From assembly GCF_016065055.1 (NCBI RefSeq), contig NZ_CP065856.1, positions 4,091,836-4,155,835 of the forward strand: DNA of 64,000 nucleotides. The letters run 5' to 3'. Numbering within the stretch: the stretch's first letter is position 1; the number at the start of each line of letters is the position of its first letter. Positions 1 to 64,000 of this stretch are shown piece by piece. The DNA comes from Halosimplex litoreum. GTDB taxonomy: Archaea; Halobacteriota; Halobacteria; Halobacteriales; Haloarculaceae. The notes under the pieces are model-generated. The model was not told the DNA's origin. It saw nothing but the letters and a program-made list of their open reading frames with translations, and searched no databases. A program made the position numbers and the translations under genes.

Positions 1-29
1 CGCTCCGAGACCACCGCCCCCGTCCGCGG

Positions 30-39
30 TTTTATTCGG
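30..39 (+). promoter_or_regulatory. TATA box for the HtrA-like gene
   Basis: TTTTATTCGG lies about 27 nt before the ATG at 60. This is the spacing of a haloarchaeal leaderless transcript and supports that ATG as the start. Confidence 0.6.
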
Positions 40-59
40 CTGGTCTCCTACGAACCAAC

Positions 60-1247
60 ATGGACGACTCCGACTCGTCGCGGCGGCGATTCCTCGCGGT
101 CTGCGGGACGGCGCTGTCGGCGGGCGTCGCCGGCTGTTCCGGCTCGATCTTCGGCGGAGAGACCGAGGACACGACGCCGGTCGATCCCCAGCCGTCGACG
201 CCCGTTCCGGACGCCGAAGGCGACGGCGGCCCGGGCGGTTCGGACGGCGCCGCCGGCGACTTCGAGCAGTTCGACCAGTCCGACCAGTCCGACCAGTCCG
301 ACGCGGCGACCTACACCGACGTGTACCGGTCGACCGCTCCGTCGGTCGCGCAGATCCAGGTGTACACCGGCGCGCCCGGCCCCTCGCAGGGGACCGGCTT
401 CGTCTACAGCGACGGCCACGTCGTCACGAACCAGCACGTCGTCGAGGGCGCAGAGACGATCTTCCTGCGGTTCAGCGAGGGCGGCTGGCTCGGCGCGGCC
501 GTCGAAGGGACGGACGTGTACAGCGACCTCGCGGTCCTCTCCGTCGAAGGACTCCCCGAGAGCGCCGAGCCGCTGGCGCTCCGGGAGTCCGACCCCGACG
601 TGGGAACGGAGGTCATCGCGATCGGCAACCCGTTCGGCTTCTCCGGGTCGGTCTCCTCGGGCATCGTCAGCGGCCTCAACCGGACGCTCCCGGCGCCGAA
701 CGACTTCTCCATCCCCGACGCGATCCAGACCGACGCGCCGGTCAACCCCGGCAACTCCGGCGGGCCGCTGGTCACGCTCGACGGCTCGGTGGCGGGCGTC
801 ATCAACTCCGGCGGCGGCAACGACATCGGCTTCGGCATCTCCGCGCCGCTCACGCGCAGAGTGATCCCCGCACTGCTCGAAGACGGGGAGTTCGAACACG
901 CCTACATGGGCGTCCGCCTCCAGACGGTCGGCCCGCTGCACGCCGAGGCCAACGACGTGGACGAACGCGTCGGCGTCTACATCGCCGTCGTCCGCGACGG
1001 CGGCCCGTCAGAGGGCGTCCTACAGGGTTCGACCGGCGAGACGACCGTCGCTGGGCAGTCCGGCGTCGAGACCGGCGGCGATATCGTCGTCTCGATGGGC
1101 GGCACACCGGTCCCGACCAGGGAAGCGCTCGCCAGCTACCTCGCGCTGGAGACCAGTCCCGGCGACACCATCGACGTGACCGTCCTTCGCGACGGAGAGG
1201 AACGGACGGTCGAACTCACCCTCGGATCGCGACCCGACCCGGTCTGA
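60..1247 (+). CDS. HtrA/DegP-like trypsin-fold serine protease, Tat lipoprotein
   Basis: Secreted, lipid-anchored quality-control protease, 395 aa. The N-terminus has a Tat signal (SRRRFL, residues 7-12) and a lipobox ending in Cys26 (GVAGC), so the mature protein should sit outside the membrane. A disordered acidic tether with a tandem repeat (FDQSDQSDQSD, about 70-80) precedes the catalytic domain. The triad is visible: His in TNQHVV (about 126), Asp in YSDLAVL (about 156) and Ser in GNSGGP (about 233). A C-terminal PDZ-like domain (about 285-390) contains the usual GGDIVVSM-type strand. Stand-alone gene; the next gene is convergent. Family assignment is firm; substrates are unknown. Confidence 0.95.
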   Translation: MDDSDSSRRRFLAVCGTALSAGVAGCSGSIFGGETEDTTPVDPQPSTPVPDAEGDGGPGGSDGAAGDFEQFDQSDQSDQSDAATYTDVYRSTAPSVAQIQVYTGAPGPSQGTGFVYSDGHVVTNQHVVEGAETIFLRFSEGGWLGAAVEGTDVYSDLAVLSVEGLPESAEPLALRESDPDVGTEVIAIGNPFGFSGSVSSGIVSGLNRTLPAPNDFSIPDAIQTDAPVNPGNSGGPLVTLDGSVAGVINSGGGNDIGFGISAPLTRRVIPALLEDGEFEHAYMGVRLQTVGPLHAEANDVDERVGVYIAVVRDGGPSEGVLQGSTGETTVAGQSGVETGGDIVVSMGGTPVPTREALASYLALETSPGDTIDVTVLRDGEERTVELTLGSRPDPV

Positions 1248-1317
1248 TCGGTCGGGAATCGACAGTAGGGCCGCCGCTGTGCGGTCGGTCTTCGCGTCTG
1301 ATCCGCGGTGAGACGTC

Positions 1318-2367
1318 TCAGTCCAGCCGCTCGGCCGCGTCCCGTTCGACGAGCGGCCCGGCGTTGGCCTCGGGCAGCGTCACCACGTCCTCGGCGGTGA
1401 GGTCGTACGAGCGGTCGTCGACGCCGAAGATCTCGCCCACGTCGCTCGTGATCTTCACCGTCGCGCGGTCGACGGACGGCTCCGCGTCCGGCTCCGGCTC
1501 GTCGGCCGAAGCTGGCGCCGGCCCGGAGCCGCTCCCCGGATCGACGGCGGTGGACCCGCCGTCGGCCTGTGGCGGCCGGTCGCGGGGGTCGTCGTCCGGT
1601 GATCGATCGCCGGAGGTCTGTCCCTCCGAGCCGACCGACTCGGCCGTCTCCGAACCGTTCCCCATCAGGTCGGCCGCGTCGACCCCGGACGCTTCCGGGG
1701 GCGTGTCGGGCGGCGGACTCGGCGCCGAGTCGTCCGCGGGCGTGTCCGTCGGGGGCGCGTCCGGCGGCGCCGTCCCGGGGGCGTCACCCAGTTCGTCGGG
1801 GTCGGTCGGCATGTCGCGTCGGTCGCCGTCGGCGGGCGACGGTTCCCGGTCCGGATCCGCGGGCGAGGCGTCCGCGGCGCCGGCGTCGACTGCCGGGCCT
1901 GCGTCGGCCTGCTCGGCCGGGTCCCTTCCGACCGCGGGCTCCGGGGTGTCCACGTCGGCCGCGGCCGCCGCTGGATTCTCGCCGTCGATGACGGCCTCGA
2001 CTCTGGCGCGGTTCTCCTCGATGGCGCCGACCAGCGTCTCGAAGAGGCTCCGCTCCTCCGTGGTGAGCCCCTCGTCCTCGGTGGGCATATCGGCGGCGGC
2101 GAGCGACGCCATCTTGACGATCTTGCCGACGCGGCGCTCGTAGATGGCCTCGACGGTCCCTTCGGCCGTGTCGATGTCGTCGCTGAGGCGGTTGACCTCG
2201 GGAGCGTCCCAGGGGTCGTCGGCCTCCTCGGCGGCGCGCTCGCGCTCGCGGTGGAGCTGCTGGATGAACTCGCCGGCGTCCTTGTAGAACGACTCGCGCA
2301 GCTGTTGGAGGCTGTCGGTCTGCCGTTCGCGGCTCTGGGCCGACTGGAGTTCGTTCAGGTCCATCAT
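1318..2367 (-). CDS. GINS complex subunit (archaeal GINS family)
   Basis: Replisome protein linking the MCM helicase and primase, 349 aa. Residues 1-130 form the helical A domain typical of archaeal GINS (many Glu/Arg/Leu helices, YERRVGKIVKMA). The last 50 residues form the small beta-rich B domain (VKITSDVGEIFGVDDRSYDL). Between them lies an acidic Pro/Ser/Asp-rich linker of about 150 residues, which makes it longer than most GINS proteins (150-250 aa). The start reads Met-Met, so 2364 is equally possible. It lies 13 nt downstream of the primase small subunit gene on the same strand, a known archaeal arrangement that supports the call. Confidence 0.88.
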   Translation of the reverse strand: MMDLNELQSAQSRERQTDSLQQLRESFYKDAGEFIQQLHRERERAAEEADDPWDAPEVNRLSDDIDTAEGTVEAIYERRVGKIVKMASLAAADMPTEDEGLTTEERSLFETLVGAIEENRARVEAVIDGENPAAAAADVDTPEPAVGRDPAEQADAGPAVDAGAADASPADPDREPSPADGDRRDMPTDPDELGDAPGTAPPDAPPTDTPADDSAPSPPPDTPPEASGVDAADLMGNGSETAESVGSEGQTSGDRSPDDDPRDRPPQADGGSTAVDPGSGSGPAPASADEPEPDAEPSVDRATVKITSDVGEIFGVDDRSYDLTAEDVVTLPEANAGPLVERDAAERLD

Positions 2368-2380
2368 CGCGGTTCGGTCC

Positions 2381-3541
2381 TCATTCTGGTGCCTTCTCGG
2401 CGCGACCTCTGGCCATCAGGAACACGCCGAGGTACTCCGGAACGGAACGGATTCCCGCCTGGAGATTAAAGCTATCGCCACGCAGTTCGACCTCCCCGGA
2501 GGTCGTCACCTCGACGTTGATCTCGTGGCCCACGAACGTCTCGGGGACGGCGTCGACCAGCGGATCGAAGTCGTCGAGGTCCGTACGGTCGATGCGCCGC
2601 ACCGCCAGCGCGCTCCCGCCGTGGAGGCTCCCCGGCAAGCGAATGAGACGGTTCACGTCGGTCGTCACCGGCTCGTCGATCGGGGCGTTTTGCGCCTCGA
2701 CGACCTCGTCGACGAACGCGTCGAGCAGCGTCCGCAACCCGACGCCACCGAGTTCGACGTTGCCCGCCTCCAGCGCCGCGGCGTTGCTCTCCAGGGCGCC
2801 GTAGATAGTGTCGGCTCGCCCTTCGCCGATACCGTCGAGTTCCCGCAGTCGCGCCGTCGCCTCGTCGTCGTCCATCGCGAGCAACTCGTCGACGAACTCG
2901 AGGAGTCGTTCGTGGACGCGGCGGCCCCAGCCGCCCTGCGTCTCGACGACGCGCCGGCTGACGCCGCCACGCATCTCGCTCGTCTGGACGTACTCGTCGT
3001 CCAGCCCGATCCCACGGACGTAGTCGACGATCTCGCGTCGCGCGTCGCTCCCCAGTTCCTGGACCGTCTCGTCGCGGACGTGGACGTGATAGCCCCGACC
3101 GCCGGAGAAGACGACCGTCGTGTCGTCGAAGCCGAAGTCGTCGTCGAGGAAATCGAGCAGCCGACGGAGCGCGTCCTTGCATTTGGCGAGCATCTCGGCG
3201 TAACTGTCCTCGCCCAGCGTCACCGACGGGAGGTGGTCGGCGTCGAGGTCGAAGACCAGGTCGGAGGCCCGCCAGGTCTTCTCACTCATCGAACTCGCGC
3301 CGGGGCTCTCGTAGCGGCCGGCGGAGAAGTAGACGTGTTTCGGGCGTTCGCGGGCGAGGAAGTCCTCCAGGTTACCCACGTCGAGCAGCGAGCGGTGGCG
3401 GATCATCGTCTCGCCGGGGCCGTCGGTCCAGGGGATGTACCCCCACTCGCGCTCGTTGGCCTCCGGCGGCGGGGTCAGATCCGACCGTCGGTAGTGGTCG
3501 CCGAAGCGGCCTCGGAGGTACGCCCGCGTCTGTTCCTGCAC
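2381..3541 (-). CDS. priS: DNA primase small catalytic subunit PriS
   Basis: Catalytic subunit of the archaeal/eukaryotic-type primase, which makes primers for replication; 386 aa, normal length. Visible motifs are the metal-binding DLDADH (about 97-102), the conserved SGGRGYHVHV (about 146-155) and the IRLPGSLHGGS motif near residue 300. The start is a GTG at 3539-3541, supported by a TATA-like element about 28 nt upstream. It heads a two-gene operon with the GINS subunit 13 nt downstream. Nothing suggests damage. Confidence 0.97.
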   Translation of the reverse strand: MQEQTRAYLRGRFGDHYRRSDLTPPPEANEREWGYIPWTDGPGETMIRHRSLLDVGNLEDFLARERPKHVYFSAGRYESPGASSMSEKTWRASDLVFDLDADHLPSVTLGEDSYAEMLAKCKDALRRLLDFLDDDFGFDDTTVVFSGGRGYHVHVRDETVQELGSDARREIVDYVRGIGLDDEYVQTSEMRGGVSRRVVETQGGWGRRVHERLLEFVDELLAMDDDEATARLRELDGIGEGRADTIYGALESNAAALEAGNVELGGVGLRTLLDAFVDEVVEAQNAPIDEPVTTDVNRLIRLPGSLHGGSALAVRRIDRTDLDDFDPLVDAVPETFVGHEINVEVTTSGEVELRGDSFNLQAGIRSVPEYLGVFLMARGRAEKAPE

Positions 3542-3564
3542 GGCTACCGGGTTTCGGACCGGGC

Positions 3565-3575
3565 GTAAAAGCGGT
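3565..3575 (-). promoter_or_regulatory. TATA box for priS-GINS operon
   Basis: On the minus strand GCTTTTACGCC lies about 28 nt before the GTG start at 3541, which argues for a leaderless transcript and for the GTG start. Confidence 0.5.
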
Positions 3576-3620
3576 TTCGCTCATCGGCCGAACGTGTCGG
3601 ACGACCGTCCCGAGATCCAC

Positions 3621-3726
3621 CGCTCACGGGTCATTTCGTTCACCGGAAGACTCGCTACGCTCGCCTTCCGAGCCTGCGCTCACTCCGTTCGCGCAGATCC
3701 CGTTCGCATCGAGGTCTCCCTGCGCT
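3621..3726 (+). repeat. Dispersed intergenic repeat, copy A (inverted relative to 7334-7440)
   Basis: This 106-nt non-coding stretch matches the reverse complement of 7334-7440 at roughly 90 percent by eye, with one 2-nt gap. It contains short inverted repeats, for example GGAAG/CTTCC arms around TCGCT and CTGCGC/GCGCAG arms. It sits between priS and the acetyltransferase. No open frame of credible composition covers it. Confidence 0.75.
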
Positions 3727-3789
3727 CGCGGCACACACCACTCAGCAGACGAATCGCTCGCAGCTCACTACGTTCGCCGCTCGCGTATC

Positions 3790-3816
3790 CGAGGCGCTCG
3801 CTTCGCTCGCGCCTCG
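3790..3816 (-). terminator. Hairpin immediately after the acetyltransferase stop
   Basis: CGAGGCGC (3790-3797) pairs perfectly with GCGCCTCG (3809-3816) around an 11-nt loop, directly abutting the TAA of the minus-strand gene. It may act in 3'-end formation, but there is no T-tract, so its function is unproven. Confidence 0.35.
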
Positions 3817-4302
3817 TTATCCCCCGAGCAACTTCGAGAGACGGTCGGCCAGCCCCTCTTCCTCACCGAGCTTGAGGTAGTAGGCGTCGCCGCCGTCCTC
3901 GTAGTAGTTGTCGATGCGGCGTTCGATGGAGAAGCCGATGTGCTGGTAGAATCGCAGCGCGTCGCGGTTGGTCGTCCGGGCGTGGCAGGTCACCGAACTG
4001 TAGTCCTCCGCGACGCGGGCGACCAGCGCTTCGCCGAAGCCCTCGCCCTGGTAGGCCGAGTCGACGGCGAGAAAGAGGATGTAGCCGTCGCGGCGGACGG
4101 CCGCGAAGCCGACCATCGCGTTGCGGTCGGCGCGGTCGACGAACAGGTAGACGGTCGAGCGCTCGTAGGCGTTCTCGAAGAACCCGCGGCGCTGGCGGAG
4201 CACACCGTCACGGGCGCGGATGCGCTCTTTGAGTTGCCAGGCCTGCTCGACGTAGTCGGCGTCTCCTGGGTCGACGACCCGTCGCTCGACGTTGACGCTC
4301 AC
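3817..4302 (-). CDS. GNAT-family N-acetyltransferase
   Basis: Acetyl-CoA-dependent N-acetyltransferase, about 161 aa from the chosen start. The GNAT fold is seen in the order MVGFAAVRRDG-ILFLAVDSAYQGEGFGEALV (motif A, Gln/Arg-x-x-Gly-x-Gly type, here QGEGFGEA) and NRDALRFYQHIGF (motif B). I chose the GTG at 4300-4302 (MSVNVERR) rather than the upstream TTG at 4321 because a clear TATA box lies 30 nt before it and would overlap the longer form. The substrate cannot be told. Divergent from the DUF502 gene. Confidence 0.85.
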   Translation of the reverse strand: MSVNVERRVVDPGDADYVEQAWQLKERIRARDGVLRQRRGFFENAYERSTVYLFVDRADRNAMVGFAAVRRDGYILFLAVDSAYQGEGFGEALVARVAEDYSSVTCHARTTNRDALRFYQHIGFSIERRIDNYYEDGGDAYYLKLGEEEGLADRLSKLLGG

Positions 4303-4327
4303 TAACCGGGGTGTAGCGTGCAAGCCA

Positions 4328-4336
4328 CTATAATTC
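4328..4336 (-). promoter_or_regulatory. TATA box deciding the acetyltransferase start
   Basis: AATTATAGT on the minus strand lies about 30 nt upstream of the GTG at 4302, so the transcript should begin at or near that codon. Confidence 0.55.
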
Positions 4337-4408
4337 CATCGGCGTCGACGCGGCCGTCGGCCGCCCTACGGCCACAAACCTTTCGTCGGGCCGCGGCCAG
4401 CAGTGTGT

Positions 4409-5437
4409 ATGGTGTTGCTCTCGTCCGGGCCGACACCGGACGTCACCGGGTCGGACACGACGCTCTCCGAGACGGTCCGGCAGGTCTTCATCACCGGCGC
4501 GGCGCTGACTATCCCCATCCTCATCACGGTGATGATCCTCGCGTTCGTCGTCAACTTCATTCTCCAGGCGATCAGCCCGGTGGTCGATCTCGTGAGCGAG
4601 CAGTACGGGGTCGGGACGAACCTCGACCCGATCGTGATGGAGTTGCTCGCTGTCCTGACGCTCGTCACGCTGATCTTCGTCATCGGCCTCGTCGCCGAAG
4701 CCCGCTCGGGCAACGGCTTCGAGCGGGTGTTCGACACGCTGATGGCCCGCATCCCGGGCGTCGGGTCGGTCTACACGAGTTTCAACGAGATGACCGAACT
4801 GCTCCTGTCGAACGACGCCGAGAGCTTCCGCGAGGTGAAACTCGTCGAGTTCCCCCGCGAGGGCTCGTACTCCCTGGCGTTCGTCACCGCCGACGCACCG
4901 CCGACCATCGGCGAGACCACCGGTCACGACGACGTGACGACGCTGTTCATGCCGCTCGCCCCCAACCCCGTGATGGGCGGGTACGTCGTCCACGTCTCCA
5001 GCGACCGGGTGTACGACGTGGACCTGACGGTCGAGCAGGGGATCCGGTCGATCGTCACCAGCGGGGTCGCCACCGGCGAGCGGGGCGACGACGACTCGCC
5101 CGAGGAACTGGTCGACCTCGAGACCATCCGCGAGCAGGCCCGTGACGGCGTCGGCGACCTCAGCGACTGGGGGACCCGAACCGTCGACGACCTGAGCGAC
5201 ATGACCGGCGACGCGGCCGACGACTTGCGCGAACAGGCCCGTCGGGAGTTCGCCGCGCTCCACCCCGAGATCGACGAATCCGAGATCGACGACGAGGAGG
5301 CCGTCCGCCATTACATGCTCGAACAGAGCGACGCCGAAGTCGGGCGGTCGGCCGGCGGCGACGCCGACGGCGAATCCACCGACGAAACGCCGACAGACGA
5401 CACGACGGTCGGCGGCTCGACGGGGGGCGACGCGTGA
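4409..5437 (+). CDS. DUF502 family membrane protein
   Basis: Integral membrane protein of unknown function, about 342 aa. Two strong transmembrane helices lie near residues 25-55 and 75-100, followed by the family signature PGVGSVYTSFNEM and a soluble domain with TLFMPLAPNPVMGGYV, which is diagnostic of DUF502. The last 120 residues are an acidic, low-complexity tail typical of haloarchaea. The ATG at 4409 is preferred over a GTG two codons earlier. The stop overlaps the archease start by 4 nt (GTGA), so the two are co-translated. Confidence 0.85.
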   Translation: MVLLSSGPTPDVTGSDTTLSETVRQVFITGAALTIPILITVMILAFVVNFILQAISPVVDLVSEQYGVGTNLDPIVMELLAVLTLVTLIFVIGLVAEARSGNGFERVFDTLMARIPGVGSVYTSFNEMTELLLSNDAESFREVKLVEFPREGSYSLAFVTADAPPTIGETTGHDDVTTLFMPLAPNPVMGGYVVHVSSDRVYDVDLTVEQGIRSIVTSGVATGERGDDDSPEELVDLETIREQARDGVGDLSDWGTRTVDDLSDMTGDAADDLREQARREFAALHPEIDESEIDDEEAVRHYMLEQSDAEVGRSAGGDADGESTDETPTDDTTVGGSTGGDA

Positions 5438-5862
5438 GCTTCGAACTGCGCGAGCACACCGCCGACGTGGCCGTCGAGGCCGTCGGGGAGTCGCTCGACG
5501 CCGTCTTCGGCGCCGTGGCCGACGGGATGGCCGCGGCGATGTGCGACGAGATCCCGACCGACGGCGACGAGCGCTTCGACTTCTCCGTCACCGCGGAGGG
5601 CCGCGAAGCGCTGCTGTTCGACTACCTCGACGAACTCATCTACGAGCGCGACGTGCGCGTCGTCCTCCCGGTCGACAACGAGGCCACGGTCTCGGCCCCG
5701 TCGTCCGACGACGGGCCGAACGAGTGGGTCCTCTCCGGGTCGGCCCGGGGCGTCCCGCTCGAACGCGTCGAGGCGCGTGACCTGAAAGCCGTCACCTACT
5801 CCGAGATGGACCTCTCCGAGACCGACGACGGCTGGCACGCCTACGTCGTCTTCGACGTGTAG
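5434..5862 (+). CDS. Archease (RtcB activator)
   Basis: Small acidic metal-binding protein, 142 aa, that speeds guanylylation of the tRNA-splicing ligase RtcB and widens its NTP use. It starts with the family hallmark FELREHTADVAVEA and carries LLFDYLDELIYERD and the C-terminal LKAVTYSEMD, where conserved acidic residues bind metal. Length is normal. Translationally coupled to the DUF502 gene (4-nt overlap). The ligase itself is at 7611-9116, separated by one gene and a non-coding stretch, so ligase and activator are near neighbours. Confidence 0.95.
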   Translation: MSFELREHTADVAVEAVGESLDAVFGAVADGMAAAMCDEIPTDGDERFDFSVTAEGREALLFDYLDELIYERDVRVVLPVDNEATVSAPSSDDGPNEWVLSGSARGVPLERVEARDLKAVTYSEMDLSETDDGWHAYVVFDV

Positions 5863-5899
5863 GTCGGAGAACCGACCCGTTCCGGCCGAGAAGATGCCA

Positions 5900-5906
5900 T
5901 TTATCC
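5900..5906 (+). promoter_or_regulatory. TATA box for DoxX-type gene
   Basis: TTTATCC lies about 27 nt before the ATG at 5930. It supports that start over an in-frame upstream ATG at 5894, which would lie upstream of the promoter element. Confidence 0.55.
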
Positions 5907-5929
5907 CCGACCGATGCCAACCACCGAAC

Positions 5930-7021
5930 ATGAGACAACCGGCTGCGCGGTCGGGTTCGGGCCTGCTTCTGGTCGGATTCGCGCTGGCGACGCTCGTCGG
6001 GCGAGCGAGCGCACACGTCGACTACGTCACCGACCCGCCGACGGCGACGCGGGACGCGGTCGAGTTCGCCGTCGAGGTGCTCTCCGACCCGCTGAACCTC
6101 GCGCTCGTCGCGGGCGGGACGGTCGGCGTCGTCGGCCTCTTGACCGCGTTGCTCGTGGTCCGACCGACGGTACCCGACTTCGAGGCGCTCCGGAGCGCGC
6201 TGTCGTCCTACCGGGAGTACGTCCCGTGGATGCTGCGGCTGAGCCTCGGCCTCCCGCTCGTCGGCGCCGGGTTCGCCGGCTATCTCTTCAGCCCGGCCGT
6301 CCCCGCCGAGGCGCGGATCCTGCAGGTCGGGCTCGGATTTCTCCTGCTCTTCGGTCTGGCGACGCGGGCGGTCGCCGCCGTCGGCCTCCTGACGTATCTC
6401 GCCGCCTTCGCGTTCAACCCGGGACTCGTCCTGGCGATCGAGTACGTGCCCGGATTCCTCGCCGTCCTCCTGGTCGGCGGCGGCCGCCCGAGCGCCGACC
6501 ACATGCTGAGCGTGGTCGCGGGCACCGCCGGCACGTACTACGGCCGGGTCGACCCTATCGGTGGCGTCGCCACGCGGTTCGCCGAGCTGATCGACCCTTA
6601 CGAGCGCTACGTCGCGACCGTCCTTCGGGTCGGCGTCGGCCTCGCGTTCGCCTATCTCGGGCTCGTCGAGAAGCTCGCGAACCCCTCCCGGGCGGTCCAG
6701 GTGGTCTACAAGTACGACCTGACGAGCGTCGTCCCCGTCGACCCCGGCCTGTGGGTGCTGGGCGCCGGCCTCACGGAGATCGGCGTCGGCCTGCTGCTGG
6801 TCGTCGGCTACTACACCCGCGGCGCCGCCGCCGTCGCGTTCACCATGCTCGTCATGACGCTGTTCGGTCTCCCCGACGACCCCGTGCTCGCCCACATCAC
6901 GCTGTTCGGCATGATCTCGGCCATCTTCACCCTCGGCAGCGGCCCCCTCTCGCTCGACGCCTGGCTGAGCCCCTCGGAAGAGCGCGAGCGGGACCGAGAC
7001 ACGGTTTCGGTCGCCGACTGA
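5930..7021 (+). CDS. DoxX-like polytopic membrane protein
   Basis: Predicted integral membrane protein of 363 aa with about eight to nine hydrophobic segments. The N-terminus looks like a cleavable signal (RSGSGLLLVGFALATLVGRASA, cut before HVDYV). A repeat of the DoxX-type pattern occurs: RILQVGLGFLLLFG near residue 125 and YVATVLRVGVGLAFAYLGLVEKL near residue 225, the latter followed by GAGLTEIGVGLLLVVGYYTRGAA. The DoxX family includes quinol-oxidase-associated and redox-linked membrane proteins; the actual role here is unknown. It lies between archease and RtcB but has its own promoter. Confidence 0.75.
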   Translation: MRQPAARSGSGLLLVGFALATLVGRASAHVDYVTDPPTATRDAVEFAVEVLSDPLNLALVAGGTVGVVGLLTALLVVRPTVPDFEALRSALSSYREYVPWMLRLSLGLPLVGAGFAGYLFSPAVPAEARILQVGLGFLLLFGLATRAVAAVGLLTYLAAFAFNPGLVLAIEYVPGFLAVLLVGGGRPSADHMLSVVAGTAGTYYGRVDPIGGVATRFAELIDPYERYVATVLRVGVGLAFAYLGLVEKLANPSRAVQVVYKYDLTSVVPVDPGLWVLGAGLTEIGVGLLLVVGYYTRGAAAVAFTMLVMTLFGLPDDPVLAHITLFGMISAIFTLGSGPLSLDAWLSPSEERERDRDTVSVAD

Positions 7022-7083
7022 CCCGCCGAGCGTAACGTTCAGTACAGGTGAGGGAGTGAGCAGTCGCGGTGCGGTCGGCGCGC

Positions 7084-7111
7084 GCTGTCGCGAGACGAGA
7101 CTCGCGACAGC
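7084..7111. repeat. Perfect 11-bp inverted repeat
   Basis: GCTGTCGCGAG (7084-7094) pairs with CTCGCGACAGC (7101-7111) around the 6-nt loop ACGAGA. It lies just after the DoxX-type gene and may be a 3' structure of that transcript. Confidence 0.7.
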
Positions 7112-7259
7112 ATCGTGCGAGGGATGAGCGGAGGAACGGAGTGACGGAGCGAATCGGCTGGGGAGGGCCGTGGCTATCTGCGGTGCTGTGCGGGGCGGTC
7201 TCTTGTTCCGGTCCTGGTGGACTGAACGGGCGAGGCGCGCTCGCGTCTCCTTCAGTCGT

Positions 7260-7311
7260 CTGAGCGGGTCCTATCCGAAGCGGCCGGAGGCCGCGAGGAT
7301 ATCCCGCTCAG
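7260..7311. repeat. Compound (nested) inverted repeat
   Basis: An outer stem CTGAGCGGG (7260-7268) pairs with CCCGCTCAG (7303-7311). Inside it GCGGCC (7280-7285) pairs with GGCCGC (7289-7294) around GGA. The nesting suggests a folded RNA or cruciform rather than chance GC-rich sequence. Confidence 0.6.
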
Positions 7312-7333
7312 CGACCGCGAGAGCGAGGTCGAC

Positions 7334-7440
7334 CGCAGGGAGACCTCGTCAACGCGAACGGGGTCTGCGCGAACGAAGTGAGCGCAGGCTCGGAAGACGA
7401 GCGGAGCGAGTCTTCCGGCGAGCGAAGCGACCCGTGAGCG
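7334..7440 (-). repeat. Dispersed intergenic repeat, copy B
   Basis: The reverse complement of this 107-nt segment matches 3621-3726 at roughly 90 percent. Arms GGAAGAC/GTCTTCC and TGCGC/GCGCA form internal hairpins. Orientation is inverted relative to copy A, so the two copies could recombine to invert the 3.6-7.4 kb segment. Confidence 0.75.
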
Positions 7441-7610
7441 AGCGCGCCGAGGGCTTTCATCGGTTGCTGTCCCCGGTGAGGGCGGTTGCTGTCACTCGAC
7501 TTCGTCTCGCCCCAGCACAACCAGAAACTCGCGATACATTCGCACATCGAATCGAACGCGCCTCACGGAACAGCGAAACCGCTTTCGGCGCGCCGGGCGG
7601 ACACTCGGGC

Positions 7611-9116
7611 ATGACCACCTACGACGCCGACGGCATCACCCTGGAGAAGGTCAGGGACTACGTCTGGGAGATCCCGCAGGAGGGCGACATGAACGTCCCC
7701 GCGCGCGTGCTCGCCAGCGAGGAGTTGCTCGACGAGATCAGCGAGGACAAGACGCTCCAGCAGCTCAAGAACGCGACGCATCTGCCCGGACTCCACAAGT
7801 ACGCCGTCTGCATGCCCGACGGCCACCAGGGCTACGGCTTCCCGGTCGGCGGCGTCGCCGGCATCGACACGGAGGAGGGCTGTATCTCGCCCGGAGCGAT
7901 CGGCTACGACATCAATTGCGGCGTTCGCATGATGACGACGAACCTCACCTACGACGACCTGCGGGGTCGCGAGGAGGAACTCGTCGACGCGCTGTTCGCG
8001 AACGTCCCGTCGGGGCTGGGCGGCGGCGGCGTCTACGAGGGGTCGATGGACGACGTGGAGGCCATCCTCGACCGCGGCATGGAGTGGGCCTTGGAGGAGG
8101 GCTTTGCCGTCCCCGAGGACCTCGAGCACTGCGAGGACGAGGGCGTTCGCCACGATTCGGACCCGAGCAAGGTCTCGAAGAAGGCCAAGGACCGCGGGAA
8201 GAACCAGGTGGGGAGCCTCGGCAGCGGCAACCACTTCCTGGAGGTCCAGCGCGTGACGGACGTGTATCGCGAGGACGTGGCCGCCGAGTTCGGGCTCGCC
8301 GAGGATCAGGTCGTCGTCCTCATCCACTGCGGCTCGCGCGGACTGGGCCACCAGGTCTGTACCGACTACCTGCGCGAGATCGAACAGGCTCACTCGGGGC
8401 TGCTCTCGGAGTTGCCCGACAAGGAGCTGGCGGCGGCGCCCGCGGGCTCGCAGCTGGCCGAGGACTACTACGGCGCGATGTGTGCGGCGATCAACTTCGC
8501 GTGGGTGAACCGCCAGCTCATCATGCACCGGACTCGTGAGGTCTTCGAGAAGGTGTTCGATCGGTCGTGGCAGGACATGGAGATGGATCTCCTGTACGAC
8601 GTGGCTCACAACATCGGCAAGAAGGAGGTCCACGAAGTGGGCGTCGACCCGGAGGGGCGACGGGCCGGAGACGGCGACGCCGTCGACAGCGAGGAGCGCG
8701 AGGTGTACGTCCACCGGAAGGGCGCGACGCGTGCGTTCCCGGCCGGCCGGGAAGAGGTGCCGCCGGCGTACCGCGACGTCGGTCAGCCGATCCTGCTCCC
8801 TGGGAGCATGGGCGCCGGGAGCTACGTTCTCAGGGGCGGCGAGCGGTCGCTGACGGAGACGTTCGGCTCGACGGCCCACGGCGCCGGGCGGCTGATGAGT
8901 CGGACGCAGGCCAAACAGGAGTTCTGGGGCGGCGACGTACAGGACGACCTGCGCGAGGGCGAGCAGATCTACGTCAAGGCCCAGAGCGGCGCGACCGTCG
9001 CCGAGGAGGCGCCGGGCGTCTACAAGGACGTCGACGAGGTCGTCCGGGTCTCGGACGCGCTGGGCATCGGCGACCGCGTCGCGCGGACGTTCCCGGTCTG
9101 TAACATCAAAGGGTAG
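7611..9116 (+). CDS. rtcB: tRNA-splicing RNA ligase RtcB
   Basis: GTP- and Mn-dependent ligase that joins 2',3'-cyclic phosphate and 5'-OH RNA ends in tRNA splicing and RNA repair; 501 aa. The family motifs are all present: CMPDGHQGYGFPVGG, the metal-binding Cys in YDINCGVRM, GSLGSGNHFLE, IHCGSRGLGHQ, LPGSMGAGSYVL and the nucleotidylated-His motif TAHGAGRLMSR. There is no intein. The ATG at 7611 was chosen because upstream in-frame sequence (from 7170) is repeat-like non-coding DNA. Its activator archease is upstream at 5434-5862. Confidence 0.97.
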   Translation: MTTYDADGITLEKVRDYVWEIPQEGDMNVPARVLASEELLDEISEDKTLQQLKNATHLPGLHKYAVCMPDGHQGYGFPVGGVAGIDTEEGCISPGAIGYDINCGVRMMTTNLTYDDLRGREEELVDALFANVPSGLGGGGVYEGSMDDVEAILDRGMEWALEEGFAVPEDLEHCEDEGVRHDSDPSKVSKKAKDRGKNQVGSLGSGNHFLEVQRVTDVYREDVAAEFGLAEDQVVVLIHCGSRGLGHQVCTDYLREIEQAHSGLLSELPDKELAAAPAGSQLAEDYYGAMCAAINFAWVNRQLIMHRTREVFEKVFDRSWQDMEMDLLYDVAHNIGKKEVHEVGVDPEGRRAGDGDAVDSEEREVYVHRKGATRAFPAGREEVPPAYRDVGQPILLPGSMGAGSYVLRGGERSLTETFGSTAHGAGRLMSRTQAKQEFWGGDVQDDLREGEQIYVKAQSGATVAEEAPGVYKDVDEVVRVSDALGIGDRVARTFPVCNIKG

Positions 9117-9129
9117 CCGGGGAGTGCGG

Positions 9130-9618
9130 TCAGACGGTTCCGGTCCAGCGGTCGAGCACCGTCTCGTTGCCGGTCGGCGGCGCGTGGACGATGGAGATGT
9201 TCGCCCCGGACGTGACCTCTCGACCGTAGGCGTTCTGGTCGCTCAGCTGCACGGACGCACCCGGGGCCACGGTCCCGTTCGGACCGATACTGGCGAGTTC
9301 GTGCCACCGCACGTCGGTACCCTGCCCTCGGAACGTGAGGTTCGAGGCCGTGAAGTTGTCCCCGCGGTCGTACGTGGTGATGAGGACCGACGCGTCGCTG
9401 ATGTACCGGAACGAGAAGTTCGCGTTCGGGCCGGGACCGTCCGCGGTCGTGCCGACGAGCACGTACAGCCCGACCGATCCCGTCACGAGCAGCGTGATCC
9501 CGACCAGGATCGCGACGCCGGCGAACTCCGAGACGCCGCGGTCGTTCGCGCCTCGCCCGCCGGATCGGTCGCTCGCCGCGCGGTCGGTCCGCCCACGGTT
9601 CCCGTCGCCACCGGCCAT
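9130..9618 (-). CDS. Type IV pilin-like protein (haloarchaeal pilin N-terminal domain)
   Basis: Small exported protein of 162 aa. After a charged, disordered N-terminus the sequence GVSEFAGVAILVGITLLVTG is a class III (prepilin peptidase) signal with the hydrophobic helix that forms the pilus core; cleavage is expected just before the Val-Ser-Glu or nearby. The rest is a beta-rich, Asn-glycosylation-prone ectodomain (NFSF, NFTASNLT, NGT). No assembly genes (PilB/PilC) are adjacent, so it is an orphan pilin that would use machinery encoded elsewhere. A TATA-like TTTAGTAT lies about 25 nt upstream. Confidence 0.8.
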   Translation of the reverse strand: MAGGDGNRGRTDRAASDRSGGRGANDRGVSEFAGVAILVGITLLVTGSVGLYVLVGTTADGPGPNANFSFRYISDASVLITTYDRGDNFTASNLTFRGQGTDVRWHELASIGPNGTVAPGASVQLSDQNAYGREVTSGANISIVHAPPTGNETVLDRWTGTV

Positions 9619-9796
9619 GTGCTCGTGCTAGCGGAGGCCGATACTAAACCAGCTTCGGCGGGAGTATCAGAATCGATAGAACGAGGCTGCGCGCCGGGGA
9701 CCGAAATAGGTGGTCGTCCGGGAGCGAGGCGCCCCGTCCTGTCGGGTGCGATCGGCAGGGGGAAAGCCTTTGAGCGCGAGCGGCGACGGTCCTAGC

Positions 9797-10648
9797 ATGA
9801 TAGACGAGACGGTCGAAGAGATCGCGGACATGCAGACGCACAGTTCGTCCGTCGTCGCGGTGAAGGCGGCCGAGGCGTTGCTCGCGCTCACCGAGCGGGA
9901 GTACCCGACCGTCGAGGAGTACGTCCGGACGCTCGAGCGGAACAGCCACGCGCTCCGGCGGGCGAACCCCTCTCACGCCTCCCTGCAGACGACCCAGCGG
10001 GAGATCCTCTCGACCGTCGAGGAGGCCGACGCCGACTCGGTCGACGCGGCGAAAGCGGCCACCCGAGACGCCGTCGAGTCGGTCGTCGACCGCGTCCAGT
10101 CGGCCAAAGAGCGGGCCGCGGAGCGGGCCGTCGAGTACGTCGAAGACGGGACGACGCTGTTGACCCACGACTACTCCTCGACCGTCCTCGAAGCGATCGA
10201 GCGAACCGTCGCCGCGGGCGCCGAGCTCGAGGTGTACTGCACCGAGGCGCGACCGCGCTACCTCGGACGGAAGATGGTGCGCACGCTGGCCGACCTCGAC
10301 GGCGTCGAGGCCCACCTGATCGTCGACGGCGCGGGCGGCCACTTCCTCCCGGAGATCGACCAGGTCGTCGTCGGGATGGACTGCATCGTCGAAGACACCC
10401 TGTACAACCGGATCGGTACCTACCCACTGGCGGCGACCGCGCACGACTCGGGCGTGCCCGTCCGCGTCGTCGGCGCCGAAGCGAAGGTCGTCACCGGCGG
10501 GTTCGCCTTCGAGAACGAGCACCGCTCGGTCAGCGAAGTGATCCGCGAACCCGCCGACGGGTTCGCCGTCGAGAACCCCGCCTACGACGCGACGCCCACG
10601 CGCCTGCTCGACGCCGCGATCACCGACGAGCAGGTCCACGAGTTCTGA
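9797..10648 (+). CDS. eIF2B alpha/beta/delta-like protein (possible ribose-1,5-bisphosphate isomerase family)
   Basis: Soluble protein of 283 aa in the eIF2B-alpha/beta/delta, MtnA and R15P-isomerase superfamily. N-terminal helices (1-90) precede a Rossmann-like domain with YCTEARPRYLGRKM and the signature VVVGMDCIVEDTLYNRIGTYPLA. In archaea such proteins are either AMP-pathway ribose-1,5-bisphosphate isomerases or eIF2B-like. This one diverges at several positions of the usual GAD motif (GMD here), so I leave the reaction open. Start at 9797 is chosen for the family-like N-terminus. Convergent with the PAC2 gene. Confidence 0.8.
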   Translation: MIDETVEEIADMQTHSSSVVAVKAAEALLALTEREYPTVEEYVRTLERNSHALRRANPSHASLQTTQREILSTVEEADADSVDAAKAATRDAVESVVDRVQSAKERAAERAVEYVEDGTTLLTHDYSSTVLEAIERTVAAGAELEVYCTEARPRYLGRKMVRTLADLDGVEAHLIVDGAGGHFLPEIDQVVVGMDCIVEDTLYNRIGTYPLAATAHDSGVPVRVVGAEAKVVTGGFAFENEHRSVSEVIREPADGFAVENPAYDATPTRLLDAAITDEQVHEF

Positions 10649-10693
10649 GAACCGGCGCCGGGTTGGCGGGACCGTGGTGTCGTCTCTCGTCGG

Positions 10694-11452
10694 TCACATG
10701 TACATCCGGTCGTCCGGCTGCTGGTCCTCGCGAGCCCGTTCGACGCGCGCGGCCAGGTCCCGATAGTGACGCTGTACGTCGGCCGCGAACGACTCCATCG
10801 GACCGGTGTCGATCCCCAGGTCGTAGACGTCGTCGACGGTCTCGACGAGTCGCAGGGCGGCCTCGGCGTCGGGTGCCTGAGCGTGGACCGGCGTCGCGTA
10901 GACACAGGCACGGAGCGGGGAGTCGATCCCGCGGGCGAGGAGACTGGCCTTGACACCGTCGGTGAGCCCGGCCGCCATCGGCGGTACGCCCGCGTCGGCG
11001 AGGCGCGCGCGCCGGTAGTCCTCGGTCGCGACGTAGAACGTCCGGTGGTCCCTTTCGGCGTGGGGCATCTGGACGCCCGAGAGGACGACCGTCTCCGGCA
11101 CGTCCGCCCGCTCGGCCCACGAGAGCAGGGCGTCGGTGAACGACCGCGCCGCGGTCACCGGGACGAACTGCTCGCTCACGAGGACGACGACGGGGACGGA
11201 CTCGGCGGTGAACAGCCGTACCGGGTGGCGGGGGGTGCCGTCGTCGAACGGTGTGATCGTCGGGAGGTCCCGCGTCGTCACGTACCCCGTCGGTTCCAGG
11301 TCCAACGCTTCGACCAGGTAGTCCGCGGCGGTCAGCCCCGCGAGGGCGAACTCGGAGAAGCCCGCGATCAGCGTCTCCGCCTCGGGGTCGTCGGCCTCGT
11401 GGATCTCGAACGTCGCGTTCGTGGCGTTCTCGGTGGCCGCCTGTCGGTCCAT
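10694..11452 (-). CDS. PAC2 family protein (proteasome assembly chaperone-like)
   Basis: Soluble 252-aa protein of the PAC2 family, whose archaeal members are related to eukaryotic proteasome assembly chaperones of the PbaA/PbaB type. Typical features are LIAGFSEFALAGLTAADYLVEAL near the N-terminus and the later LTDGVKASLLARGIDSPLRACVYATP. Length matches the haloarchaeal family. The ATG at 11450-11452 gives the conserved start; an upstream in-frame extension is non-coding in character. Role in haloarchaeal proteasome biology is inferred from family only. Confidence 0.85.
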   Translation of the reverse strand: MDRQAATENATNATFEIHEADDPEAETLIAGFSEFALAGLTAADYLVEALDLEPTGYVTTRDLPTITPFDDGTPRHPVRLFTAESVPVVVLVSEQFVPVTAARSFTDALLSWAERADVPETVVLSGVQMPHAERDHRTFYVATEDYRRARLADAGVPPMAAGLTDGVKASLLARGIDSPLRACVYATPVHAQAPDAEAALRLVETVDDVYDLGIDTGPMESFAADVQRHYRDLAARVERAREDQQPDDRMYM

Positions 11453-11616
11453 ACGTGGGATACGGCGACCGGTCACAAGTCCGTTTCCGCACCTCTCCGA
11501 GCGTGCCGGACTCCGGCGGGGGACGACCGAGACGCGGTCGAACGACGCCCGGAATCGCCGACGCTCGGACTGCCCGTGACACAACCCTTTTTGCTGGGTG
11601 CGATTGACACCATGCC

Positions 11617-12780
11617 ATGGTCCAGTGGGCGCGGGCGCTGTCGGGCGCGGTCGGACAGACGGCGACGCCCTCGGGCACGACCGCGACGCCCTCGGGCACG
11701 ACCGCGACGGCGGACGGTAACACGACGGACCTCTCGTGGCTTCCCGACTGGATAGTGCGGATCCTCGACGCCACGCCGGTACCGGTGATACAGCTCGTCC
11801 AGTCGCTGGTCGTCGTCGCGTTCGCGTATCTCCTCTCGCAGTTGCTCGTCAAACTGCTCGGGCGGCGGATCGCCCGTCGGTTCCGCCGACCGAGTCTCAC
11901 CCGGACGGCCCTCAGAGGGATCCGGGGGATCGTCTTCCTGTTCGCGGCGCTGACTATCATGGGCATCTACGGGTACGAGCTGTCCGACCTCACGCTCTCG
12001 GTCGCCGTCTTCTCGGCGGTGATCGGTGTCATCCTCGCGCCGATCGTCGGGAGCATCGTCGGCGGCGTCTTCCTGCTGGCCGACCAGCCCTACGAGATCG
12101 GCGACATGATCGAACTCGCCGACCGCGACCAGCGGGCGTTCGTCGAGGACATCACGCTGCGATACACCAAGGTATTCACGCTCGACAACACGTTCATCGT
12201 CATCCCGAACGGGACGATGCGCGAGCGCGACGTGGTCAACTACTCCGCCGAGGACACCCGAACCCGCCAGTCACTCGACATCCTGATCACCTACGAGAGC
12301 GACGTGGCCCGCGCCCGCCAGCTCGCGGAGGAGGCGGCCAGGGACCTGGACGACGTCGTGGGCGGCGGGCCGGCGATCCGGGTCGGTGCCGCCCGTTACC
12401 CCGCGGGGCCGACCTGCTACATCGACGCCTTCGGCGACCACGGGATCAACCTCCGGTTGCGCTACTGGGTGGAAGAACCGTACTGGCTGCTGCGAGTCCG
12501 CTCGAAGATCCAGACCGCGTTCGGCGAGGCCGTCGCCGACGAAGACGTGGAGATCGCCTACCCCCACCAACACCTCGTCTTCGACGAGACCAGCGGCGAG
12601 ATGCAGGTCGGCGTCGCCGACCGACCGTCCGGACAGCGACCACCGGGGGACCCGCCGACCGACGACCGTCCGCGGCGTCCGGACCGCGGACCGGCCGACA
12701 CGAGCGGGTCCGTCGAACCGCGGGACCGACCCGACGATCCGTCGGCCGGCGGAGACGGACCCGAGGACGAGCGACAGTGA
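11617..12780 (+). CDS. MscS-family mechanosensitive ion channel
   Basis: Small-conductance mechanosensitive channel that releases solutes on hypo-osmotic shock; 387 aa. An exported Thr/Ser/Pro-rich N-terminus contains two exact ATPSGTT repeats. Three hydrophobic helices follow; the pore helix is VAVFSAVIGVILAPIVGSIVGGVFL, then the MscS beta-domain (PYEIGDMIEL, FIVIPNGTM) and the alpha/beta vestibule. The last 70 residues are an acidic Pro/Arg/Asp tail. It is convergent with the UspA gene. Assignment is firm. Confidence 0.93.
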   Translation: MVQWARALSGAVGQTATPSGTTATPSGTTATADGNTTDLSWLPDWIVRILDATPVPVIQLVQSLVVVAFAYLLSQLLVKLLGRRIARRFRRPSLTRTALRGIRGIVFLFAALTIMGIYGYELSDLTLSVAVFSAVIGVILAPIVGSIVGGVFLLADQPYEIGDMIELADRDQRAFVEDITLRYTKVFTLDNTFIVIPNGTMRERDVVNYSAEDTRTRQSLDILITYESDVARARQLAEEAARDLDDVVGGGPAIRVGAARYPAGPTCYIDAFGDHGINLRLRYWVEEPYWLLRVRSKIQTAFGEAVADEDVEIAYPHQHLVFDETSGEMQVGVADRPSGQRPPGDPPTDDRPRRPDRGPADTSGSVEPRDRPDDPSAGGDGPEDERQ

Positions 12781-12801
12781 CGCGGGCCCCGCGGGCGGCG
12801 G

Positions 12802-13203
12802 TCAGCGTTCGGCGGTGACCACGTCGCAGTCCAGCTCCTCGCGCAGGAACGTCTCGATGTCGGGGTCGTCGACCAGTCGGCGGATCATCCGCCGCCAGCG
12901 GCCGGCCTGTTTCTTGCCGATGACGACGATATCGGCGTTCTCGGCGACGATCTCGTCGAGCAGCGTCTCCTCGACGAGCAGCCCCTGACGGACGACGTAG
13001 CGGGTGTCGGGTAACCGGCCGAACTCGCGCTCGACGGCGTCTTTCAGGTCGCGTCGGGTCGGCTTGTGGTTGTCCTGGTACTGGTTGACGTGGAGCACGG
13101 AGAGCTGACCGCCGCGCTCCTCGACGATCTCGATGGCCCGGGAGAGCGTCGCCTTAGAGTGTTCCGAGAGCGGGTAGCGGACCGGGACGACGACCTGCGT
13201 CAT
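12802..13203 (-). CDS. Universal stress protein (UspA family)
   Basis: Cytosolic UspA-fold protein, 133 aa. It begins with TQVVVPVRYPLSEHSKATLSRAIEI and contains ADIVVIGKKQAGRWRRMIRRL, which occupies the position of the nucleotide-binding loop but lacks the usual G-x2-G-x9-G-S/T spacing. ATP binding is therefore doubtful. Downstream of the 5'-nucleotidase gene on the same strand with a 105-nt gap, so co-transcription is possible but not certain. Confidence 0.8.
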   Translation of the reverse strand: MTQVVVPVRYPLSEHSKATLSRAIEIVEERGGQLSVLHVNQYQDNHKPTRRDLKDAVEREFGRLPDTRYVVRQGLLVEETLLDEIVAENADIVVIGKKQAGRWRRMIRRLVDDPDIETFLREELDCDVVTAER

Positions 13204-13308
13204 CGACAGAGGGTTCTCGGCCCCGCGGCCTGAACCTTTCCATTGGGCTCGCCGGCTCGGTCGGTCCCCGCTGTCGGCGTCCGCCGACTGGTCACGCCGT
13301 GCAGGCGC

Positions 13309-14664
13309 TCACTCGGCGGCGACCGCGTCGGGGATCCGCCCCTCTAGGCGCGCGTCGATACCGGTCTCGCGGGCGTACTCGACGACGACCTCGTACTGGA
13401 GGGCGTAGCGCTCGACCGCGTGTGCCTCCGTCAGCGTCGGGAACTCCAGGTCGGTGATCAGGAGGTAGTTCGGGACCGCGAGCGTGTAGCGTTCGTCGCC
13501 GGCGACCCGGTCGCCGCCGACGTACGGTTCGTAGCCGCCGTTCTCGGCGGCGACGCGCATGCCGCTGACGTGGCCGTACCAGTAGTCGGACAGCCCGTCG
13601 ACGGCGCGGCCGTCGGCCTCGGCGACGACCGACCGGAGCTCCCGCCCGGTGACCGAGGCGACGACGACGGGCTCCTCGAACGGGCTGACGCTCACTAGGT
13701 CACCGACGGTCACGTCGCCGGAGAGGGCCGGCCCCTCCCGGATCCCCCCGCCGTTCTGGAGCGCCGCGTCGGCGCCGGTCTTCCAGCGGTAGGCGTCGGC
13801 GACGAAGTTGCCCAGCCGCCACTCGCCGCCGAGTCGTCGCTCGCGGTCCCGCGAGATCGGTTCGTCGACGTGTGCGACCACCTCGTCGAGGTCGTTCGCC
13901 GCGACCCGCTCGCGGAGCGCGGCCGCGACGGCGGAGTCGGGCTCGGCCGTCGCGGTCTCGTGGCAGGCCACCGCTCCGGTATCGAGGTCGACCTCGTAGA
14001 CGTACGCCCCGGTCGCGCCCGGGCGGGTAAAGGGCGTGCCGTCGATGGCGGTCGCGTGCTGGTGGTGGGAGTGGCCCGCGAGCACGGCGTCGACCCCGGT
14101 GTCGGCGGCGATAGCTCGGGCGTCGTCGTCGTCGGTGTGGGCGAGGGCAACGACGTAGTCGGCGCCCGCCTCGCGGAGTCGCGGGGCCTCCCGGGCCACT
14201 GCGTCGACGGGATCACCGAACTCCAGCGCGTCGGTACCGGGCGTCATCTCCGTGGTCGCGGGGTCGAGAACGCCGACGATACCGACCGTCGCGTCGGCCA
14301 CGTCGACGATGGTGTTCGACTCGATACCCACACCGGCGCCGAACCGCTCGCCGTCGAGGGCGACGTTCGCGAGCGTCCACCGCTGTGGGGAGTCGGCGAC
14401 CACGCTCCGAAGGGCGTCGAAGCCGTGGTCGAAGTCGTGGTTCCCGACGGTCTCGACGTGGGGCTCGACCGCCTCGAAAAAGTCCAGCGACTGGTGACCT
14501 TCGGTGACCAACGAGAGGACGCCCGGTCCCGTGTCGTCGCCCGAGCCCGCGACGAGCGCGTCGGGCCCGCGCCGGTCGGCGAGCAGGCCCGCGACGCGGG
14601 CGACCCGTTCGGGCGTGTCGTAGGCGTTCTCGATGTCCGAATAGTGGAGGAGGCGGGGCGACAT
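13309..14664 (-). CDS. 5'-nucleotidase / metallophosphoesterase (UshA-type)
   Basis: Two-domain nucleotide phosphohydrolase, 451 aa. The metallophosphoesterase domain has GNHDFDHGFDAL and the metal ligand motif LAGHSHHQH. The C-terminal 5'-nucleotidase domain has the substrate-binding QNGGGIREG and DLVSVSPFEEPVV. The first metal-binding motif is atypical (HYSDIENAYDTPER instead of DxHG). No signal peptide is seen, so it is probably cytosolic, unlike bacterial UshA. It lies upstream of a UspA-family gene on the same strand. Confidence 0.88.
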   Translation of the reverse strand: MSPRLLHYSDIENAYDTPERVARVAGLLADRRGPDALVAGSGDDTGPGVLSLVTEGHQSLDFFEAVEPHVETVGNHDFDHGFDALRSVVADSPQRWTLANVALDGERFGAGVGIESNTIVDVADATVGIVGVLDPATTEMTPGTDALEFGDPVDAVAREAPRLREAGADYVVALAHTDDDDARAIAADTGVDAVLAGHSHHQHATAIDGTPFTRPGATGAYVYEVDLDTGAVACHETATAEPDSAVAAALRERVAANDLDEVVAHVDEPISRDRERRLGGEWRLGNFVADAYRWKTGADAALQNGGGIREGPALSGDVTVGDLVSVSPFEEPVVVASVTGRELRSVVAEADGRAVDGLSDYWYGHVSGMRVAAENGGYEPYVGGDRVAGDERYTLAVPNYLLITDLEFPTLTEAHAVERYALQYEVVVEYARETGIDARLEGRIPDAVAAE

Positions 14665-14790
14665 CCGTCGGATCGTGGTCTCCGCGGGCCATATCGTCTT
14701 CGGTGGCCCGGCGGTCGGTCACGCGCCGACCGCCCGGCCGCACCTGCCACGGACGGAAGGACTTTGGGCGGCGTGGCCGTCTTTCCCCAC

Positions 14791-15030
14791 ATGGAGACGA
14801 AGACCGGTCCCGACGCGGAGACGCTGTACGTCGACACCGAGGACGCCGAGCGCGGGGCGGAGGGCCCCTTCTTCGTCGTCTACCGGACGCCCGACCGCGA
14901 GCGCCGCTGGGGCTACTTCTGCGGCAACTGCGACTCGTTCCGGACGGCGATGGACTCGATGGGACGGATCAAGTGCAACGACTGCGGCAACCTCAAGAAA
15001 CCCGACGAGTGGGACGCCGCCCACGAGTGA
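14791..15030 (+). CDS. Small zinc-ribbon protein, haloarchaeal
   Basis: Protein of 79 aa with a likely Zn-binding ribbon: FCGNC near residue 50 and KCNDCGNLKKPDEW near residue 67 give the two Cys-x2-Cys knuckles. The N-terminal half reads GPFFVVYRTPDRERRWGYFC, a beta-hairpin leading into the ribbon. Similar short proteins are widespread in haloarchaea without assigned function. It is transcribed alone, divergent from the 5'-nucleotidase. Confidence 0.75.
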   Translation: METKTGPDAETLYVDTEDAERGAEGPFFVVYRTPDRERRWGYFCGNCDSFRTAMDSMGRIKCNDCGNLKKPDEWDAAHE

Positions 15031-15116
15031 CGGCAGCCGACGCTCGCCTTCCGTAATACGCCGCTACCGGCCGATAGGACCGCGTTCGCGTTCCCGGAGC
15101 CCGTGAACCGTAGGAA

Positions 15117-15127
15117 GGTTTATATCT
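15117..15127 (+). promoter_or_regulatory. TATA box for the small conserved gene at 15151
   Basis: GGTTTATATCT is a strong haloarchaeal TATA element about 29 nt before the ATG at 15151. It rules out the upstream in-frame ATG at 15103 as the main start. Confidence 0.65.
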
Positions 15128-15150
15128 GGTCCCGCGGTATCGGAACACGA

Positions 15151-15459
15151 ATGAGGGCTGTTACCAAGCACCTCGACGAGAAGGCCCGGTCGATCTTCGC
15201 AGACCTCGGATACACGGTGACCGACAGCGGCGGCGAGTACCTGGCCGAGCGCAAGTGGCGCAGCGTCCACGTCACACCGGCCGAAGAGTTCGACGAGGCA
15301 CCGGCTTCCGGGGAGTACCGGTGTTTCGTCGCGTGGTCCGACGACGTACCGGACCTCGAGCGCCGGCTCGAAGCGGCCGACCCGGACTACGAGTGGGCGA
15401 TCATGGGTGTCGACGAGGACGGCGACTACGAGGTCGCCTGCCACCGCAACGCGGCCTGA
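15151..15459 (+). CDS. Conserved small haloarchaeal protein
   Basis: Acidic 102-aa cytosolic protein without recognised domain. Visible features are an N-terminal helix RAVTKHLDEKARSIFADLGY, a central strand-rich segment (WRSVHVTPAEEF, YRCFVAWSDD) and an acidic end (WAIMGVDEDGDYEVACH). No signal peptide or membrane segment. It has its own strong leaderless promoter, which argues that it is a real and well-expressed gene. I do not assign a function. Confidence 0.75.
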   Translation: MRAVTKHLDEKARSIFADLGYTVTDSGGEYLAERKWRSVHVTPAEEFDEAPASGEYRCFVAWSDDVPDLERRLEAADPDYEWAIMGVDEDGDYEVACHRNAA

Positions 15460-15470
15460 CGGGCCGCCCA

Positions 15471-15489
15471 ATTGCTGTTTTCATTTCAC
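15471..15489 (+). terminator. Possible T-rich terminator
   Basis: ATTGCTGTTTTCATTTCAC follows the stop at 15459 by about 12 nt. It is one of the few T-rich stretches in this GC-rich window and is placed where an archaeal U-tract terminator would be expected. Confidence 0.3.
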
Positions 15490-15546
15490 TCCCGACCCTG
15501 GAGAGCCGTCAGCGTTTCAACGGTGGGGTCGCATCAGGCAATACGA

Positions 15547-16185
15547 ATGGCACAGAGGGATCTCGGTGAACTGCTGACGGATACGCGGATCAACGCCGGC
15601 GTCGGCTGGGCGCTCGTCGCCGTCTTCGGACTGGTGACCGTCGAGAGCGCGCTGGGTGGTGATTACCTGTGGGCTGCGTTCGCCGCGACGGTCGGCCTCG
15701 TCGTGGCGCTGCCCGCGCTCGCGCGGGGCAACCCACGCGCGATGGCGCCCGCCGAAGTCGTCTTGCTCGCGGGCCTGCCGGTCGTCGGCCGGGCCGTCGC
15801 GACGCTGCAGGTGACCAGCACGGTCGCGGTCTACCTCTCGATCGCCGCGTTCGCGCTGCTGGTGGCCGTGAACCTCCACCTGTTCACGCCGGTCGAGATG
15901 AGCGTCGGCTTCGCCGTCCTGTTCGTCGTCGTCACCACGCTGGCCGCCGCGGGACTGTGGGCGCTCGCTCGCTGGGGCTCGGACGTCCACCTCGGGACGA
16001 CGCTACTACTCGACCCCGGCCCGGACGGCGTCCTCACCGATCCCGACCTCGAAGCGATCGAACACGAACTGATGGTCGAGTTCGTCGGCTCCGGGATCGC
16101 CGGACTGGTCGCCGGGCTCGTCTTTCAGGTGTACGTCCGGCGCCGAGCGACCGTCGTCGACAGAGTCGAGGGGGGTGCGGTATGA
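15547..16185 (+). CDS. Polytopic membrane protein of unknown function
   Basis: About 212 aa with five to six hydrophobic segments (for example VGWALVAVFGLVTVESAL, FAATVGLVVALPAL, VAVYLSIAAFALLVAVNL, VGFAVLFVVVTTLAAAGLWAL and a C-terminal GIAGLVAGLVFQVYV). An acidic loop DPDLEAIEHELMVEF precedes the last helix. No catalytic motif is visible. The stop codon overlaps the start of the next membrane protein by 4 nt (ATGA), so they form a translationally coupled pair that probably works together. Confidence 0.75.
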   Translation: MAQRDLGELLTDTRINAGVGWALVAVFGLVTVESALGGDYLWAAFAATVGLVVALPALARGNPRAMAPAEVVLLAGLPVVGRAVATLQVTSTVAVYLSIAAFALLVAVNLHLFTPVEMSVGFAVLFVVVTTLAAAGLWALARWGSDVHLGTTLLLDPGPDGVLTDPDLEAIEHELMVEFVGSGIAGLVAGLVFQVYVRRRATVVDRVEGGAV

Positions 16186-16835
16186 GGCTCCGCGACCGCC
16201 TCGGGGTCTCGACGCGACGCCAGCGCCAGCTCACGTGGCTGATGGAGCTGGTGATGCTCGGGGTCTTCCTCGTCGGCGTCTGGGAGACGAACGTGAAGAT
16301 CATCGCCAACGCCGGCGTCGCGCTGCTGATCGCACAGCTGGTGCCGGTGCTGGAACGCGACTACGGCGTCCCGCTCGACGCCGGACTGACGCTGTGGATC
16401 ACCAGCGCCGTCTTCCTCCACGCTTTCGGGACGATCGGCACCGGTCAGGAGAGTTTCTACGCCTCCGTCTGGTGGTGGGACCACATGACCCACGCCCTGT
16501 CGTCGTCCGTGGTCGCCGGCGTCGGCTACGCGACCGTCCGCGCGCTCGACGAACACTCCGACACCGTCAGCCTCCCGCCCCGGTTCGTCTTCGTCTTCAT
16601 CCTCCTGTTCACCCTCGCGTACGGCGTCTTCTGGGAGATCATCGAGTTCACGATCGGCGTGGTCGCGTCGATAGCCGGGACCGAGACGATCCTGACCCAG
16701 TACGGGCTCACCGACTCGCTGTGGGACCTCATCTACAACACGCTCGGCGCCGTCGTCGTCGCCACCTGGGGTACCGCCCACCTCAACGACATCACCCGCT
16801 ACATCCGGGACCGACTCGAGCAGCGAGCGGCCTGA
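16182..16835 (+). CDS. DUF2238/YjdF-like membrane protein
   Basis: Membrane protein of 217 aa with about six helices. Conserved-looking polar positions within the membrane region are [12 protein letters not shown] and [14 protein letters not shown]; the Asp-His-x2-His and Trp-Glu-x2-Glu pairs resemble the YjdF/DUF2238 family, whose role is unknown. The DNA start overlaps the preceding gene by 4 nt. The coupling suggests one membrane complex, but nothing here shows its substrate. Confidence 0.7.
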
Positions 16836-16941
16836 GCGACCCCGACCGCCCGTGGTCGACCACGGCGCCCGCGGACGCGACCGCCGTGACGCTGTCGCCC
16901 GGACGAAGTTTTTGTACCGTGCGACCGTACCACACGGCGCG

Positions 16942-17142
16942 ATGGTGTTCAAGAAGATAACGCTGATCGGAACCAGTACCGAGAGCTTCGACAAGGCCGT
17001 CGACGACGCGGTCGGGCGCGCCGAGGAGACCTTGCAGAACGTCAAGTGGGTCGAGGTCGAGGAGATGGGCGTCGAGATCGCGAGCGTCGAGAACCGGGAG
17101 TACCAGGCCGAGGTCGAGGTGGCGTTCGAACTGGAAGACTAG
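16942..17142 (+). CDS. Dodecin (flavin-sequestering protein)
   Basis: Small 66-aa protein that assembles as a dodecamer; haloarchaeal dodecin stores riboflavin and lumichrome. The fold signature is complete: [22 protein letters not shown], then [17 protein letters not shown] with the flavin-stacking Trp in KWVEVEE, and [12 protein letters not shown] at the end. Its TAG stop shares the tetranucleotide CTAG (17139-17142) with the stop of the convergent Fe-S carrier gene, so the two 3' ends interlock. Confidence 0.95.
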
Positions 17143-17510
17143 GTGCGGAAGCTCTCGCCGCACCCGCACTCGCTGACGACGTTGGGGTTCTCGACGTGGA
17201 ACCCCTCGCCCTGTAACCCACCGTCGAAGTCCAGCACCGACCCCTCGACGTAGTCGATGCTGGCCGGGTCGACGAACACGCGCAGGTCGTGGTGTTCGTG
17301 GACGGTGTCGTCGTCGTCGGGTTCGAACTCGAAGCGCATCCCGTAGGACAGCCCCGCGCAGCCGCCCTGCTGGACGAACAGGCGCAGCCCCGCCACGTCG
17401 GTGTCCATGTCCTCGTCGTCCAGCAGCGAGACGGCCTCCTCGGCGGCCGCCTCCGTGACCTCGATACCCTCGCCGCCCGGGTCGGGGTCGGCCTCCGTCG
17501 TGGAACTCAT
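17139..17510 (-). CDS. A-type iron-sulfur carrier (IscA/ErpA/HesB family)
   Basis: Fe-S cluster carrier or scaffold protein, 123 aa. The three conserved cysteines are visible: [10 protein letters not shown] in the middle and CGCGESF at the C-terminus. The start at 17508-17510 ([10 protein letters not shown]) gives a short acidic lead before [15 protein letters not shown], typical of haloarchaeal members. A TATA-like GGTTAAC lies about 28 nt upstream. Convergent with dodecin, stop codons overlapping. Confidence 0.92.
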
Positions 17511-17600
17511 ACCCGTGGGTTCCGTCCCGAACGTGTTAACCCTGACGGCGATCGAACCTCGTGGTGGTCTCCGCCGGCCCCGCATCCACGATTCGCCCCA

Positions 17601-18104
17601 CTACAGGCGCTTCCGGAAGACGTACTCGGTCGCGGTCGTGCCCTCGAAGTCGGTCTCCTGCTCGTCGACGCGCTCGAAGCCGACGGCCTCGTAGAAGGCG
17701 GTCCCGCGGTCGTTGCCGGCCAGCACCTCCGCTTCGTAGCCGTTCACGTCGCGGTCGTACAGCGCCTGCTCGACCTCCGCGACGAGGTTCCGGGCGATCC
17801 CCTGGCGCCAGTGGTCGGGGTCGACGTAGAGCCGATACACCTGGTGGACCCGCCGGGGCGGGTGCGGGCCGGCGTGCGCGTAGCCGACGACCTCGCCGTC
17901 GACCGTGGCGACGAAGAAATCCTGGGCCTCGTGTTCGACGCCGGCCTCGATGGCGTCGTCGCCGTACCACTCGTCGAGCATCGTCTCGACCGTCTCCGCG
18001 CCGAGGATATCGTCGTAGGCGGCGTGCCACGCGTCGTCGGCGACCCGCTGGATGGCGGCCACGTCGCCGACGTTCGCCGGCCGGTAGCGTACGTCCCCTG
18101 TCAT
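17601..18104 (-). CDS. GNAT-family N-acetyltransferase
   Basis: 167-aa acetyltransferase. It opens with VRYRPANVGDVAAIQRVADDAWHAAY, then VVGYAHAG, VYRLYVDPDHWRQGIARNLV (acetyl-CoA binding motif A, here RQGIAR) and NDRGTAFYEAVGFERVDEQ. This is the common RimI-like architecture acting on small molecules or protein N-termini; the substrate is unknown. Same strand as the Fe-S carrier 90 nt downstream, possibly read through. Confidence 0.88.
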   Translation of the reverse strand: MTGDVRYRPANVGDVAAIQRVADDAWHAAYDDILGAETVETMLDEWYGDDAIEAGVEHEAQDFFVATVDGEVVGYAHAGPHPPRRVHQVYRLYVDPDHWRQGIARNLVAEVEQALYDRDVNGYEAEVLAGNDRGTAFYEAVGFERVDEQETDFEGTTATEYVFRKRL

Positions 18105-18185
18105 GCACGACCGAACGACGCTATCGCAGAAAGACCTGACGACCCGCGTCGCAGCCACGGTTCCGACTGCCCGGGTAGGACGAGA

Positions 18186-19508
18186 CTACTCTCCGGAGCC
18201 CTCCGCGTCGGTGGCTTCGCTCGTGCCAGTGGCCTCGTCCGCGTCGAACCGTGCGTCGACGCTGTGTGCGTGGGCCTCCAGCCCCTCGGCGTTCGCCAGG
18301 GTCGTCACGGTGTCGCGCAGGTCGCCCAGCGAGTCCTCGGAGAGCCGTTGAACGGTCGTCGACCGCAGGAAGGTGTCGACCGAGAGCCCGCCGGTGACGC
18401 GGGCCTTGCCGTTGGTCGGGAGAACGTGGTTGGTGCCCGTCGCGTAGTCGCCGGCGGCGACCGGGCTGTAGGAGCCGAGGAAGGCGCTGCCGGCGCTGGG
18501 GATGCGGTCGAGCAGCGCCTCGGCGTCGTCGGCCTGGATCGAGAGGTGCTCGGGGGCGTACTCCTCGGCGAACAGCACCGCCTCGGGCATCGACCGCGCG
18601 AGGAAGACGCCGCTGGCGTCGTTGTCGAGCGCCGCCCGGACCGTCTCCTCGCGGTCGCGGCCCGCGGCGTGGTCGTCGACGGCCGCCGCCACGGCCTCGG
18701 CGGTCGCCTCGTCGTCGGTGACGGCGACGACGGAACTCGTCTCGCCGTGTTCGGCCTGGGCGACCAGATCCGCCGCCACGAGCGACGGGTCGGCCGTCCC
18801 GTCGGCGACGACGAGCACCTCGCTCGGCCCGGCGAGGAAGTCTATCTCGACGTCGCCCCGGACTTCGGCCTTGGCGGCGGTGACCCACTGGTTGCCGGGG
18901 CCGACGACCTTCTGGACGGCGGTTATCGTCTCGGTACCGTAGGCGAGCGCGGCGACGGCCTGCGCACCGCCGACCTGGTAGACGGCGTCGGCGCCGGCGA
19001 TGTCGGCGGCCGCCAGCGTCACCGGGTTGATCTCCTCGGCGGGCGGCGTCGCGACGGCGACGTGTTCGACGCCCGCGACGACCGCCGGGATCACGCCCAT
19101 CAGGACGCTGGAGGGGTAGGCGGCGGTCCCGCCGGGGGCGTAGACGCCGACGGTGTCGAGCGGTCGGAAGCGCCGGCCGAGTTCGCGCCCCTCGAAGTCC
19201 TCGGTCCAGTCCTCGGGCAGCTGTCGCTCGTGGAACGCGCGGACGTTGGCCGCCGCGTCCTCGATGGCCGCGCGGGTCTCCTCGTCGATCGCCTCGGTCG
19301 CGCGCTCGAGGCGGTCGGTCACGTCGACGTTGCCGACCTCGACACCGTCGATCTCACGCGAGAGTTCCCGGAGCGCGGCGTCGCCCTCGGAGCGCACGCG
19401 ACCGACGATATCGCGGGCGTCGTCGCGGACGGCGTCGACCCCTGCGTCGCGGTCGAACAGTGCCGCCCGCTCGCCGGGGTCCAGCGCGTCCACTCGTCGT
19501 ACGTTCAT
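18186..19508 (-). CDS. hisD: Histidinol dehydrogenase HisD
   Basis: Catalyses the last two steps of histidine synthesis, histidinol to histidine with 2 NAD. The protein is 440 aa. Family motifs include VGVYAPGGTAAYPSSVLM, PGNQWVTAAKAEV, IDFLAGPSEVLVVAD and SIQADDAEALL; the zinc and substrate residues fall in this region and GTNHVLPT. A short acidic Thr/Ala/Glu C-terminal extension follows. The start at 19508 (MNVRRVDAL) is the family-like one. HisC is at 29835-30917, so histidine genes are scattered rather than in one operon. Confidence 0.96.
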   Translation of the reverse strand: MNVRRVDALDPGERAALFDRDAGVDAVRDDARDIVGRVRSEGDAALRELSREIDGVEVGNVDVTDRLERATEAIDEETRAAIEDAAANVRAFHERQLPEDWTEDFEGRELGRRFRPLDTVGVYAPGGTAAYPSSVLMGVIPAVVAGVEHVAVATPPAEEINPVTLAAADIAGADAVYQVGGAQAVAALAYGTETITAVQKVVGPGNQWVTAAKAEVRGDVEIDFLAGPSEVLVVADGTADPSLVAADLVAQAEHGETSSVVAVTDDEATAEAVAAAVDDHAAGRDREETVRAALDNDASGVFLARSMPEAVLFAEEYAPEHLSIQADDAEALLDRIPSAGSAFLGSYSPVAAGDYATGTNHVLPTNGKARVTGGLSVDTFLRSTTVQRLSEDSLGDLRDTVTTLANAEGLEAHAHSVDARFDADEATGTSEATDAEGSGE

Positions 19509-19622
19509 GCCGGGTCCTTGCCGCGACTGGCTCATACGACTTGCTATCGCGGCCGGACGACGCCGACCGGTGGCGTCGAAGCGATCACCGGGGGCGCCCG
19601 TGCGACGGGACCCCCCGCGGCC

Positions 19623-20711
19623 TCACCCCTGGACGTACCACCAGGCGGTGACGACGAGGAGCATGAACAGCCCGCCGAGGAAAAAGGCGAACGCGGGGTC
19701 GGCCAGCAGTGAGTCACCGCTCCCGGCGACCTGACGGGCGCCGTCGACCGTCCCCGCCGGGACCTGCGTGGCGGTGTCGAGCGTGATCGTCCCCGAGTCC
19801 ATGCCCGTCTCGGTCGGCGTCGGCGAAGGGGGATCCGTCGTCGTGGGCGTGGGCTGGGGCGTCGCGGTCGGTGTCGGTGCGGCCGTGGGCGAGGGTGTCG
19901 CGGCCGGCGTGGGGGTCGACGCCGGCGTCGGAGCAGGCGTCCCGGCCGGCGTCGCCGTGACCGACGGGGCCTCGGTCGCGGTCGGCGTCGCCTGCGTCGC
20001 TGTCGCCGGTTCCGGCGTCGGGCTCGCGGTAGCTCCTCCCGCGTCCGTCGCCGTGTCCGCGCCGCCGAAGATGCCGATATCCCCGCTTTCGGTCGTCGTC
20101 GCCGTCGCCGTGTCGGTCCCCGGTTCCGACACGGTACCGCCACCGTCACCGCCCGAAGCGCCGGCGTCTGCGCCGTCGCCGCCAGTCTCGCTATCGCCGC
20201 CGCCGGCCCCGCGCTCGTCGCCCGATTGCGAACTCGCTCCGAACGAGACGCCGTAGTCGCCGAGGTCCGCACCGGACTCGCCGAACAGCCGCCGCACCGC
20301 GAGGCTCGCGACGGCGAGCAGCCCGACCGAACCCAGCAGGCGCGTCAGCGCCGTCTTCAGTCGCGAGCGGTCGTGTTCCTGCCCCGCGAAGAGGACGAGC
20401 GCCTCGCTGGCCGGCGCGTAGATGGTCATCTCCGTGCCCTTCTCGGAGTAGCCCTCGCCGGCGGGCTGGATAAGCTCCGCGTCCTCCAGCCGCTCGACGT
20501 GGTAGTGGACGTTCTGCAGCGACGTTCCCACCTCGTCGCGGATCTCCGGCGGCGTCTTCGGCTCCTCGTACAGCGTCGCCAGGATTGTCCGCGCGGTGTC
20601 CGACGAGAGCGCCGACAGCGCCGCCTCGGTCGCCTCGTCGTCGAGGTCGAGGACTCGTGGCTCGTCGGGCGTCCGTGTCGGCTCCGACTTGAACGGCAGC
20701 AGACGACCCAT
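19623..20711 (-). CDS. Membrane-tethered winged-helix (ArsR-type) regulator with Thr/Pro-rich stalk
   Basis: 362 aa. Residues about 22-95 form an ArsR-like wHTH (LSSDTARTILATLYEEPKT, the recognition helix near LQNVHYHVERLEDAEL, wing near GTEMTIYAP). A helix near 124-140 (LLGSVGLLAVASLAV) looks membrane-spanning. Then comes about 190 residues of Gly/Asp and Thr/Pro/Ala repeats (TPTPAATPSPT type), and a C-terminal hydrophobic helix (FAFFLGGLFMLLVVTAWWYV). This predicts a cytoplasmic DNA-binding head and an external stalk. Haloarchaeal relatives of this layout exist; ligands are unknown. A TATA-like element lies about 27 nt before the ATG. Confidence 0.82.
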   Translation of the reverse strand: MGRLLPFKSEPTRTPDEPRVLDLDDEATEAALSALSSDTARTILATLYEEPKTPPEIRDEVGTSLQNVHYHVERLEDAELIQPAGEGYSEKGTEMTIYAPASEALVLFAGQEHDRSRLKTALTRLLGSVGLLAVASLAVRRLFGESGADLGDYGVSFGASSQSGDERGAGGGDSETGGDGADAGASGGDGGGTVSEPGTDTATATTTESGDIGIFGGADTATDAGGATASPTPEPATATQATPTATEAPSVTATPAGTPAPTPASTPTPAATPSPTAAPTPTATPQPTPTTTDPPSPTPTETGMDSGTITLDTATQVPAGTVDGARQVAGSGDSLLADPAFAFFLGGLFMLLVVTAWWYVQG

Positions 20712-20804
20712 TGGTCTAGCACAGATGGCCGACCATAATGGGTTTTCCCAAAAGACAAAAACTCGTTTGAAGCTCGAATCGCGCCCAGAGGCGCCCAGTC
20801 GGCC

Positions 20805-22022
20805 CTATCGGTAGAGCCGTGAGAGTATGTGTAACGACGACAGAACCACCGCCAGCCCCACTTCACCGATCAGCACGAACAGCAGCGCGACAGACCGCTC
20901 GGCGGGCGCCAAGACGACCGCGTAGACGTACCAGCCGGTCCCGACCGCCAGCGAGAGGAACAGTGCGTGGACCAGGATCCACGGCCCGAGACGGCGACAC
21001 ACGGCGAACGCGCGGCGGGTCACCGGATTCGACGACCGCCCCACGCTCGGACTGTCCGCCGCGACCCCCCAGAAGCTGGTCGTGGCGTAGGAACCCGTCG
21101 ACGACCGCTGGGTCCGTCCCGTCCGGTCGGTCGCCGTCCCGCCGTTCGCGCGGCGACGCCGTCGGCCGGCGGTCTCCGACGCTGCTCCCGCCTCCGCTGT
21201 CCTCGCCTCCGTCCTCCCCGACGCGTTGCGGTCGGTCGCCGTCCTCGACGCCGTCGCGTCGGAACCGGCCGTCTGGGTGTCGTCGCCGTCCCGTTCCTCG
21301 TCACCGCTCGACGGTTCCTCACCCGCCGAGCGACCACCGCCGTTCGATGCCGTGTCCTCGACGTTCGACGTTTCGCCACCACCGGACCCGACCGAACTCG
21401 AGGACCCGGGATCGACGCCCGAACCCCTCGATCGGTCGCTCACTGTCTCCTCCGTCGACCCGTCGCCGTCGTCGCCGGTACTCGACGCCGCGGCGCTACT
21501 CGACCGGGACGACCGCGATCGGCGGGCACCGTCGCTCCGCGTTCGCTCCCCCGTCCGCCGTCGACTCCGCCCACTCGACGACCGACGGCTCGTCCCCGTT
21601 CGTCCGGCCCACGTTCCGGTCGAACCGCTCCGGGACGAGCCGTCGGTCGCGTCGCGGGTTCGACTACGATCAGCCGCCGCGCCCCGCGAGCCAGTCGTCG
21701 CGTCCCGAGTGCCGTTCGCCCCGGGCGTCGAACCCCGAGACTGCGACGCGGTCGGTTCCGGCGACCGGTCGCTCGCCCACAGCGTCGAGTCGGCGTGCGA
21801 GTCTACGTACGCCCGGTGTCCGAGACGGTCGTACCTGGCGCGGTCGGCGGCGTCGAGGAGCGTCTCCTTGGCCGCGGTCAGGCGCTTGAAACGATCGGCG
21901 GCGTCGGGGTCTGAACTCACGTCCGGATGGTGTTCCTTGACGCGCTCGCGGTAGGCGGCGCGGATCGCTTCCTCGTCGGCGTCGGGTCCCACCCCGAGGA
22001 CGCCGTAGAACGTCCTGCTCAT
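20805..22022 (-). CDS. J-domain protein with C-terminal membrane anchor
   Basis: 405 aa. Residues 1-70 are a J domain (FYGVLGVGPDADEEAIRAAYRERVKEHHPDV, with the HPD motif that stimulates DnaK ATPase). Instead of Gly/Phe and zinc-finger regions there is about 260 residues of Ser/Arg/Thr/Gly low complexity, and the end holds two transmembrane helices (WILVHALFLSLAVGTGWYVYAVVL and LLFVLIGEVGLAVVLSSLHIL). It is therefore a membrane-attached co-chaperone rather than DnaJ itself. It lies upstream of the membrane-tethered wHTH gene on the same strand. Confidence 0.85.
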   Translation of the reverse strand: MSRTFYGVLGVGPDADEEAIRAAYRERVKEHHPDVSSDPDAADRFKRLTAAKETLLDAADRARYDRLGHRAYVDSHADSTLWASDRSPEPTASQSRGSTPGANGTRDATTGSRGAAADRSRTRDATDGSSRSGSTGTWAGRTGTSRRSSSGRSRRRTGERTRSDGARRSRSSRSSSAAASSTGDDGDGSTEETVSDRSRGSGVDPGSSSSVGSGGGETSNVEDTASNGGGRSAGEEPSSGDEERDGDDTQTAGSDATASRTATDRNASGRTEARTAEAGAASETAGRRRRRANGGTATDRTGRTQRSSTGSYATTSFWGVAADSPSVGRSSNPVTRRAFAVCRRLGPWILVHALFLSLAVGTGWYVYAVVLAPAERSVALLFVLIGEVGLAVVLSSLHILSRLYR

Positions 22023-22139
22023 ACACCCAGTGTCTGCGTGACACGATTCTTTCGGCTTCGGCTATAAGATTGTACCGGAGCGACCGAACCCGTCGGCAAA
22101 CTCGCACCGCTTCGCGCCTGGCTCCCCGGCCGTCGTTCG

Positions 22140-22331
22140 TCAGGACTCGGTCGGCCGACCACCGTCGGCCACCGCACGGCGCTCCGCCGTGGTCGTCCGA
22201 CCGGTCTCGCCGAGTTCGGGGTGACAGTCCTCGCAGACCCAGGCGACCGTCCGGTGAGTCATGGTCTCCGTCCGCTCGCGTCGCCGCCACGCTCGAAATA
22301 CGTCGTCGCCGCAGTGGTCACATTCTACCAT
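22140..22331 (-). CDS. Small zinc-finger protein
   Basis: 63-aa protein with two Cys-x2-Cys knuckles, ECDHCGDDVF near the N-terminus and WVCEDCHPEL near residue 33, probably binding one Zn. The rest is a charged tail. Similar mini zinc-finger proteins are common in haloarchaea and several affect growth or biofilm traits, but none can be assigned here. A TATA box sits about 30 nt upstream of the ATG at 22329-22331, which supports expression. Confidence 0.7.
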   Translation of the reverse strand: MVECDHCGDDVFRAWRRRERTETMTHRTVAWVCEDCHPELGETGRTTTAERRAVADGGRPTES

Positions 22332-22357
22332 CGTATCACATCGTGTGTGAGACGTTC

Positions 22358-22365
22358 ACATATAG
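22358..22365 (-). promoter_or_regulatory. TATA box for small zinc-finger gene
   Basis: CTATATGT on the minus strand lies about 30 nt upstream of the ATG at 22331, in an AT-rich patch that stands out from the surroundings. Confidence 0.5.
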
Positions 22366-22515
22366 CTTGCCCTGAAACGAGTATGGACCCAGGGGAGGTC
22401 GTAAGATCTCCTTATACGTCCAGACGTGGCGAACCGTCGGTCGGTCCCCGGTCGTGAGAATCCTTCGGTGGGAGGGGATCGCTTTTGCCGTGGACGCCCC
22501 TACAGAGGGACGAGA

Positions 22516-23355
22516 ATGGCAACGAGTGAGCGGTCTCCGCTTCGAACAGTCGTGGCGCTGGTCTCCGCCCTCGGCCTCGGCGGCGGCGGGCTGGCGTTCG
22601 GGTTCGTCCTCGCTTCCGTCGCGGCCGCCGTACTGACTCTCGGCCTCGGCGTCGAGATCTCGCCGGCGGCGGTGATCGTCCTGAGCCTCGTCTTCGTCCA
22701 GGGCGTGGGCTGTGCCGGCGTCGCGTTCGCGTATCTGAGACTACGGCCGGTCGTCGGACCGAAGGTCAGGTCCGTCGTCGGGCTCGACGGGGTACCGGGC
22801 CCGTTCGACATCGGCGTCGACCTGCCGGACCTGCGCGGCGTGGCCGTCGTCGTCGGCGGCTACGTCCTCGCGCTCGGCGCCGCCTTCACAGGGTCGATCC
22901 TCGTCACCCTCCTCCAGGTCGACACCGGCACCAACCAGGCCGCCGAGATCGGGATGCAGAACCCCGAGGTCCTGCTAATCTTGATCCCCGCGTCGATCCT
23001 GCTCATCGGTCCGGGCGAGGAACTGCTCTTCCGCGGCGTCGTCCAGGGGCGACTCCGCGAGGTCCTCGGCCCGGTCGCCGCGATCCTCCTCGCCAGCACC
23101 GTCTTCGCGTTCCTCCACTGGTTCGCGCTGACCGGCGGTTCGGCGGCGGGCAACTTCGTCGCGCTGGGCATCCTCGTCGGCCCTTCGCTCGTCTTCGGCG
23201 CGGCCTACGAACTCACCGACAACATCGTCGTCCCGTCGCTGATCCACGGGATCTACAACGCGACGCTGTTCTCGCTCCTCTACGTCGTGGTCGCGTTCGG
23301 CGACCAGCTGCCCGACCCACAGAACGCGACGGCAGCGGCGCTCGCGCTTCTCTGA
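22516..23355 (+). CDS. CPBP family intramembrane metalloprotease (Abi/CAAX-like)
   Basis: Integral membrane protease-like protein, 279 aa, about eight helices. The conserved motifs are GPGEELLFRGVVQGRL (Glu-Glu-x3-Arg), FAFLHW and SLIHGIYNATLF, which supply the Glu and His metal ligands of the CPBP family (eukaryotic CAAX prenyl protease 2 relatives). In prokaryotes such proteins have been linked to bacteriocin self-immunity and protein maturation; the target here is unknown. The ATG at 22516 is preferred over upstream in-frame starts because those lie in non-coding sequence. Confidence 0.88.
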   Translation: MATSERSPLRTVVALVSALGLGGGGLAFGFVLASVAAAVLTLGLGVEISPAAVIVLSLVFVQGVGCAGVAFAYLRLRPVVGPKVRSVVGLDGVPGPFDIGVDLPDLRGVAVVVGGYVLALGAAFTGSILVTLLQVDTGTNQAAEIGMQNPEVLLILIPASILLIGPGEELLFRGVVQGRLREVLGPVAAILLASTVFAFLHWFALTGGSAAGNFVALGILVGPSLVFGAAYELTDNIVVPSLIHGIYNATLFSLLYVVVAFGDQLPDPQNATAAALALL

Positions 23356-23367
23356 GTGCCACCCGTG

Positions 23368-23760
23368 CTACAGCCTCGACAGCGCGAACAGCAACGGCGG
23401 ATACACGCCCAGCACCGTCGCGCTGACCACGCCCACGAGCGCGGTCGCCCGGTCGGCGTCCGCGGCGACCCGACCGGTGTAGGTCGCGAACGCCGAGTAG
23501 AGCCCGACGACCGAGAGCGCCATCGTGGCGACTTCGCCCAGCGCTCCCCAACCGCCGACCGTCGCGAGCGCGTAGCCGAGCCCGACGAACAGCCCGCCGC
23601 TCAGGACGGCGAAGACGCCCGTCTCGAACACCGGCTCGGGCGGTTCCTCTTCGCCCTCCCGCGGCGGCGGCTCGTAGTGGCTGCGCGTGACGACCGCGAC
23701 GGCGCTCGCCCCGAGTAGCGAGACGACCGCTATCGCCGCGGTCTGGGCGTCGACTGACAT
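23368..23760 (-). CDS. Small membrane protein of unknown function
   Basis: 130 aa with four predicted helices: AAIAVVSLLGASAVAVV, VFAVLSGGLFVGLGYALATV, VATMALSVVGLYSAFATY and ATALVGVVSATVLGVYPPLLFAL. A short acidic loop with PPPREGEEEPPEP follows helix 1. No motif identifies a family. It is convergent with the CPBP protease gene, 12 nt apart. Confidence 0.65.
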   Translation of the reverse strand: MSVDAQTAAIAVVSLLGASAVAVVTRSHYEPPPREGEEEPPEPVFETGVFAVLSGGLFVGLGYALATVGGWGALGEVATMALSVVGLYSAFATYTGRVAADADRATALVGVVSATVLGVYPPLLFALSRL

Positions 23761-24034
23761 GGTGCTGGTGTTCGAAATCCCCCGTCTTAACGGTGGATCA
23801 CTCGCGACGGCGCGGTGGCATCTCCGATGGACATCGTGTCGCGACCCTGACTCGATTTTCAGTCCGTGAATATGTGCAGCGGGTAACTACACTTCTCCCC
23901 CGCCCGACGATACTAGTGCTAAGAGGGGACCGATGGGATCGGTCGTTCGGCCGGCGGGAGACCGCCCGGGATGGATCTCGACGCCGGGTCGAGACGCGGG
24001 CCGTCGGTCCGCCGCTTGGCGACGGGAGAACGAG

Positions 24035-24430
24035 ATGAAACGAGACAAACAGGCCGTACCGGTCAGAGTCGACACGCCCGACGCCGTCGCTCGCCAGCAG
24101 ACGGGGTTCGGTGACGCGAGCGAGTACGGGGAACTCGGCGGGGAGTACTTCACGTTCGCTTCCGGGACGGACCTCACGCCGCTCCTGGAAGGACTGGAAG
24201 ACGACCGCTGTCAGTGCCCGCACTGGGGCTACGTTCTGGAGGGGTCGCTCACCGCGAGTTACTCGGACGGGCGCGAAGAGGAGACGGGGACCGGCGACCT
24301 CTTCTACTGGCCGCCGGGCCACACGATCCGGGCGAACGACGACTCCGAGATCGTCATGTTCAGTCCACAGGACGAACACACCGCGGTCATCGAACACGTC
24401 CTAGCGAAGGTCGAGGGGAGCGAACGATAG
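24035..24430 (+). CDS. Cupin-domain protein
   Basis: 131-aa single-domain cupin. The beta-barrel motifs are CPHWGYVLEGSLTASYSDG (motif 1) and GDLFYWPPGHTIRANDD (motif 2). Only some of the usual His/Glu metal ligands are present (HW...E... then H in PPGHT), so it may bind a metal weakly or serve as a ligand-binding protein. It lies about 120 nt upstream of a FilR1-type regulator gene with its own promoter. The 274 nt upstream (23761-24034) hold no gene I can support. Confidence 0.75.
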   Translation: MKRDKQAVPVRVDTPDAVARQQTGFGDASEYGELGGEYFTFASGTDLTPLLEGLEDDRCQCPHWGYVLEGSLTASYSDGREEETGTGDLFYWPPGHTIRANDDSEIVMFSPQDEHTAVIEHVLAKVEGSER

Positions 24431-24520
24431 CACGGTCCGCCGCGACGTCACCCGATCGGGGACTCGCTCACCGGCGAAATCGGGTCCCCTCGGGCGGGAT
24501 TTGCGGCTCGGACGAAGCGA

Positions 24521-24529
24521 TTTATACCC
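24521..24529 (+). promoter_or_regulatory. TATA box for the FilR1-type regulator
   Basis: TTTATACCC is centred about 25 nt before the ATG at 24548, supporting that start over an in-frame ATG 15 nt upstream. Confidence 0.6.
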
Positions 24530-24547
24530 CGGTTGCCACTAGTTAGC

Positions 24548-25393
24548 ATGGATTCCGCGATTCAGGCCATCGAGTTTCTGGCGCGGTCGGAGCACCGCGT
24601 CGCGGCACTGGAGGCCCTCTCCGAGGAGCCCCGGGACCGCCGCGATCTCCGCGACGCGACGGGGGCGTCGGATCCCACTATCGGGCGCGTCATCAGGGAT
24701 CTCGAGGACCGGTCGTGGCTCGCGCGCGAGGGAGCGCGCTACGAGCTCACGCCCCTGGGAGCGTACGTGACCGACCGGTTCTTCGAACTGCGCGAGGGTA
24801 TGAGAACGGGCGAGCGGCTCCGGGAGGTCTGGCGGTGGCTTCCCCGGGAGATGGAGGGGTTCGCGGTGGAGCACTACGAAGACGCCGTCGTCGCGTATCC
24901 CGGCCCGAACTATCCGTACGCTCCCGTCGAGCGGGTCACCCATCTGCTCGAATCGACCGCGTCCATCCGGGGGCTCGGGACGACGCTGTACAAGTCGGGG
25001 AACCTCGACGTGTTCTGCCGACGCGTGATCGAGGGGATGGAGACGGAGTACGTCTACTCGCCGCCGGTCCTCCGGGCGATCGTGGACTGGAACCCCGAGC
25101 TGACGGCGCGAGCGTTGGGGTGCGATAACTGCACCGTGTTCCTGCACGACGCCCTCCCGGACGACTCCCGCTGCGGGCTCAACGTCATGGACGACTGTAT
25201 CGGCATCTGCGGCCACGATCCCGAGACCGCCCAGCTCGAAGCCGTGATCGACACGCGGTCGCCCGAGGCACGCGAGTGGGCGGAGGACGTCTACGCGCGG
25301 TGTCGGTCGGAGGCGCGACAGTTCGACGTGGGGGAACTGGCGCCCGATGCATCGCGTTCACCGGAGGGACGGCTCCGCGTCGAGCCACGGTAG
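24548..25393 (+). CDS. wHTH transcriptional regulator with FilR1-type effector domain
   Basis: 281 aa. Residues 1-85 form a winged helix (FLARSEHRVAALEALSEEP, recognition helix ASDPTIGRVIRDLEDRSWL, wing YELTPLGAYVTDRF). Residues 100-260 match the FilR1 middle/effector domain seen in many archaeal regulators (VERVTHLLESTASIRGLGTTL, VYSPPVLRAIV, then CDNCTVFLHDALP). Several Cys (CDNC, DDCIGICGHD) could bind metal or a redox signal. Haloarchaea have many such regulators. Downstream DNA to 25549 holds the first toxin-antitoxin repeat and an operator. Confidence 0.85.
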   Translation: MDSAIQAIEFLARSEHRVAALEALSEEPRDRRDLRDATGASDPTIGRVIRDLEDRSWLAREGARYELTPLGAYVTDRFFELREGMRTGERLREVWRWLPREMEGFAVEHYEDAVVAYPGPNYPYAPVERVTHLLESTASIRGLGTTLYKSGNLDVFCRRVIEGMETEYVYSPPVLRAIVDWNPELTARALGCDNCTVFLHDALPDDSRCGLNVMDDCIGICGHDPETAQLEAVIDTRSPEAREWAEDVYARCRSEARQFDVGELAPDASRSPEGRLRVEPR

Positions 25394-25454
25394 CCCCCGG
25401 CCCGCGCACGGGACCCTCGGTTGCGGAGAGACACGGCTGTTCGAACGGCAGCGA

Positions 25455-25491
25455 TGTGCGCCCGGAACCTACCGGGCGAGGATCTACTAGT
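25455..25491 (+). repeat. Palindromic cassette repeat C1
   Basis: TGTGCGCCCGGAAC followed by CTACCGGGCGA and TCTACTAGT. CGCCCGG (25459-25465) pairs with CCGGGCG (25472-25478) around a 6-nt loop. A close copy (C2) is at 26266-26303 and a degenerate one (C3) at 27175-27199, all in the same orientation and bracketing two toxin-antitoxin modules. Confidence 0.8.
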
Positions 25492-25514
25492 GAATCCACA
25501 CCTGAAGTACGGCA

Positions 25515-25531
25515 GTACGTTCATTACGTAC
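25515..25531 (+). promoter_or_regulatory. Perfect 6-5-6 palindrome, likely operator of the wHTH/PemK module
   Basis: GTACGT (25515-25520) and ACGTAC (25526-25531) flank TCATT. The site is centred 27 nt before the ATG at 25550, where the TATA/BRE of a leaderless gene should be, so a bound regulator would block TBP/TFB. Autorepression by the wHTH antitoxin encoded just downstream is the obvious inference. Confidence 0.6.
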
Positions 25532-25549
25532 GCACACTAATTCCGCAGT

Positions 25550-25924
25550 ATGCCCGTGAGCATCGACGAGTTCGAATCGGGTGACCTTCCAGAGGGGCCG
25601 AGTGTGCCCGAGCAGGTGATCACGTACCTCCACACGCGCCGGGACGCGGCGTTCACCCGGTCGGAGATAGCTACTGCCATCGACGAGGATCCGAACACGG
25701 TCGGCACCGCGCTCACGCGATTGAAAGCGCGTGACCTCGTCCGTCATCGAGGGCAGTACTGGGCGATCACGGAGGACGAACAGCGGATCACCGCAGCGTA
25801 CGATCTACACGACGTGAGCGAACGACTCGACGAAGCCGACGGCGGAATCGAGTCGGAACACTGGGACGCTGTCGCACCCGACCAGCCGCATCCGAGCGAA
25901 CGGGATTCGAGCGGCGACGAGTAA
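25550..25924 (+). CDS. Winged-helix (MarR-like) putative antitoxin
   Basis: 124-aa acidic protein. Residues about 20-75 form a winged helix (VPEQVITYLHTRRDAAFTRSEIATAI, NTVGTALTRLKARDLVRHRG, wing QYWAITED). The C-terminal 50 residues are acidic and probably disordered, as in antitoxins that wrap a toxin. It lies 3 nt upstream of a PemK/MazF-like gene and has a palindromic operator at its own promoter, so it fits a DNA-binding antitoxin. It could instead be a plain regulator. Base composition of this locus is more AT-rich than its neighbours, hinting at transfer. Confidence 0.75.
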   Translation: MPVSIDEFESGDLPEGPSVPEQVITYLHTRRDAAFTRSEIATAIDEDPNTVGTALTRLKARDLVRHRGQYWAITEDEQRITAAYDLHDVSERLDEADGGIESEHWDAVAPDQPHPSERDSSGDE

Positions 25925-25927
25925 TCG

Positions 25928-26257
25928 ATGGAGCCGGAACGCGGCGATGTCGTCAGGAGTACCGACCCGTTCAAACTCGGTACTGATCGCCAGCGACCGT
26001 GGCTCGTCGTGAACAACGGTTCCCACCCGTTTGCCGGCGAACAACACGTCGCGGTCGCTATCTCGACGAAGGAATGCGACGACTCGATTCGTCTCGGGGA
26101 GGATGTCTGGGAAACGGGCGGTGTTCCACGAGCGTCGTTCGTCTCGCCGTGGGCAGTTCACTCGCCCCGGAGCGAAGACCTCGTCGCGTGGCAGGGCCGA
26201 GCTACTGACGAGTTCGTTGATCGCGTCGTCGACTCACTGGAGACGTATCTGCGGTAG
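25928..26257 (+). CDS. PemK/MazF-like mRNA interferase toxin
   Basis: 109-aa protein of the MazF/PemK superfamily, which cleaves RNA in type II toxin-antitoxin systems. The N-terminus has RGDVVRSTDPFKLGTDRQRPWLVVNN (the usual G-D-V-V and K/R-R-P-W-L-V-V), then FAGEQHVAVAIST and a hydrophobic core FVSPWAVHS. The family's catalytic Arg and Ser/Thr positions (RP, STK) are present. It follows the wHTH gene by 3 nt. Haloarchaeal pairings of PemK with a wHTH protein are known as families; activity here is inferred. Confidence 0.8.
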   Translation: MEPERGDVVRSTDPFKLGTDRQRPWLVVNNGSHPFAGEQHVAVAISTKECDDSIRLGEDVWETGGVPRASFVSPWAVHSPRSEDLVAWQGRATDEFVDRVVDSLETYLR

Positions 26258-26265
26258 TTTCGAAG

Positions 26266-26303
26266 TGTACGCCCGGAACACTACCGGGCGAATTTCTACT
26301 AGT
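26266..26303 (+). repeat. Palindromic cassette repeat C2
   Basis: TGTACGCCCGGAACAC, TACCGGGCGA and TCTACTAGT. CGCCCGG (26270-26276) pairs with CCGGGCG (26284-26290) around a 7-nt loop. It begins 9 nt after the PemK stop and lies between the two convergent toxin-antitoxin modules. It may also terminate both. Confidence 0.8.
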
Positions 26304-26358
26304 AGGCTCGGTGGGAGTGGAATCGTGCCCCTCAGTCGCTCGTCGACGGACAGAACCC

Positions 26359-26850
26359 CTATTCGTCCACTTCCGAGAGAACGCGCGAATAGAGACCGTC
26401 GGAAATCCAGAATCCAGCCTCGCGGAGGGCATCGAGTTCCATCTCCAGATCTACGTCACCGGTTTTCGCCCCACGGAGTAAGATGCCGATGACGCCGGTA
26501 ACCTCCAAGTCGTGTCTGCGGGCGACGCGCCGCCCATCTCGTTCGTCGAGTAGAACAAGTTCGGCCCCGTGTTCGACCCCGTAGCAAATTGCCGCCGTCT
26601 CCCCGAGGTCGAGTTCGTGGGAGACTTCGACGAACAGGTCCGAACGCTCCACCTCGACGATGCGCAGGAAATCGTCATCTCGTAGCTCTCGGAGCGCTTC
26701 CAGCCCCGCCTCTCCCTCGGTGAGTTCGTTCCAGACCCGGCGCGGGACGGTAATGTCGGAGAACTGTGTTCGGAGAAGGTCGAGCCGTTCGATGAGTGCG
26801 AGATTCAGGAGTGGCGATGTGTCGGAGACCACCGCCGCGCTATTCGGCAT
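26359..26850 (-). CDS. DUF3368 PIN-like toxin
   Basis: 163-aa PIN-fold ribonuclease-like protein. It starts with VVSDTSPLLNLALIERLDLL (first catalytic Asp), then VPRRVWNELTEG, LDLGETAAICYGVEHGAELVLLDERDGRRVARR (further acidic residues) and VTGVIGILLRGAKTG. This is the DUF3368 layout, whose usual partner is a UPF0175 antitoxin, and that partner is present: its gene lies upstream and overlaps by 11 nt. Likely RNase toxin of a type II system; target unknown. Confidence 0.85.
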   Translation of the reverse strand: MPNSAAVVSDTSPLLNLALIERLDLLRTQFSDITVPRRVWNELTEGEAGLEALRELRDDDFLRIVEVERSDLFVEVSHELDLGETAAICYGVEHGAELVLLDERDGRRVARRHDLEVTGVIGILLRGAKTGDVDLEMELDALREAGFWISDGLYSRVLSEVDE

Positions 26851-27085
26851 AGTCGAGGTCTTCTTCGAGTTCCCGGTCGCCGTAGTGGCGGGGAATCTCT
26901 CGCTCCCCGAGGAGTTCTTGGAACTCCGCTTTCGACATCTCCGCCAGAGTCCGGGCCTTCCCGAAGGAGAGTACGTCACGGGCGTACAGCGAGACCGCTA
27001 ACTCCCGCTTCATCGCGGGCGAGCGCTCCCCCTCTGGGAGCTGTAACGCCTCGTAGACGTCGTCGTCGATCTCTATTGTCGCCAT
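26840..27085 (-). CDS. UPF0175 family antitoxin
   Basis: 81-aa protein. It starts with ATIEIDDDVYEALQLPEGER, a ribbon-helix-like strand, followed by the UPF0175 signature RELAVSLYARDVLSFGKARTLAEMSKAEFQELLGEREIP. The tail is acidic. Its 3' end overlaps the DUF3368 toxin start by 11 nt, the normal antitoxin-first order. The pair lies between repeats C2 and C3 and points opposite to the wHTH/PemK pair. Confidence 0.85.
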   Translation of the reverse strand: MATIEIDDDVYEALQLPEGERSPAMKRELAVSLYARDVLSFGKARTLAEMSKAEFQELLGEREIPRHYGDRELEEDLDYAE

Positions 27086-27174
27086 GCTCGGGCTACGTGG
27101 AGGCGATTCTTGAGTGTTTGGCCGGGGCTTCCCGAGCGGGCGACATGTGAAGCGAGCGCTCGAAGCAGTCGAAA

Positions 27175-27199
27175 TGTGCGCCCGGAACACTAACGACCG
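27175..27199 (+). repeat. Degenerate cassette repeat C3
   Basis: TGTGCGCCCGGAACACTAAC then GACCG. The left arm and loop match C2 exactly, but the right arm reads ACGACCG and no longer pairs (about 7 of 10 positions match). The upstream CAGTCGAAATGTGCG also resembles the C1 flank CAGCGATGTGCG. Confidence 0.7.
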
Positions 27200-27252
27200 A
27201 CATCATCCCTGGCGGCGTGCCGGGTCAGCCGGGAAACCCTCGTGCCGGGCGA

Positions 27253-27403
27253 GTGGCGCGGTAGCGCCACTAATTGCCGAAGCGGCGTGAGCCGCTGAGG
27301 CGGGAAGTGCCGTCAGGCACCTCCGATTGCCGAGACGGCGTGAGCCGTCGAGGCGGGTGCCGAGGCGACCGCGACCCCTCGGCTGGCCGGCGCTTGCGGC
27401 GCC
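27253..27403. repeat. Array of short hairpins with a 32-nt direct repeat
   Basis: Successive stems are GTGGCGC/GCGCCAC (27253-27270, loop GGTA), AGCGGC/GCCGCT (27281-27296, loop GTGA), GTGCC/GGCAC (27307-27320, loop GTCA), GACGGC/GCCGTC (27334-27349, loop GTGA), GCCGAGG/CCTCGGC (27359-27383) and GGCGC/GCGCC (27389-27403). The second and fourth stems lie in two copies of a 32-nt repeat (27273-27304 and 27326-27357) that differ only by paired AG-to-GA and CT-to-TC changes, preserving the stem. Confidence 0.75.
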
Positions 27404-27571
27404 ACTCGGTGTCGCGTGCCCGGGTTCGCCGCGCTGTCATCGCACCCGTCCGGGTACGCTCGGGCGGGGACTAAAGGCACGCAGTCGGGCGTAGACGACC
27501 GGGACGATTAAACACTCCGCACCGCCGCGACCGATCGACCGGCGTCCGCGCGCCGCCTCGCCATGGCAAGC

Positions 27572-27592
27572 CCTAAGTTTAGGTTTGCCTAA
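27572..27592 (+). promoter_or_regulatory. DtxR/Idr-type iron box upstream of GMC oxidoreductase
   Basis: The order CCTAA-GT-TTAGG-TTTG-CCTAA gives two overlapping palindromes. TTAGGTTTGCCTAA (27579-27592) fits the TTAGG-N4-CCTAA core of DtxR-family metal regulators, including haloarchaeal iron regulators. It ends 10 nt before the ATG at 27603, so binding would block the leaderless promoter. Confidence 0.6.
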
Positions 27593-27602
27593 TCCACGTC
27601 CG

Positions 27603-29216
27603 ATGAGCGCGAGCGGAGGCGACGGCGCCGACCGGACGCCGAGCGAGCGGGTCGACGTGTGCGTCGTGGGCGCGGGACCGGCGGGCGCGCTCGCGGCGTA
27701 CCGACTGGCCGAACGCGGCCACGAGGTGGTCGTCCTCGAAGCGGGGCCGCGGTTCGACGCGGCGGACCGCCGGGAGCGGATGGAGCGGGCGATCCGGCCG
27801 GCACACGGTTCGCTGTCGGTCTGGGAGATGGGCGGCGAGCGCGACGCCCACAGTTCGAGTGGCGAGCTGTTCTACCCGCTGAACGCGATGCGGGTGAAGG
27901 GCGTCGGCGGGTCGACGCTGCACTGGCAGGGGATGGTGATGCGGCTGCACGAGTCCGACTTCGAGCGGCGGAGCCGCGACGGCGTCGCCGCCGACTGGCC
28001 GATCGCCTACGAGGACCTGCGGCCGTACTACGCCGCCGCCGAGTCGGCCATCGGCGTCGCCGGCGCGTCGGACAACCCCTTCGCGCCGCCACGTGAGGAG
28101 CCCCATCCGCTGCCGGCGTTTCCACCCTCCTACAGCGACTCGCTGTTCGCCGAGGCCTGCGAGGAGCTGGGGATCGCGACCCACTCGGTCCCCAACGCCC
28201 GAAATTCCGAGACCTACGACGGCCGCGGCCAGTGCGTCGGCTACGGCACCTGCCAGCCGGTCTGTCCCTCCGGCGCGAAGTACAGCGCCGACCACACGGT
28301 CGGGGCGGCCGAGGACGCCGGCGCCCGCGTCCTCGATCGGGTCCCCGTCCAGCGCCTGGAAACCGACCGGAGCGGCGAGCGCGTCACTGCTGCGGTCTAC
28401 GCCGCACCAGACGGGACCGAACACCGTCAGGAAGCGCGGCAGTTCGTCCTCGCCGCGGGCGGGGTGGAGATCCCGCGCTTGCTCCTGCTCTCGAAGTCCG
28501 ACGCCCATCCCGACGGGCTCGCCAATTCGAGCGGGCTCGTCGGCCGGTACTTCATGGAGCACCTGTTCGCCGGGACCGGCGGGACCCTCGACCAACGCAC
28601 CCGGCAGAACCACGTCGGGTTCAATACGACGGAGACCCACCAGTACTACGACAACGACTTCGACGGTGTGGGGCCGATCAAACTGGAGTTCCTCAACTAC
28701 GCCGGCCCCTCGCCGGTCGAGCAAGCGCTCGGTGCCGACCAGTGGGGCGACGACCTGCTCGACTCGCTGCGGGCGAGCTACGGGACTCACGTCGCGATGG
28801 GCGGGCTGGTGGGGCAGCTCCCGCGGAAGTCGAACCGAGTCACGCTCGACCCGTCGACGACCGACGACCACGGCAATCCCGTGCCCGACGTCCAGTGGTC
28901 GCTGGACGACCGGACGCGGCGGTCGCTCGCGAAGGCCAACGAGATCCAGGGTCGGGTAATGGACGAACTCGGCGTCGACGTGGGATGGACGGTCGGGCCG
29001 GAGAACACCGGTCCGGCGGCCCATCACATGGGGACGACGCGGATGGGAACCGACCCCGAGTCCAGCGTCGTGAACCCGCGGTTGCGGACCCACGACGTGG
29101 GGAACCTCTCGGTGGCGTCGTCGTCGGTGTTCGTCACCAGCGGCGCCATGAACCCGACGCTCACCATCGCGGCGCTGGCGCTGAAAGCGGCGGACCACGT
29201 GGACGAGGATCTGTGA
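27603..29216 (+). CDS. GMC-family FAD oxidoreductase
   Basis: 537-aa flavoprotein of the glucose-methanol-choline family. The N-terminal FAD motif is VCVVGAGPAGALAAYRLAERGHEVVVLEAG; then come VGGSTLHWQGM, CVGYGTCQPVCPSGAKYSAD (a conserved Cys-rich stretch seen in gluconate-dehydrogenase-like members) and the C-terminal HHMGTTRMG and SGAMNPTLTIAALALKAADH, with the active-site His. The substrate is unknown; sugar-acid or alcohol dehydrogenases fit. The iron-box operator directly upstream suggests metal-responsive control. Start chosen at ATG 27603. Confidence 0.9.
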   Translation: MSASGGDGADRTPSERVDVCVVGAGPAGALAAYRLAERGHEVVVLEAGPRFDAADRRERMERAIRPAHGSLSVWEMGGERDAHSSSGELFYPLNAMRVKGVGGSTLHWQGMVMRLHESDFERRSRDGVAADWPIAYEDLRPYYAAAESAIGVAGASDNPFAPPREEPHPLPAFPPSYSDSLFAEACEELGIATHSVPNARNSETYDGRGQCVGYGTCQPVCPSGAKYSADHTVGAAEDAGARVLDRVPVQRLETDRSGERVTAAVYAAPDGTEHRQEARQFVLAAGGVEIPRLLLLSKSDAHPDGLANSSGLVGRYFMEHLFAGTGGTLDQRTRQNHVGFNTTETHQYYDNDFDGVGPIKLEFLNYAGPSPVEQALGADQWGDDLLDSLRASYGTHVAMGGLVGQLPRKSNRVTLDPSTTDDHGNPVPDVQWSLDDRTRRSLAKANEIQGRVMDELGVDVGWTVGPENTGPAAHHMGTTRMGTDPESSVVNPRLRTHDVGNLSVASSSVFVTSGAMNPTLTIAALALKAADHVDEDL

Positions 29217-29227
29217 GAAGCGGGTAG

Positions 29228-29686
29228 TCAGAGGAGGGTCGGCGAGGCGAGCAGACCGCCGACGACCAGGAGGCCGGCAGCGACGACCGACGCCGCGAGG
29301 AGGAACGGACGAGCGTCGCGGGCTGGCTGGCGGACCTTTTTCTGGTCGAAACCGTCGGCGAGCTTGCTCGACCCGATCTCGACCAACGCGGCCAGACCGA
29401 GCCACAGCGCGACCATCGTGAGGACGAGATGGCCTCGCGGCGACCCCGTGAGCGACTCGACCGTGTACAGCGTGCCCGCCATGTGACCGCCGGAGGCGAG
29501 CAGGACGAGCGCGCTCGCTCGCGAGACCCACCGCAGTCGCTCGACGACGCTGCGGAGCGGTTCGGCGTTGGCGGTGCCGTCCTGTGCGAGGGGGAGAATA
29601 GCGAAGGTGACGAAGACGACGCTGCCCGTCCAGACCCCGCCGAAGACGAGGTGCAGGACGTACATCGCCGTATCTATCGCTGACAT
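29228..29686 (-). CDS. CopD-like four-helix membrane protein
   Basis: 152 aa with four helices: YVLHLVFGGVWTGSVVFVTFAIL, ASALVLLASGGHMAGTLY, LVLTMVALWLGLAALVEI and LLAASVVAAGLLVVGGLL. The His-containing first and second helices (YVLHLVFGGVW, SGGHMAGT) resemble the heme- or copper-binding layout of CopD and related proteins, though the family match is tentative. It is convergent with the GMC oxidoreductase, 11 nt between stops. Confidence 0.65.
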   Translation of the reverse strand: MSAIDTAMYVLHLVFGGVWTGSVVFVTFAILPLAQDGTANAEPLRSVVERLRWVSRASALVLLASGGHMAGTLYTVESLTGSPRGHLVLTMVALWLGLAALVEIGSSKLADGFDQKKVRQPARDARPFLLAASVVAAGLLVVGGLLASPTLL

Positions 29687-29834
29687 GCGTGACCGGGAGG
29701 CCGCGACTCACTTGAACGTACCCACTTCCGGCGGTTCGAGGGCGGCGGTCGGACCCCGCCGAACGGAGGCCGGTGGGCGGCGTGGATTCACGCCGTGTGA
29801 GCACGCTTAAGACGCGGCCGGCGTTCGTTCCGGT

Positions 29835-30917
29835 ATGGAACCACGGGACCTCTCCGATCACACCGTCTACCGCGCCGGGAGGGGCATCGAGGAGGTCGCC
29901 CGCGACCTCGGGCTCGACCCCGACGACCTCGTCAAGCTCTCCTCCAACGAGAACCCCTTCGGCGCCAGCCCGGAGGCCGTCGAGGCCGTCCGCGAGCACG
30001 CCGACCGCGTCTCCAGCTACCCCAAGTCCGCCCACACCGACCTCACCGAGAAGGTCGCCGACCGCCACGGGCTGGCCCCCGAGCAGATCTGGCTCACTCC
30101 CAGCGGTGACACCGCGCTGGACAACCTCGCCCGGGCGTTCATCGAACCCGGGGATCGGGTCCTCGTCCCGACGCCGGGCTTCGCCTACTACCCCATGTCG
30201 GCTCGCTACCACCACGGCGAGGTCGACGAGTACCGCCTGGAGAAGGCCGAGGACTTCGCCCAGACCCCCGGGACCGTCCTCGACGCTTACGACGGCCACC
30301 GGATCGTCTACGTCACCAGCCCGCACAACCCGACGGGCTCGGAGATGCACCTCGACGATCTGCGGACCGTCGCCGAAGAGACCGACGAAGAGACGCTGGT
30401 CGTCTACGACGAGGCCTACATCGAGTTCACCGACTCGCCCTCGGCCGTCGACCTCGTCGAGGAGCGCGAGGACGTGGCGCTGATCCGCACGTTCTCGAAG
30501 GCCTACGGCCTCGCTGGGATGCGCCTGGGCTACGCCGTCGCGCCCGAGGAGTGGGCCGACGCCTACGCCCGCGTGACCACCCCCTTCGGCGTGACCGAAC
30601 TGACCTGCCGCGCGGGGCTGGCCGCCCTCGACGACGACGACCACGTCGAGCGGACCGTCGAGGGCGCCAGGTGGGCCCGCGAGTACATGCACGAACACCT
30701 CGACGCCGAGACCTGGGAGAGCGGTGGCAACTTCGTCCTCGTCGAGGTGGGCGACGCGAGCGCGGTCGCCGACGCCGCCCAGCGCGAGGGCGTCATCGTC
30801 CGCGACTGCACCAGTTTCGGTCTCCCCGAGTGCATCCGGATCACCTGCGGCACCGAGACCGAGACCCGCCGGGCCGTCGAGACCATCAACGAGGTCCTCG
30901 CGGAGGGCTCCGCCTGA
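29835..30917 (+). CDS. hisC: Histidinol-phosphate aminotransferase HisC
   Basis: PLP enzyme converting imidazole-acetol phosphate and glutamate to histidinol phosphate; 360 aa. Motifs include LSSNENPFGASPEAVEAV at the N-terminus, VTSPHNPTGSE, VVYDEAYIEF and the Schiff-base Lys in FSKAYGLAGMRLGYA; C-terminal CIRITCGTE. A TATA-like CTTAAG lies about 25 nt before the ATG. Its stop overlaps the next start (TGATG), forming an operon with an adenylate kinase-like gene. Confidence 0.95.
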   Translation: MEPRDLSDHTVYRAGRGIEEVARDLGLDPDDLVKLSSNENPFGASPEAVEAVREHADRVSSYPKSAHTDLTEKVADRHGLAPEQIWLTPSGDTALDNLARAFIEPGDRVLVPTPGFAYYPMSARYHHGEVDEYRLEKAEDFAQTPGTVLDAYDGHRIVYVTSPHNPTGSEMHLDDLRTVAEETDEETLVVYDEAYIEFTDSPSAVDLVEEREDVALIRTFSKAYGLAGMRLGYAVAPEEWADAYARVTTPFGVTELTCRAGLAALDDDDHVERTVEGARWAREYMHEHLDAETWESGGNFVLVEVGDASAVADAAQREGVIVRDCTSFGLPECIRITCGTETETRRAVETINEVLAEGSA

Positions 30918-31423
30918 TGCGCGTCGCCGTCACCGGCACGCCCGGGACGGGCAAGACGACCGCGGTCGACCGTCTCGACACCGATCTGGCGGTCCTCCAC
31001 CTCAACGACGTGATCCACGAGGAGGAGTTCGTCGTGGAGCACGACGAGGAGCGCGACTCGGCGGTCGCGGATATCGACGCGGTCGCCGACCACCTCGACG
31101 GTCGCGACGACGTGCTCTTCGAGTCGCATCTGGCCCACCACTTCGACGCGGACCGCGTGGTCGTCCTCCGGACCCACCCGGAGGAGCTGGAGCGGCGGCT
31201 CACCGACCGCGGCGAACCGGAAGCGAAGGCCGAGGAGAACGCCGAGTCGGAGGCGCTGGACGTGATCCTCTCGGAGGCGGTCGAGCGCCACGGTGAGGAC
31301 AGCGTCTACGAGATCGACGCGACGGAGAGCGACCCAGAGGACGTCGCGGCGGCGGTCGAGGCGGTCGTCGCGGGCGAGCGCGAGCCCCAGGCCGGTACAG
31401 TTTCGTTCCTCGACTATCTATGA
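30917..31423 (+). CDS. AK6/Fap7-like adenylate kinase family NTPase
   Basis: 168-aa P-loop protein. The Walker A motif GTPGTGKTTAVDRL is at the very N-terminus, as in AK6/Fap7 (hCINAP), which couples nucleotide kinase folding with small-subunit ribosome maturation. It also contains VLHLNDVIHEEEFVVEHDEERDS, VLFESHLAHHFDADRVVVLRTHPEELERRL and a Glu-rich lid. One-nt overlap with hisC (TGATG) and 13 nt to the next gene give a three-gene operon. Exact role is inferred. Confidence 0.88.
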   Translation: MRVAVTGTPGTGKTTAVDRLDTDLAVLHLNDVIHEEEFVVEHDEERDSAVADIDAVADHLDGRDDVLFESHLAHHFDADRVVVLRTHPEELERRLTDRGEPEAKAEENAESEALDVILSEAVERHGEDSVYEIDATESDPEDVAAAVEAVVAGEREPQAGTVSFLDYL

Positions 31424-31436
31424 CTGGCCCGAGCAG

Positions 31437-32045
31437 ATGACACTGGACCGGTTCCGCCCCGCGGTGAAAGGCGCCGTCGCGCCGTCGGTGACGCTGGCCA
31501 AGCGCGTCGGCCTGACGCCCAACGGGGTGAGCGTGCTCGCCCTCGCGCTGGCGCTGCTCGGCGCCGCGGCCTTCGCCGTCGCGCCGCGTCGCGACCCGCT
31601 GCTGTATCTCGGCGGCGCGGTCGCGGTGGCGCTCAACGGCTGGCTCGACCTGGTCGACGGCGAACTCGCCCGGGAGACCGGCACCGGCAGCGACGCGGGC
31701 GACCTGCTCGACCACGTCCTCGACCGCTACGCCGACATCGCGATGATCTCCGGGCTCGCCGCCGGTCTCGACGCCTACGCCCTGGGGCTGGCCGCCGTCA
31801 CCGGCGTCCTGATGACCTCCTACCTCGGGACCCAGGCCCAGGCGGTCGGCCTCGACCGCGTCTACGGCGGGCTCGTCGGCCGCGCCGACCGCCTGGCGCT
31901 GGTCGTCGCCGTCGGCGCGGTCGCCGCGTTCGTCACACAACCGTTCTCGGGGCTGAGGGTCGTCGGCTGGCTGCTCGTCTTCTTCGCCGTCGTCGGCCAC
32001 TTCACGGCGCTTCAGCGGTTCTACTACGCGATGAAGGCGCTGTAG
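31437..32045 (+). CDS. CDP-alcohol phosphatidyltransferase family membrane protein
   Basis: 202-aa membrane enzyme of archaeal phospholipid synthesis, transferring a polar alcohol to a CDP-activated lipid. The diagnostic motif D-G-x2-A-R-x8-G-x3-D-x3-D is visible as DGELARETG... GDLLDHVLDRYAD (residues about 74-100). Five to six helices follow (for example GVLALALALLGAAAFAV, VVAVGAVAAFVTQ). The acceptor (inositol, glycerol or serine) cannot be told. Last gene of the HisC-AK6 operon. Confidence 0.88.
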   Translation: MTLDRFRPAVKGAVAPSVTLAKRVGLTPNGVSVLALALALLGAAAFAVAPRRDPLLYLGGAVAVALNGWLDLVDGELARETGTGSDAGDLLDHVLDRYADIAMISGLAAGLDAYALGLAAVTGVLMTSYLGTQAQAVGLDRVYGGLVGRADRLALVVAVGAVAAFVTQPFSGLRVVGWLLVFFAVVGHFTALQRFYYAMKAL

Positions 32046-32110
32046 CGGGGCGACTGGATCCACTATCGGCGTTCCAGCGACTGACGGATACGTACCGCTT
32101 CGAGGTCGAC

Positions 32111-32188
32111 TACTTTCACGGCCGAAAAACCACTTTCACCCGCGGGACGGCGCGGCGATCGGCCCCGAGATTCGGCGTCCACTTTCAC
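32111..32188 (+). promoter_or_regulatory. Three ACTTTCAC motifs upstream of the small-protein operon
   Basis: ACTTTCAC occurs at 32112-32119, 32132-32139 (20 nt, about two turns apart) and 32181-32188 in the 192-nt gap before the ATG at 32238. The first two start exactly 20 nt apart, which suits a protein binding on one face. The function is unproven. Confidence 0.45.
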
Positions 32189-32237
32189 TCCGGAGGTGCG
32201 GCTAACGGCTTTTGTACCGGGGTCGCTGGTCGGAGGT

Positions 32238-32585
32238 ATGACGGCGAGCGAGTACGCGGACGACGGCGCGGCAGGTGACGGCGCGGCGGGCGACCGCCGG
32301 CGGATGCCGGCGCCAGGATCGGACGAGAAGGACGCGCCGTGGCACCGGCGACGGTGGACGACCATCGTGCTGGAGGAGTACGGCGGCGGCTGGCGGGCGA
32401 CCCAGACGGGCGTCGCCGCGGAGGGACACGGCGAGACCGCGGCCGACGCCGCCGCGGCGTACTGCCGGCGGATCGCCCAGACGGGCGACCGGCGGTCGGG
32501 TGGTGGGGACGACGGAAGCGAGGGGCACGACACCGCGGGTGCGGGAGCACCGGCGTCGAACGCGCGGGGAGGGCGCGATGGGTGA
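32238..32585 (+). CDS. Small acidic/charged protein with HicB-like segment
   Basis: 115 aa, unrecognised. The core WTTIVLEEYGGGWRATQTGVAAEGHGETAADAAAAYCRRI resembles the short beta-beta-alpha unit of HicB-type proteins, including a strand-turn-strand and a helix. Ends are low complexity. It opens a three-gene operon whose members overlap (this stop at 32583-32585 lies past the next ATG at 32578). If HicB-like it lacks a HicA partner here, so a toxin-antitoxin role is not supported. Confidence 0.55.
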   Translation: MTASEYADDGAAGDGAAGDRRRMPAPGSDEKDAPWHRRRWTTIVLEEYGGGWRATQTGVAAEGHGETAADAAAAYCRRIAQTGDRRSGGGDDGSEGHDTAGAGAPASNARGGRDG

Positions 32586-32745
32586 CGCGGCGCGGCCGGG
32601 CTCGCGGGTGGTCTATCGGTGTCGCGCCTGCGGATTCGAGTTCGCCGTCGGAGCGGTCGGAGCGGTCCCGTGCCCGCGGTGTGGCTGCATCGGCGACCAC
32701 GACCGGACGGGGACGCACACGGGGGCAACGGATGGTGGCCCCTGA
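32578..32745 (+). CDS. Mini zinc-ribbon protein
   Basis: 55-aa protein dominated by one zinc ribbon: YRCRACGFEF at residues about 13-22 and VPCPRCGCIGDH about 29-39, giving Cys-x2-Cys twice. The ends are short and Gly/Thr-rich. It overlaps the previous gene by 8 nt and the next by 14 nt, so the three are made together. Rubredoxin-like metal binding or nucleic-acid contact are possible; nothing decides it. Confidence 0.6.
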   Translation: MGDAARPGSRVVYRCRACGFEFAVGAVGAVPCPRCGCIGDHDRTGTHTGATDGGP

Positions 32746-32929
32746 GGACCTGGCCGACCTGCTGGCGGACCCCTACCGGGTCGCCTGTCCGAACGGCCAC
32801 ACGGCGCTGAAACCCGCCACGACGACGCCAAGCGCCTACTGTCGGACCTGTCACGAGTCGTATCACGCGAACGAGCTGGTCGACAGACGGGTCGACTCCT
32901 GCAAACCGTACCGCAACGGGAACGGTTAA
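32732..32929 (+). CDS. Small zinc-finger protein
   Basis: 65 aa with a likely zinc site built from ACPNGHTAL (Cys and His) and SAYCRTCHESYH (Cys-x2-Cys). N-terminal helix EDLADLLADPYRV precedes it. Ends in a basic CKPYRNGNG. The start overlaps the previous gene by 14 nt. The family looks like other haloarchaeal single-finger proteins of unknown function. Confidence 0.6.
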   Translation: MVAPEDLADLLADPYRVACPNGHTALKPATTTPSAYCRTCHESYHANELVDRRVDSCKPYRNGNG

Positions 32930-33180
32930 GTATGTGTGGCAATAACATGCAGTTGGAGCCATACGGGGCTCCCGACGTGAATCAGCGTCGTGAACTCCCG
33001 GAACATTGGCACCGTGCACGAACAAGCGGGCGACTCGCGACGGGTCCTGGCCACCCCGTCGCACCTCGAGGCTTTTATCGGCGTAACTCGGTGAGAGCAA
33101 CTAGTTCTGCGTCGCTACGGAGTGATTTCGGTTACCAGATGAAAGGTCGCGAGTCCGAGAACACTACCTCGACGGCGAAC

Positions 33181-33506
33181 GCAAACAGCGTGAAAGCCCC
33201 CGTCCGCTCCGGTCGAGGGCCTCGCTGCGCGCTCCACTCGCTCCGCTCGTTGCAGTGCTTATTCCGAGAGAGCAAGCTCTCTCGACGTTCGCCTCACCAC
33301 GTTCGGCTCACCGTCGGCCGTCTTCCCGGAGCGGACGGCCCCTTTTATACCTACCCGCACAGACTGACCGGCCAGCCGACACGGGCGGGAATGAAAGGGG
33401 CGACTCGCTCGACGACGGCGGACGAAGCAAGCACCGCAGGCCGAAGGCCGAGGAGCACAGCGAGGCCCCCCAAGTCGAGCGAGTCGGGGCTTTCACGCTG
33501 TTCGCG
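33181..33506. mobile_element. MITE-like inverted-repeat element (about 320 nt)
   Basis: AACAGCGTGAAAGCCCC (33184-33200) and GGGGCTTTCACGCTGTT (33486-33502) are exact reverse complements; with one mismatch the match reaches about 21 bp. Further in, 33214-33233 and the AGCGAGGCCCC segment near 33458-33470 also pair, so each arm spans roughly 80 nt. A central perfect stem CGAGAGAG-CAAG-CTCTCTCG lies near 33270-33290. No transposase or clear target duplication is seen. Confidence 0.55.
33343..33351 (+). promoter_or_regulatory. Orphan TATA box inside the inverted-repeat element
   Basis: TTTTATACC is a canonical haloarchaeal TATA element. Initiation would fall near 33370-33376. The only open frame after it (ATG 33390, 57 codons) has no coding character, so a non-coding transcript is the more natural product. 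Confidence 0.4.
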
Positions 33507-33636
33507 GGCAGAAGTCAGCCGGCAGCCGGGGCCGACAGATCGCGACCCACCGGACTGTTCGTGACGACCGTGATCGGTCGAACGCTTCGAACGTCTCGGC
33601 CAGTAACTCTATTGGGAAGGACGGAAACGAGAGTGT

Positions 33637-34356
33637 GTGAACGGACGCTGGGGCGGTCGCGGAATCTCGGAGAACGTCGTCCTGCTGGCGATGGGACTGG
33701 CGGCACTGTTGCTGGCGATGTCGCTGGTCGCGTCGCTCTCGGGCGGGCCGACCGACCCCGACCGGCCGCGGGCGAGTTTCGTCTTCGAGCCCGACGGGAC
33801 GGACGTGGTCGTCACCCACTTCGGCGGCGACCGCATCAACGGCTCACAGCTCGCCGTCAGGTCGGCGGCGCGCGGGCGGCTCGGGACCTTCGCCGACACC
33901 GACGGCGGCGCCTGCGCGACGCCGGTCGAGAACGTCACCCGCGGCAGCGAGTGCCGGGTCCCCGACGCGGTCTACGAGCAGCTCTACGTCGTCTGGAACG
34001 GCCCCGGGGACGACCGGCTCGTCCTCGACGGCCGTCCCGCGGACCCGACGCCCTCGCCGACCCCGACTGCGACGCCGACACCCACCGCGACCCCGACGGC
34101 CACTCCCACCCCGACGCCGACCCCCACACCGACCTCGACACCGGACGCGGTGACGCCCGGGACGCCGGGCAACGGGACGGCTGGGCCGAACGGGACCGCC
34201 AGCCCGGGACCGAACGGCACGGTCGCACCCGAGGGCACAGCCGCGCAGAACGGGACGAGCGAGCCGGTCGGGACGGATACGCCCTCCGGAACGCCGACCG
34301 GCGCGGCGACGCCGTCTGGTCCCGAGTCGCGGACGCTCGCTCGTGCGGACGGATGA
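33637..34356 (+). CDS. Type IV pilin-like protein with Thr/Pro-rich ectodomain
   Basis: 239 aa from a GTG start. The N-terminal class III signal is GRGISENVVLLAMGLAALLLAMSLVASL; cleavage should fall before ISEN or close by. A beta-rich domain with a Cys pair (GGACATPVENVTRGSECRVP) follows, then about 40 residues of TPTP/TATP repeats and Asn-Gly-Thr sites (potential N-glycosylation), ending in Ser/Thr/Pro. It is an orphan, with no assembly ATPase nearby. Similar layout to the pilin at 9130-9618 but with a much longer stalk. Confidence 0.75.
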   Translation: MNGRWGGRGISENVVLLAMGLAALLLAMSLVASLSGGPTDPDRPRASFVFEPDGTDVVVTHFGGDRINGSQLAVRSAARGRLGTFADTDGGACATPVENVTRGSECRVPDAVYEQLYVVWNGPGDDRLVLDGRPADPTPSPTPTATPTPTATPTATPTPTPTPTPTSTPDAVTPGTPGNGTAGPNGTASPGPNGTVAPEGTAAQNGTSEPVGTDTPSGTPTGAATPSGPESRTLARADG

Positions 34357-34471
34357 CCGACGCCGCCGGCGAGGGGTTCTTGTCTCCCGGCGCCGGAGAG
34401 AAGGCAGAAGCGATGAGCGCGAGCGAGCGCCGAGCCGTGGGGCGACGACCGGTGCCTGCGGGAGGGCACCG

Positions 34472-35833
34472 ATGAGCGGCGATCTGGGGAGCCTCGGCGC
34501 CGACGCGACGCCCGACCAGATACTCTGTCACGTCGACATGGACTGCTTCTACGCGGCGTGTGAGCGCCTGCGCGAACCCGCGCTGGAGGGCCAGCCGCTC
34601 GTCGTCGGGATGGGCTACGAGTCGGCGGAGACCCACGGCGCGGTCGCCACCGCCAGCTACGAGGCCCGCGCGTTCGGCGTCGAGAGCGCGATGGCCATCT
34701 CCGAGGCGCTCGAACGGCTCCCGCGGAAGGTCGAGGCCGCGCGGGACCCGGATCTCGACGTCGAGGAGGCGGGGTTCTACCGCCCGGTCGATCTCGAGTA
34801 CTACGACGACGTCGCCGCGGACGTGAAGGCGGTTCTCCACGACGCGGCAGAGGTGGTTCGGGAGGTCAGCATCGACGAGGCGTATCTCGACGTGACCGAC
34901 CGCGTCGTCTGGGGCGGCGACGACGTGAGCGACGACGACGTGGGCGACGGCGACCCGCACCCGGTCGAAACCTTCGCCCGCAGTCTCAAAGAGCGCATCG
35001 AGGCGGAGGCCGGGGTCGTCGCGAGCGTGGGCGTCGCGCCGACGATGAGCGCGGCGAAGATCGCCAGCGACTACGACAAACCGGACGGCCTCGTCGTCGT
35101 CGAACCGGGCGAGGTCCGTGACTTCCTCGCGCCGCTGGACGTGGCCGAGATCCACAACGTCGGGCCGGTCACCGCCCGGCAGTTGCGCGAGATGGGTATC
35201 GAGACTGCGGGCGACCTGGCCGCCGCCGACCCCGAAGACGTCCGGGAAGCGTTCGGCGAGCGCGGGCTGGCCGTCCGGCGCTACGCCCGCGGCGAGGACC
35301 CACGCGAGGTGACCCCCGTCGGCGAACCCAAGAGCCTCTCCCGGGAGTCGGCGTTCACCGAGCCGACCGACGACGGCGAGCGCAAGCGCGAGAAGGTCCG
35401 CGCGCTGGCCGCGGACGTGGCCGAGCGCGCCCAGCGCGAAGGCGCTCTCTACCGGACGATCGGGATCAAGGTCGTCACGCCGCCCTACGACGTGAACACG
35501 CGCGCCGAGTCGCTCCCGGGACCGGTCGACGACCCGGACCTGCTGGAGTCGACGGCACTGGATCTCCTGGCGGAGTTCGCGGAGGAGCAGGTCCGCAAAC
35601 TGGGCGTTCGCGTCTCGAAGCTCGACTTCGCCGAGAGCGACCAGGCCAGCCTCGCCGGGTTCGAGGGGCGATCGTCCGGGACGAGCGACGGCGAGACGAC
35701 GGACAGGGCGACGACCGACGGCGAGCGAGGCGCGTCCGCCGAGGACGAGGCGGACGGGGACGAGGCGGGGGAGGAGACGGGGCGGGCCGAACCGGACCCA
35801 GAGGGCCAGCGCTCGCTGTGGGAGTACGAGTAA
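34472..35833 (+). CDS. dinB: DNA polymerase IV (Y-family, DinB)
   Basis: Translesion polymerase, 453 aa. Catalytic motifs are HVDMDCFYAACE (residues about 20-31) and SIDEAYLDVT (about 133-142), then the thumb helix-hairpin-helix HNVGPVTARQLREMGI and the little-finger domain. Haloarchaea-type acidic insertion GGDDVSDDDVGDGDPHP sits in the palm. The C-terminus carries a PCNA-binding PIP box, QRSLWEYE (Q-x2-L-x2-Y), after a disordered acidic linker. The ATG at 34472 is chosen; upstream in-frame sequence belongs to the intergenic region. Confidence 0.96.
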   Translation: MSGDLGSLGADATPDQILCHVDMDCFYAACERLREPALEGQPLVVGMGYESAETHGAVATASYEARAFGVESAMAISEALERLPRKVEAARDPDLDVEEAGFYRPVDLEYYDDVAADVKAVLHDAAEVVREVSIDEAYLDVTDRVVWGGDDVSDDDVGDGDPHPVETFARSLKERIEAEAGVVASVGVAPTMSAAKIASDYDKPDGLVVVEPGEVRDFLAPLDVAEIHNVGPVTARQLREMGIETAGDLAAADPEDVREAFGERGLAVRRYARGEDPREVTPVGEPKSLSRESAFTEPTDDGERKREKVRALAADVAERAQREGALYRTIGIKVVTPPYDVNTRAESLPGPVDDPDLLESTALDLLAEFAEEQVRKLGVRVSKLDFAESDQASLAGFEGRSSGTSDGETTDRATTDGERGASAEDEADGDEAGEETGRAEPDPEGQRSLWEYE

Positions 35834-35884
35834 GTCGGGCGGAGATACTGGGGATTGTTATCCGAGAGCGTCCAACGGCGAGCC

Positions 35885-36604
35885 ATGCGACTGGCACGAC
35901 TGCAGACTCCCGAGGGGGTCGTCGAGGGCCGCTACGAGGACGGGACCGTCGTCACCGACCACGGCGAGTACGTCGTCGGCCGCGACGGCGAGTTGACCTA
36001 CCCCTGTTCCCCGTCGGCGCTGTACTGCGTCGGACGCAACTACGCCGAGACGCTCGACCAGATGGACTACGAGCGCCCCGAGGAACCGGACTTCTTCATC
36101 AAGCCCCCCGCCGCTCTCGTCGGTCCCGAGGACCCGATCCGGTACCCCGAGTGGACCGACGAGCTCACCTACGCCGGCGAACTCGTCGCCGTGATCGACG
36201 AACGCTGTCGCGACGTGGCGCCCGAGGACGTCCCCGAAGTGGTCCGCGGGTACACCGTGATGAACGACGTGGACGCGCTCGACCAGCAGGGTCGAACCGC
36301 GCGGAAAGCGTTCGACACGTCGGCGCCGCTGGGACCGTGGATCGAGACGGACGTCGATCCGACGGCGCTGGACATCGAGACCACCGTCGGCGGCGAGCAG
36401 CGCCAGGACGCCACCACCGAGCTGATGCTGTTCGACCCCTACGAGGTCGTCTCCTATCTCTCCCGGCGGTTCACCTTCCGACCCGGCGACTGCGTCGCGT
36501 TCGGCAGCCCGGCGAATCCGGGGACGGTCGAACCCGGCGAGACCGTCGAGATAACCTACCGGGGCGTCGGGACGCTGCGGAACGAGGTCGTCGGGAGCGA
36601 GTGA
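35885..36604 (+). CDS. Fumarylacetoacetate hydrolase family enzyme
   Basis: 239-aa FAH-fold enzyme acting on a 2-oxo or beta-dicarbonyl acid (hydrolase, decarboxylase or isomerase). Seen are CVGRNYAETLDQM, PDFFIKPPAALVGPED, ELTYAGELVAVIDE with the metal-binding Glu pair, and GYTVMNDVDALDQQGR. The haloarchaeal sequence replaces the usual NDVTARD with NDVDALD. C-terminal FRPGDCVAFGSPANPGTVEPGE is typical. A weak TATA-like element lies upstream. Substrate unknown. Confidence 0.88.
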   Translation: MRLARLQTPEGVVEGRYEDGTVVTDHGEYVVGRDGELTYPCSPSALYCVGRNYAETLDQMDYERPEEPDFFIKPPAALVGPEDPIRYPEWTDELTYAGELVAVIDERCRDVAPEDVPEVVRGYTVMNDVDALDQQGRTARKAFDTSAPLGPWIETDVDPTALDIETTVGGEQRQDATTELMLFDPYEVVSYLSRRFTFRPGDCVAFGSPANPGTVEPGETVEITYRGVGTLRNEVVGSE

Positions 36605-36684
36605 CCGACACCGGCGTCTATCGGGGATGGTGCGAGGTTCCGCGACCGTCGGGGTAAAGACACTCCACGGGGTAGGGGCGTCCA

Positions 36685-37998
36685 GTGAACGGGAACGACA
36701 GGGCGATCACGGGGATCGCGTCGCTGGCCCACGGGGCGGTCCACACCTACGAGATGACGGTCCCGCTGTTCGTCGTCGTCTGGCTCGTCGAGTTCGACGC
36801 CATCCCGCTCGGCGTCGCGAGCGTCGACGTGACGACGGCGAGCGTCGGCGTGGTCGTCACGCTCGGTTACGGCCTGTTCGGCCTCGGCGCGCTCCCCGGG
36901 GGTATCCTCGTCGACCGGGTCGGCTCGCGGCGGCTCATCAGCGCCTGTCTGCTCGGGATGGGGCTGTCGTACGTCCTGCTCGGACTCGCGCCGAACATGC
37001 TCGTCGTCGCCGCGGCGCTGGTGCTGTGGGGCCTCTCAGCCAGCGTCTACCACCCCGCCGGCCTCTCGCTCATCAGCAAGGGCGTCGAGGAGCGCGGGAC
37101 GGGGCTTGCCTACCACGGCATCGCAGGCAACCTCGGCATCGGGCTCGGGCCGCTGGCGGCCGCAGTCATGCTGCTGTTCGTCGAGTGGCGCACGGTCGCG
37201 CTCGCCCTCGGCGCGCCGGCCGTCCTCGCAGCCGTCTACGCCGCTCGCGCGGACTTCGACGAGACCGCCGCGGTGACCGAGAGCGCGGCTACCGACGGCG
37301 GCGACTCGAAGGCGTCCAGCGGCGTCGACGATCTCGACGAGTTTCTCACCGAGTCGCGGCGGCTGCTGGTCGGCGGGTTCGCGCTCGTGTTCGTCGTCGT
37401 GATGTGTTCCGGGCTGTACTACCGCGGCGTCCTGACTTTCCTACCGGAGCTGCTGCGGAGCCTCCCCGGGTTCGAACCGGTCCCGGTCGACACGCTCCTG
37501 CCCGAGTCGATTCGGTCGACACTGGGCGTCGAGTCGGGGAGCGGCCAGACCCTGAAACCGCAGGACTACTTCTACTCCGGCCTGCTGCTGGTCGGCGTCG
37601 TCGGCCAGTACACCGGCGGGAAGCTCACCGACCGCATCCCTGTCGAGTACGGGCTGGCCGGGTCGTTCGGTGTGCTCGCGATCCTTGCGGTGCTGTTCGT
37701 CCCCGTCTCGCGGGCCGGTATCGGTCCGCTGGTGGTCCTCGGCGCGCTGCTCGGCGCGTTCCTGTTCGTCGTCCAGCCGATGTACCAGGCGACCGTCGCC
37801 GAGTACACGCCGTCGGGGACGCGCGGGCTCTCCTACGGGTTCACCTACCTCGGCGTGTTCGGCGTCGGCGCGCTCGGCGGCACCGTCGCCGGCGCCATCC
37901 TCGCCGTCGCGAACGCGACCGCCCTCTTCCTCACGCTCGCCGGCATCGCCGCCGTCGGCTCGGTCGTCGGGCTCGTTCTGGCCCGCCGGGCCGACTGA
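36685..37998 (+). CDS. MFS transporter
   Basis: 437-aa major facilitator with 12 predicted helices. N-terminal half has GVVVTLGYGLFGLGALPGGILVDRVGSRR (the G-x-L-a-D-r-x-G-r-r loop) and SVYHPAGLSLISKGV, which resembles fosmidomycin-resistance (Fsr)-type members. A cytoplasmic loop of about 40 residues separates the halves; the second half repeats GQYTGGKLTDRIPV. The start is a GTG at 36685. Substrate cannot be inferred. Confidence 0.85.
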   Translation: MNGNDRAITGIASLAHGAVHTYEMTVPLFVVVWLVEFDAIPLGVASVDVTTASVGVVVTLGYGLFGLGALPGGILVDRVGSRRLISACLLGMGLSYVLLGLAPNMLVVAAALVLWGLSASVYHPAGLSLISKGVEERGTGLAYHGIAGNLGIGLGPLAAAVMLLFVEWRTVALALGAPAVLAAVYAARADFDETAAVTESAATDGGDSKASSGVDDLDEFLTESRRLLVGGFALVFVVVMCSGLYYRGVLTFLPELLRSLPGFEPVPVDTLLPESIRSTLGVESGSGQTLKPQDYFYSGLLLVGVVGQYTGGKLTDRIPVEYGLAGSFGVLAILAVLFVPVSRAGIGPLVVLGALLGAFLFVVQPMYQATVAEYTPSGTRGLSYGFTYLGVFGVGALGGTVAGAILAVANATALFLTLAGIAAVGSVVGLVLARRAD

Positions 37999-38034
37999 GC
38001 CCGTCGGCGCCTCACCGACGGGACCGAACGCCGC

Positions 38035-38811
38035 TCAACAGAAGTTCTGCGTGGCGATCACCTGCGTCTGTCCACCCTCAGGGTCGAGGACGACGCCGAT
38101 CCCCTCGCGAGACCAGTAGGGCCGCAGGAGGTTCTCCCGGTGGCCCGGGGAGTTCATCCACCCTTCGACGATGCCGCGGGCGATCCGCGTCTCGTTGCCG
38201 TCGTAGCTGACGACGCCGCCCTCGGTCTGTACCGGCGTGTAGGCGTACGTGTACGCGAGGTTCTCGCCGCCGGTCACGTACCGGCGGCCGCCGGTGTCGA
38301 CCCGGCAGTCGTAGCCGAAGCGGTCGTAGCGGTCGAGCAGGGTCTGCCCGTCGGGCGCCGTGTGGGCGAAAAAGTCCTCGTCGGCCATTCGCCGGCTGTA
38401 GTACGTGGCGATTTCGGCCAGTTCCTCGTCGGAGGCCAGCGGTTCGAGACCGCGACCGCGGCGGATCTCGTTGACTCGATCGTGGATCACCCGCTCGATC
38501 CGTGTCGTGTTTATTTCGGCGGCGGTTCGGGCGTCGGCGACCGTGGTCGGCCCGTCGTCGGTCACCGCGACCGGGTCGGAGCCGCCGACGACCGTCGCCG
38601 ACGGGTCCGCGGGTCGGTCTTCCATCGTAGGGCCGGCCCCGTTCGGCACGTCGGACGCGGGACCCGGCCCACCGGGCTCGAGGAACCCCAGCCCGACCGC
38701 GGTCGCGACGACGAGGGCCAGAACGACGAGGAGCACGCCGACGGCGCTCCGACTGGCGAGCGCGAGATATCCGGGGGTCCGGAGGGCGTCGCGACGCCGG
38801 CGGTGGGCCAT
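38035..38811 (-). CDS. CAP/SCP-domain secreted or membrane-anchored protein
   Basis: 258 aa. N-terminal Arg-rich stretch and a hydrophobic helix (VGVLLVVLALVVATAVGLGFL) act as a signal anchor; an Ala/Asp/Pro/Thr linker follows. The CAP (SCP/PR1) domain, residues about 110-258, has VNEIRRGRGLEPLASDEELAEIATYYSRRMA, FFAHTAPDGQTL, GGENLAYTYA and WMNSPGHRENLLRPYW, the classic His/Glu/His cavity. Such proteins are extracellular; function unknown. Confidence 0.88.
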   Translation of the reverse strand: MAHRRRRDALRTPGYLALASRSAVGVLLVVLALVVATAVGLGFLEPGGPGPASDVPNGAGPTMEDRPADPSATVVGGSDPVAVTDDGPTTVADARTAAEINTTRIERVIHDRVNEIRRGRGLEPLASDEELAEIATYYSRRMADEDFFAHTAPDGQTLLDRYDRFGYDCRVDTGGRRYVTGGENLAYTYAYTPVQTEGGVVSYDGNETRIARGIVEGWMNSPGHRENLLRPYWSREGIGVVLDPEGGQTQVIATQNFC

Positions 38812-38872
38812 CGTGCGGGTCTAGCCGGCGCGCGCGGAAAGCCTCGTCGCCGGTGCGCCGCGCCTCCAGCGC

Positions 38873-39292
38873 TCAGTCGACGCCGTTCTCCAGGTTCTCC
38901 AGCAGCTTGCCGACGAACAGGCCCATCCGCGGGGACAGTTCGTCGTGTTCGAGAGTCTCGGTGGGGTGGGCGGCCATCGTCTCGACGAAGCGCTCGCCGA
39001 AGGTCATGGTGTGCATCATGTCGACCACGTCGACGGTCAGGCCGGCGTCGGAGGTGTCCATCTCGGGGTGGCGCTCGCGCTCGGTGTGGGAGTAGCTGAT
39101 CGTCCACGAGGGGCCACCCACCGCGTCGAGCACCGCGTCGAGCGGCCCGATCTCCAGCGGTCCGTCGGGCGCGCCGACGTAGACCGTTCCCTCCTCGACG
39201 TGGGTCTCGTAGCGCGTCACTGTCCCGTCCACTCCATCGGTCGCGACCACTCTACGTCCGATTCGGGCTCCGTTGGTAAATGTATTGACCAT
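38873..39292 (-). CDS. Conserved hypothetical haloarchaeal protein
   Basis: 139-aa acidic cytosolic protein with no recognised domain. The sequence has two parts: a beta-rich N-terminus (VVATDGVDGTVTRYETHVEEGTVYVG) and a helical C-terminus (MMHTMTFGERFVETMAAHPT, LFVGKLLENLENG). No membrane segment. Divergent from the DUF87 ATPase gene, with 106 nt between the starts. Confidence 0.6.
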   Translation of the reverse strand: MVNTFTNGARIGRRVVATDGVDGTVTRYETHVEEGTVYVGAPDGPLEIGPLDAVLDAVGGPSWTISYSHTERERHPEMDTSDAGLTVDVVDMMHTMTFGERFVETMAAHPTETLEHDELSPRMGLFVGKLLENLENGVD

Positions 39293-39398
39293 CGCAGTGC
39301 TGTCGTCGACGGCGGGGAGGCTCCCGAGCGGCGGAGTTTCGGGCGTCAGACCTCCGTCTGACGGGGGCTTATGGCTCGGCCGCGGGTGTCGATCGGTA

Positions 39399-41498
39399 AT
39401 GGCAGAGACAGAGTCGATCACCGTCGCGGACGTGAGCGACGGGCCCTGTGGGAGCGGCGAGCCGGGCCGGGCCGTCGACCTGCCGGTCGTCGAGCTGTTG
39501 ACCGGCCGCGGGTTCGTCACCGGCAAGTCCGGTTCGGGGAAGTCCAACACGGCCAGCGTCGTCGTCGAGAAGCTGCTCGACAACGGCTTCGGCATGCTCA
39601 TCGTCGACATCGACGGCGAGTACTACGGCCTCAAGGAGGAGTACGAGATCCTCCACGCCGGCGCCGACGACGAGTGCGACATCCAGATCACCGTCGAGCA
39701 CGCCGAGAAGATCGCCACGCTCGCGCTGGAGCAGAACGTCCCCATCATCCTCGACGTCTCCTCCTTTCTCGACGAGGAGGAGGCCGCCGACCTCCTCACC
39801 GAGGTCTCCAAGCGCCTGTTCGCGAAGGCCAAGAAGCTCAAACAGCCGTTCCTGATGCTCGTCGAGGAGGTCCACGAGTGGATCCCCCAGAAGGGCAGCG
39901 TCGGCGAGTGCGGCAAGATGCTCATCAAGATCTCCAAGCGCGGCCGCAAGCACGGCCTGGGTATCGTCGGCATCAGCCAGCGGCCCGCCGACGTGAAGAA
40001 GGACTTCATCACCCAGTGCGACTGGCTCGTCTGGCATCGGCTCACCTGGAACAACGACACCAAGGTCGTCAAGCGGGTGCTCGACGGCGACTACGCCTCC
40101 GCCGTCGAGGACCTAGACGACGGCGAGGCGTTCATGATGAACGACTGGGCCGAGGAGATCCAGCGGGTGCAGTTCCGCCGCAAGCAGACCTTCGACGCCG
40201 GCGCCACGCCCGGACTCGACGACTTCGAACGGCCCGACCTCAAATCGGTCAGCGACGATCTGGTCTCCGAGCTCGCGGAGATCAGCGAGGAGAAAGAACA
40301 GACCGAGGACCGCATCGCCGAGTTGCGCGAGCAGCTGGACGAGAAGAACTCGCGGATCGCGGAACTCGAAACCGAGCTGCAGGACGCGCGGGACATGCAA
40401 CGGATGGCCGACCAGTTCACGCAGGCGCTGGTCGACCACGTCAAGGGGTCGAACCCCGGCCGTACCGAGCAGGCGCGGATGCGCGACCGCCGCGCCGCGG
40501 CGAACGGTGATCAGTCGTCGTTCGACGACGCCGCCGAGTGGGTCGAGGGCGGCGAGGCGGTCCCGGAGGGCGGCGATCCGCCCCTGCCCGACGAGACCGC
40601 CCGCGAGGACGACGGCTACGACGATTCCACGATGACCTGGCCGGGCGACGAGGCCGCCCGCGCCGAGGCCTGGGAGGGCGGCCCCGACGCCCACGGCGAA
40701 CCCGTCGACGGCGCGGCCGACGAGGCGACCCTGGAAGACGCGACCGCCGACGCCGCCGCGAGCGACGACGGGATGTCGTTCGGCGGGATGGCCGGCGCGT
40801 TCGGTGACGACGCCGCGTCCGCGGAGGACGCCGCCACCGACGGTGGGACGGCGCCGCGGATCGGCGAGGGACTCGACGGGGGCGACGACGCGTCGATGAC
40901 CCGCGGGTTCGACGGCGTCGAGGCCGACCCGCTGGGCGACCGCGCGACCGACGCCTTCGAAGCGGGCACGTCGACGGCCGTCGACGACGAGGCGGTCGAG
41001 GACGCCGCCGCGTTCGCCCGCGACATCGCCGACGACCTGGCCGACCTGGCGCCCGAGACCCGACAGATGCTGCGGTACTACCGCGACCACGGGCCCGGAA
41101 CGCCGATGGACGCGCTGTTCGCCGCGGGCGGGGCCGACGACCGCACCGACGCCTACGCCCGCAATCGACGGCTACGCGTCCACGGTCTCGTCGAGCACGT
41201 CGGCCGCGGTCGCTACGACTACCGCGTCCCCGCGCTCCTGGCCGAGCGCACCGACTGCGAGTCGGTCGACTCGTTCGTCCGGCAGGCCGAGCGCGCGCTC
41301 GACGGCGACGACCTCGAGGCCCCGCCGACCGACGACGAGGGCGCCGAAGCGTCGGCTGCCGAGGACGCCACCGCGAACGAAGACACCGGCGACGGTCCCG
41401 ACGACCTGCCGGCCGACGACTCCGACACTCCCGACGACGACCCAGTCGACGACCTGTCGGTCGCGGCCGACAACGACGAAGTCGAGCTTCTCGACTGA
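39399..41498 (+). CDS. DUF87/HerA-type ATPase with coiled coil and acidic tail
   Basis: 699 aa. The ATPase has Walker A GKSGSGKSNT (residues about 44-53), LIVDIDGEYYGL, a Walker B-like LMLVEEVHEWIP, and RGRKHGLGIVGISQRPADVKK, the HerA/DUF87 arrangement of hexameric DNA-translocating or membrane-linked ATPases. A coiled coil (EEKEQTEDRIAELREQLDEK) follows, then about 250 residues of acidic low complexity and a C-terminal wHTH-like segment (MLRYYRDHGPGTPMDAL). NurA, the usual HerA partner, is not nearby, so the partner is open. Confidence 0.82.
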   Translation: MAETESITVADVSDGPCGSGEPGRAVDLPVVELLTGRGFVTGKSGSGKSNTASVVVEKLLDNGFGMLIVDIDGEYYGLKEEYEILHAGADDECDIQITVEHAEKIATLALEQNVPIILDVSSFLDEEEAADLLTEVSKRLFAKAKKLKQPFLMLVEEVHEWIPQKGSVGECGKMLIKISKRGRKHGLGIVGISQRPADVKKDFITQCDWLVWHRLTWNNDTKVVKRVLDGDYASAVEDLDDGEAFMMNDWAEEIQRVQFRRKQTFDAGATPGLDDFERPDLKSVSDDLVSELAEISEEKEQTEDRIAELREQLDEKNSRIAELETELQDARDMQRMADQFTQALVDHVKGSNPGRTEQARMRDRRAAANGDQSSFDDAAEWVEGGEAVPEGGDPPLPDETAREDDGYDDSTMTWPGDEAARAEAWEGGPDAHGEPVDGAADEATLEDATADAAASDDGMSFGGMAGAFGDDAASAEDAATDGGTAPRIGEGLDGGDDASMTRGFDGVEADPLGDRATDAFEAGTSTAVDDEAVEDAAAFARDIADDLADLAPETRQMLRYYRDHGPGTPMDALFAAGGADDRTDAYARNRRLRVHGLVEHVGRGRYDYRVPALLAERTDCESVDSFVRQAERALDGDDLEAPPTDDEGAEASAAEDATANEDTGDGPDDLPADDSDTPDDDPVDDLSVAADNDEVELLD

Positions 41499-41540
41499 CG
41501 GGCCGACGGCTCGGTCCGCGCTCGTTCTCTCGGACCGCTG

Positions 41541-42098
41541 CTATTCGATCTCGCTGACGACCTCGGCTGGGTTCCCCTGGACGACGACGCCCGGTGGCAC
41601 GTCGTCGGTAACGACGGCGCCGGACCCGATCACCGCGCCGTCGCCGACGGTCACGCCCGGATTGATCACCGCCTGGCCACCGATCCACACGTCGTCGCCG
41701 ATCGAGACCGGTCGTCCGGATTCGAGGCCGCTCGCTCGTTCCTCGGGGTCGAGCGGGTGGGTCGCCGTGTAGACGTGGACGCCGGGCCCGAGGAGACAGT
41801 TCTCGCCGAACTCGACGGGACAGACGTCGAGGACGACGCAGTCGAAGTTGGCGTAGAAACGGTCGCCGACGCTGATCTGGTCGCCGTAGTCACACCGGAA
41901 GGGCGGCTCGACGTGGATCTCGCCGTCGACGCCGCCGAATAGGTCCCCCAGCAGCGACCGCCGCCGGTCGGTCGCCCCCGGTGCCGTGTCGTTGAACTCG
42001 GCGACGAGTTCGCGGGCTCGCCGCCGGGCCGCGACCAGGTCCGGGTCGCTCGGGTCGTATGGCTCGCCGCGCAGCATCTTCTCGCGCTCGGTGTCCAT
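41541..42098 (-). CDS. Maltose/galactoside O-acetyltransferase-like protein
   Basis: 185-aa left-handed beta-helix acetyltransferase of the Maa/NodL/LacA type, using acetyl-CoA to acetylate sugars. N-terminal EREKMLRGEPYDPSDPDLVAAR matches the Mac domain; hexapeptide repeats (IHVEPPFRCDYGDQISVGDRF, GENCLLGPGVHVYTATHPLD, IGDDVWIGGQAVINPGVTVGDGAVIGSG) fill the rest. The catalytic His sits in ATHPLD. Length is normal. Stands alone. Confidence 0.93.
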   Translation of the reverse strand: MDTEREKMLRGEPYDPSDPDLVAARRRARELVAEFNDTAPGATDRRRSLLGDLFGGVDGEIHVEPPFRCDYGDQISVGDRFYANFDCVVLDVCPVEFGENCLLGPGVHVYTATHPLDPEERASGLESGRPVSIGDDVWIGGQAVINPGVTVGDGAVIGSGAVVTDDVPPGVVVQGNPAEVVSEIE

Positions 42099-42194
42099 AC
42101 CGGCGCCGAGTCGTTCCCGCTACAACTGAGTTGCGCTGCCCGGGCGACGAATCGGTCCGGGGCACGGGTCCAACCGCCGCGGGATCCCGCCGGT

Positions 42195-43454
42195 TCACAC
42201 CTCGGGCAGCCGAACGCCCGCGGCGACCATCGCGAGCGCACCGACGGCCAGCAGGGCGAGCCCCGGAAAGAACGAGCCAGTCAGGTCCCGTAGACTGCCG
42301 ACGAGGAACGGGCCGAAGAAGCCGCCGAGTTCGCCGACGGCGAAGACGAGACTCACCGCGGTCGCGGTGAGGCCGGGACCGATCTCCTCGATCTCGGTCG
42401 GGATGGCCCGGACGAGCGGGGAGACACCGCCGACGCCGGTCCCGACGACGACCGCCGCGGCGCTCGCCGCGAGGACGCTGCCGCCGAGGGCGAGGCCGAC
42501 GAGGCCGACCAGCGCCGCGACGCCGCAGGCGACGACCGCCCCGCGGCGCCGTTCCAGACGATCGGAGAGCGGCGGGACCACCACCGTCCCGGCCGCCTGG
42601 CCGACGACGAACAGGGTGGCGACGGTCGCGGCCCGCGCGGTCGTAGCGCCGCGCGCGCCGGCCAGCGTCGGGAGCCATCCCTGGAGGCTGTGCGTCAGGA
42701 GGAGGTAGACGGTACCGACGACGACGAGGAGCCGCATCACGCGGTGGGAGAACACCTGGGCTACGTCCGCCCGGAGCGACCCGAGCGAGAACTCCGAGTC
42801 GGCGTCGCCGCCGTAGGGCGTTCCGTGGCGGCGGGCGTGCCAGGCCGCGACCGGGACCCAGACGACGAGGAAGGCCAGCGCCGCGGCGCCGAGGACGCGG
42901 AAGGTCGGGCGCCAGCCGCCGAGTTCGGGCCCCAGAATCGCTCGACCGACGCTGTAGGCCGCCGCCGTCCCCGCGTAGGAGCCGAGGATGTACACCGTCG
43001 ACATCGTCCCCAGGAGTCGCGAGGGGAAGACGCTCGCGACGAGCTTCGGGAGGCCGAACGTGATCCCGGTCGCGCCGACGGCGAACAGGACGGTGGTCGC
43101 GAGCATCCCGGCGAACCCGGTCGTCGCCGAGCGAAGCAGTTGTGCGACGCCGAAGATCGCGACCGCGAGCGCGATGCCGCGGCGCGCGCCGATCCGGTCG
43201 AGTGCGAGGCCGGAAAGCAGCGAGAGCGGCACGTACGTGAGCGGGACCGCACCGACGAGCGCGCCGGACTGGGCGTCCGAGAGCCCGATCCCCCGGCCGA
43301 TGGGTTCGAGAAACGCCGCCAGCGCGAACCAGTTGGCCATGAGCAGGAGGTAGCTCACACCACCGAGGACGACCAGCGCGTAGGAACTCGGCGCAACGGT
43401 GTCGCGGTCCCCGGCGGCGCTCGCCACCGTGAGACCTCCCTCGTCGTCGGTCAT
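42195..43454 (-). CDS. MFS transporter (second)
   Basis: 419 aa, 12 predicted helices. N-terminal half shows VVLGGVSYLLLMANWFALAAFLEPIGRGIGLSDAQ and GLALDRIGARRGIAL (MFS signature loop), plus GLPKLVASVFPSRLLGTMS. The second half has VVVPPLSDRLERRRGAVV. It resembles CynX/NimT-type transporters in layout, which is not specific enough to name a substrate. Same strand as the acetyltransferase 96 nt downstream. Confidence 0.83.
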   Translation of the reverse strand: MTDDEGGLTVASAAGDRDTVAPSSYALVVLGGVSYLLLMANWFALAAFLEPIGRGIGLSDAQSGALVGAVPLTYVPLSLLSGLALDRIGARRGIALAVAIFGVAQLLRSATTGFAGMLATTVLFAVGATGITFGLPKLVASVFPSRLLGTMSTVYILGSYAGTAAAYSVGRAILGPELGGWRPTFRVLGAAALAFLVVWVPVAAWHARRHGTPYGGDADSEFSLGSLRADVAQVFSHRVMRLLVVVGTVYLLLTHSLQGWLPTLAGARGATTARAATVATLFVVGQAAGTVVVPPLSDRLERRRGAVVACGVAALVGLVGLALGGSVLAASAAAVVVGTGVGGVSPLVRAIPTEIEEIGPGLTATAVSLVFAVGELGGFFGPFLVGSLRDLTGSFFPGLALLAVGALAMVAAGVRLPEV

Positions 43455-43547
43455 GCCCGCCCTAGCGAGGAACCGATCAAATATCCTCCGACAACGGACG
43501 AGCGGGCCGGTTTTGCGCTTGCCGCCGGAGCGATCGTCGCGCCGTGG

Positions 43548-43928
43548 TCAGACCGTCGCGCCGGCGACCTCGCCGTCGACGACGGCCTTGCGCGGGACCA
43601 CCTCGATGTGTGTCTCGGCGCCCATCGCGGTGCCGCCCTCGACGGCCTCGACGCGGAGAACCACGTCCTCGGGGCTGGCACAGCCGCAGTTGACGAACTC
43701 CTCCCACTCCTCGCCGACTGCGACCGGCCCGGCGTGAGCCCAGCGGAGGTACCGTCGGTATGAGCGCTCGGCCATCTTCTCGACGACCCAGGCGCTGTCG
43801 GCGACCCACCACCCGTCGTCGCCGTCCGCGTCGACGTCGGGCGACCGGAACGAGACGACGATCCGGTCGGCGGGGTCGGCCACCGTCGAGGGATCGGTGG
43901 TGTTCACCGCGCGGTCGGTTCCGGTCAT
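43548..43928 (-). CDS. Hypothetical haloarchaeal protein
   Basis: 126 aa, acidic, soluble. Core features are DSAWVVEKMAERSYRRYLRWAHAGPVAVGEEWEEFVNCGCASPEDVVLRVEAV, with a Cys-Gly-Cys pair in the middle that might bind metal. No family recognised. Lies on the same strand as the MFS and thioredoxin genes. Confidence 0.6.
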   Translation of the reverse strand: MTGTDRAVNTTDPSTVADPADRIVVSFRSPDVDADGDDGWWVADSAWVVEKMAERSYRRYLRWAHAGPVAVGEEWEEFVNCGCASPEDVVLRVEAVEGGTAMGAETHIEVVPRKAVVDGEVAGATV

Positions 43929-43991
43929 CGATACGCCCCTCTCATCTGTTCGTCTCCCGACTGTCGTCCGTGACCCTCTCGTCGGTCGTCG

Positions 43992-44348
43992 TCACTCGGT
44001 GTAGCCCTCGATCAGCTCGCGCAGTTGCGGCTCGGGCTGGGCGCCGACCACCTGTTCGACCTGCTCACCGTCGGCGAACAGCACCAGCGTCGGGACGCCG
44101 CGGACGCCGTAGCTCGACGCGAGCTGCTGGTTCGTGTCGACGTCGATCTTCGCGACCGTGGCCCCGGTCGTCTCGGCGATCTTCTCGACGACGGGTTCGA
44201 GCGCCTTGCACGGACCGCACCAGTCCGCGTAGAAGTCCGCGAGGACGACCTCGCCAGTCTCGACGAGGTCGTCCAGGTCGGATTCGCCCTCGATCGCGAC
44301 CGGTGCGTCCGTCGACTCACTCGAATCGTTCGCTGTCTCGGTTGCCAT
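43992..44348 (-). CDS. Thioredoxin
   Basis: 118-aa thioredoxin with the CGPC active site in YADWCGPCKALEPVVEK, the conserved Asp in VLADFY, and the cis-Pro loop RGVPTLVLFADGE. An acidic 25-residue N-terminal extension precedes the fold. A TATA box lies about 28 nt before the ATG. Reduces disulfides; the reductase is not in this window. The 239 nt between its start and the tpiA stop (44349-44587) hold nothing beyond that promoter. Confidence 0.93.
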   Translation of the reverse strand: MATETANDSSESTDAPVAIEGESDLDDLVETGEVVLADFYADWCGPCKALEPVVEKIAETTGATVAKIDVDTNQQLASSYGVRGVPTLVLFADGEQVEQVVGAQPEPQLRELIEGYTE

Positions 44349-44372
44349 CGTCGTATCGTAAGACCGCCACCG

Positions 44373-44380
44373 GTTTATAG
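44373..44380 (-). promoter_or_regulatory. TATA box for thioredoxin gene
   Basis: CTATAAAC on the minus strand, about 28 nt before the ATG at 44348. Confidence 0.6.
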
Positions 44381-44587
44381 TTTTGGGAATTTAACGCAAT
44401 ACTGTATCGTGGTCGTCGTCCGGATCGGCCCCAGTAGAGGCTGTCGGTACCGAGTGCCCGGACGCACGACGAGCGGCGGAGTAGAATTGTCTCTGACGTG
44501 CGAAACTGTGGTGTCGTCTCGGGTCGGCCGGCTGTCGAACGGGAGTAGGTGTCGTCGCCGGGCGGGAGAGACCTTCGGGCGTGCGAG

Positions 44588-45235
44588 TCAGGCGAGCGGT
44601 TCGACGAGGTCTTCGAGCGCCGCGCGCGGGTCGTCTGCCTTGGCGACGCCGCTGGCGAGCAGAACCCCGGTGGCGCCCAGGTCGGCGGCGGCGTCGAGGT
44701 CGTCGCCGGTCGAGATGCCGGCGCCGCAGAACACGTCGACAGACTCGTCGACCGCCGCGGCCGCGTCGACGGCGTCGGTGACGATATCGGGGTCGGCCTT
44801 GCTGACCGGTGTACCCGTCCCGATGAGTTCCGGCGGTTCGACGGCGACCGCGTCGGGGCCGAGCGCCGCCGCGGCACCGACCTGGTCGGGGTTGTTCGCA
44901 CAGACCACCGTCTCCAGGTCCGCCCGTTCGGCGGCGTCCAGACTGGCGTCGATGTCGGCGAGCTTCCGGCGGGCTTCGGAGTGGTTGATCAGCGTCCCCG
45001 CGGCGCCGGCGTCGGCGACCGCTTCGGCGAGTGTGCTGCCGGTGTGGCTACCGTGTTCGACGGGGCTGACGTGCTGGGCCCACGTCTCGACGCCCGTCTC
45101 CGCGACCGCCGGGAGGTGGGCGGCCTGGGGCGCGACGGCGACGCGGACGCCGGTCTCGTCGCTCACGTCGGCCGCTGCCTCGGCGATCTCGACGGGGTCA
45201 CACGGGTAGGCTTTCAGGTTGACCAGAACGAACAT
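44588..45235 (-). CDS. tpiA: Triosephosphate isomerase
   Basis: Glycolytic/gluconeogenic enzyme interconverting DHAP and glyceraldehyde 3-phosphate; 215 aa, the shorter archaeal form. Catalytic Lys in LVNLKAYP, catalytic His in [12 protein letters not shown], catalytic Glu in [11 protein letters not shown] and phosphate loop [11 protein letters not shown] with [12 protein letters not shown] are all seen. The start at 45233-45235 gives the canonical MFVLVNLK. Confidence 0.96.
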
Positions 45236-45405
45236 ACCCCAGTGGCGAACCGCGACGGTCAAATAGGTTGCGAGTGCGGCGACAGTGAACCCGCATCCGC
45301 CGACGACTGGCCGCCAACCGTGCGCCCGCGGTTGCTGTCAGCCACTGAATCGGTTCGCGCGGATGGGTGAGAGTTAAGACGGTCGTCTCACTACATCAGT
45401 TCGTT

Positions 45406-45966
45406 GTGACACAGGGGACCGCCGAGCGCGAGACGGTGCTGGTCGTCGAGGACGAGGACCACCTCGCCGAGCTGTACACGGAGTACCTCCAGAGCGACTA
45501 CGAGGTGCGCACCGCCTACGGCGGCCTCGAGGCCATGGAGATGCTCGCCTCGGACCTGGACGTGGTCCTGCTCGACCGGCGGATGCCGATCGTCTCCGGC
45601 AACGAAGTCCTCGCGGAGATCGAGGAGCGCGGGCTGCAGTGTCGGGTCGCCATGGTCACCGCCGTCGACCCGGACTTCGACATCATCGACATGGGCTGTG
45701 ACGACTACGTCGTCAAGCCCGTGACCAGAGACCGTCTCACGGAGGTCGTCGACCGCCTGCTGAAGCTCTCGGCGTACACCGACCGCAAGCGCGAGCTCAC
45801 CTCGAAGAAGCTCAAACGGAACGTCCTGCAGGTCGAGAAGACCGAATCCGAGCTCGCCGACAGCGACACCTTCCAGCGCCTCCAGCGGGAGATCGACGAG
45901 ATGGAGGACACCATCCAGGGGATCGCCGACGACCTGGGCGACGACTACGTCGCGGAAAATCGGTGA
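45406..45966 (+). CDS. HalX-domain response regulator
   Basis: 186 aa. Receiver domain with TVLVVEDEDHLAELY, the phospho-acceptor Asp in DVVLLDRRMP, a Thr in AMVTAVDPDF and the Lys in YVVKPVTRD. The C-terminus (YTDRKRELTSKKLKRNVLQVEKTESELADSDTFQRLQREI) is the HalX domain, a haloarchaeal coiled helical unit of unknown target. I chose the GTG at 45406 (MTQGTAERE) over the more upstream GTG at 45367 because a TTAAGA box fits 30 nt before it. No histidine kinase is adjacent. Confidence 0.9.
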   Translation: MTQGTAERETVLVVEDEDHLAELYTEYLQSDYEVRTAYGGLEAMEMLASDLDVVLLDRRMPIVSGNEVLAEIEERGLQCRVAMVTAVDPDFDIIDMGCDDYVVKPVTRDRLTEVVDRLLKLSAYTDRKRELTSKKLKRNVLQVEKTESELADSDTFQRLQREIDEMEDTIQGIADDLGDDYVAENR

Positions 45967-46014
45967 GCGGCCGCGTCGGAGTCCGCCGAACCGGTCCCGA
46001 CCCGGGGAGTGCAG

Positions 46015-46554
46015 TCAGGAATCCTTGCGTTCGACCACGTCGCCGAGCGTGTACTCTCCGGTCGAGGAGCCGCTCGACCACTCGGACTCGTCGGTCGTCC
46101 CGCCGGCCGACAGATCCACCTCGAGCGCGCTCTCGAGTTTGCGCTGGACGTCGTCGCTGGGCAGCGTGTCGCCGCGTTCGATCTTCCGGATGAGACTGGC
46201 CTTCTCGTTGAGCTTGCGGGCGAGGTCCTCCTGGCTCATGCCCGCCGCCTCTCGGGCCGAGCGAACGGTCTCGTCGTAGTCCTGGGCGAGTTCGTCCATC
46301 TCGTCGAACATGTCTCGGCGACGCTGGGAAGACCCGCCCGAACTCGACGACGACCCCGACGACGACGAGCCCGAGGAACTCGACGACGACCCCGACGACG
46401 ACGTGGAGTACTTCGTCGAGGCCGACGACGAGGACTGCTGTTTGACCTCGGTCCCGAAGTCGGTACACTCGTCGCAGACGTCGAGCTCCGCCCCCTCGAC
46501 CTTGACGCGGTTGGGGGAACTCGTCTCGCTCCCGCACATCTCACACTGAACCAT
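46015..46554 (-). CDS. Archaeal multiprotein bridging factor-like protein (aMBF1, zinc finger plus HTH)
   Basis: 179 aa. N-terminal zinc ribbon QCEMCGSETSSPNRVKVEG and LDVCDECTDFG, a poly-Ser linker of about 35 residues (mixed Ser/Gly), and a Cro/C1-type HTH (YDETVRSAREAAGMSQEDLARKLNEKASLIRKIERGDTLP). This is the layout of archaeal MBF1. It may link TBP-type factors or ribosomes; in archaea the role is uncertain. A TATA box precedes the ATG at 46554 by 28 nt. Confidence 0.9.
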   Translation of the reverse strand: MVQCEMCGSETSSPNRVKVEGAELDVCDECTDFGTEVKQQSSSSASTKYSTSSSGSSSSSSGSSSSGSSSSSGGSSQRRRDMFDEMDELAQDYDETVRSAREAAGMSQEDLARKLNEKASLIRKIERGDTLPSDDVQRKLESALEVDLSAGGTTDESEWSSGSSTGEYTLGDVVERKDS

Positions 46555-46576
46555 GATCGCCCCTTGCCGGTCACCG

Positions 46577-46586
46577 GTCATAAAGC
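46577..46586 (-). promoter_or_regulatory. TATA box for aMBF1-like gene
   Basis: GCTTTATGAC on the minus strand, about 28 nt before the ATG at 46554. Confidence 0.55.
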
Positions 46587-46703
46587 ATGCGCCAGTGGTG
46601 ACCACGCGCGACGGCCGTCGCGGTGCTCGAGGGAGTCGACTCCGATCCGGACGGACGCGCCGGGGCCACCGGGGTTTTTCTCGCTCTCGACCCAACGACG
46701 TGT

Positions 46704-47582
46704 ATGGAGACCAGACCGCTGGGCGACACCGGCCAGGAGAGCACGGTCCTCACCTTCGGCGCCATCGCGCTCGACTTCCTCGACCAGGACGGGGCCGACG
46801 AGTTGACCGAGCGGGTCCTCGACCGCGGGGTCAACCACGTCGACGTGGCCCCGCAGTACGGCACCGCCGAGATCAAACTCGCGCCGACGCTCGCCGGCCG
46901 GCGCGAGGAGGTCTTCCTCGGTTGCAAGACGCTCGAACGGAGCTACGAGGGCGCCTGGGAGAAACTGGAAGCCTCGCTCGACCGTCTCGGCGTCGACCAC
47001 ATCGACCTGTACCAGTTCCACGCCGTCACCGAATCCTCGGAGGTCGACGAGATCACCGGCGAGGACGGCGCCCTGCAGGCCTATCGCGAGGCACAGGAGG
47101 AGGGGATCATCGACCACATCGGCCTGACGAGCCACGGCAGCCCCGCCGTGATCCGCGAGGCCGTCGAGCGGATCCCGGACCTAGAGACGGCGATGTTCCC
47201 CGTCAACGCCACCGTCGCCGCCCACGACGACGACGCCCACGCCTTCCCGGCGCTCGCGCGCGAACTCTCCGGGCAGGGGATGGGCGTGCTGGCGATCAAG
47301 ACCTTCGCGAAGCAGCCGTGGCCCGACGATCTGGCCGAGGACGAACGGCCGTACGAGACCTGGTACGAACCGTACGACGACCCCGCCGAACTGCGCCGCT
47401 CGCTCCGCTTCACGCTCGCCCAGGACGGCGTCACGACGCTGACCAACGCCGGTGACCCGCGACTCGTCGACGACATCCTCGACGCCGCAGCCGACTTCGA
47501 ACCGATGGACGAGGACGAACAGGCCGCGATGGTCGAGGAGCGCCGCTCGGAGGAGTCACCGGTACCGACGGTCGATATCTGA
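46704..47582 (+). CDS. Aldo/keto reductase
   Basis: 292-aa AKR family NAD(P)H-dependent carbonyl reductase. The tetrad is visible: Asp and Tyr in HVDVAPQYG, Lys in LGCKTLERS, His in YQFHAVTES. The TIM-barrel signatures DHIDLYQFH and GLTSHGSPAVIREAV fit. It lacks the long C-terminal loops of eukaryotic members. Start at ATG 46704 chosen because upstream in-frame sequence is intergenic. Substrate unknown. Confidence 0.88.
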   Translation: METRPLGDTGQESTVLTFGAIALDFLDQDGADELTERVLDRGVNHVDVAPQYGTAEIKLAPTLAGRREEVFLGCKTLERSYEGAWEKLEASLDRLGVDHIDLYQFHAVTESSEVDEITGEDGALQAYREAQEEGIIDHIGLTSHGSPAVIREAVERIPDLETAMFPVNATVAAHDDDAHAFPALARELSGQGMGVLAIKTFAKQPWPDDLAEDERPYETWYEPYDDPAELRRSLRFTLAQDGVTTLTNAGDPRLVDDILDAAADFEPMDEDEQAAMVEERRSEESPVPTVDI

Positions 47583-47710
47583 TCGGGACCGCACGCTCCG
47601 ACCCCTGCCGTCCATTCTGGCGTTCGTTCCGTTTCGTTGTCCAGTTCCGCACGTTTGCGTTCCAGAACGGGTGATTTTGTCCGGAAGCGGCGACTCCGGA
47701 TCGCGAGGTA

Positions 47711-47718
47711 TTTTATTC
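47711..47718 (+). promoter_or_regulatory. TATA box for the thiamine ABC operon
   Basis: TTTTATTC lies about 25 nt before the ATG at 47739. I saw no THI-box riboswitch in the 156 nt upstream gap. Confidence 0.5.
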
Positions 47719-47738
47719 GCCGTCTATATTCCTCGGTC

Positions 47739-48932
47739 ATGAACCGCCGACGTTTCCTGACGGCAGTGGGTGCCGGAGCGGCCGGACTCGTGGCCGGGTG
47801 CAGCGCGGAACCGACCGACGACGGTTCGACCGAGACCGGGAGCGGGTCGACGGACACGCCCGATACCGGGGGAACCGCCACGGAAGCCGACGGGACCGCG
47901 ACCGCCGAGGGGACGGTGACCGGGACGGCTTCAGGCGGGACGCCGCTGTTGCGCGTGGGCACGTACCCGTCGTTCGTCGACGCGCCGAGTTCGAGCCCGG
48001 GCCCGTGGCTCAAAGAACGCTTCGAGGCGGAGTTCGACGCCGAACTGCAGTGGTTCGCCCCCGAGAGCAGCATGGACTACTTCCTCCAGCGGCGACAACA
48101 GGGCGTCAGTATCGACACCGACCTGTTCCTCGGGCTGGCCCCGGAGAACCTCGTCAAGGCCGACCGCGCGGTCGGCGAGGGCGAGTCGATGTTCACCAGC
48201 GTCGACACGGCCGACCTCTCGAACGCCGACGCGGTCGTCGGCGACTACCGCTTCGACCCGCAGGACCGCGCCATCCCAGTCGGCGCCTCCTACATCAGCC
48301 TCGTCTACAACCAGAACGCGCTGGACGAGCGCGGCGCCGCCGCGCCGGAGACGTTCGACGACCTCGCGAGCGCCCCCTACGAGAACGGCCTGCTCGTGCC
48401 GAACCCCCAGAACAGCGAGACCGGGCTGGAGTTCATGTTCTGGACGATCGACCAGTTCGGCGAGGACGGCTATCTGGACTACTGGAGCGACCTGATGAAC
48501 AACGGGACGCGCGTCCTGCAGGACTGGGGGACGGCCTACGACGCCTACTCGAACGACGAGGCGCCGATGGTCGTCTCCTTCTCCACCGATCAGGTGTACG
48601 CCGACCGCTACGACCAGGACATGGCCCGCCACCAGGTCGGGTTCCTGAATAACTCGGGCTACGCGTACCTCGAAGGCGCCGCGCCGTTCACGGGCACCGA
48701 CCAGATGGGGCTGGCGACGGAGTTCATCGACTTCGTCCTGCAGCCGGCGGTCCAGGCGGAGATCGCCCAGCGCAACGTCGCGCTCCCGGCGGTCGACAAC
48801 GCGGAGCTCCCCTCGGACTACTACGACCTCGTCTACGAGCCCGAGGAGATCGTCAGCTTCGGTTACGACGAGCTGATGGGCAACGTCGAGCCGTGGCTCA
48901 GCGACTGGTCGCGACAGATCGCGACGCAGTAG
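47739..48932 (+). CDS. thiB: Thiamine ABC transporter substrate-binding lipoprotein
   Basis: 397 aa. Tat signal (NRRRFLTAVG) and a lipobox LVAGCS near residue 22, so it is lipid-anchored outside. A Thr/Gly/Ala/Glu linker follows. The binding domain resembles E. coli ThiB/TbpA over its length, for example TDLFLGLAPENLV, LLVPNPQNSETGLEFMFWTI, DWGTAYDAYSNDEAPMVVSFSTDQVY and WLSDWSRQI at the end. The next codon after its stop starts the permease (TAG then ATG). Confidence 0.88.
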   Translation: MNRRRFLTAVGAGAAGLVAGCSAEPTDDGSTETGSGSTDTPDTGGTATEADGTATAEGTVTGTASGGTPLLRVGTYPSFVDAPSSSPGPWLKERFEAEFDAELQWFAPESSMDYFLQRRQQGVSIDTDLFLGLAPENLVKADRAVGEGESMFTSVDTADLSNADAVVGDYRFDPQDRAIPVGASYISLVYNQNALDERGAAAPETFDDLASAPYENGLLVPNPQNSETGLEFMFWTIDQFGEDGYLDYWSDLMNNGTRVLQDWGTAYDAYSNDEAPMVVSFSTDQVYADRYDQDMARHQVGFLNNSGYAYLEGAAPFTGTDQMGLATEFIDFVLQPAVQAEIAQRNVALPAVDNAELPSDYYDLVYEPEEIVSFGYDELMGNVEPWLSDWSRQIATQ

Positions 48933-50675
48933 ATGCGGGTCACGCGGGTCGCCGAACGGCTCACCGCTCCGGCCCTCGCAGTCGCGACGCTCGTGTTGCT
49001 CTCGCTGCTGTTCTTCTATCCGGTCGGGATCGTCCTCGTCGAGGCGGTCCGCGTCGACGGCGTCTACACGCTCGCGACCGTCGTCGAGGTGCTGCGCGAC
49101 CCCTTCTTCTTCGGCGTGTTCGCGCAGGCCCTCTCCGACCCGACGGTCCTCGTCGAGTCGTTCCCGGACTACCGGCTCGGCCTGTTCGGTTTCACCGCCT
49201 ACCAGGCGCTGCTGTCGACGGTCGCCGCTATCGCGCTGGGACTGCCCGGCGCGTACGTCCTCGCCCGCTTCGAGTTCCCCGGCCGGAAGACGATCCGCTC
49301 GCTGACGGCGCTGCCGTTCGTGATGCCGACGATCCTCGTCGCGATCGGGTTCGTCGCCACGTTCGGCGCGAACGGTGTGATCACCGGGGTGGTGCAGGCG
49401 CTCGGTATAGAGGTGTCGACGTTCACCGGCACGCTCGGGATCATCGTCCTCGCCCACGCCTTCTACGACGCGCCGCTGATCGCGCGGATCACGGCCGCCT
49501 CCTGGGAGGGCATCGACGCCGAGATGACGGAGACCGCCCGCTCGCTGGGCGCGTCGCCCCTGCGCTCGTTCCGGGACGTGGTCGTCCCGCAGTTGCTCCC
49601 CGCGATCCTGACCGGCGCGCTGCTCACCTTCATTTTCTCCTTTATGTCGTTCGCCATCGTCCTCGCGCTGGGCGGGCTCTCGAAGGCGACCGTCGAGGTG
49701 TGGGTCTACCACCGGATTAGCCAGCTCGACTACGGCACCGCCTCGACGCTCGCGACGATGGAGATGCTGTTCTCGCTGGCACTCACCTACGCCTATCTGC
49801 GCTACGAGGCGCGCCAGCGGGCGACCAGCGCCGCCCGTCCGCCCGACCGGATCGATCTCGTCGGCCCGGCGACCAGACGGCGGCTGTTCGCCTGGGGCTA
49901 CGCCGTCGTCGCCGTCGTCGTCTTCGTGGTCCCCATCGTCAGCCTGGTCTACAGCAGCCTCACCGGGCCGGAGGGACTCACGCTCCGCAACTACCGCTTC
50001 CTGGTCGAACGCCAGACCAGCGCCTACGCCTTCCAGGTCAAGCCGCTCACCGCCGTCACGAACTCGCTGGTCTTCGGGGCCGGGACGCTGCTGCTGGCGG
50101 TCCCGATGGGCGTGTTCCTCGCCGTCGTCAGCACCCGGCAGTTCCGCGGTCGGAAGCTGATCGACACGCTCTCGATGGCGCCGTTCGCCGTCAGCGGCGT
50201 CGTCGTCGGCCTCGGGCTGTTGCGCGGGTGGGTCTTCGGCACGGAGGCCTTCGGCTATCGGTTCACCGTCACCGGCGGCCTCGCGATCGTCGCCGCCCAC
50301 GCCGTCGGCGCCTACCCGTTCGTCACGCGCAACGTCGCGCCGGCGCTGGCGGGCATCGACGGCTCCATCGTCGAATCGGCGCGCTCGCTCGGCGCATCTC
50401 GCGCCCGCGTCATGCTCGACATCGAACTCCCGCTGGTGGTCCCGGCCGTCCTCGCGGGGACGGCCTTCGCCTTCGCGATCAGCATCGGCGAGTTCGATTC
50501 GACGGTTATACTGGCCACCGGCGACTCCAGCTACACCATGCCGGTCGCAATCGAGCGGTTCATCGGCCGACGGCTCGGCCCCGCGACCGCGATGGGCGTG
50601 GTCCTGCTGGTCGTCACCAGCGTGAGCTTCGTGATAATCGACAGACTCGGCGAGGGGAGTGGGTTCGGTGGCTGA
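48933..50675 (+). CDS. thiP: Thiamine ABC transporter permease
   Basis: 580-aa permease formed by fusion of two ABC-permease domains, as in ThiP. About 12 helices. Each half has an EAA-type loop: AARSL-like GASPLRSFRDVVVPQLLPAIL in the first and SLGASRARVMLDIELPLVVPAVLAG in the second. It begins immediately after the thiB stop, and its stop overlaps the ATPase start by 8 nt, so transporter subunits are co-translated. Ion and ligand specificity is inferred from ThiB. Confidence 0.88.
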   Translation: MRVTRVAERLTAPALAVATLVLLSLLFFYPVGIVLVEAVRVDGVYTLATVVEVLRDPFFFGVFAQALSDPTVLVESFPDYRLGLFGFTAYQALLSTVAAIALGLPGAYVLARFEFPGRKTIRSLTALPFVMPTILVAIGFVATFGANGVITGVVQALGIEVSTFTGTLGIIVLAHAFYDAPLIARITAASWEGIDAEMTETARSLGASPLRSFRDVVVPQLLPAILTGALLTFIFSFMSFAIVLALGGLSKATVEVWVYHRISQLDYGTASTLATMEMLFSLALTYAYLRYEARQRATSAARPPDRIDLVGPATRRRLFAWGYAVVAVVVFVVPIVSLVYSSLTGPEGLTLRNYRFLVERQTSAYAFQVKPLTAVTNSLVFGAGTLLLAVPMGVFLAVVSTRQFRGRKLIDTLSMAPFAVSGVVVGLGLLRGWVFGTEAFGYRFTVTGGLAIVAAHAVGAYPFVTRNVAPALAGIDGSIVESARSLGASRARVMLDIELPLVVPAVLAGTAFAFAISIGEFDSTVILATGDSSYTMPVAIERFIGRRLGPATAMGVVLLVVTSVSFVIIDRLGEGSGFGG

Positions 50676-51723
50676 CCTGGAACTCGACGGTGTCCGCAAG
50701 GCCTTCGCCGACACCGTGGCGCTCGACGACGTCAGCCTCGACATCGCCGAGGGGGAGTTCTTCACCCTCGTCGGCCCCTCCGGCTGCGGGAAGACGACGA
50801 CCCTCCGCACCATCGCCGGCCTCGAGTCGCCCACCGCGGGCACCGTCCGCTTCGGCGGCGAGGACGTGGCAGACGTTCCGACCGAGGACCGCGACGTGGG
50901 CATCGTCTTCCAGAACTACGCCCTCTTTCCGCACATGAGCGTCCGCGAGAACGTCGCCTACGGGCTGAAGTTCGCCGATCCGCCCGACGGCCAGTCCGTC
51001 GACGAGCGCGTGACCGAACTGCTCGACCTGGTCGATCTCTCGGGCATGGGCGACCGCGAGCCCGACCAGCTCTCGGGCGGCCAGCAACAGCGGGTCGCGC
51101 TCGCCCGTGCGCTCGCGCCGGCGCCCGACGTGTTGCTGCTCGACGAGCCGATGTCGGCGCTCGACGCTCGCCTGCGCGAAACGCTCCGCCGGCAGGTCAA
51201 ACGCATCCAGACGGAACTGGACGTGACGACCGTCTACGTCACCCACGACCAGGCGGAGGCGCTCGCCATCTCCGACCGCCTGGCCGTGATGAGCGACGGT
51301 GCCGTCGAGCAGGTCGGGACCCCCCGAGAGGTGTACGAGGAGCCCGCGACGGAGTTCGTCGCCTCGTTCGTCGGCGAGAACAACCTCTTGCGCGGCGAGG
51401 TCGTCGGCCGCGACGGCGACGCGACAGCGGTGTCGGTCGACGGGACGGAGTTCCGGATCGGCGACGGGCTCGCCGGCCGAGCCCGGGGCGGGACCCCGAC
51501 GGCCGGCGACCGCCTGACCTTCTGCGTCCGCCCGGAGGACCTGCGTGTCGGCGCCGACACCAATCGCTTCGAGGTCGCGGTCGAGACCGCGGAGTTCCTC
51601 GGGGAGACCACCCGCTACTACGCCGACTGGGGTGACCGGACCGTCGTCTTCCGGACCCCCGATCCCCACGACGACGACGCGCTGACGCTCGGGTTCGACC
51701 CCGCGGACGCGCGGGTGCTGTGA
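50668..51723 (+). CDS. thiQ: ABC transporter ATP-binding protein (thiamine-type)
   Basis: 351-aa ATPase of the thiamine/iron/spermidine type. Walker A GPSGCGKTTT, Q-loop NYALFPHM, ABC signature LSGGQQQR, Walker B VLLLDEPMSALD and the H-loop VTHDQAEA are present. The C-terminal 120 residues form a TOBE-like regulatory beta domain (FVGENNLLRGEVV, FCVRPEDLRV). Start: the GTG at 50668 gives MADLELDGVRKAF; a GTG nine bases earlier is possible. It overlaps the permease by 8 nt. Confidence 0.9.
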   Translation: MADLELDGVRKAFADTVALDDVSLDIAEGEFFTLVGPSGCGKTTTLRTIAGLESPTAGTVRFGGEDVADVPTEDRDVGIVFQNYALFPHMSVRENVAYGLKFADPPDGQSVDERVTELLDLVDLSGMGDREPDQLSGGQQQRVALARALAPAPDVLLLDEPMSALDARLRETLRRQVKRIQTELDVTTVYVTHDQAEALAISDRLAVMSDGAVEQVGTPREVYEEPATEFVASFVGENNLLRGEVVGRDGDATAVSVDGTEFRIGDGLAGRARGGTPTAGDRLTFCVRPEDLRVGADTNRFEVAVETAEFLGETTRYYADWGDRTVVFRTPDPHDDDALTLGFDPADARVL

Positions 51724-51790
51724 GCGGCCGCGGAGTCGCGCGTCGGCCGAGACCGGGGGAGTTAACCGTCAGATCGCCGTTCGAACGGGT

Positions 51791-52570
51791 ATGATAACGC
51801 TCGCCTCGGACTTCCCGAGCCCCTATCCCGCGGCGATGCGGGGTGTGATCTGTGCGCGCTCGGACGCCCGGATCGAGGACATCGCCCACGACTTCCCGCG
51901 GCAGGACGTGCGCGCCGCGGCCTTCTGGCTCCGCGAAGTACTCCCGTACTTCCCGCCCGCCACGCACTGCTGCGTCGTCGACCCCGGCGTCGGGACCGAC
52001 CGGAGCGCGCTCGTCGTCGAGGCCGGCGGTCACGAGATTATCGCCCCGGACAACGGCGTCGCGATCCCGGTCGCGCGCGAACTCGCCGGCGGCGACGCGA
52101 CTGCCGAACCAGGCGACGGGGACTTCGACGTGTGGGCGATCGAGTACGACGACAGCGAGACGGCGAGCAACACGTTCCACGGCCGGGACGTGTTCGCGCC
52201 GGCGGCCGCCGACGTACACGACGAGGGCGGCCCGGCCGCGCTCGACCGCTGCCGTCGGACCGACGACTGGGTGGACCTGACGTTCCCGGAGCCGGATATG
52301 GTCGCCAAGGGGGCCCGCGGCGAGGTGCTCGTCGTCGACGGCTTCGGCAACGTGATCACGAACATCCCCGGCGAATCCATCGCGGACAGCGAGGGGATCC
52401 GCGTCGACGACGAACTGATCCCGGTTCGCGACGCCTACGCCGCACGCGACCCCGGAGACAGGCTCGTGACCGTCGGCAGCCACGGCAACGTCGAACTCGC
52501 CGTCAATCGGGGCCGCGGCGACGAGGCGTTCGACCTCGGGGTCGGCGACGCCGTGTTGCTGGAGTGGTGA
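51791..52570 (+). CDS. SAM hydroxide adenosyltransferase (DUF62 family)
   Basis: 259 aa. DUF62 proteins hydrolyse S-adenosylmethionine using water/hydroxide to adenosine and methionine; fluorinase and chlorinase are relatives. Seen are TLASDF at the N-terminus, CVVDPGVGTDRSALV, IIAPDNGVA, NTFHGRDVFAPAAA (His of the Asp-Arg-His triad), VDGFGNVITNIPG and VGSHGNVELAVN. The short gap after the thiamine ABC operon suggests linkage, but it has its own upstream sequence of 67 nt. Why it sits there is not known. Confidence 0.93.
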   Translation: MITLASDFPSPYPAAMRGVICARSDARIEDIAHDFPRQDVRAAAFWLREVLPYFPPATHCCVVDPGVGTDRSALVVEAGGHEIIAPDNGVAIPVARELAGGDATAEPGDGDFDVWAIEYDDSETASNTFHGRDVFAPAAADVHDEGGPAALDRCRRTDDWVDLTFPEPDMVAKGARGEVLVVDGFGNVITNIPGESIADSEGIRVDDELIPVRDAYAARDPGDRLVTVGSHGNVELAVNRGRGDEAFDLGVGDAVLLEW

Positions 52571-52577
52571 ACGGGCC

Positions 52578-53189
52578 TCAGTCGACGAACTCGCGGAGGT
52601 TCGACAGGCTCTCCGGACCGAGCCCGGCGACCGCCAGGAGCGCGTCGTCCGCGGCGCCGCGCACGTCGCTCTCGGTGACGTAGCCGGCAGTTCGGAGCGT
52701 CCCGGCGGTCTTCGGGCCGATACCTGGAACGTCCTCGAACGCGACCTCCGGGTCCGTGTCGGAAGCGTCGTCGCTCCGTCCGCCCTCGTCCGCGTCGTCT
52801 TCGTCCGCATCGCGGCTGTCGCTGCCGGCGTCGCCGCCGCTCGCGTCGGCGAGCAGGTCCAGCGCCTCGCGGAGCGCGTCGGCTTTGTGTTTCGCTTTGC
52901 GGCCCTCCTCGCCCTCGTAGGCGGCGAGGCGTTCGCGGAGGCGGTCGTACTGTCCGGCGTCGCTCGGCGCCTCGGCGCCCGGTCGCGGCCGGTAGCGCGT
53001 CCCGAGTTCGGCGTCGAATCCCTCGCGGCGAACGAGCGTCGTCCCGCCGGATTCGTCGCGCAGGAGCACCACCCGCGCGTCGGTGTAGATCACCTGCCGT
53101 CGCTCGGCGGTGCGTTGGTCTTCGAGGACGAGTCCGATCGTCGTGGCGATCCCGTTGGTTCTCGACGGATCGCGATGTGCGTCTGCCAT
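52578..53189 (-). CDS. Helix-hairpin-helix protein
   Basis: 203 aa. N-terminus is a beta-rich domain (TIGLVLEDQRTAERRQVIYTDARVVLLRDESGGTTLVRRE) followed by a helical segment (YDRLRERLAAYEGEEGRKAKHKADALREAL), an acidic low-complexity linker, and a C-terminal double helix-hairpin-helix (DVPGIGPKTAGTLRTAGY and VAGLGPESLSNLREFVD) typical of non-specific DNA binding. The 8-nt gap to the DUF62 stop is convergent. Function unknown; DNA-repair-related roles are common for this motif. Confidence 0.82.
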   Translation of the reverse strand: MADAHRDPSRTNGIATTIGLVLEDQRTAERRQVIYTDARVVLLRDESGGTTLVRREGFDAELGTRYRPRPGAEAPSDAGQYDRLRERLAAYEGEEGRKAKHKADALREALDLLADASGGDAGSDSRDADEDDADEGGRSDDASDTDPEVAFEDVPGIGPKTAGTLRTAGYVTESDVRGAADDALLAVAGLGPESLSNLREFVD

Positions 53190-53369
53190 GGTCGGGTGCG
53201 AAGCCGTGCCTGGTTGTTTCTCGACGGCACGTACCCCGTACGATCGCCACGTCCTCCGTCGATTTGGGCCTGTCGCTTCCCGCCGTTCGACCGGGATTAC
53301 CGAGGTCGTGAGAAGCGTATTCGATGCAATACGTCGTATACACAGGGTCGAACGACCGCCCGACGACAC

Positions 53370-53378
53370 GTATATTCG
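53370..53378 (+). promoter_or_regulatory. TATA box for MBL-fold gene
   Basis: GTATATTCG is centred about 27 nt before the GTG at 53401 and supports that GTG as the start of a leaderless transcript. Confidence 0.6.
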
Positions 53379-53400
53379 GTCGAGGGGGCTACTGCCGGGC

Positions 53401-54378
53401 GTGACTCGGCGCGTCCGGCTGGGAAGCGGGATCGAGGTGACCTTCGCCGGTGGCGAGCGCTTCGTCGCGGACGGGAGCGGCGACGCCGACGCGACGCTGG
53501 TGAGCCACGCCCACGGCGACCACTACGCGAGCGGCTCGGCGGTCGTCGCCTCGGAGCTGACGGCGGCGCTGCTCGACGCGCGACGCGACCGCGCCGCACC
53601 GACGGCCGTCGACCACCCCGCGGTCGAGCTGTTCCCCGCGGGCCACGTCGCGGGCTCGCGGGCGATGCGGTTCACCGACCCCGAGACGGGTCGGCGATAC
53701 CTGTACACGGGCGACTGCTCGACCCGGGACCGCTTGCACCTCGACGGCTTCGAGCCCGTCGACGCGGACGTGTTGATCCTGGAGACGACCTACGGGAAAC
53801 CGGAGTACCGCTTTCCGTCCACGGGGGAGTCGATGGCGGCGATCCGGTCGTGGCTCGCGGCGACGACCGACCGGCCGGTGCTCCTGTTCGGCTACGCGCT
53901 GGGTCGTGCCCAGAAGCTCCAGCGGATCCTGGCGGACTCGCCGCGCGAGCGGGTGTTCGTCACCGACGCCGTCGCCGACGTGAGCGACGTGATAGAGCGC
54001 CACCGCGACGTGACCTTCCCGGGCGAGCGCTACGACGACGACGTGGACCTGGGTCCGGGCGACGCGCTCGTCTGCTCGGGGTCGCCGCGAAGTCCCTGGG
54101 TCGAGTCGTTGGTGGGGTCGACCGGGGCCGTGACGGCCGGGTTCTCGGGGTGGGCCGTCGACGACTCGTTCGTCTACCGCCGGGGGTTCGACGAGGGGTT
54201 CGTCCTCACCGACCACTGCGACTACGACGAACTCCTCGCCCTCGTCGCCGCCGTCGACCCCGAGCAGGTGTACACCCAACACGGCTTCGCCGACGCGTTC
54301 GCGACGGCGGTCACGTCGGAACTCGGCGTCCCCGCGCAGTCGCTGAAGAAGGGCCAGGCCACGCTCGGCGACTTCTGA
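53401..54378 (+). CDS. Metallo-beta-lactamase-fold exonuclease-like protein
   Basis: 325 aa from a GTG start. Metal motif HAHGDHYAS (residues about 36-44), LFPAGHVAGSRAMRF, YTGDCSTRD, VLILETTYGKPEYRFP and LTDHCDYDELLALV are those of the beta-CASP/MBL nuclease type involved in mRNA 3'-end or DNA end processing (SNM1/Exo-like). It lacks the KH domains of archaeal CPSF, so it is the short MBL class. In haloarchaea the substrate is unknown. Divergent from the helix-hairpin-helix gene. Confidence 0.85.
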   Translation: MTRRVRLGSGIEVTFAGGERFVADGSGDADATLVSHAHGDHYASGSAVVASELTAALLDARRDRAAPTAVDHPAVELFPAGHVAGSRAMRFTDPETGRRYLYTGDCSTRDRLHLDGFEPVDADVLILETTYGKPEYRFPSTGESMAAIRSWLAATTDRPVLLFGYALGRAQKLQRILADSPRERVFVTDAVADVSDVIERHRDVTFPGERYDDDVDLGPGDALVCSGSPRSPWVESLVGSTGAVTAGFSGWAVDDSFVYRRGFDEGFVLTDHCDYDELLALVAAVDPEQVYTQHGFADAFATAVTSELGVPAQSLKKGQATLGDF

Positions 54379-54411
54379 GTATGTGAACCGACCTTGGACC
54401 ACCCGACGGTT

Positions 54412-55188
54412 CTACGTCGGCCTCGCCCGCAACGAGAAGGTGAGCGGGATCGGATCGTCGGGGAGCCGCCACCGCCCCGCGTCGTCCCGGACCATCCGGT
54501 CCCAGCGCCGCCAGTAGTCGAAGGGGTGCTCCCGGAGGAACTCGACCGTCAGGCCCGCCGAGGCCAGCGCCGTGACCACCTCGCCGAGTCGGTGGTGAGT
54601 CAGGAAGTGACGCTCGTCGGCGCCGAAGTCGGACTCGGTCCGCTCCCGGGGCCCCGTCTCGAAGTACGAGCGGGCGGGTTCGAGGTCGCCGTCAAACGAG
54701 TGGACGAGCGGGTGGCCCTCGAAGAGGTAGAACGTCCCGTCGTCGGCCAGCGAGCGGGCGATTGCGTCGGCCCAGCCGTCCAGATTCGGGAGCCACCCGA
54801 GCACCCCGCGGGAAGTGTATACCACGTCGAACCGCCGGTCGAGCGCGTCGGCGACGTCGTAGACGTTGCACTGGACGAAGCGGGCGTCCAGCCCCGACTC
54901 GGCGGCCAGCTCGCGGGCGACTCGCAGGCTCTCGCCCGAGATGTCGACGCCGACCGCGTCGGCGCCTTCCCGCGCCCACGAGAGGGTCTCGAGGCCGTTG
55001 TTGCACTGGAGGTGCAGCAATGAGCGCCCGGACACCTCCCCCACTTCGTCGCGCTCGTGGTCGAACAGCGTCGACTCGCCCGCCTGGAAGGCCGCCAGAG
55101 GGTAGCTCCCGTGGTCCATCTTCTGGGGCGTCGAGCGGTCCCAGTAGCGACGGTTCGCCGCGAACACGGTCTCCGGGTCCTCGGCCAT
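54412..55188 (-). CDS. Class I SAM-dependent methyltransferase
   Basis: 258 aa. The SAM-binding core is LLHLQCNNGLETLSWAREGADAVGVDISGESLRVAREL, with motif I (LQCNNG) and the acidic loop VGVDIS; then RFVQCNVYDVADAL and FDVVYTSRGVLGWLP. C-terminal lid FYLFEGHPLVHSFDGDL. It resembles small-molecule O/N-methyltransferases, without clear substrate. Convergent with the MBL gene. Confidence 0.88.
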   Translation of the reverse strand: MAEDPETVFAANRRYWDRSTPQKMDHGSYPLAAFQAGESTLFDHERDEVGEVSGRSLLHLQCNNGLETLSWAREGADAVGVDISGESLRVARELAAESGLDARFVQCNVYDVADALDRRFDVVYTSRGVLGWLPNLDGWADAIARSLADDGTFYLFEGHPLVHSFDGDLEPARSYFETGPRERTESDFGADERHFLTHHRLGEVVTALASAGLTVEFLREHPFDYWRRWDRMVRDDAGRWRLPDDPIPLTFSLRARPT

Positions 55189-55319
55189 GGCGGAGACAGA
55201 CCGCGGCGCGGCTTATATCTCTGGGCGACCGGGCAGTGGTGGCCGCGCGAGCGAGGACGGGGAACGGCGTCCGCGTCCGAGGTGGCAACGCTCATGCGTC
55301 CGGCAGACCGATCGTAGCT

Positions 55320-56363
55320 ATGGACGGGCGACTCGCGACGGTCCTCGCGGTCGCGTTGCTGGCGGTTCTGAGCGGCTGCGCGGGAGCTTCCGTCTCGGTG
55401 GGCGAGGAAACCCCGACGGGTCCGACCGCCGCAGCGCCGGACGTGGCGAACGGGACGGTCGTCACTGTCGTCGACGTGGTCGACGGGGATACGATCGACG
55501 TTCGATACGGCAACGGGTCGACGGACACGGTGCGGTTTCTGGGTGTCGACACGCCGGAGGTGTACGGCGACAACGACCCCGCGGAGTTCGAGGGAGTCCC
55601 CAACGACGAGGCGGGGGCGGCCTGTCTCGAATCGGCTGGCGAGAACGCCAGCGCGTTCGCCGAGCGGTGGCTGGCCGACCAGCGGGTAACGCTGGTCACC
55701 GACCCGGCGGCCGACCGGCGCGGGAGCTACGGGCGGTTGCTGGCGTACGTCCACGTGAACGCGAGCGGTGTAGACGGGAGCGTGACGGCCACTGCGGGAA
55801 CCGCGACGAACGGCACCGTGACCGCAGTCGACAGCACCGACTTCACCTACCGGCTGCTCGCGACCGGACACGCCCGCGTCTACGACAGCGCGTTCCAGCG
55901 CTCTGAACGGTACTACGCCGCCGAAGCCGACGCCCAGGCCGACCGGCGCGGGCTGTGGCGCTGTCGGGACCCGAACGCGACCGTGGCGGACGGCGGCGAA
56001 TCGGGCGACGGCGGCGGCCCGGTCGTCACCTCGGCGACGGGGCTGACGGTCGAGCGGGTCCACGCCGACGCCGCGGGCAACGACCACGACAACCGCGACG
56101 ACGAGTTCGTCGTCTTCGGGAACGACGGCGAGGGACGGCTGGAACTGGGTGGGTGGACGGTCAGCGACGAGGCCGGCCACGCCTACGCGTTCCCGACGGA
56201 CTTTTCGCTCGGCGCCGGCGAGACGGTGACGCTCCGCACTGGGTCGGGCACCGACACCGCCGAGACGCTCTACTGGGGCAGCGACTCGGCGATATGGAAC
56301 AACGGCGGGGACACGGTGGTCGTCGAACGCGACGGCGAAACGGTCCTGCGATACGCCTACTGA
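55320..56363 (+). CDS. Secreted thermonuclease with lamin-tail domain (lipoprotein)
   Basis: 347 aa. Signal peptide with lipobox (LLAVLSGCAG, Cys near residue 19) gives an extracellular lipid-anchored protein. Residues about 45-220 are a staphylococcal-nuclease fold (VVDVVDGDTIDVRY, VRFLGVDTPE, with the Asp, Arg and Glu of the active site). Residues about 235-347 look like a lamin-tail-type beta domain (DEFVVFGNDGEGRLELGGWTVSDEAG and SDSAIWNNGGDTVVV). Probably degrades environmental DNA; inferred from family. Confidence 0.88.
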   Translation: MDGRLATVLAVALLAVLSGCAGASVSVGEETPTGPTAAAPDVANGTVVTVVDVVDGDTIDVRYGNGSTDTVRFLGVDTPEVYGDNDPAEFEGVPNDEAGAACLESAGENASAFAERWLADQRVTLVTDPAADRRGSYGRLLAYVHVNASGVDGSVTATAGTATNGTVTAVDSTDFTYRLLATGHARVYDSAFQRSERYYAAEADAQADRRGLWRCRDPNATVADGGESGDGGGPVVTSATGLTVERVHADAAGNDHDNRDDEFVVFGNDGEGRLELGGWTVSDEAGHAYAFPTDFSLGAGETVTLRTGSGTDTAETLYWGSDSAIWNNGGDTVVVERDGETVLRYAY

Positions 56364-56452
56364 GCGGGATCGAGACAACGGCAGCGACGCGGTCGGAGCG
56401 CCGTCGCCCGGGCGACCGAAACGGTGACTGCGGCCGGGCCGGAAAGGCGAGT

Positions 56453-57508
56453 ATGCGCGCAGTCGTCCTCGCCGAGCACGGCGAACCGCTCGAGTGCCGC
56501 GAGGTGCCCGAACCCGAACCGGACCCCGACGGCGTCGTCGTCGAAACGGAAGCCTGCGGGATCTGCCGGAGCGACTGGCACGCCTGGCAGGGCCACGGCG
56601 ACTGGGTCGACGACCGCGTCCCGACGGGGCAGGTGCTGGGCCACGAACCGGTCGGGACCGTCGACGAGGTCGGCGCGGACGTGGAAACGGTCCGACCCGG
56701 CGACCGCGTGGTCGTCCCGTTCAGCCTCGCCGACGGCACCTGTCCGGCCTGCCGGGCGGGGCGACAGAACTACTGCGAGGGGGCGACGGCGCTCGGATTC
56801 GGGCCGGCGGCGCCGGGGGCGTTCGCCGAGCGGTTCCACGTGCCCGCGGCGGACGTGAACGCCGTCGGCCTCCCCGATGGCGTCTCCGGAGTCGCCGCCG
56901 CGAGCATGGGCTGTCGGTTCGTCACCGCCTTCGAGGGGCTGGACGCGACCGCCGACGTGGGCGGCGGCGACGTGGTCGTCGTCGTCGGTTGCGGAGGCGT
57001 CGGTCTCTCGGCCGTCCAGATCGCCGCGGCGCTCGGCGCGACGCCGGTCGCCGTCGACGTGCGCGAGGCGCCGCTCGAACTGGCCGCCGAGATCGGCGCC
57101 GTCGCGACCCTGAACGCCGAGCGGGTCGACGTTTCCGAACGCGTCCACGACCGGTTCGGCGGCGGTGACGTGTCGATGGACGCGCTCGGGTCGGCCGAGA
57201 CGTTCCGGACGGCCGTCGACTCGCTGGGGAGCGGCGGCACCCACGTTCAGGTCGGGCTGACCGGCGACGACGACCGCGGCGAAGTCCCGCTGCCGGTCGA
57301 CCGCCTGGTGCAGGCCGACCTGACGGTCGCGGGCTCGCGCGGAATGGCCCCGCGCCGATACGACGACATCTTCGCGATGGTCTCCGCCGGGCAGGTCGAC
57401 CCCGGCGCGCTCGTGACCGACCGCGTCGCCCTCGACGAGGTGCCCGACCGGTTGGCGGCGATGAGCGAGTTCGACACCGTCGGCGTCGAGGTCGTCACCG
57501 AGTTCTGA
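56453..57508 (+). CDS. Zinc-dependent alcohol dehydrogenase (MDR family)
   Basis: 351-aa medium-chain dehydrogenase. Catalytic zinc ligands in ACGICRSDWH and GHEPVG; the structural zinc lobe appears as GTCPACRAGRQNYC with three Cys. Rossmann domain with VVVVVGCGGVGLSAVQ and coenzyme Asp in VAVDVRE. Substrate unknown; the C-terminus is GVEVVTEF. Starts ATG 56453. Confidence 0.92.
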   Translation: MRAVVLAEHGEPLECREVPEPEPDPDGVVVETEACGICRSDWHAWQGHGDWVDDRVPTGQVLGHEPVGTVDEVGADVETVRPGDRVVVPFSLADGTCPACRAGRQNYCEGATALGFGPAAPGAFAERFHVPAADVNAVGLPDGVSGVAAASMGCRFVTAFEGLDATADVGGGDVVVVVGCGGVGLSAVQIAAALGATPVAVDVREAPLELAAEIGAVATLNAERVDVSERVHDRFGGGDVSMDALGSAETFRTAVDSLGSGGTHVQVGLTGDDDRGEVPLPVDRLVQADLTVAGSRGMAPRRYDDIFAMVSAGQVDPGALVTDRVALDEVPDRLAAMSEFDTVGVEVVTEF

Positions 57509-57634
57509 GACGGAGCCGACCGAGCCGCCCGACCCCGCGGCTCGCGCTCGCGCGAAGACGGTCGGGCGGCGGACGCGGGCCGCGGTCTCGCCGGCAAAAG
57601 ACGGATAGGGCTTCCGGTTGTCCGACACAAACGA

Positions 57635-59428
57635 ATGGTCCTCTCCGACGTGTTCCTCGCACCGCTCGGGCTCGCCGCAGCCCTGGTCGTGATCCCCCTC
57701 GTCCTCCTCTATCTCATCAGGCCGGACCCCGAGCGCGTCGAACTCCCCACGTTTCGCTTCGTCGCCGACGAACAGCGCCAGCGAGCGGTCACGCCGTTGC
57801 TCGAACGGATCTCCCGGAGCCTCCTCCTGTTGATCCAGATCCTCGCGATCGTCCTGCTGGCAGGGTCGCTCGCCGCGCCGTACGTGCCCGTCCAGGAACG
57901 AGCGGTCGTGGAGGAGACGGTACTGGTCGTCGACACGAGCGCGAGCATGGCGACGACCGACGGCGACGGGCCGCGATTCGACCGCGCGCTCGCCGCGGCC
58001 CGCGAGGAAGTGACGACCCGGACGTCCGTCGTGACGACAAGCGGCGGCGGGCAGGTGACGCTTCGGCGCGGGCCGCCCAGCGCCGCCCGCGACGCGCTCG
58101 ACGACCTCGAACCCACGGACGCGCCCGGCGACCTGCGGGGCGCCGTCGCCCAGGCGCGTGCGCTCGCCCAGGAGGACGTGCGCGTGGTCGTCCTGAGCGA
58201 CTTCCAGGGCGATGAGTGGACCGACGCCGTCCGGAGCCTGCGCGCCCGAGACGTGAGCGTCAGCCTCCGGCAGTTCGCCGGGGGCGGCGCGGGCAACGTC
58301 GGGTTCGTCGACCGCCGGTTCGGCGGCTCCGAGGTGACCCTCTCGGTGCGGAACTTCGGCGCGGAGTCGGTCACGCGGACCGTCTCGCTGGGCGACCGCG
58401 AGCGCGAACTGGAGCTGGCCGCCGGCGACGTGGCGACGGTGACGTTCCCGGTTCCCGCGGGCGCGAGCGAGGCGCGGCTCTCGCCCGGCGACGACTTCGA
58501 GACCGACGACGCCGTCCCTGTCGTCGCCCCGGCGGACCCGACCGTCGACGCTCTCGTGTTGACCAACGACCGCAACCGCTACCTGACGACCGCACTCTCG
58601 CTGGTCGACCAGGTCGAGTTGACCGTCGACAGCCCGCCGACGACCGTCGAGGACGACTACGACGTGATCGTCTACAGTAACGTCGACGACGACTCGCTGC
58701 TGCCCGGGAACGTCCAGGCGGGCCGGGACACGATCGCCGCCGGTGGCGGGGTCGCAGTCCAGGCCCAGGCGGAGATGCCCGACCGACTGAACGACCTCCT
58801 GCTGATCGAGCCCTCCGGGACGGACTCGGCACCCACCGTCCGGCGGACGACCGAGACCGACCTGACCGAGGGTATCGACTTCCAGGCGCCCGACGAGTAC
58901 CTGACCGGGTCGCTGCGGTCGGGCGAGACGCTCGTCGAGCTGCGTGACGGGACGCCGCTGCTCGCGACCGACCGCCGCGACGCGGGCCGGCTGCTGTACT
59001 ACGGCTACATCGAGGAGCGGTCGAGCTTCAAGTACAACTACCAGTACCCCGTCTTCTGGAAACGCGCCGTCTTCCACCTGGCCGGCCGCGAGTCCCTGTC
59101 GGCGCTGAACCACGAGACCGGCGACACCGTCCAGTTCGGGGCCGACCGGATCGAGGGTCCGTCGGGCCGTCTGTCGGGGCCGACGACCGCCGTTCGAGAG
59201 GCGGGGATCTATACCGCCGGGGAGACCGTCGAGAGTGCGGCCTTGCTCTCCGAACGGGAGTCGGCCGTCGACGCCGCGGCCCTGGCCGATCGGTCGGGGC
59301 CGGTCGGCAACGTCACGCGGTCGGAGACCCGGACGGTTCCCCGGCGGGTCACCGAGTTCGTCGCCCTCGGAGCGTTGCTCGTGGTCGTCCTCGAAGTCGG
59401 CTACCTGCGCCGGCGGGGTGAGCTGTGA
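57635..59428 (+). CDS. Membrane von Willebrand A (BatA-type) protein 1
   Basis: 597 aa. N-terminal helices (FLAPLGLAAALVVIPLVLLYLI and LLLLIQILAIVLLAGSLAA) are the BatA N-terminal region. A vWA domain follows with MIDAS DTSAS (residues about 108-112) and a DFQG element. The rest is a long beta-rich extracytoplasmic region and a C-terminal helix (FVALGALLVVVLEVGYL). vWA proteins next to MoxR ATPases act as MoxR co-chaperone or metal-insertion partners. Overlaps the next gene by 1 nt (TGATG). Confidence 0.85.
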   Translation: MVLSDVFLAPLGLAAALVVIPLVLLYLIRPDPERVELPTFRFVADEQRQRAVTPLLERISRSLLLLIQILAIVLLAGSLAAPYVPVQERAVVEETVLVVDTSASMATTDGDGPRFDRALAAAREEVTTRTSVVTTSGGGQVTLRRGPPSAARDALDDLEPTDAPGDLRGAVAQARALAQEDVRVVVLSDFQGDEWTDAVRSLRARDVSVSLRQFAGGGAGNVGFVDRRFGGSEVTLSVRNFGAESVTRTVSLGDRERELELAAGDVATVTFPVPAGASEARLSPGDDFETDDAVPVVAPADPTVDALVLTNDRNRYLTTALSLVDQVELTVDSPPTTVEDDYDVIVYSNVDDDSLLPGNVQAGRDTIAAGGGVAVQAQAEMPDRLNDLLLIEPSGTDSAPTVRRTTETDLTEGIDFQAPDEYLTGSLRSGETLVELRDGTPLLATDRRDAGRLLYYGYIEERSSFKYNYQYPVFWKRAVFHLAGRESLSALNHETGDTVQFGADRIEGPSGRLSGPTTAVREAGIYTAGETVESAALLSERESAVDAAALADRSGPVGNVTRSETRTVPRRVTEFVALGALLVVVLEVGYLRRRGEL

Positions 59429-61818
59429 TGGTCGGAACCGTTTCACTGCCGCTCGCAGTCTCGTACTCGGTGGACGGCCTGACGGTCGGCGTCGAGCAGC
59501 TCTGGCCCCTGGCGGCGCTGCCGGTGGCGCTGGCCCTGCTGACCTATCTGGTCTTCCGCGGCGACGGCGGCGCCCGCTCGGCCTCCGCGCGGAGCCGGCG
59601 ACTGCTGTTCGCCAGCCGCCTGCTCGTCGTCACGCTGCTGGTCGTCGGCGCGATGGGGCCCTACACCGTCCAGACGCGCGAGACGCCCGGGGAGCCGCGG
59701 GTGACGTTGCTGACCGACGAGTCGGCGAGCATGGGGACGTTCCCGAACGCGACCGAAGACCTGGTGACGGGGATAGAGAACGCGGGCGTGCCGGTGACGA
59801 CCGCGACCGTCGGTAGCGGCGACGAATCGCGGCTCGGCGACGGTATCGCGGCGAACTTGCGGGAGAACGGCACCGTCGTCGTCGCCTCGGACGGGCAGGT
59901 GACCGCCGGCCGCAGCCTCGCGATCGCAGCGGAGGACGCCGACGGCCTGAACGCGACGGTCAGCGCCGTCGAACTCTCCCCCGAGCGGACCGAGCGAGCG
60001 GTGGCGGTCGCCGGCCCCTCGACCGCGAGCGTCGGGCTCCCGACCGAGTTCGTCGTCTCGCTCTCGGGCGTGGAAGTCGACGACCCGGTCCCGGTCACCG
60101 TCGAGATCGACGGCGAAGCGGTCCGGACGGATCAGCTGGCCGCCGGGGAGTCGCTGGCGGTCAACCACACGTTCGAGTCGGTCGGCGACCACCGCGTCAC
60201 TGCCAGGATCGACGGCGAGGACGTCTACGAAACCAACGACGTCTTCTACCACGACGTGCGCGTCGTCGAGAAGCCGCGGCTGCTGTACGTCGCCCAGGGG
60301 GAGTACCCGCTGCGGGGCTACCTGGGATCGCTGTACAACGTGACCAACGCCTCGTCGGTGCCCGGTAGCCTCGACGACTACGCCGCGGTCGTGGTACAGG
60401 ACACCCCCGCGGGGCAGCTGGGGAACGTCAGCGCCCTGCAGGAGCACGTCATCGACGGCGGCGGCCTCGTCACGGTGGGCGGCGAGAACGCCTACCAGCA
60501 GGGGAACTACGGGGAGTCGCCCATCGCGGCGATGCTCCCGGTGCGGATGGGCAACGCGACCGGCGGCCGGACGAACATCGTGATGCTCGTCGACATCTCG
60601 GGCAGCGCCGAGGAGGGCCTGTCGACACAGAAGGGGATCGCGCTGGACGTGCTGGACCAGCTGGGCGACCGCAACCAGGTGGGCGTCGTCGCGTTCGGCG
60701 GCGAGCCCTATCGGATCGCCGACCGCCAGCCCCTCGAGGACGCCCGCGAGGCGATCGGTGAGCGGGTCCGACGGCTCCAGACCACCCGCGGCGGCACCGA
60801 CATCGCCGTCGGGCTGCTCGGCGCGGCGGACATGCTCGGGGACAACCCCGGGACGGTCATCCTGCTGTCGGACGGCGCCGACGACGTCGAGCAGCCGGCG
60901 GCGGTCGCCAGCCAGCTGGGCCGGGAGGGCGTCCGCGTCATCACCGTCGGCGCCGGCGACCGGGTCGACGAAGGCACACTCCGGCGGATCGCCCGGGAGT
61001 CGGGCGGCTCGTACTTCGCCGCGAACGAGACCAGCCGTCTGCGCCTGCTGTTCGGTGGAGCTTCCCGACAGTTCAGCGGGCAGAACCTGACGATCGTCAG
61101 GCAGGATACGTTCATCACCTCCGGGGTACGGCTGACGGCCAGCCCCTCACAGGCCAACGACGTGTCGGTCAAGGCAGGGGCGGACTATCAGGTCGCGACC
61201 GGTGACGGCGCGCCCGCGATCGCTTCCTGGCGGTTCGGGCTCGGTCGCGTCGTCTCGCTGACCGCCTACGGGGACGACGGCGGACTGGACGGCCTGCTCG
61301 ACCGGCCGGACTCGCTGGTCCTCACGAAGTCGGTCAACTACGCCATCGGCGACCCGGCGCGCACGCAGACGGGCGTGACAGACGTGAGCGACGCCCGCGT
61401 CGGGAGTCCGGCGACGCTCACCTACCGCGGCGACGAGCGCCCGACCGTCGAGAACGTCACTTTCCAGCAGATCGCCGACCGGACCTTCCGGGGGGAGTTC
61501 ACCCCTCGCGAGGCCGGCTATCACGACGTGCTCGACGCGACCTACGCCGCGAACTACCCGGTCGAGTACGCTCGCCTGGGCGTCGATCCCGACCTGGAGC
61601 GGCTGGTCGACGTGACCGGCGGGCGGGAGTTCGGCCCCGACGAGGGCGCTCGGATCGCCGAGCTGGCCCGCGAGCAGTCGACCCGCGTCCGCTCGGTGCG
61701 CGACGCCTGGGGCTGGATCGCACTGCTCGGTGCGCTGGTCGTCTTCTCAACCGAAGTGATCGTCCGGCGCGTTCAAGTGTATCGCGGTCGCACCTCACTC
61801 ACGAGTGGTCTCCCGTGA
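59428..61818 (+). CDS. Membrane von Willebrand A protein 2 (two DxSxS motifs)
   Basis: 796 aa with N-terminal and C-terminal helices. Two MIDAS-like DxSxS motifs occur: DESASMGTF near residue 94 and DISGSAEEGL near residue 390, the second inside a full vWA domain (VVAFGGEPYRIA, GGTDIAVGLLGAADML, LLSDGADDVEQ). Glutamine-amidotransferase-like fold sequence (VTVGGENAYQQGNYG) sits between. Ends with FGPDEGARIAELAREQS and a helix. It follows gene 1 with a 1-nt overlap. Confidence 0.82.
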   Translation: MVGTVSLPLAVSYSVDGLTVGVEQLWPLAALPVALALLTYLVFRGDGGARSASARSRRLLFASRLLVVTLLVVGAMGPYTVQTRETPGEPRVTLLTDESASMGTFPNATEDLVTGIENAGVPVTTATVGSGDESRLGDGIAANLRENGTVVVASDGQVTAGRSLAIAAEDADGLNATVSAVELSPERTERAVAVAGPSTASVGLPTEFVVSLSGVEVDDPVPVTVEIDGEAVRTDQLAAGESLAVNHTFESVGDHRVTARIDGEDVYETNDVFYHDVRVVEKPRLLYVAQGEYPLRGYLGSLYNVTNASSVPGSLDDYAAVVVQDTPAGQLGNVSALQEHVIDGGGLVTVGGENAYQQGNYGESPIAAMLPVRMGNATGGRTNIVMLVDISGSAEEGLSTQKGIALDVLDQLGDRNQVGVVAFGGEPYRIADRQPLEDAREAIGERVRRLQTTRGGTDIAVGLLGAADMLGDNPGTVILLSDGADDVEQPAAVASQLGREGVRVITVGAGDRVDEGTLRRIARESGGSYFAANETSRLRLLFGGASRQFSGQNLTIVRQDTFITSGVRLTASPSQANDVSVKAGADYQVATGDGAPAIASWRFGLGRVVSLTAYGDDGGLDGLLDRPDSLVLTKSVNYAIGDPARTQTGVTDVSDARVGSPATLTYRGDERPTVENVTFQQIADRTFRGEFTPREAGYHDVLDATYAANYPVEYARLGVDPDLERLVDVTGGREFGPDEGARIAELAREQSTRVRSVRDAWGWIALLGALVVFSTEVIVRRVQVYRGRTSLTSGLP

Positions 61819-62627
61819 GCGCAATCGGCCGACCGATCAGCCTGGGCCTGGTCGCCCTCGTCGTGCTCACCGTCGCCGGCGCGGCGGGCGCGACCGTCCT
61901 CTATCAGGACTCCGCCCAGCAACTCCGGTCACAGAACGACGCCCTCCGCAGCGAAACGGCCCAGCTGACCGACCGGCTCGACCGGACTCGCACCGAGTTG
62001 CGGACAGTGCGACAACGGCTCAACGAGACGCGTGCACAGCTGAACACCCGAACCGAAGACGTCGACCAGGTCGCCGGCACGCTCAACCGCACCGAGCGCC
62101 AGCTCAACACCACCGAGGCCCAGCTCTCGCGGACGCGTACACGACTCGCGAACGCAGAGCAGAACGTCACCCGGCTGGAACGTGACGTGAGCGACCTCGA
62201 GGACCGCCGCGACGAGCTGGAAGCGCAGGTCTCGGACCTGCGTGAGCGCCGCGACGAACTGGAGTCGACCGTCTCCGACCTGCGCAGTCGGGTCGACACC
62301 CTCGAGACGGACCTGTCGGACACCGAAGACCGCATCGACGAGCTGGAGGTGGCGCTCGCCGAACGCGACGACCGCGTCGACGCGCTCGAATCCAACGTCA
62401 CCGACCTCCGTGACGACCTCGACCGGAAGAATCGCACCATCGCGGACCTGGAGGACGACGTCGAGCGGCTGGATATCGTACTGCGGAACCGAAACGCGAC
62501 CGTTCGGACGCTCGAAGCCAGGCTCGACGACAGGAACGCCACGATTCGGGACCTGGAATCCGACCTCGACGAACTCTGTTCGGACTCGGCGAACCAGGAC
62601 GAGGCGGCCTGTGAGGGGTACGGATGA
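61815..62627 (+). CDS. Single-pass membrane coiled-coil protein
   Basis: 270 aa from a GTG start. One N-terminal helix (LGLVALVVLTVAGAAGATVL) acts as signal anchor; the remaining 230 residues are one long coiled coil with heptads and Asp/Arg-rich repeats (DVSDLEDRRDELEAQVSDLR). The C-terminus has two Cys (LCSDS and AACEGYG). GTGA overlap with the preceding stop and ATGA overlap with the following gene put it in the middle of the operon. Confidence 0.8.
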   Translation: MSAIGRPISLGLVALVVLTVAGAAGATVLYQDSAQQLRSQNDALRSETAQLTDRLDRTRTELRTVRQRLNETRAQLNTRTEDVDQVAGTLNRTERQLNTTEAQLSRTRTRLANAEQNVTRLERDVSDLEDRRDELEAQVSDLRERRDELESTVSDLRSRVDTLETDLSDTEDRIDELEVALAERDDRVDALESNVTDLRDDLDRKNRTIADLEDDVERLDIVLRNRNATVRTLEARLDDRNATIRDLESDLDELCSDSANQDEAACEGYG

Positions 62628-63589
62628 CCGACGACGGTGGCCACCGTGCGCGGATGGACGCGGCGATCGGAGCGATCCGCCGTGAGGCCTGGAAAGCGGC
62701 CGTCACGGCCGCGGCCGTCGAGGCGGCGGCGGTCTTCCTCGGCGCCAACCTCGTCCTCGCGGCGGTCGACCCGACGTGGCTCCCGGACCGGGTCCGCGTT
62801 CCGGCGAGCGCGACCGAGGCCGTCGGTTCGGCGGTCGGTCGCGACCTCGGGACCGTCGCCCTGCCGGGGTCGGCGACCGTGGCCGTCGCGGTCGGCGCGC
62901 TCGCGCTGGCGGTCGCAGTCTGGCTGTGGCTGCGCGAGCCGCTCGTCGAGCAGTTCGAGGCGGTCAACCCCGTGGTCGCCGAGAAGCTGCGGACCGCCCG
63001 GGACGCCGTCGAAGACGACGCCGACTCGCGGATGGCCCGGCGGCTCTACGACGAGGTGCTGGCCGACCTCCGGGAGAGTTCGGCGGTCGGCCTGCTGAAC
63101 GTCGGTCGACTCGGTGCGGTCGCGGTCGTGATCGTCGCGCTGAGCCTCGCGACGGTGCAGGTTGCGGTCGTCGACCTGGCGCTGTTCGACCGGCCTCAGC
63201 CAGAGACGAACGGGTCGGCGGACGAACCGACGAACTACACTGGACTGCTCGACGGCGACCGCGTCCTCGGCGACCGCGAGGAGGTGTCGGCCGGCGACGA
63301 CAACCAGACCGCCGAGATCGAGTCCTCCGGTGGTGGCCGCGACGTCGAGGAGGACCGCACCTTCCCCGACCGCGGGTCGAGCGGCGCCGACAACGGGAAC
63401 TCCGGCGGCGTCGACAGCCAGCAGGCGGCGTTCGCCGCCCCCGAGCAGGTCGAAGACGCCGACCTCGTCCGCGAGTACAACCGGCGGATCCGCGACGGGG
63501 GCGGTGCGACCGACGGCAGCGGTAACGGCGACAGCGACGACGGCGGTACCGGCGGTGGAGACGGCGGCGACGGCGTCGGCGACAGCTAA
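62624..63589 (+). CDS. Two- to three-helix membrane protein with acidic Gly-rich tail
   Basis: 321 aa. Helices near 25-50 (AAVTAAAVEAAAVFLGANLVLAAV), 85-105 (VAVGALALAVAVWLWL) and 165-190 (VGRLGAVAVVIVALSLATVQVAV). The region between the last two is a soluble helix (VVAEKLRTARDAVEDDADSRMARRLYDEVLADL). The C-terminal 120 residues are Gly/Asp/Ser-rich, with a basic element VREYNRRIRDGGG. Not recognised. ATGA overlap with the coiled-coil gene. Confidence 0.7.
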   Translation: MTDDGGHRARMDAAIGAIRREAWKAAVTAAAVEAAAVFLGANLVLAAVDPTWLPDRVRVPASATEAVGSAVGRDLGTVALPGSATVAVAVGALALAVAVWLWLREPLVEQFEAVNPVVAEKLRTARDAVEDDADSRMARRLYDEVLADLRESSAVGLLNVGRLGAVAVVIVALSLATVQVAVVDLALFDRPQPETNGSADEPTNYTGLLDGDRVLGDREEVSAGDDNQTAEIESSGGGRDVEEDRTFPDRGSSGADNGNSGGVDSQQAAFAAPEQVEDADLVREYNRRIRDGGGATDGSGNGDSDDGGTGGGDGGDGVGDS

Positions 63590-63612
63590 CGGTCGATCCC
63601 AACCTCCAACCT

Positions 63613-64000
63613 ATGCAAGACGAATCCGACACGGACGACGTGGACGCACTGCAAGCGAAACTCGCAGCGGCCCGCGAGGAGGTCGGCGAGCGCATCGTCG
63701 GCCAGGACGAGGTGCTCGAAGGGCTGTTCGTGTGTATCCTCGCCGACGGCAACGCCTTGCTCGAATCGAACCCCGGGCTGGGCAAGACGACGATGGTCCG
63801 CACCGTCGCCGAAGTGACCGACCTGGCCTTCTCGCGGGTGCAGAACACCCCCGACCTGATGCCCTCGGACATCACCGGCACCGAGATCATCCGCGAGACC
63901 GACGACGGCCGCGAGTTCGTCTTCGAGAAGGGACCGGTCTTCGCCAACGTCGTCCTCGCCGACGAGATCAACCGGGCGACCCCGAAGACCCAGGCCGCAC
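63613..64000 (+). CDS. MoxR-type AAA+ ATPase, 3' end cut by the window
   Basis: First 129 codons of a MoxR AAA+ ATPase, starting at ATG 63613, 24 nt after the preceding stop. The nucleotide-binding sequence is LLESNPGLGKTTMVRTVAEV and the Walker B VVLADEINRATPKTQAA is seen just before the edge. Where the P-loop consensus has a first Gly the sequence has Ser (SNPGLGKT). MoxR ATPases partner with vWA proteins, and two such genes lie upstream in the same operon. Confidence 0.9.
   Translation, partial: MQDESDTDDVDALQAKLAAAREEVGERIVGQDEVLEGLFVCILADGNALLESNPGLGKTTMVRTVAEVTDLAFSRVQNTPDLMPSDITGTEIIRETDDGREFVFEKGPVFANVVLADEINRATPKTQAA

Follow-up and report, generated by a model that had tools for sequence, protein, structure and literature searches.

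Several families of short repeats in prokaryotic genomes provide a framework for the locus described here. In Haloquadratum walsbyi, the SMR-A elements are small mobile repeats of ~110 bp that are dispersed and non-coding; they have prominent inverted terminal repeats without target duplication and sit inside the palindromes of larger palindromic PATE/IS605-type elements (PMC3119063). PATEs themselves are related to IS605-type transposons and are described as short, non-coding elements with no terminal inverted repeat or target duplication, with near-terminal palindromes and heterogeneous ends (PMC3119063). REPs and REPINs are high-copy, intergenic, structured repeats that are processed as folded single strands; REPs measure 20-40 bp and are partnered by a Y1-related TnpA-REP, or RAYT (PMC8266576, PMC3116915, PMC3733652). 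In DNA, GNA loops are reported to form very stable mini-hairpins, with a melting temperature of 78 C for the GCGAAGC mini-hairpin (PMC4686876).

In this work, we analyzed a 64,000-nt stretch of the Halosimplex litoreum genome (the window), in which a hairpin repeat occurs in inverted orientation at 3.6 and 7.4 kb. The original prediction put the match of 3621-3726 to the reverse complement of 7334-7440 at roughly 90% over about 106 nt, and alignment gave 95 identical columns out of 109 (87%), or 91% over the 104 ungapped columns, with one internal 3-nt gap. A repeat search of 3400-7700 found the arms 3621-3712 and 7349-7440, which are 92 nt ungapped and 89% complementary; the second-longest inverted pair was 30 nt. 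The similarity exceeds GAGCGAAGCGA-type low complexity, as the match spans stems and linkers as well as loops. The proposed composition of small hairpins and the intergenic position of both copies were likewise confirmed. The 3.6 kb copy is a solo cassette on the minus strand (3621..3726) with a degenerate first hairpin; in a genome search, it matched positions 11-121 of the 121-nt cassette query (88%, E 1.8e-34). It lies downstream of a GNAT gene (3817-4302, minus strand), and between this cassette and the GNAT stop are two more loops of cassette type (3733..3813, minus strand): one at 3765-3775 with a 2-pair stem and the other at 3798-3808 with an 8-pair stem. The motif GARCGNAGYGA occurs nine times in the window, compared with 1.45 expected (100 shuffles; largest shuffle 6). 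A count of 352 for this motif against 104 for its reversed form was discarded as evidence because GAGCGAAGCGAG contains its own reverse, such that the control overlaps the motif; the presence of GAGCGAAGCGA in 391 of 391 genomes was discarded on the same ground.

The original prediction overlooked that the copy at 7.4 kb is itself inserted within a larger structured element, the core of which is spread across Halobacteria. This non-coding element occupies 7037..7544 on the plus strand (ends approximate, from a 94% copy at C1:942807-943300), between a DoxX-type gene (5930..7021) and rtcB (7611..9116), both on the plus strand and outside the element. Its 5' domain, R1 (7077..7178, plus strand; 97.9 bits, E 1.1e-23), is composed of stem P1, variable hairpin H1, GAGGGATGA, hairpin H2, AATCGGYTGGGGAGG, and GWGGC. 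The second domain, D2 (7219..7459, plus strand), is defined as a family by comparisons, with coordinates read from the sequence, and consists of an outer stem, a G-rich internal loop, and an inner stem, interrupted by the cassette. Copies have defined ends and unrelated flanks. For example, C1:85769 and C1:3658141 are a near-identical pair (97.5% over 485 nt) with clean ends, CTC[AG]GTACAGG and ..AAGTGAGCA, in unrelated flanks; inspection of these two copies by eye revealed no flank repeat or target duplication.

The cassette (7322..7442, plus strand) adds 121 nt, one GCGAG copy counted, to the empty site between CGACCGCGAG and CGCGCC. It is 100% identical at three genome sites, the 7.4 kb copy included, and the full-genome self-comparison found seven near-full copies, which bears out the claim of a family of intergenic elements. 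The junctions, read directly, have the 5-nt direct repeat GCGAG (here at 7317-7321 and 7438-7442) and no clear terminal inverted repeat. The cassette enters D2 at one fixed point; among 63 R1 copies of this genome, the site is empty in 40, filled in nine, and neither in 14. The inserts found in a junction survey measure 121 or 64-65 nt and lie within a stem of the host. In two of the 63 copies (3665102 and 2318468), a cassette lies inside H1 and shifts the R1 start. The 5-nt repeat may reflect microhomology rather than target duplication, because GAGCG/GCGAG is common in these elements.

R1 has 68 matches in this genome at E<=0.001, of which 63 were analyzed after exclusion of the five weakest (C1:2861586, 3391221, 3404437, 1691918, and 1285684), and matches were found in 83 of 145 Halobacteria genomes. 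The neighbor-gene orientations around the 63 copies are mixed (21, 17, 14, and 11). A 5' leader or riboswitch role was rejected, with the downstream gene in the same sense at 25 copies and in the opposite sense at 38. Some R1 copies are inherited in place: among 20 sister loci (a subset of the matches listed, excluding loci from G043, G068, and G089), three share both flanking genes with an R1 locus here, six share neighbors partly, and 11 share none. An R1 doublet is also found at a single orthologous site in three Natrinema-like genomes. Inverted R1 pairs ~4 kb apart in three genomes were considered as the ends of an autonomous element, but the interiors contain ordinary genes (translations, by eye). 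Spread by plasmids or phages was also set aside; with 7070-7330 as the query, seven haloarchaeal plasmid records had partial matches and no matching phage record was found. Six R1 strings were not found in the open PMC literature, where the papers containing GAGCGAAGCGA, judged by title, did not concern haloarchaeal repeats. Term searches of PMC2864571, PMC3733652, and PMC3403918 returned nothing on such haloarchaeal repeats.

The R1 fold is maintained by compensatory change. Alignment A2 contains 45 R1 cores (83 parsed, 60 past the identity filter, and 15 removed by hand, partly for unusual H1/H2 length, which biases the set toward a tidy alignment); in it, 91.3% of 1121 cells are paired, compared with 77.0% in shuffles and at most 44.9% in slid versions, and 15 of the 25 pairs have double changes. 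The conserved fold belongs to one strand. Among 270 P1 cells, 38 are G.U and three are non-standard (one of these C.A); as P1 favors G.U over non-standard cells, one strand is selected. Ladder structure was scored in the 71 distinct H2 sequences that a pattern could delimit among the 83 parsed cores. Forty of these are composed solely of Watson-Crick/G.U pairs and tandem G.A, whereas mononucleotide-shuffled interiors average 0.016. At least one tandem rung is present in 38 of the 40, giving a "GA ladder" in which Watson-Crick steps alternate with tandem G.A pairs, and 22 of the 40 have GNA loops; the other 31 sequences fall short of a perfect ladder. RNA would accept both G.U and tandem G.A too.

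Our best explanation, held tentatively as a nearly balanced call, is that the repeat represents a hairpin cassette lodged within a Halobacteria-wide, non-autonomous, structured intergenic element of the PATE/REP/SMR type that acts as a folded single strand. The active form would be purine-rich and more likely DNA, exposed in replication or transcription, than RNA; DNA is preferred because GNA loops reportedly give very stable mini-hairpins in DNA and because tandem G.A rungs stack within folds of this kind. The elements would reach new sites through a putative enzyme that acts on folded single strands, and cassettes would enter pre-existing hairpins at GAGCG/GCGAG.

A possible but rather unlikely alternative is that R1-D2 encodes a structured non-coding RNA present in multiple copies, with genes that were moved or duplicated and the cassette as a tolerated helix expansion segment. 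Two domains in one element, with D2 after R1 at 69 of 167 distinct R1 sites, are consistent with an RNA, as are the conservation of two long unpaired stretches, AATCGGYTGGGGAGG and GAGGGATGA, the G.U replacements in P1, and the sequence-unrelated D2 inner stems around a G-rich internal loop that the search pattern itself fixes in part. However, an all-A/T 8-mer occurs in the 100 nt upstream of none of the 63 copies (best 7/8; uncalibrated scan), the window has no Rfam match at the gathering cut-off, the loops are GNA triloops rather than GNRA tetraloops, and the inverted R1 doublets of Natrialbaceae would pair mutually within one transcript.

Two further accounts appear improbable. The elements could be PATEs proper, namely, IS605-type deletion derivatives moved in trans by Y1 TnpA. 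The lack of coding capacity, the near-end palindrome, the heterogeneous ends, and the absence of target duplication in the copies read match the PATE description (PMC3119063). However, Y1 transposase and R1 are independent over 145 genomes (57 with both, 26 with R1 only, 43 with Y1 only, and 19 with neither; Fisher p=1.0), and no Y1 match was found in 26 of the 83 R1 genomes or in eight of the 21 R1-rich ones. Searches around this genome's 10 TnpB-type genes and its single Y1 gene likewise found no R1 (best E 0.24 in 1.5 kb flanks, which a distant end could escape). Neither comparison yielded a mobilizer for R1-D2, and an IS200/RAYT partner was set aside on the absent Y1-R1 association. As a separate candidate, IscB omegaRNA (HEARO) was rejected: PF14239 is over the cut-off in none of the 145 genomes, with two weak matches below. 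Similarly hard to credit is a passive by-product, in which hairpin-templated slippage or template switching multiplies GC-rich hairpins with no function or dedicated enzyme. The tandem 3' units in L323 (57 nt x 5.9) and L210 (63 nt x 3.4) and the nested insertions at microhomology fit such a process, but the class-wide conservation of R1 with compensatory change, unpaired bases included, argues against it.

An invertible switch formed by the two copies and acting on the intervening genes, as the suggested flip of the 3.6-7.4 kb block would imply, is scarcely credible despite the inverted arms, which are short and imperfect, since the order and relative orientation of PriS-GNAT-DUF502-archease-DoxX-RtcB are identical in all six sister Halosimplex genomes examined (of seven; the fragmented G068 was left out), none of which has the block inverted. 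At this locus, R1 itself is present or absent at an orthologous site: it lies upstream of rtcB here, G079 carries a different copy upstream of rtcB, and the corresponding loci of the six remaining genus members gave no match at E<=0.01.

If the reading of a nested cassette in a folded single-strand element is right, many GC-rich haloarchaeal intergenic hairpins could be grouped into a single definable family whose fold is testable. It also raises the question of what mobilizes structured elements in the genomes that yielded no Y1 transposase match. A stronger version, which we consider doubtful, is that this class-wide archaeal family of elements, with hairpin cassettes that insert into each other, uses a regular GA-ladder helix as a functional ssDNA structure in a very salty cytoplasm. 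The ladder would then run through two or three repeats of about two Watson-Crick pairs plus a tandem G.A, mostly under a GNA cap; both this architecture and its recognition/transposition machinery would be new. The strand-specific ladder gives a clear prediction, measurable by oligonucleotide melting or NMR in concentrated KCl.

Compared with the descriptions of known systems, the cassette resembles SMR-A in its length of roughly 110 bp and in being dispersed, non-coding, and nested in the palindromes of larger palindromic non-coding elements, here a host that is at most PATE-like, but it has 5-nt direct repeats and no clear terminal inverted repeat (compared by description only). R1-D2 resembles PATEs in being short and non-coding, with near-end palindromes and heterogeneous ends but neither a terminal inverted repeat nor a target duplication (two copies). 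It differs in that an IS605-type link was not found and that the R1 fold is kept class-wide, often with a GA ladder. Like REPs and REPINs, R1 is high-copy, intergenic, and structured, and forms inverted doublets in Natrialbaceae; unlike REPs, it is ~100 nt and not associated with Y1 presence. Finally, the loops of the cassette, like many of those in H2, share the GNA triloop and C-G closing of d(GCGNAGC) mini-hairpins (PMC4686876). Those mini-hairpins are a chemical motif, whereas the natural hairpins here carry the GNA cap plus tandem G.A rungs.

The original prediction described an inverted repeat of about 90% identity over some 106 nt, and this was borne out: the two stretches align at 95/109 identical columns (91% of ungapped columns), and the ungapped arms 3621-3712 and 7349-7440 show 89% complementarity. 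They are copies of a 121-nt hairpin chain, hereafter the cassette, at about 3.6 kb (3621-3726, minus strand) and 7.4 kb (7322-7442, plus strand). The self-comparison of the genome (one contig, C1, of 4,158,049 bases, with the window at C1:4091836-4155835) proposed at the same time gave further copies, with 44 matches to the 121-nt stretch 7320-7440 at E ≤ 0.01. Seven cover nearly the whole query (100, 100, 100, 99, 96, 95, and 88%; the 7.4 kb copy itself is one of the 100% matches and the 3.6 kb copy is the 88% match), an eighth spans query 27-120 at 82%, and all others are partial, several of them breaking at hairpin borders (query 1-44, 41-101, and 97-121). Consistent with the proposed build of small hairpins, the predicted fold is a hairpin chain with the common loop form GA-N-C-GNA-G-N'-GA. 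This loop is a small helix of a tandem G.A, two pairs, and a GNA triloop, because 13 of 14 GANCGNAGNGA motifs with a stem of at least four pairs outside the loop have complementary variable bases (the other is G-T) and none of the 10 reversed-pattern controls has such a stem. The sample, 464 kb in all, combined 20 regions of 20 kb, taken at round coordinates, with the window, a non-random choice that holds five of the 14 stemmed sites; it contains 65 GANCGNAGNGA occurrences, with Watson-Crick complementary variable bases in 35. One report describes GNA and GNNA loops as making DNA mini-hairpins extraordinarily stable, with GCGAAGC melting at 78°C (PMC4686876).

As a family of intergenic elements, these repeats are real, dispersed, and folded, but the pair belongs to something larger than was proposed. 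At 3.6 kb the cassette stands alone, 3' of the GNAT gene, and at 7.4 kb it forms the 3' part of an element that occupies about 7037-7544 in the DoxX-rtcB gap. This element contains a 5' domain, R1 (7077-7178, plus strand; stem P1 and hairpins H1 and H2), followed by domain D2 (7219-7459). The query 7030-7600 has 98 matches in this genome, one at 94% over query 8-515, and matches at E ≤ 1e-6 were found in 70 of 116 family genomes, including 8/8 of the genus, those outside the genus being mostly short. The cassette is an insert in this larger element. Among 63 own R1 copies counted (five of 68 were dropped), the cassette site is empty in 40, where CGACCGCGAG or a near variant runs straight into the tail, filled in nine, and matches neither pattern in 14. 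Relative to the empty site, four copies carry 121 nt of extra DNA and five carry 64-65 nt (script-printed lengths: 119 and 62-63), and the window's insert is flanked on both sides by GCGAG. The long cassette is the short two-hairpin form plus 57 nt, themselves two hairpins, within its second hairpin; the two-hairpin form was also read directly within H1 of loci L057 and L066.

D2 follows 69 of 167 distinct R1 sites. It combines an outer stem with a G-rich internal loop, which the search pattern fixes in part, and a long inner stem, which the pattern leaves free. Strictly counted, this inner stem reaches eight pairs or more in 28/69, with 13 different starts and sequences unlike each other (CGAGTGTCTCGC/GCGAGACACTCG versus CCGCAGGCTCGGG/CCCGAGCCTGCGG). 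Tandem 3' units (the D2 3' strand and a variable part), 96-98% alike within each array, were seen at L323:1783-2119 (57 nt x 5.9) and L210:3110-3324 (63 nt x 3.4).

For R1, RNAalifold predicted 25 pairs from 45 diverse sequences, 15 with double changes. In this fold 91.3% of 1121 cells are paired, compared with 77.0% (sd 0.7) after shuffling and 44.9% or less in slid versions, over which a structure derived from the same alignment has an advantage. Double changes affect 148 cells (45.5 in shuffles) and 15 pairs (13.1 in shuffles, with 15 reached by 41/500). Stem P1 has 38 G.U and three non-standard pairs (one C.A) among 270 cells. Judging from these sequences, R1 appears to have one strand under selection, as RNA or single-stranded DNA, because a duplex or cruciform could not tell G.T from A.C.

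Hairpin H2 is bounded by GAT and ATC. In 40 of 71 distinct H2 sequences, only Watson-Crick pairs, G.U pairs, and tandem 5'GA/3'AG occur from outer stem to loop, compared with a mean of 0.016 when the interior is shuffled by mononucleotide; because the sequences share ancestry, this comparison does not test independent origins. Of the 40, 38 include one or more tandem rungs, most often two or three, and 22 have a GNA loop. The interchanging 2-bp steps are GC/GC (36), GT/AC (17), AC/GT (16), CC/GG (6), and others (11), and the tandem context is Py-GA-Pu in 154/194. The complement strand necessarily gives 0/71 ladders, since G.A becomes C.T. The other 31 are imperfect ladders or a second H2 type (e.g., L114, L115, L138, and L146), a direct repeat of the form GAGGACCGCAG..GAGGACCGCAATC rather than a ladder.

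A covariance model found 68 R1 matches in this genome (E ≤ 0.001) and R1 in at least 83/145 genomes and 36/59 genera of the class (E ≤ 1e-4), which are lower bounds from 26 candidates scored per genome under strict filters. Among the matches listed for a 15-base pattern from the element's 5' part, the same core occurs in many haloarchaeal genera, and chance matches occur in other taxa too. The repeat belongs to a family of structured intergenic elements found across the class, in which hairpin cassettes are nested and a GA-ladder helix is frequent. DNA is favored over RNA as the element's chemical form, which, like its function, is inferred.

None of 63 R1 copies lies in a called gene; by a simple gene caller, 21 have convergent neighbors, 17 and 14 tandem, and 11 divergent. 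Nearly identical copies sit between unrelated flanks and have defined ends; those at C1:85769 and C1:3658141, for example, are 97.5% alike over 485 nt (start CTC[AG]GTACAGG, finish ..AAGTGAGCA), and no flank repeat was found at either. Most R1 positions turn over and some are inherited, because both neighbor genes of 3 of 20 sister R1 loci recur at one R1 locus here, those of six only partly, and those of 11 not at all. At rtcB, this genome has R1, genome G079 carries another, distinct copy next to a transposase gene, and the other six genus members have none at E ≤ 0.01. The 3.6 kb site is just 90 nt without hairpins in G032, has other hairpins in G013, a partial cassette in G089, and gene-sized inserts in G079, G043, and G056. 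Natrialbaceae carry inverted R1 doublets, one at the same site in three genomes, where H1 shows a double change from G-C to A-T (read directly). In the Natrialbaceae-type loci L383, L386, and L388, the doublets have GCCACGATAGCAG-type arms in between, at one conserved site between divergent genes, with a compensatory change in H1.

Another structured repeat, of the form CCATCTTTTT-hairpin-AAAAACATGGGTGAAAAAGGCC-hairpin-GGTGAA-hairpin-GGATG (with close variants), lies immediately 5' of some R1 elements and elsewhere without R1; it was seen upstream of rtcB in L213 and upstream of R1 at C1:3170331, 1117732, 2995024, and 738695. AGCGAAACCGCTTT, common to the regions upstream of priS (3568-3581, minus strand) and rtcB (7572-7585, plus strand) and, with small changes, to sister genomes, is perhaps a shared promoter motif. 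In G043 (L355:171-3062), a stretch of about 1.4 kb interrupts RtcB after residue ~102, inside a single 980-codon open frame; it is probably an intein, which RtcB of the window lacks.

Recombination flipping the 3.6-7.4 kb block, as once suggested, finds no support in relatives: PriS-GNAT-DUF502-archease-DoxX-RtcB has one gene order and relative orientation in 6/6 sister genomes examined. Inverted R1 pairs about 4 kb apart were rejected as an autonomous element, since the three found enclose ordinary genes. The explanation is weakest where the mobilizer is concerned. The loci of the one Y1 transposase and 10 TnpB-type (IS605-type) matches of this genome yielded no R1, R1 and Y1 are independent across 145 genomes (57/26/43/19, p = 1.0), 8/21 R1-rich genomes have no Y1 match, and no IscB passed the cut-off.

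The R1 strings tried had no occurrence in the open PMC papers searched. The closest published description found is that of the Haloquadratum PATEs and SMR-A elements, as far as the accessible text goes (PMC3119063). According to that text, SMR-A has inverted terminal repeats, whereas none were found in the cassette, and PATEs are related to IS605, whereas no such relation was found for the host element; the cassette in its host element nevertheless resembles SMR-A inside PATE (PMC3119063).

Follow-up and report, generated by a model that had tools for sequence, protein, structure and literature searches.

The window, a stretch of 64,000 nt from Halosimplex litoreum, contains a row of short hairpins between two larger hairpins, HP1 and HP2, that are conserved across haloarchaea. 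We propose that this row is the spacer of a minus-strand gene (27175–27483; HP1, spacer, HP2) encoding a box H/ACA guide RNA with two hairpins that directs pseudouridylation, a reading to which we assign a probability of about 0.9. The features of the gene, from the promoter to the 3′ end of the RNA, are as follows.

27506–27512, minus strand: TATA box TTTAATC, about 29 nt upstream of HP1 (BRE/TATA profile of 115 loci)
27414–27483, minus strand: HP1, the first H/ACA hairpin, with lower stem, pocket and K-turn motif GAUGA (match to covariance model R2)
27410–27412, minus strand: ACA box of HP1 (box profile over 115 loci)
27252–27413, minus strand: spacer with the hairpin array, between HP1 and HP2 (the feature originally reported)
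27389–27403, minus strand: stem D, 5 bp with a 5-nt loop
27359–27383, minus strand: stem C, 7 bp with a long loop
27329–27354, minus strand: type B hairpin 2, with two compensating pair swaps relative to type B hairpin 1
27303–27324, minus strand: type A hairpin 2, 9 bp, loop UGAC on the RNA strand
27276–27301, minus strand: type B hairpin 1, with 3 bp, a 2×2 internal loop, 6 bp and a tetraloop
27252–27271, minus strand: terminal type A hairpin, adjoining HP2, 8 bp with a 4-nt loop
27179–27251, minus strand: HP2, the second H/ACA hairpin, with lower stem, pocket CACGAGGGUU / CGUUAGUG and K-turn CUGA..GAUGAUG (match to covariance model R1)
27175–27177, minus strand: ACA box of HP2, which is the 3′ end of the RNA (box profile and window sequence)

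The preliminary description of this DNA had reported six short stems, several with 4-nt loops, and a repeat whose two copies differ at AG/GA and CT/TC. All six stems and the paired repeat are present at 27253–27403 when the window sequence is folded as the plus strand, and the fold of this stretch beats 200 of 200 dinucleotide shuffles (z −5.96). The near-identical repeat copies (27264–27304 and 27317–27357) lie 53 nt apart, with a chance expectation of 0, and the differences between them amount, as described, to two compensating base-pair swaps. The paired-repeat pattern is unique in the 4.16-Mb genome. Stem D is a separate hairpin in the plus-strand fold and pairs with the terminal hairpin in the minimum free energy structure of the minus strand; in this folding model of the window’s minus strand, the first and last array stems can pair and close the array into a single domain. 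The stems are thus where they were described, although they form only the middle of a larger element (27175–27483), of which the minus strand would be transcribed.

A BLAST search with the region found a match in 55 of 146 genomes of the family. Alignment of 19 loci revealed two conserved blocks (27179–27251 and 27414–27483) flanking a hairpin row that varies, and covariance models were made of the HP2 block (R1) and, from the 19 loci, of the HP1 block (R2). Across the haloarchaeal class, the R1 model recovered the HP2 block from 384 of 391 genomes, which represent 85 of 86 genera, with few exceptions as a single copy. The HP1 block is present in 134 of 142 family genomes, including 95 of the 95 of good quality, and was also found in 99/100 and 18/19 named loci. 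HP1 and HP2 adjoin on one strand in all 115 loci measured. In two small-genome members of the order (G321 and G374), and in two more with weak matches (G164 and G446), the guide RNA is either absent or highly diverged.

Outside the order, 12 genomes in a 392-genome sample of the phylum gave a weak match to the HP2 block, and their loci carry HP1 and HP2 almost side by side, nearly without a spacer. L235 and L224, which belong to this group of loci, match HgcG/Pab40 (RF00064) over most of its length under permissive settings (E values of 2e-5 and 1.4e-4), at 25.3 and 22 bits relative to an Rfam cut-off of 77. These matches fall on the strand opposite to that of our original model, and the initial idea of a new plus-strand RNA of unidentified family was dropped after they were found. 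The plain-settings Rfam search of the window returned no match; RF00064 has no match in the window up to E 5, and does not reach E 10 either in the H. litoreum genome or in L133, a haloarchaeal locus that lacks the spacer. The last two guide hairpins, the strand and the ACA layout of HgcG/Pab40/Pf7 correspond to those of the haloarchaeal RNA, but the thermococcal Pf7 is without an array, and the haloarchaeal members tested score below any threshold. Pf7 is described as having three hairpins in the text available of PMC2584109. We consider it very probable that the gene is an ortholog of both the HP1/HP2 guide known from haloarchaea and the thermococcal HgcG/Pab40. The preliminary description was correct in pointing to an RNA, but it is of a known guide-RNA kind rather than a new family, and lies on the opposite strand. 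RNase P RNA was considered and rejected, as its gene sits elsewhere (G000, 2644462–2644820).

Pairing preserves the H/ACA architecture (lower stem, internal pocket and upper stem) in both hairpins. In HP2, 97.6% of cells are paired and four pairs carry double changes; 13 cells are double-changed compared with 4.2 in shuffles, and none of 500 shuffles scored as high. The corresponding values for HP1 are 97.2% and four double-change pairs, part of the structure counted being the pocket on the true strand. An ACA (ANA) box lies just 3′ of the stem in almost every locus compared (115 for HP1 and 112 for HP2), and the four nucleotides after the HP1 stem are GACA in 73 of the 115 loci, CACA in 12, AACA in 10, GATA in 8 and TACA in 7. 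The K-turn motif YGA..GAUGA occurs at HP2 in 90 of 115 loci and a K-turn-like YGAS..GAUGA at HP1 in 100 of 115, the misses that were listed having near variants. Upstream of HP1 on the minus strand, the promoter profile consists of a purine-rich BRE (−36 to −31), a TATA element (−27 to −24) and TA at −10/−9; TTA or TAA occurs between −36 and −21 in 89 of 115 loci, compared with 12 of 112 on the opposite side. Transcription from this promoter and assembly of the RNA with the H/ACA proteins (Cbf5, Nop10, Gar1 and L7Ae) would be expected from these sequence features. A GMC oxidoreductase gene (27603–29216, plus strand) is divergent from the guide RNA gene, and its promoter region thus faces the guide RNA promoter.

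A guide RNA with two H/ACA hairpins, in the same order and with a spacer as in the window RNA, is known from Haloferax. We take this to be the RNA named sR-h45, and Blaby 2011 is said to be the experimental paper on it. The available text of PMC2584109 and PMC4652768 describes the HP1 and HP2 guide with targets psi1956/1958 and psi2621, and gives 23S psi2621 as the target of HP1. A pocket scan of the organism’s own 3501-nt 23S stretch placed helix 69 best among three candidate sites for HP2, which is predicted to direct pseudouridylation there. The corresponding scan with the HP1 pocket did not recover the published target in the 23S stretch; by hand, no more than 5 + 3 bp fit GGGUU-UA-GACC. 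HP1 is predicted to guide modification near the 2580–2621 region of the 23S rRNA, an assignment in which the literature fills the gap left by the scan. A term search of the available text of a transcriptome paper (PMC6490895) found no mention of the guide RNA beyond the references.

We compared spacers in two sets. The first comprises 115 haloarchaeal loci, from 119 named loci minus two with no HP1 match (L137 and L212) and two at a contig end (L183 and L211); the second, of 134 spacers, adds the 19 aligned loci, so that some species are repeated (for example, L003 and L119). Across the 115 loci, spacer length ranges from 6 to 257 nt (median 49), and there is no common sequence. Lengths are steady in some genera (44–47 nt in nine Halorubrum, 34–36 nt in six Natrinema) and variable in others (94–153 nt in six Haloarcula), with the longest in Halorhabdus. 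In at least four of the 115 loci (L133, L156, L215 and L108, Halocatena among them) HP1 and HP2 lie only 6–13 nt apart.

Despite the lack of a common sequence, the spacers fold. The median folding z is −2.65 for the 111 spacers of at least 28 nt and −4.26 for the 48 of at least 60 nt, compared with −0.06 for flanking control windows (n = 94), and hairpins cover 63% of spacer bases versus 29% after shuffling. In 119 of the 130 spacers of at least 28 nt, a terminal hairpin stops no more than 3 nt from HP2, and in 103 it abuts HP2 exactly. This hairpin has 81 distinct 5′ arms, with all pair types at most positions. When spacers were not selected by fold, six base pairs formed beside HP2 in 92 of 122 distinct spacers, and in 6% with arms swapped between species. 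The claim of the preliminary description that structure rather than sequence is maintained is therefore upheld across species, by the folding z, the diversity of arms and the arm-swap control.

The recurrent type B unit is built from a 3-bp outer stem and a 6-bp stem, separated by a 2×2 internal loop that reads UC/UC on the RNA strand. We counted 57 such units, as against 12.2 in shuffles, in 36 of 134 spacers; the internal loop is UC/UC in 36 of the 57. When units were identified by their outer sequence alone, 20 were found with seven distinct arm pairs, all seven fully paired, whereas swapped arms gave a mean of 2.27 of 7 paired; the number of pairs is small and swapped arms can reach the maximum of 7, so this comparison is supportive only. 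Six of the 134 spacers contain exact internal repeats; in five, the copies are 52, 100, 101, 103 and 152 nt apart, which is close to one, two or three A-plus-B modules. The array thus grows by duplication of modules, with pairing kept while the sequence drifts. Type B units gave no sign of concerted evolution, identity being 0.76 within arrays (5 pairs) and 0.75 between arrays (346 pairs). The modular make-up of the spacer, in which hairpin types alternate, appears not to have been described in the literature so far, although the spacer itself was noted in 2008: the available text of PMC2584109 states that HP1 and HP2 are separated by ‘a long spacer’ in halobacteria and adjacent in thermococci, and PMC4652768 discusses these HP1/HP2 motifs too. 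As far as that text goes, only a long spacer is mentioned, whereas the spacer is here a modular hairpin array in which pairing is kept and sequence is not.

We tentatively suggest, at a little under even odds, that the array serves as an insulating linker between the two guide domains. Two guide RNPs would form, one on HP1 and one on HP2, and the spacer would gain or lose length in whole hairpin modules. Selection would keep each module self-folding, most likely so that a very GC-rich linker spares the guide pockets, and a self-folded linker would most likely leave the two RNP domains independent. In predicted folds, the lower stem of HP1 forms at 0.82 with the native spacer versus 0.65 with a shuffled one, and that of HP2 at 0.64 versus 0.36; the native spacer is better than a composition-matched shuffle in 87 of 110 loci (Wilcoxon p 3e-14). 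The lower stems are predicted to form best of all with the spacer removed (0.94 for HP1 and 0.91 for HP2), so that insulation may explain why the linker folds but not why it exists, and the haloarchaea that manage with 6–13 nt are a counterpoint to the need for a linker.

Alternatively, the array may be neutral filler without a task of its own, in which insertions and duplications were tolerated only if self-folding. This neutral expansion of the linker is a serious rival, which we regard as quite possible if somewhat doubtful. It is consistent with the wide range of lengths and lack of a common sequence, with the absence of a spacer from four of the 115 loci, with the exact module duplications and with the closest relatives outside the order being almost without a spacer. 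It fits less well with a spacer that is near-universal in haloarchaea, with a hairpin set so exactly against HP2, with the steady lengths of Halorubrum and Natrinema, and with a recurrent type B unit that has a conserved core.

By analogy with CsrB-type RNAs, the modules might instead form a platform for a further, halophile-specific protein. In RNAs of the CsrB/RsmZ type, short hairpins are repeated within a non-coding RNA, as they are in the array; the array differs in having no constant loop motif, in being variable to absent and in lying inside a guide RNA. The excess of type B units over shuffles, their constant UC/UC internal loop and a bias of the loops to UNAC (73 of 169) are what a protein-binding element might display, but fewer than a third of the spacers contain the unit, the number of modules varies from none upward, and we know of no protein partner. 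We consider such a platform unlikely.

The array was taken as part of the minus-strand transcript because the promoter, the ACA boxes and the guides are all on that strand. It seems to us very improbable that the array is, instead or in addition, a separate RNA of the plus strand, in which the internal loops would be tandem GA and the tetraloops GNRA-like. For 86 of 111 loci, the plus strand of the spacer has the lower predicted folding energy, and the type B internal loop reads as tandem GA (GA/GA) on that strand. Against this, G.U pairs number 44 on the minus strand and 20 on the plus, and of the 169 tetraloops the 73 that are UNAC on the minus strand outnumber the 34 that would be GNRA on the plus, in classes that overlap. 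Invariant U.G and G.U pairs, at one stage taken as strand evidence, lie in the guide pocket on the minus strand.

Beyond the 3′ end of the RNA, the window contains a row of short cassettes (25454–27177) with toxin-antitoxin-like gene pairs, and the cassette heads duplicate the guide RNA 3′ end. The features of this row are as follows.

26359–27085, minus strand: cassette genes for a DUF3368 protein and a UPF0175 protein, toxin-antitoxin-like
26266–26306, plus strand: cassette junction, in which CCGGGCGA and CTACTAGTAG come after a copy of the RNA 3′ end
25454–25491, plus strand: second, degenerate cassette junction

The only ARAGORN tRNA call in the window (25670–25758, minus strand) lies outside the guide element, overlaps a predicted cassette ORF and has no assignable anticodon; it is probably spurious.

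The junction head, TGT-CGCCCGG-ACACTA on the plus strand, reproduces three parts of the RNA 3′ end: the ACA box, the lower stem and the 3′ guide strand. The RNA end recurs beyond the RNA in 16 of 122 loci (one place is represented by both the window and L001), and no copy was found on the other side of the guide gene in 113 loci. Of the 292 haloarchaeal genomes compared, 53 carry the junction pattern, and the reversed pattern was not among the matches listed in the same search. In the 43 of the 53 site-bearing genomes for which an RNA position was listed, 84 of 87 junction sites are no more than 12 kb past the RNA 3′ end and in matching orientation, the expected number being 0.19. We recorded 67 junctions in 20 regions plus the window, most of the cassettes being 0.7–1.1 kb long. 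A Pfam search of 79 cassette ORFs, selected from cassettes of 0.5–3 kb by length, codon and charge filters rather than representing every ORF, identified 11 DUF433, 8 DUF5615, 7 UPF0175, 7 Fic and 5 DUF3368 proteins, families that we take, partly from general knowledge, to be toxin-antitoxin-like. The 25 of 29 Pfam families listed for these ORFs include no tyrosine recombinase family. In L166 and L223, on the plus-strand upstream side of HP2, there are longer cassettes with apparent transposase-like and TnpB-like ORFs (one OrfB_IS605 Pfam match), which suggests secondary insertions into cassette arrays.

Recombination thus appears to occur at the 3′ end of the guide gene and not in the hairpin array. 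The preliminary description had proposed a recombination role for the array, next to a cassette repeat; this finds no support, as that repeat copies the guide RNA 3′ end, and the array was rejected as a cassette attachment site, with no junctions within it. That the array is a cruciform recombination site is improbable in the extreme: its strong inverted repeats and the cassette junctions nearby would suit one, but the junction repeats do not copy it, the cassettes lie beyond the RNA 3′ end and not on the other side, and most genomes have an array, compared with 53 of 292 for the junction pattern.

We lean instead towards the guide RNA gene itself doubling as an attachment site for integron-like capture of cassettes, with the recombinase encoded elsewhere. 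As the RNA 3′ end is copied at the cassette heads, the RNA would regain an intact end every time a cassette inserts. Attachment sites of the tRNA-gene and integron kind offer a parallel in the position at the 3′ end of an RNA gene, the 7-nt core between inverted arms and the arrays of short toxin-antitoxin cassettes (compare the available text of PMC8371274 and PMC9668308). The locus studied here differs in that the RNA gene is an H/ACA guide and in the lack of a tyrosine recombinase among the families listed.

A striking structure that lacked annotation is here assigned to a guide RNA for ribosome modification. Rfam 15 misses this guide RNA in the haloarchaeal genome searched, whereas the models presented here find it in nearly all genomes of the group. 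Its spacer provides a clean natural case of selection on folding over sequence, in which even related genera differ by gains and losses of modules, and its occurrence in a genetically tractable group makes the role of linkers in multi-hairpin guide RNAs testable. The guide locus is also a hotspot at which toxin-antitoxin-like cassettes are stacked against an RNA gene. If our reading of the junctions is true, haloarchaea would possess an integron-like capture system anchored on a near-universal H/ACA guide RNA, and this cassette system may be a more surprising part of the locus than the array.
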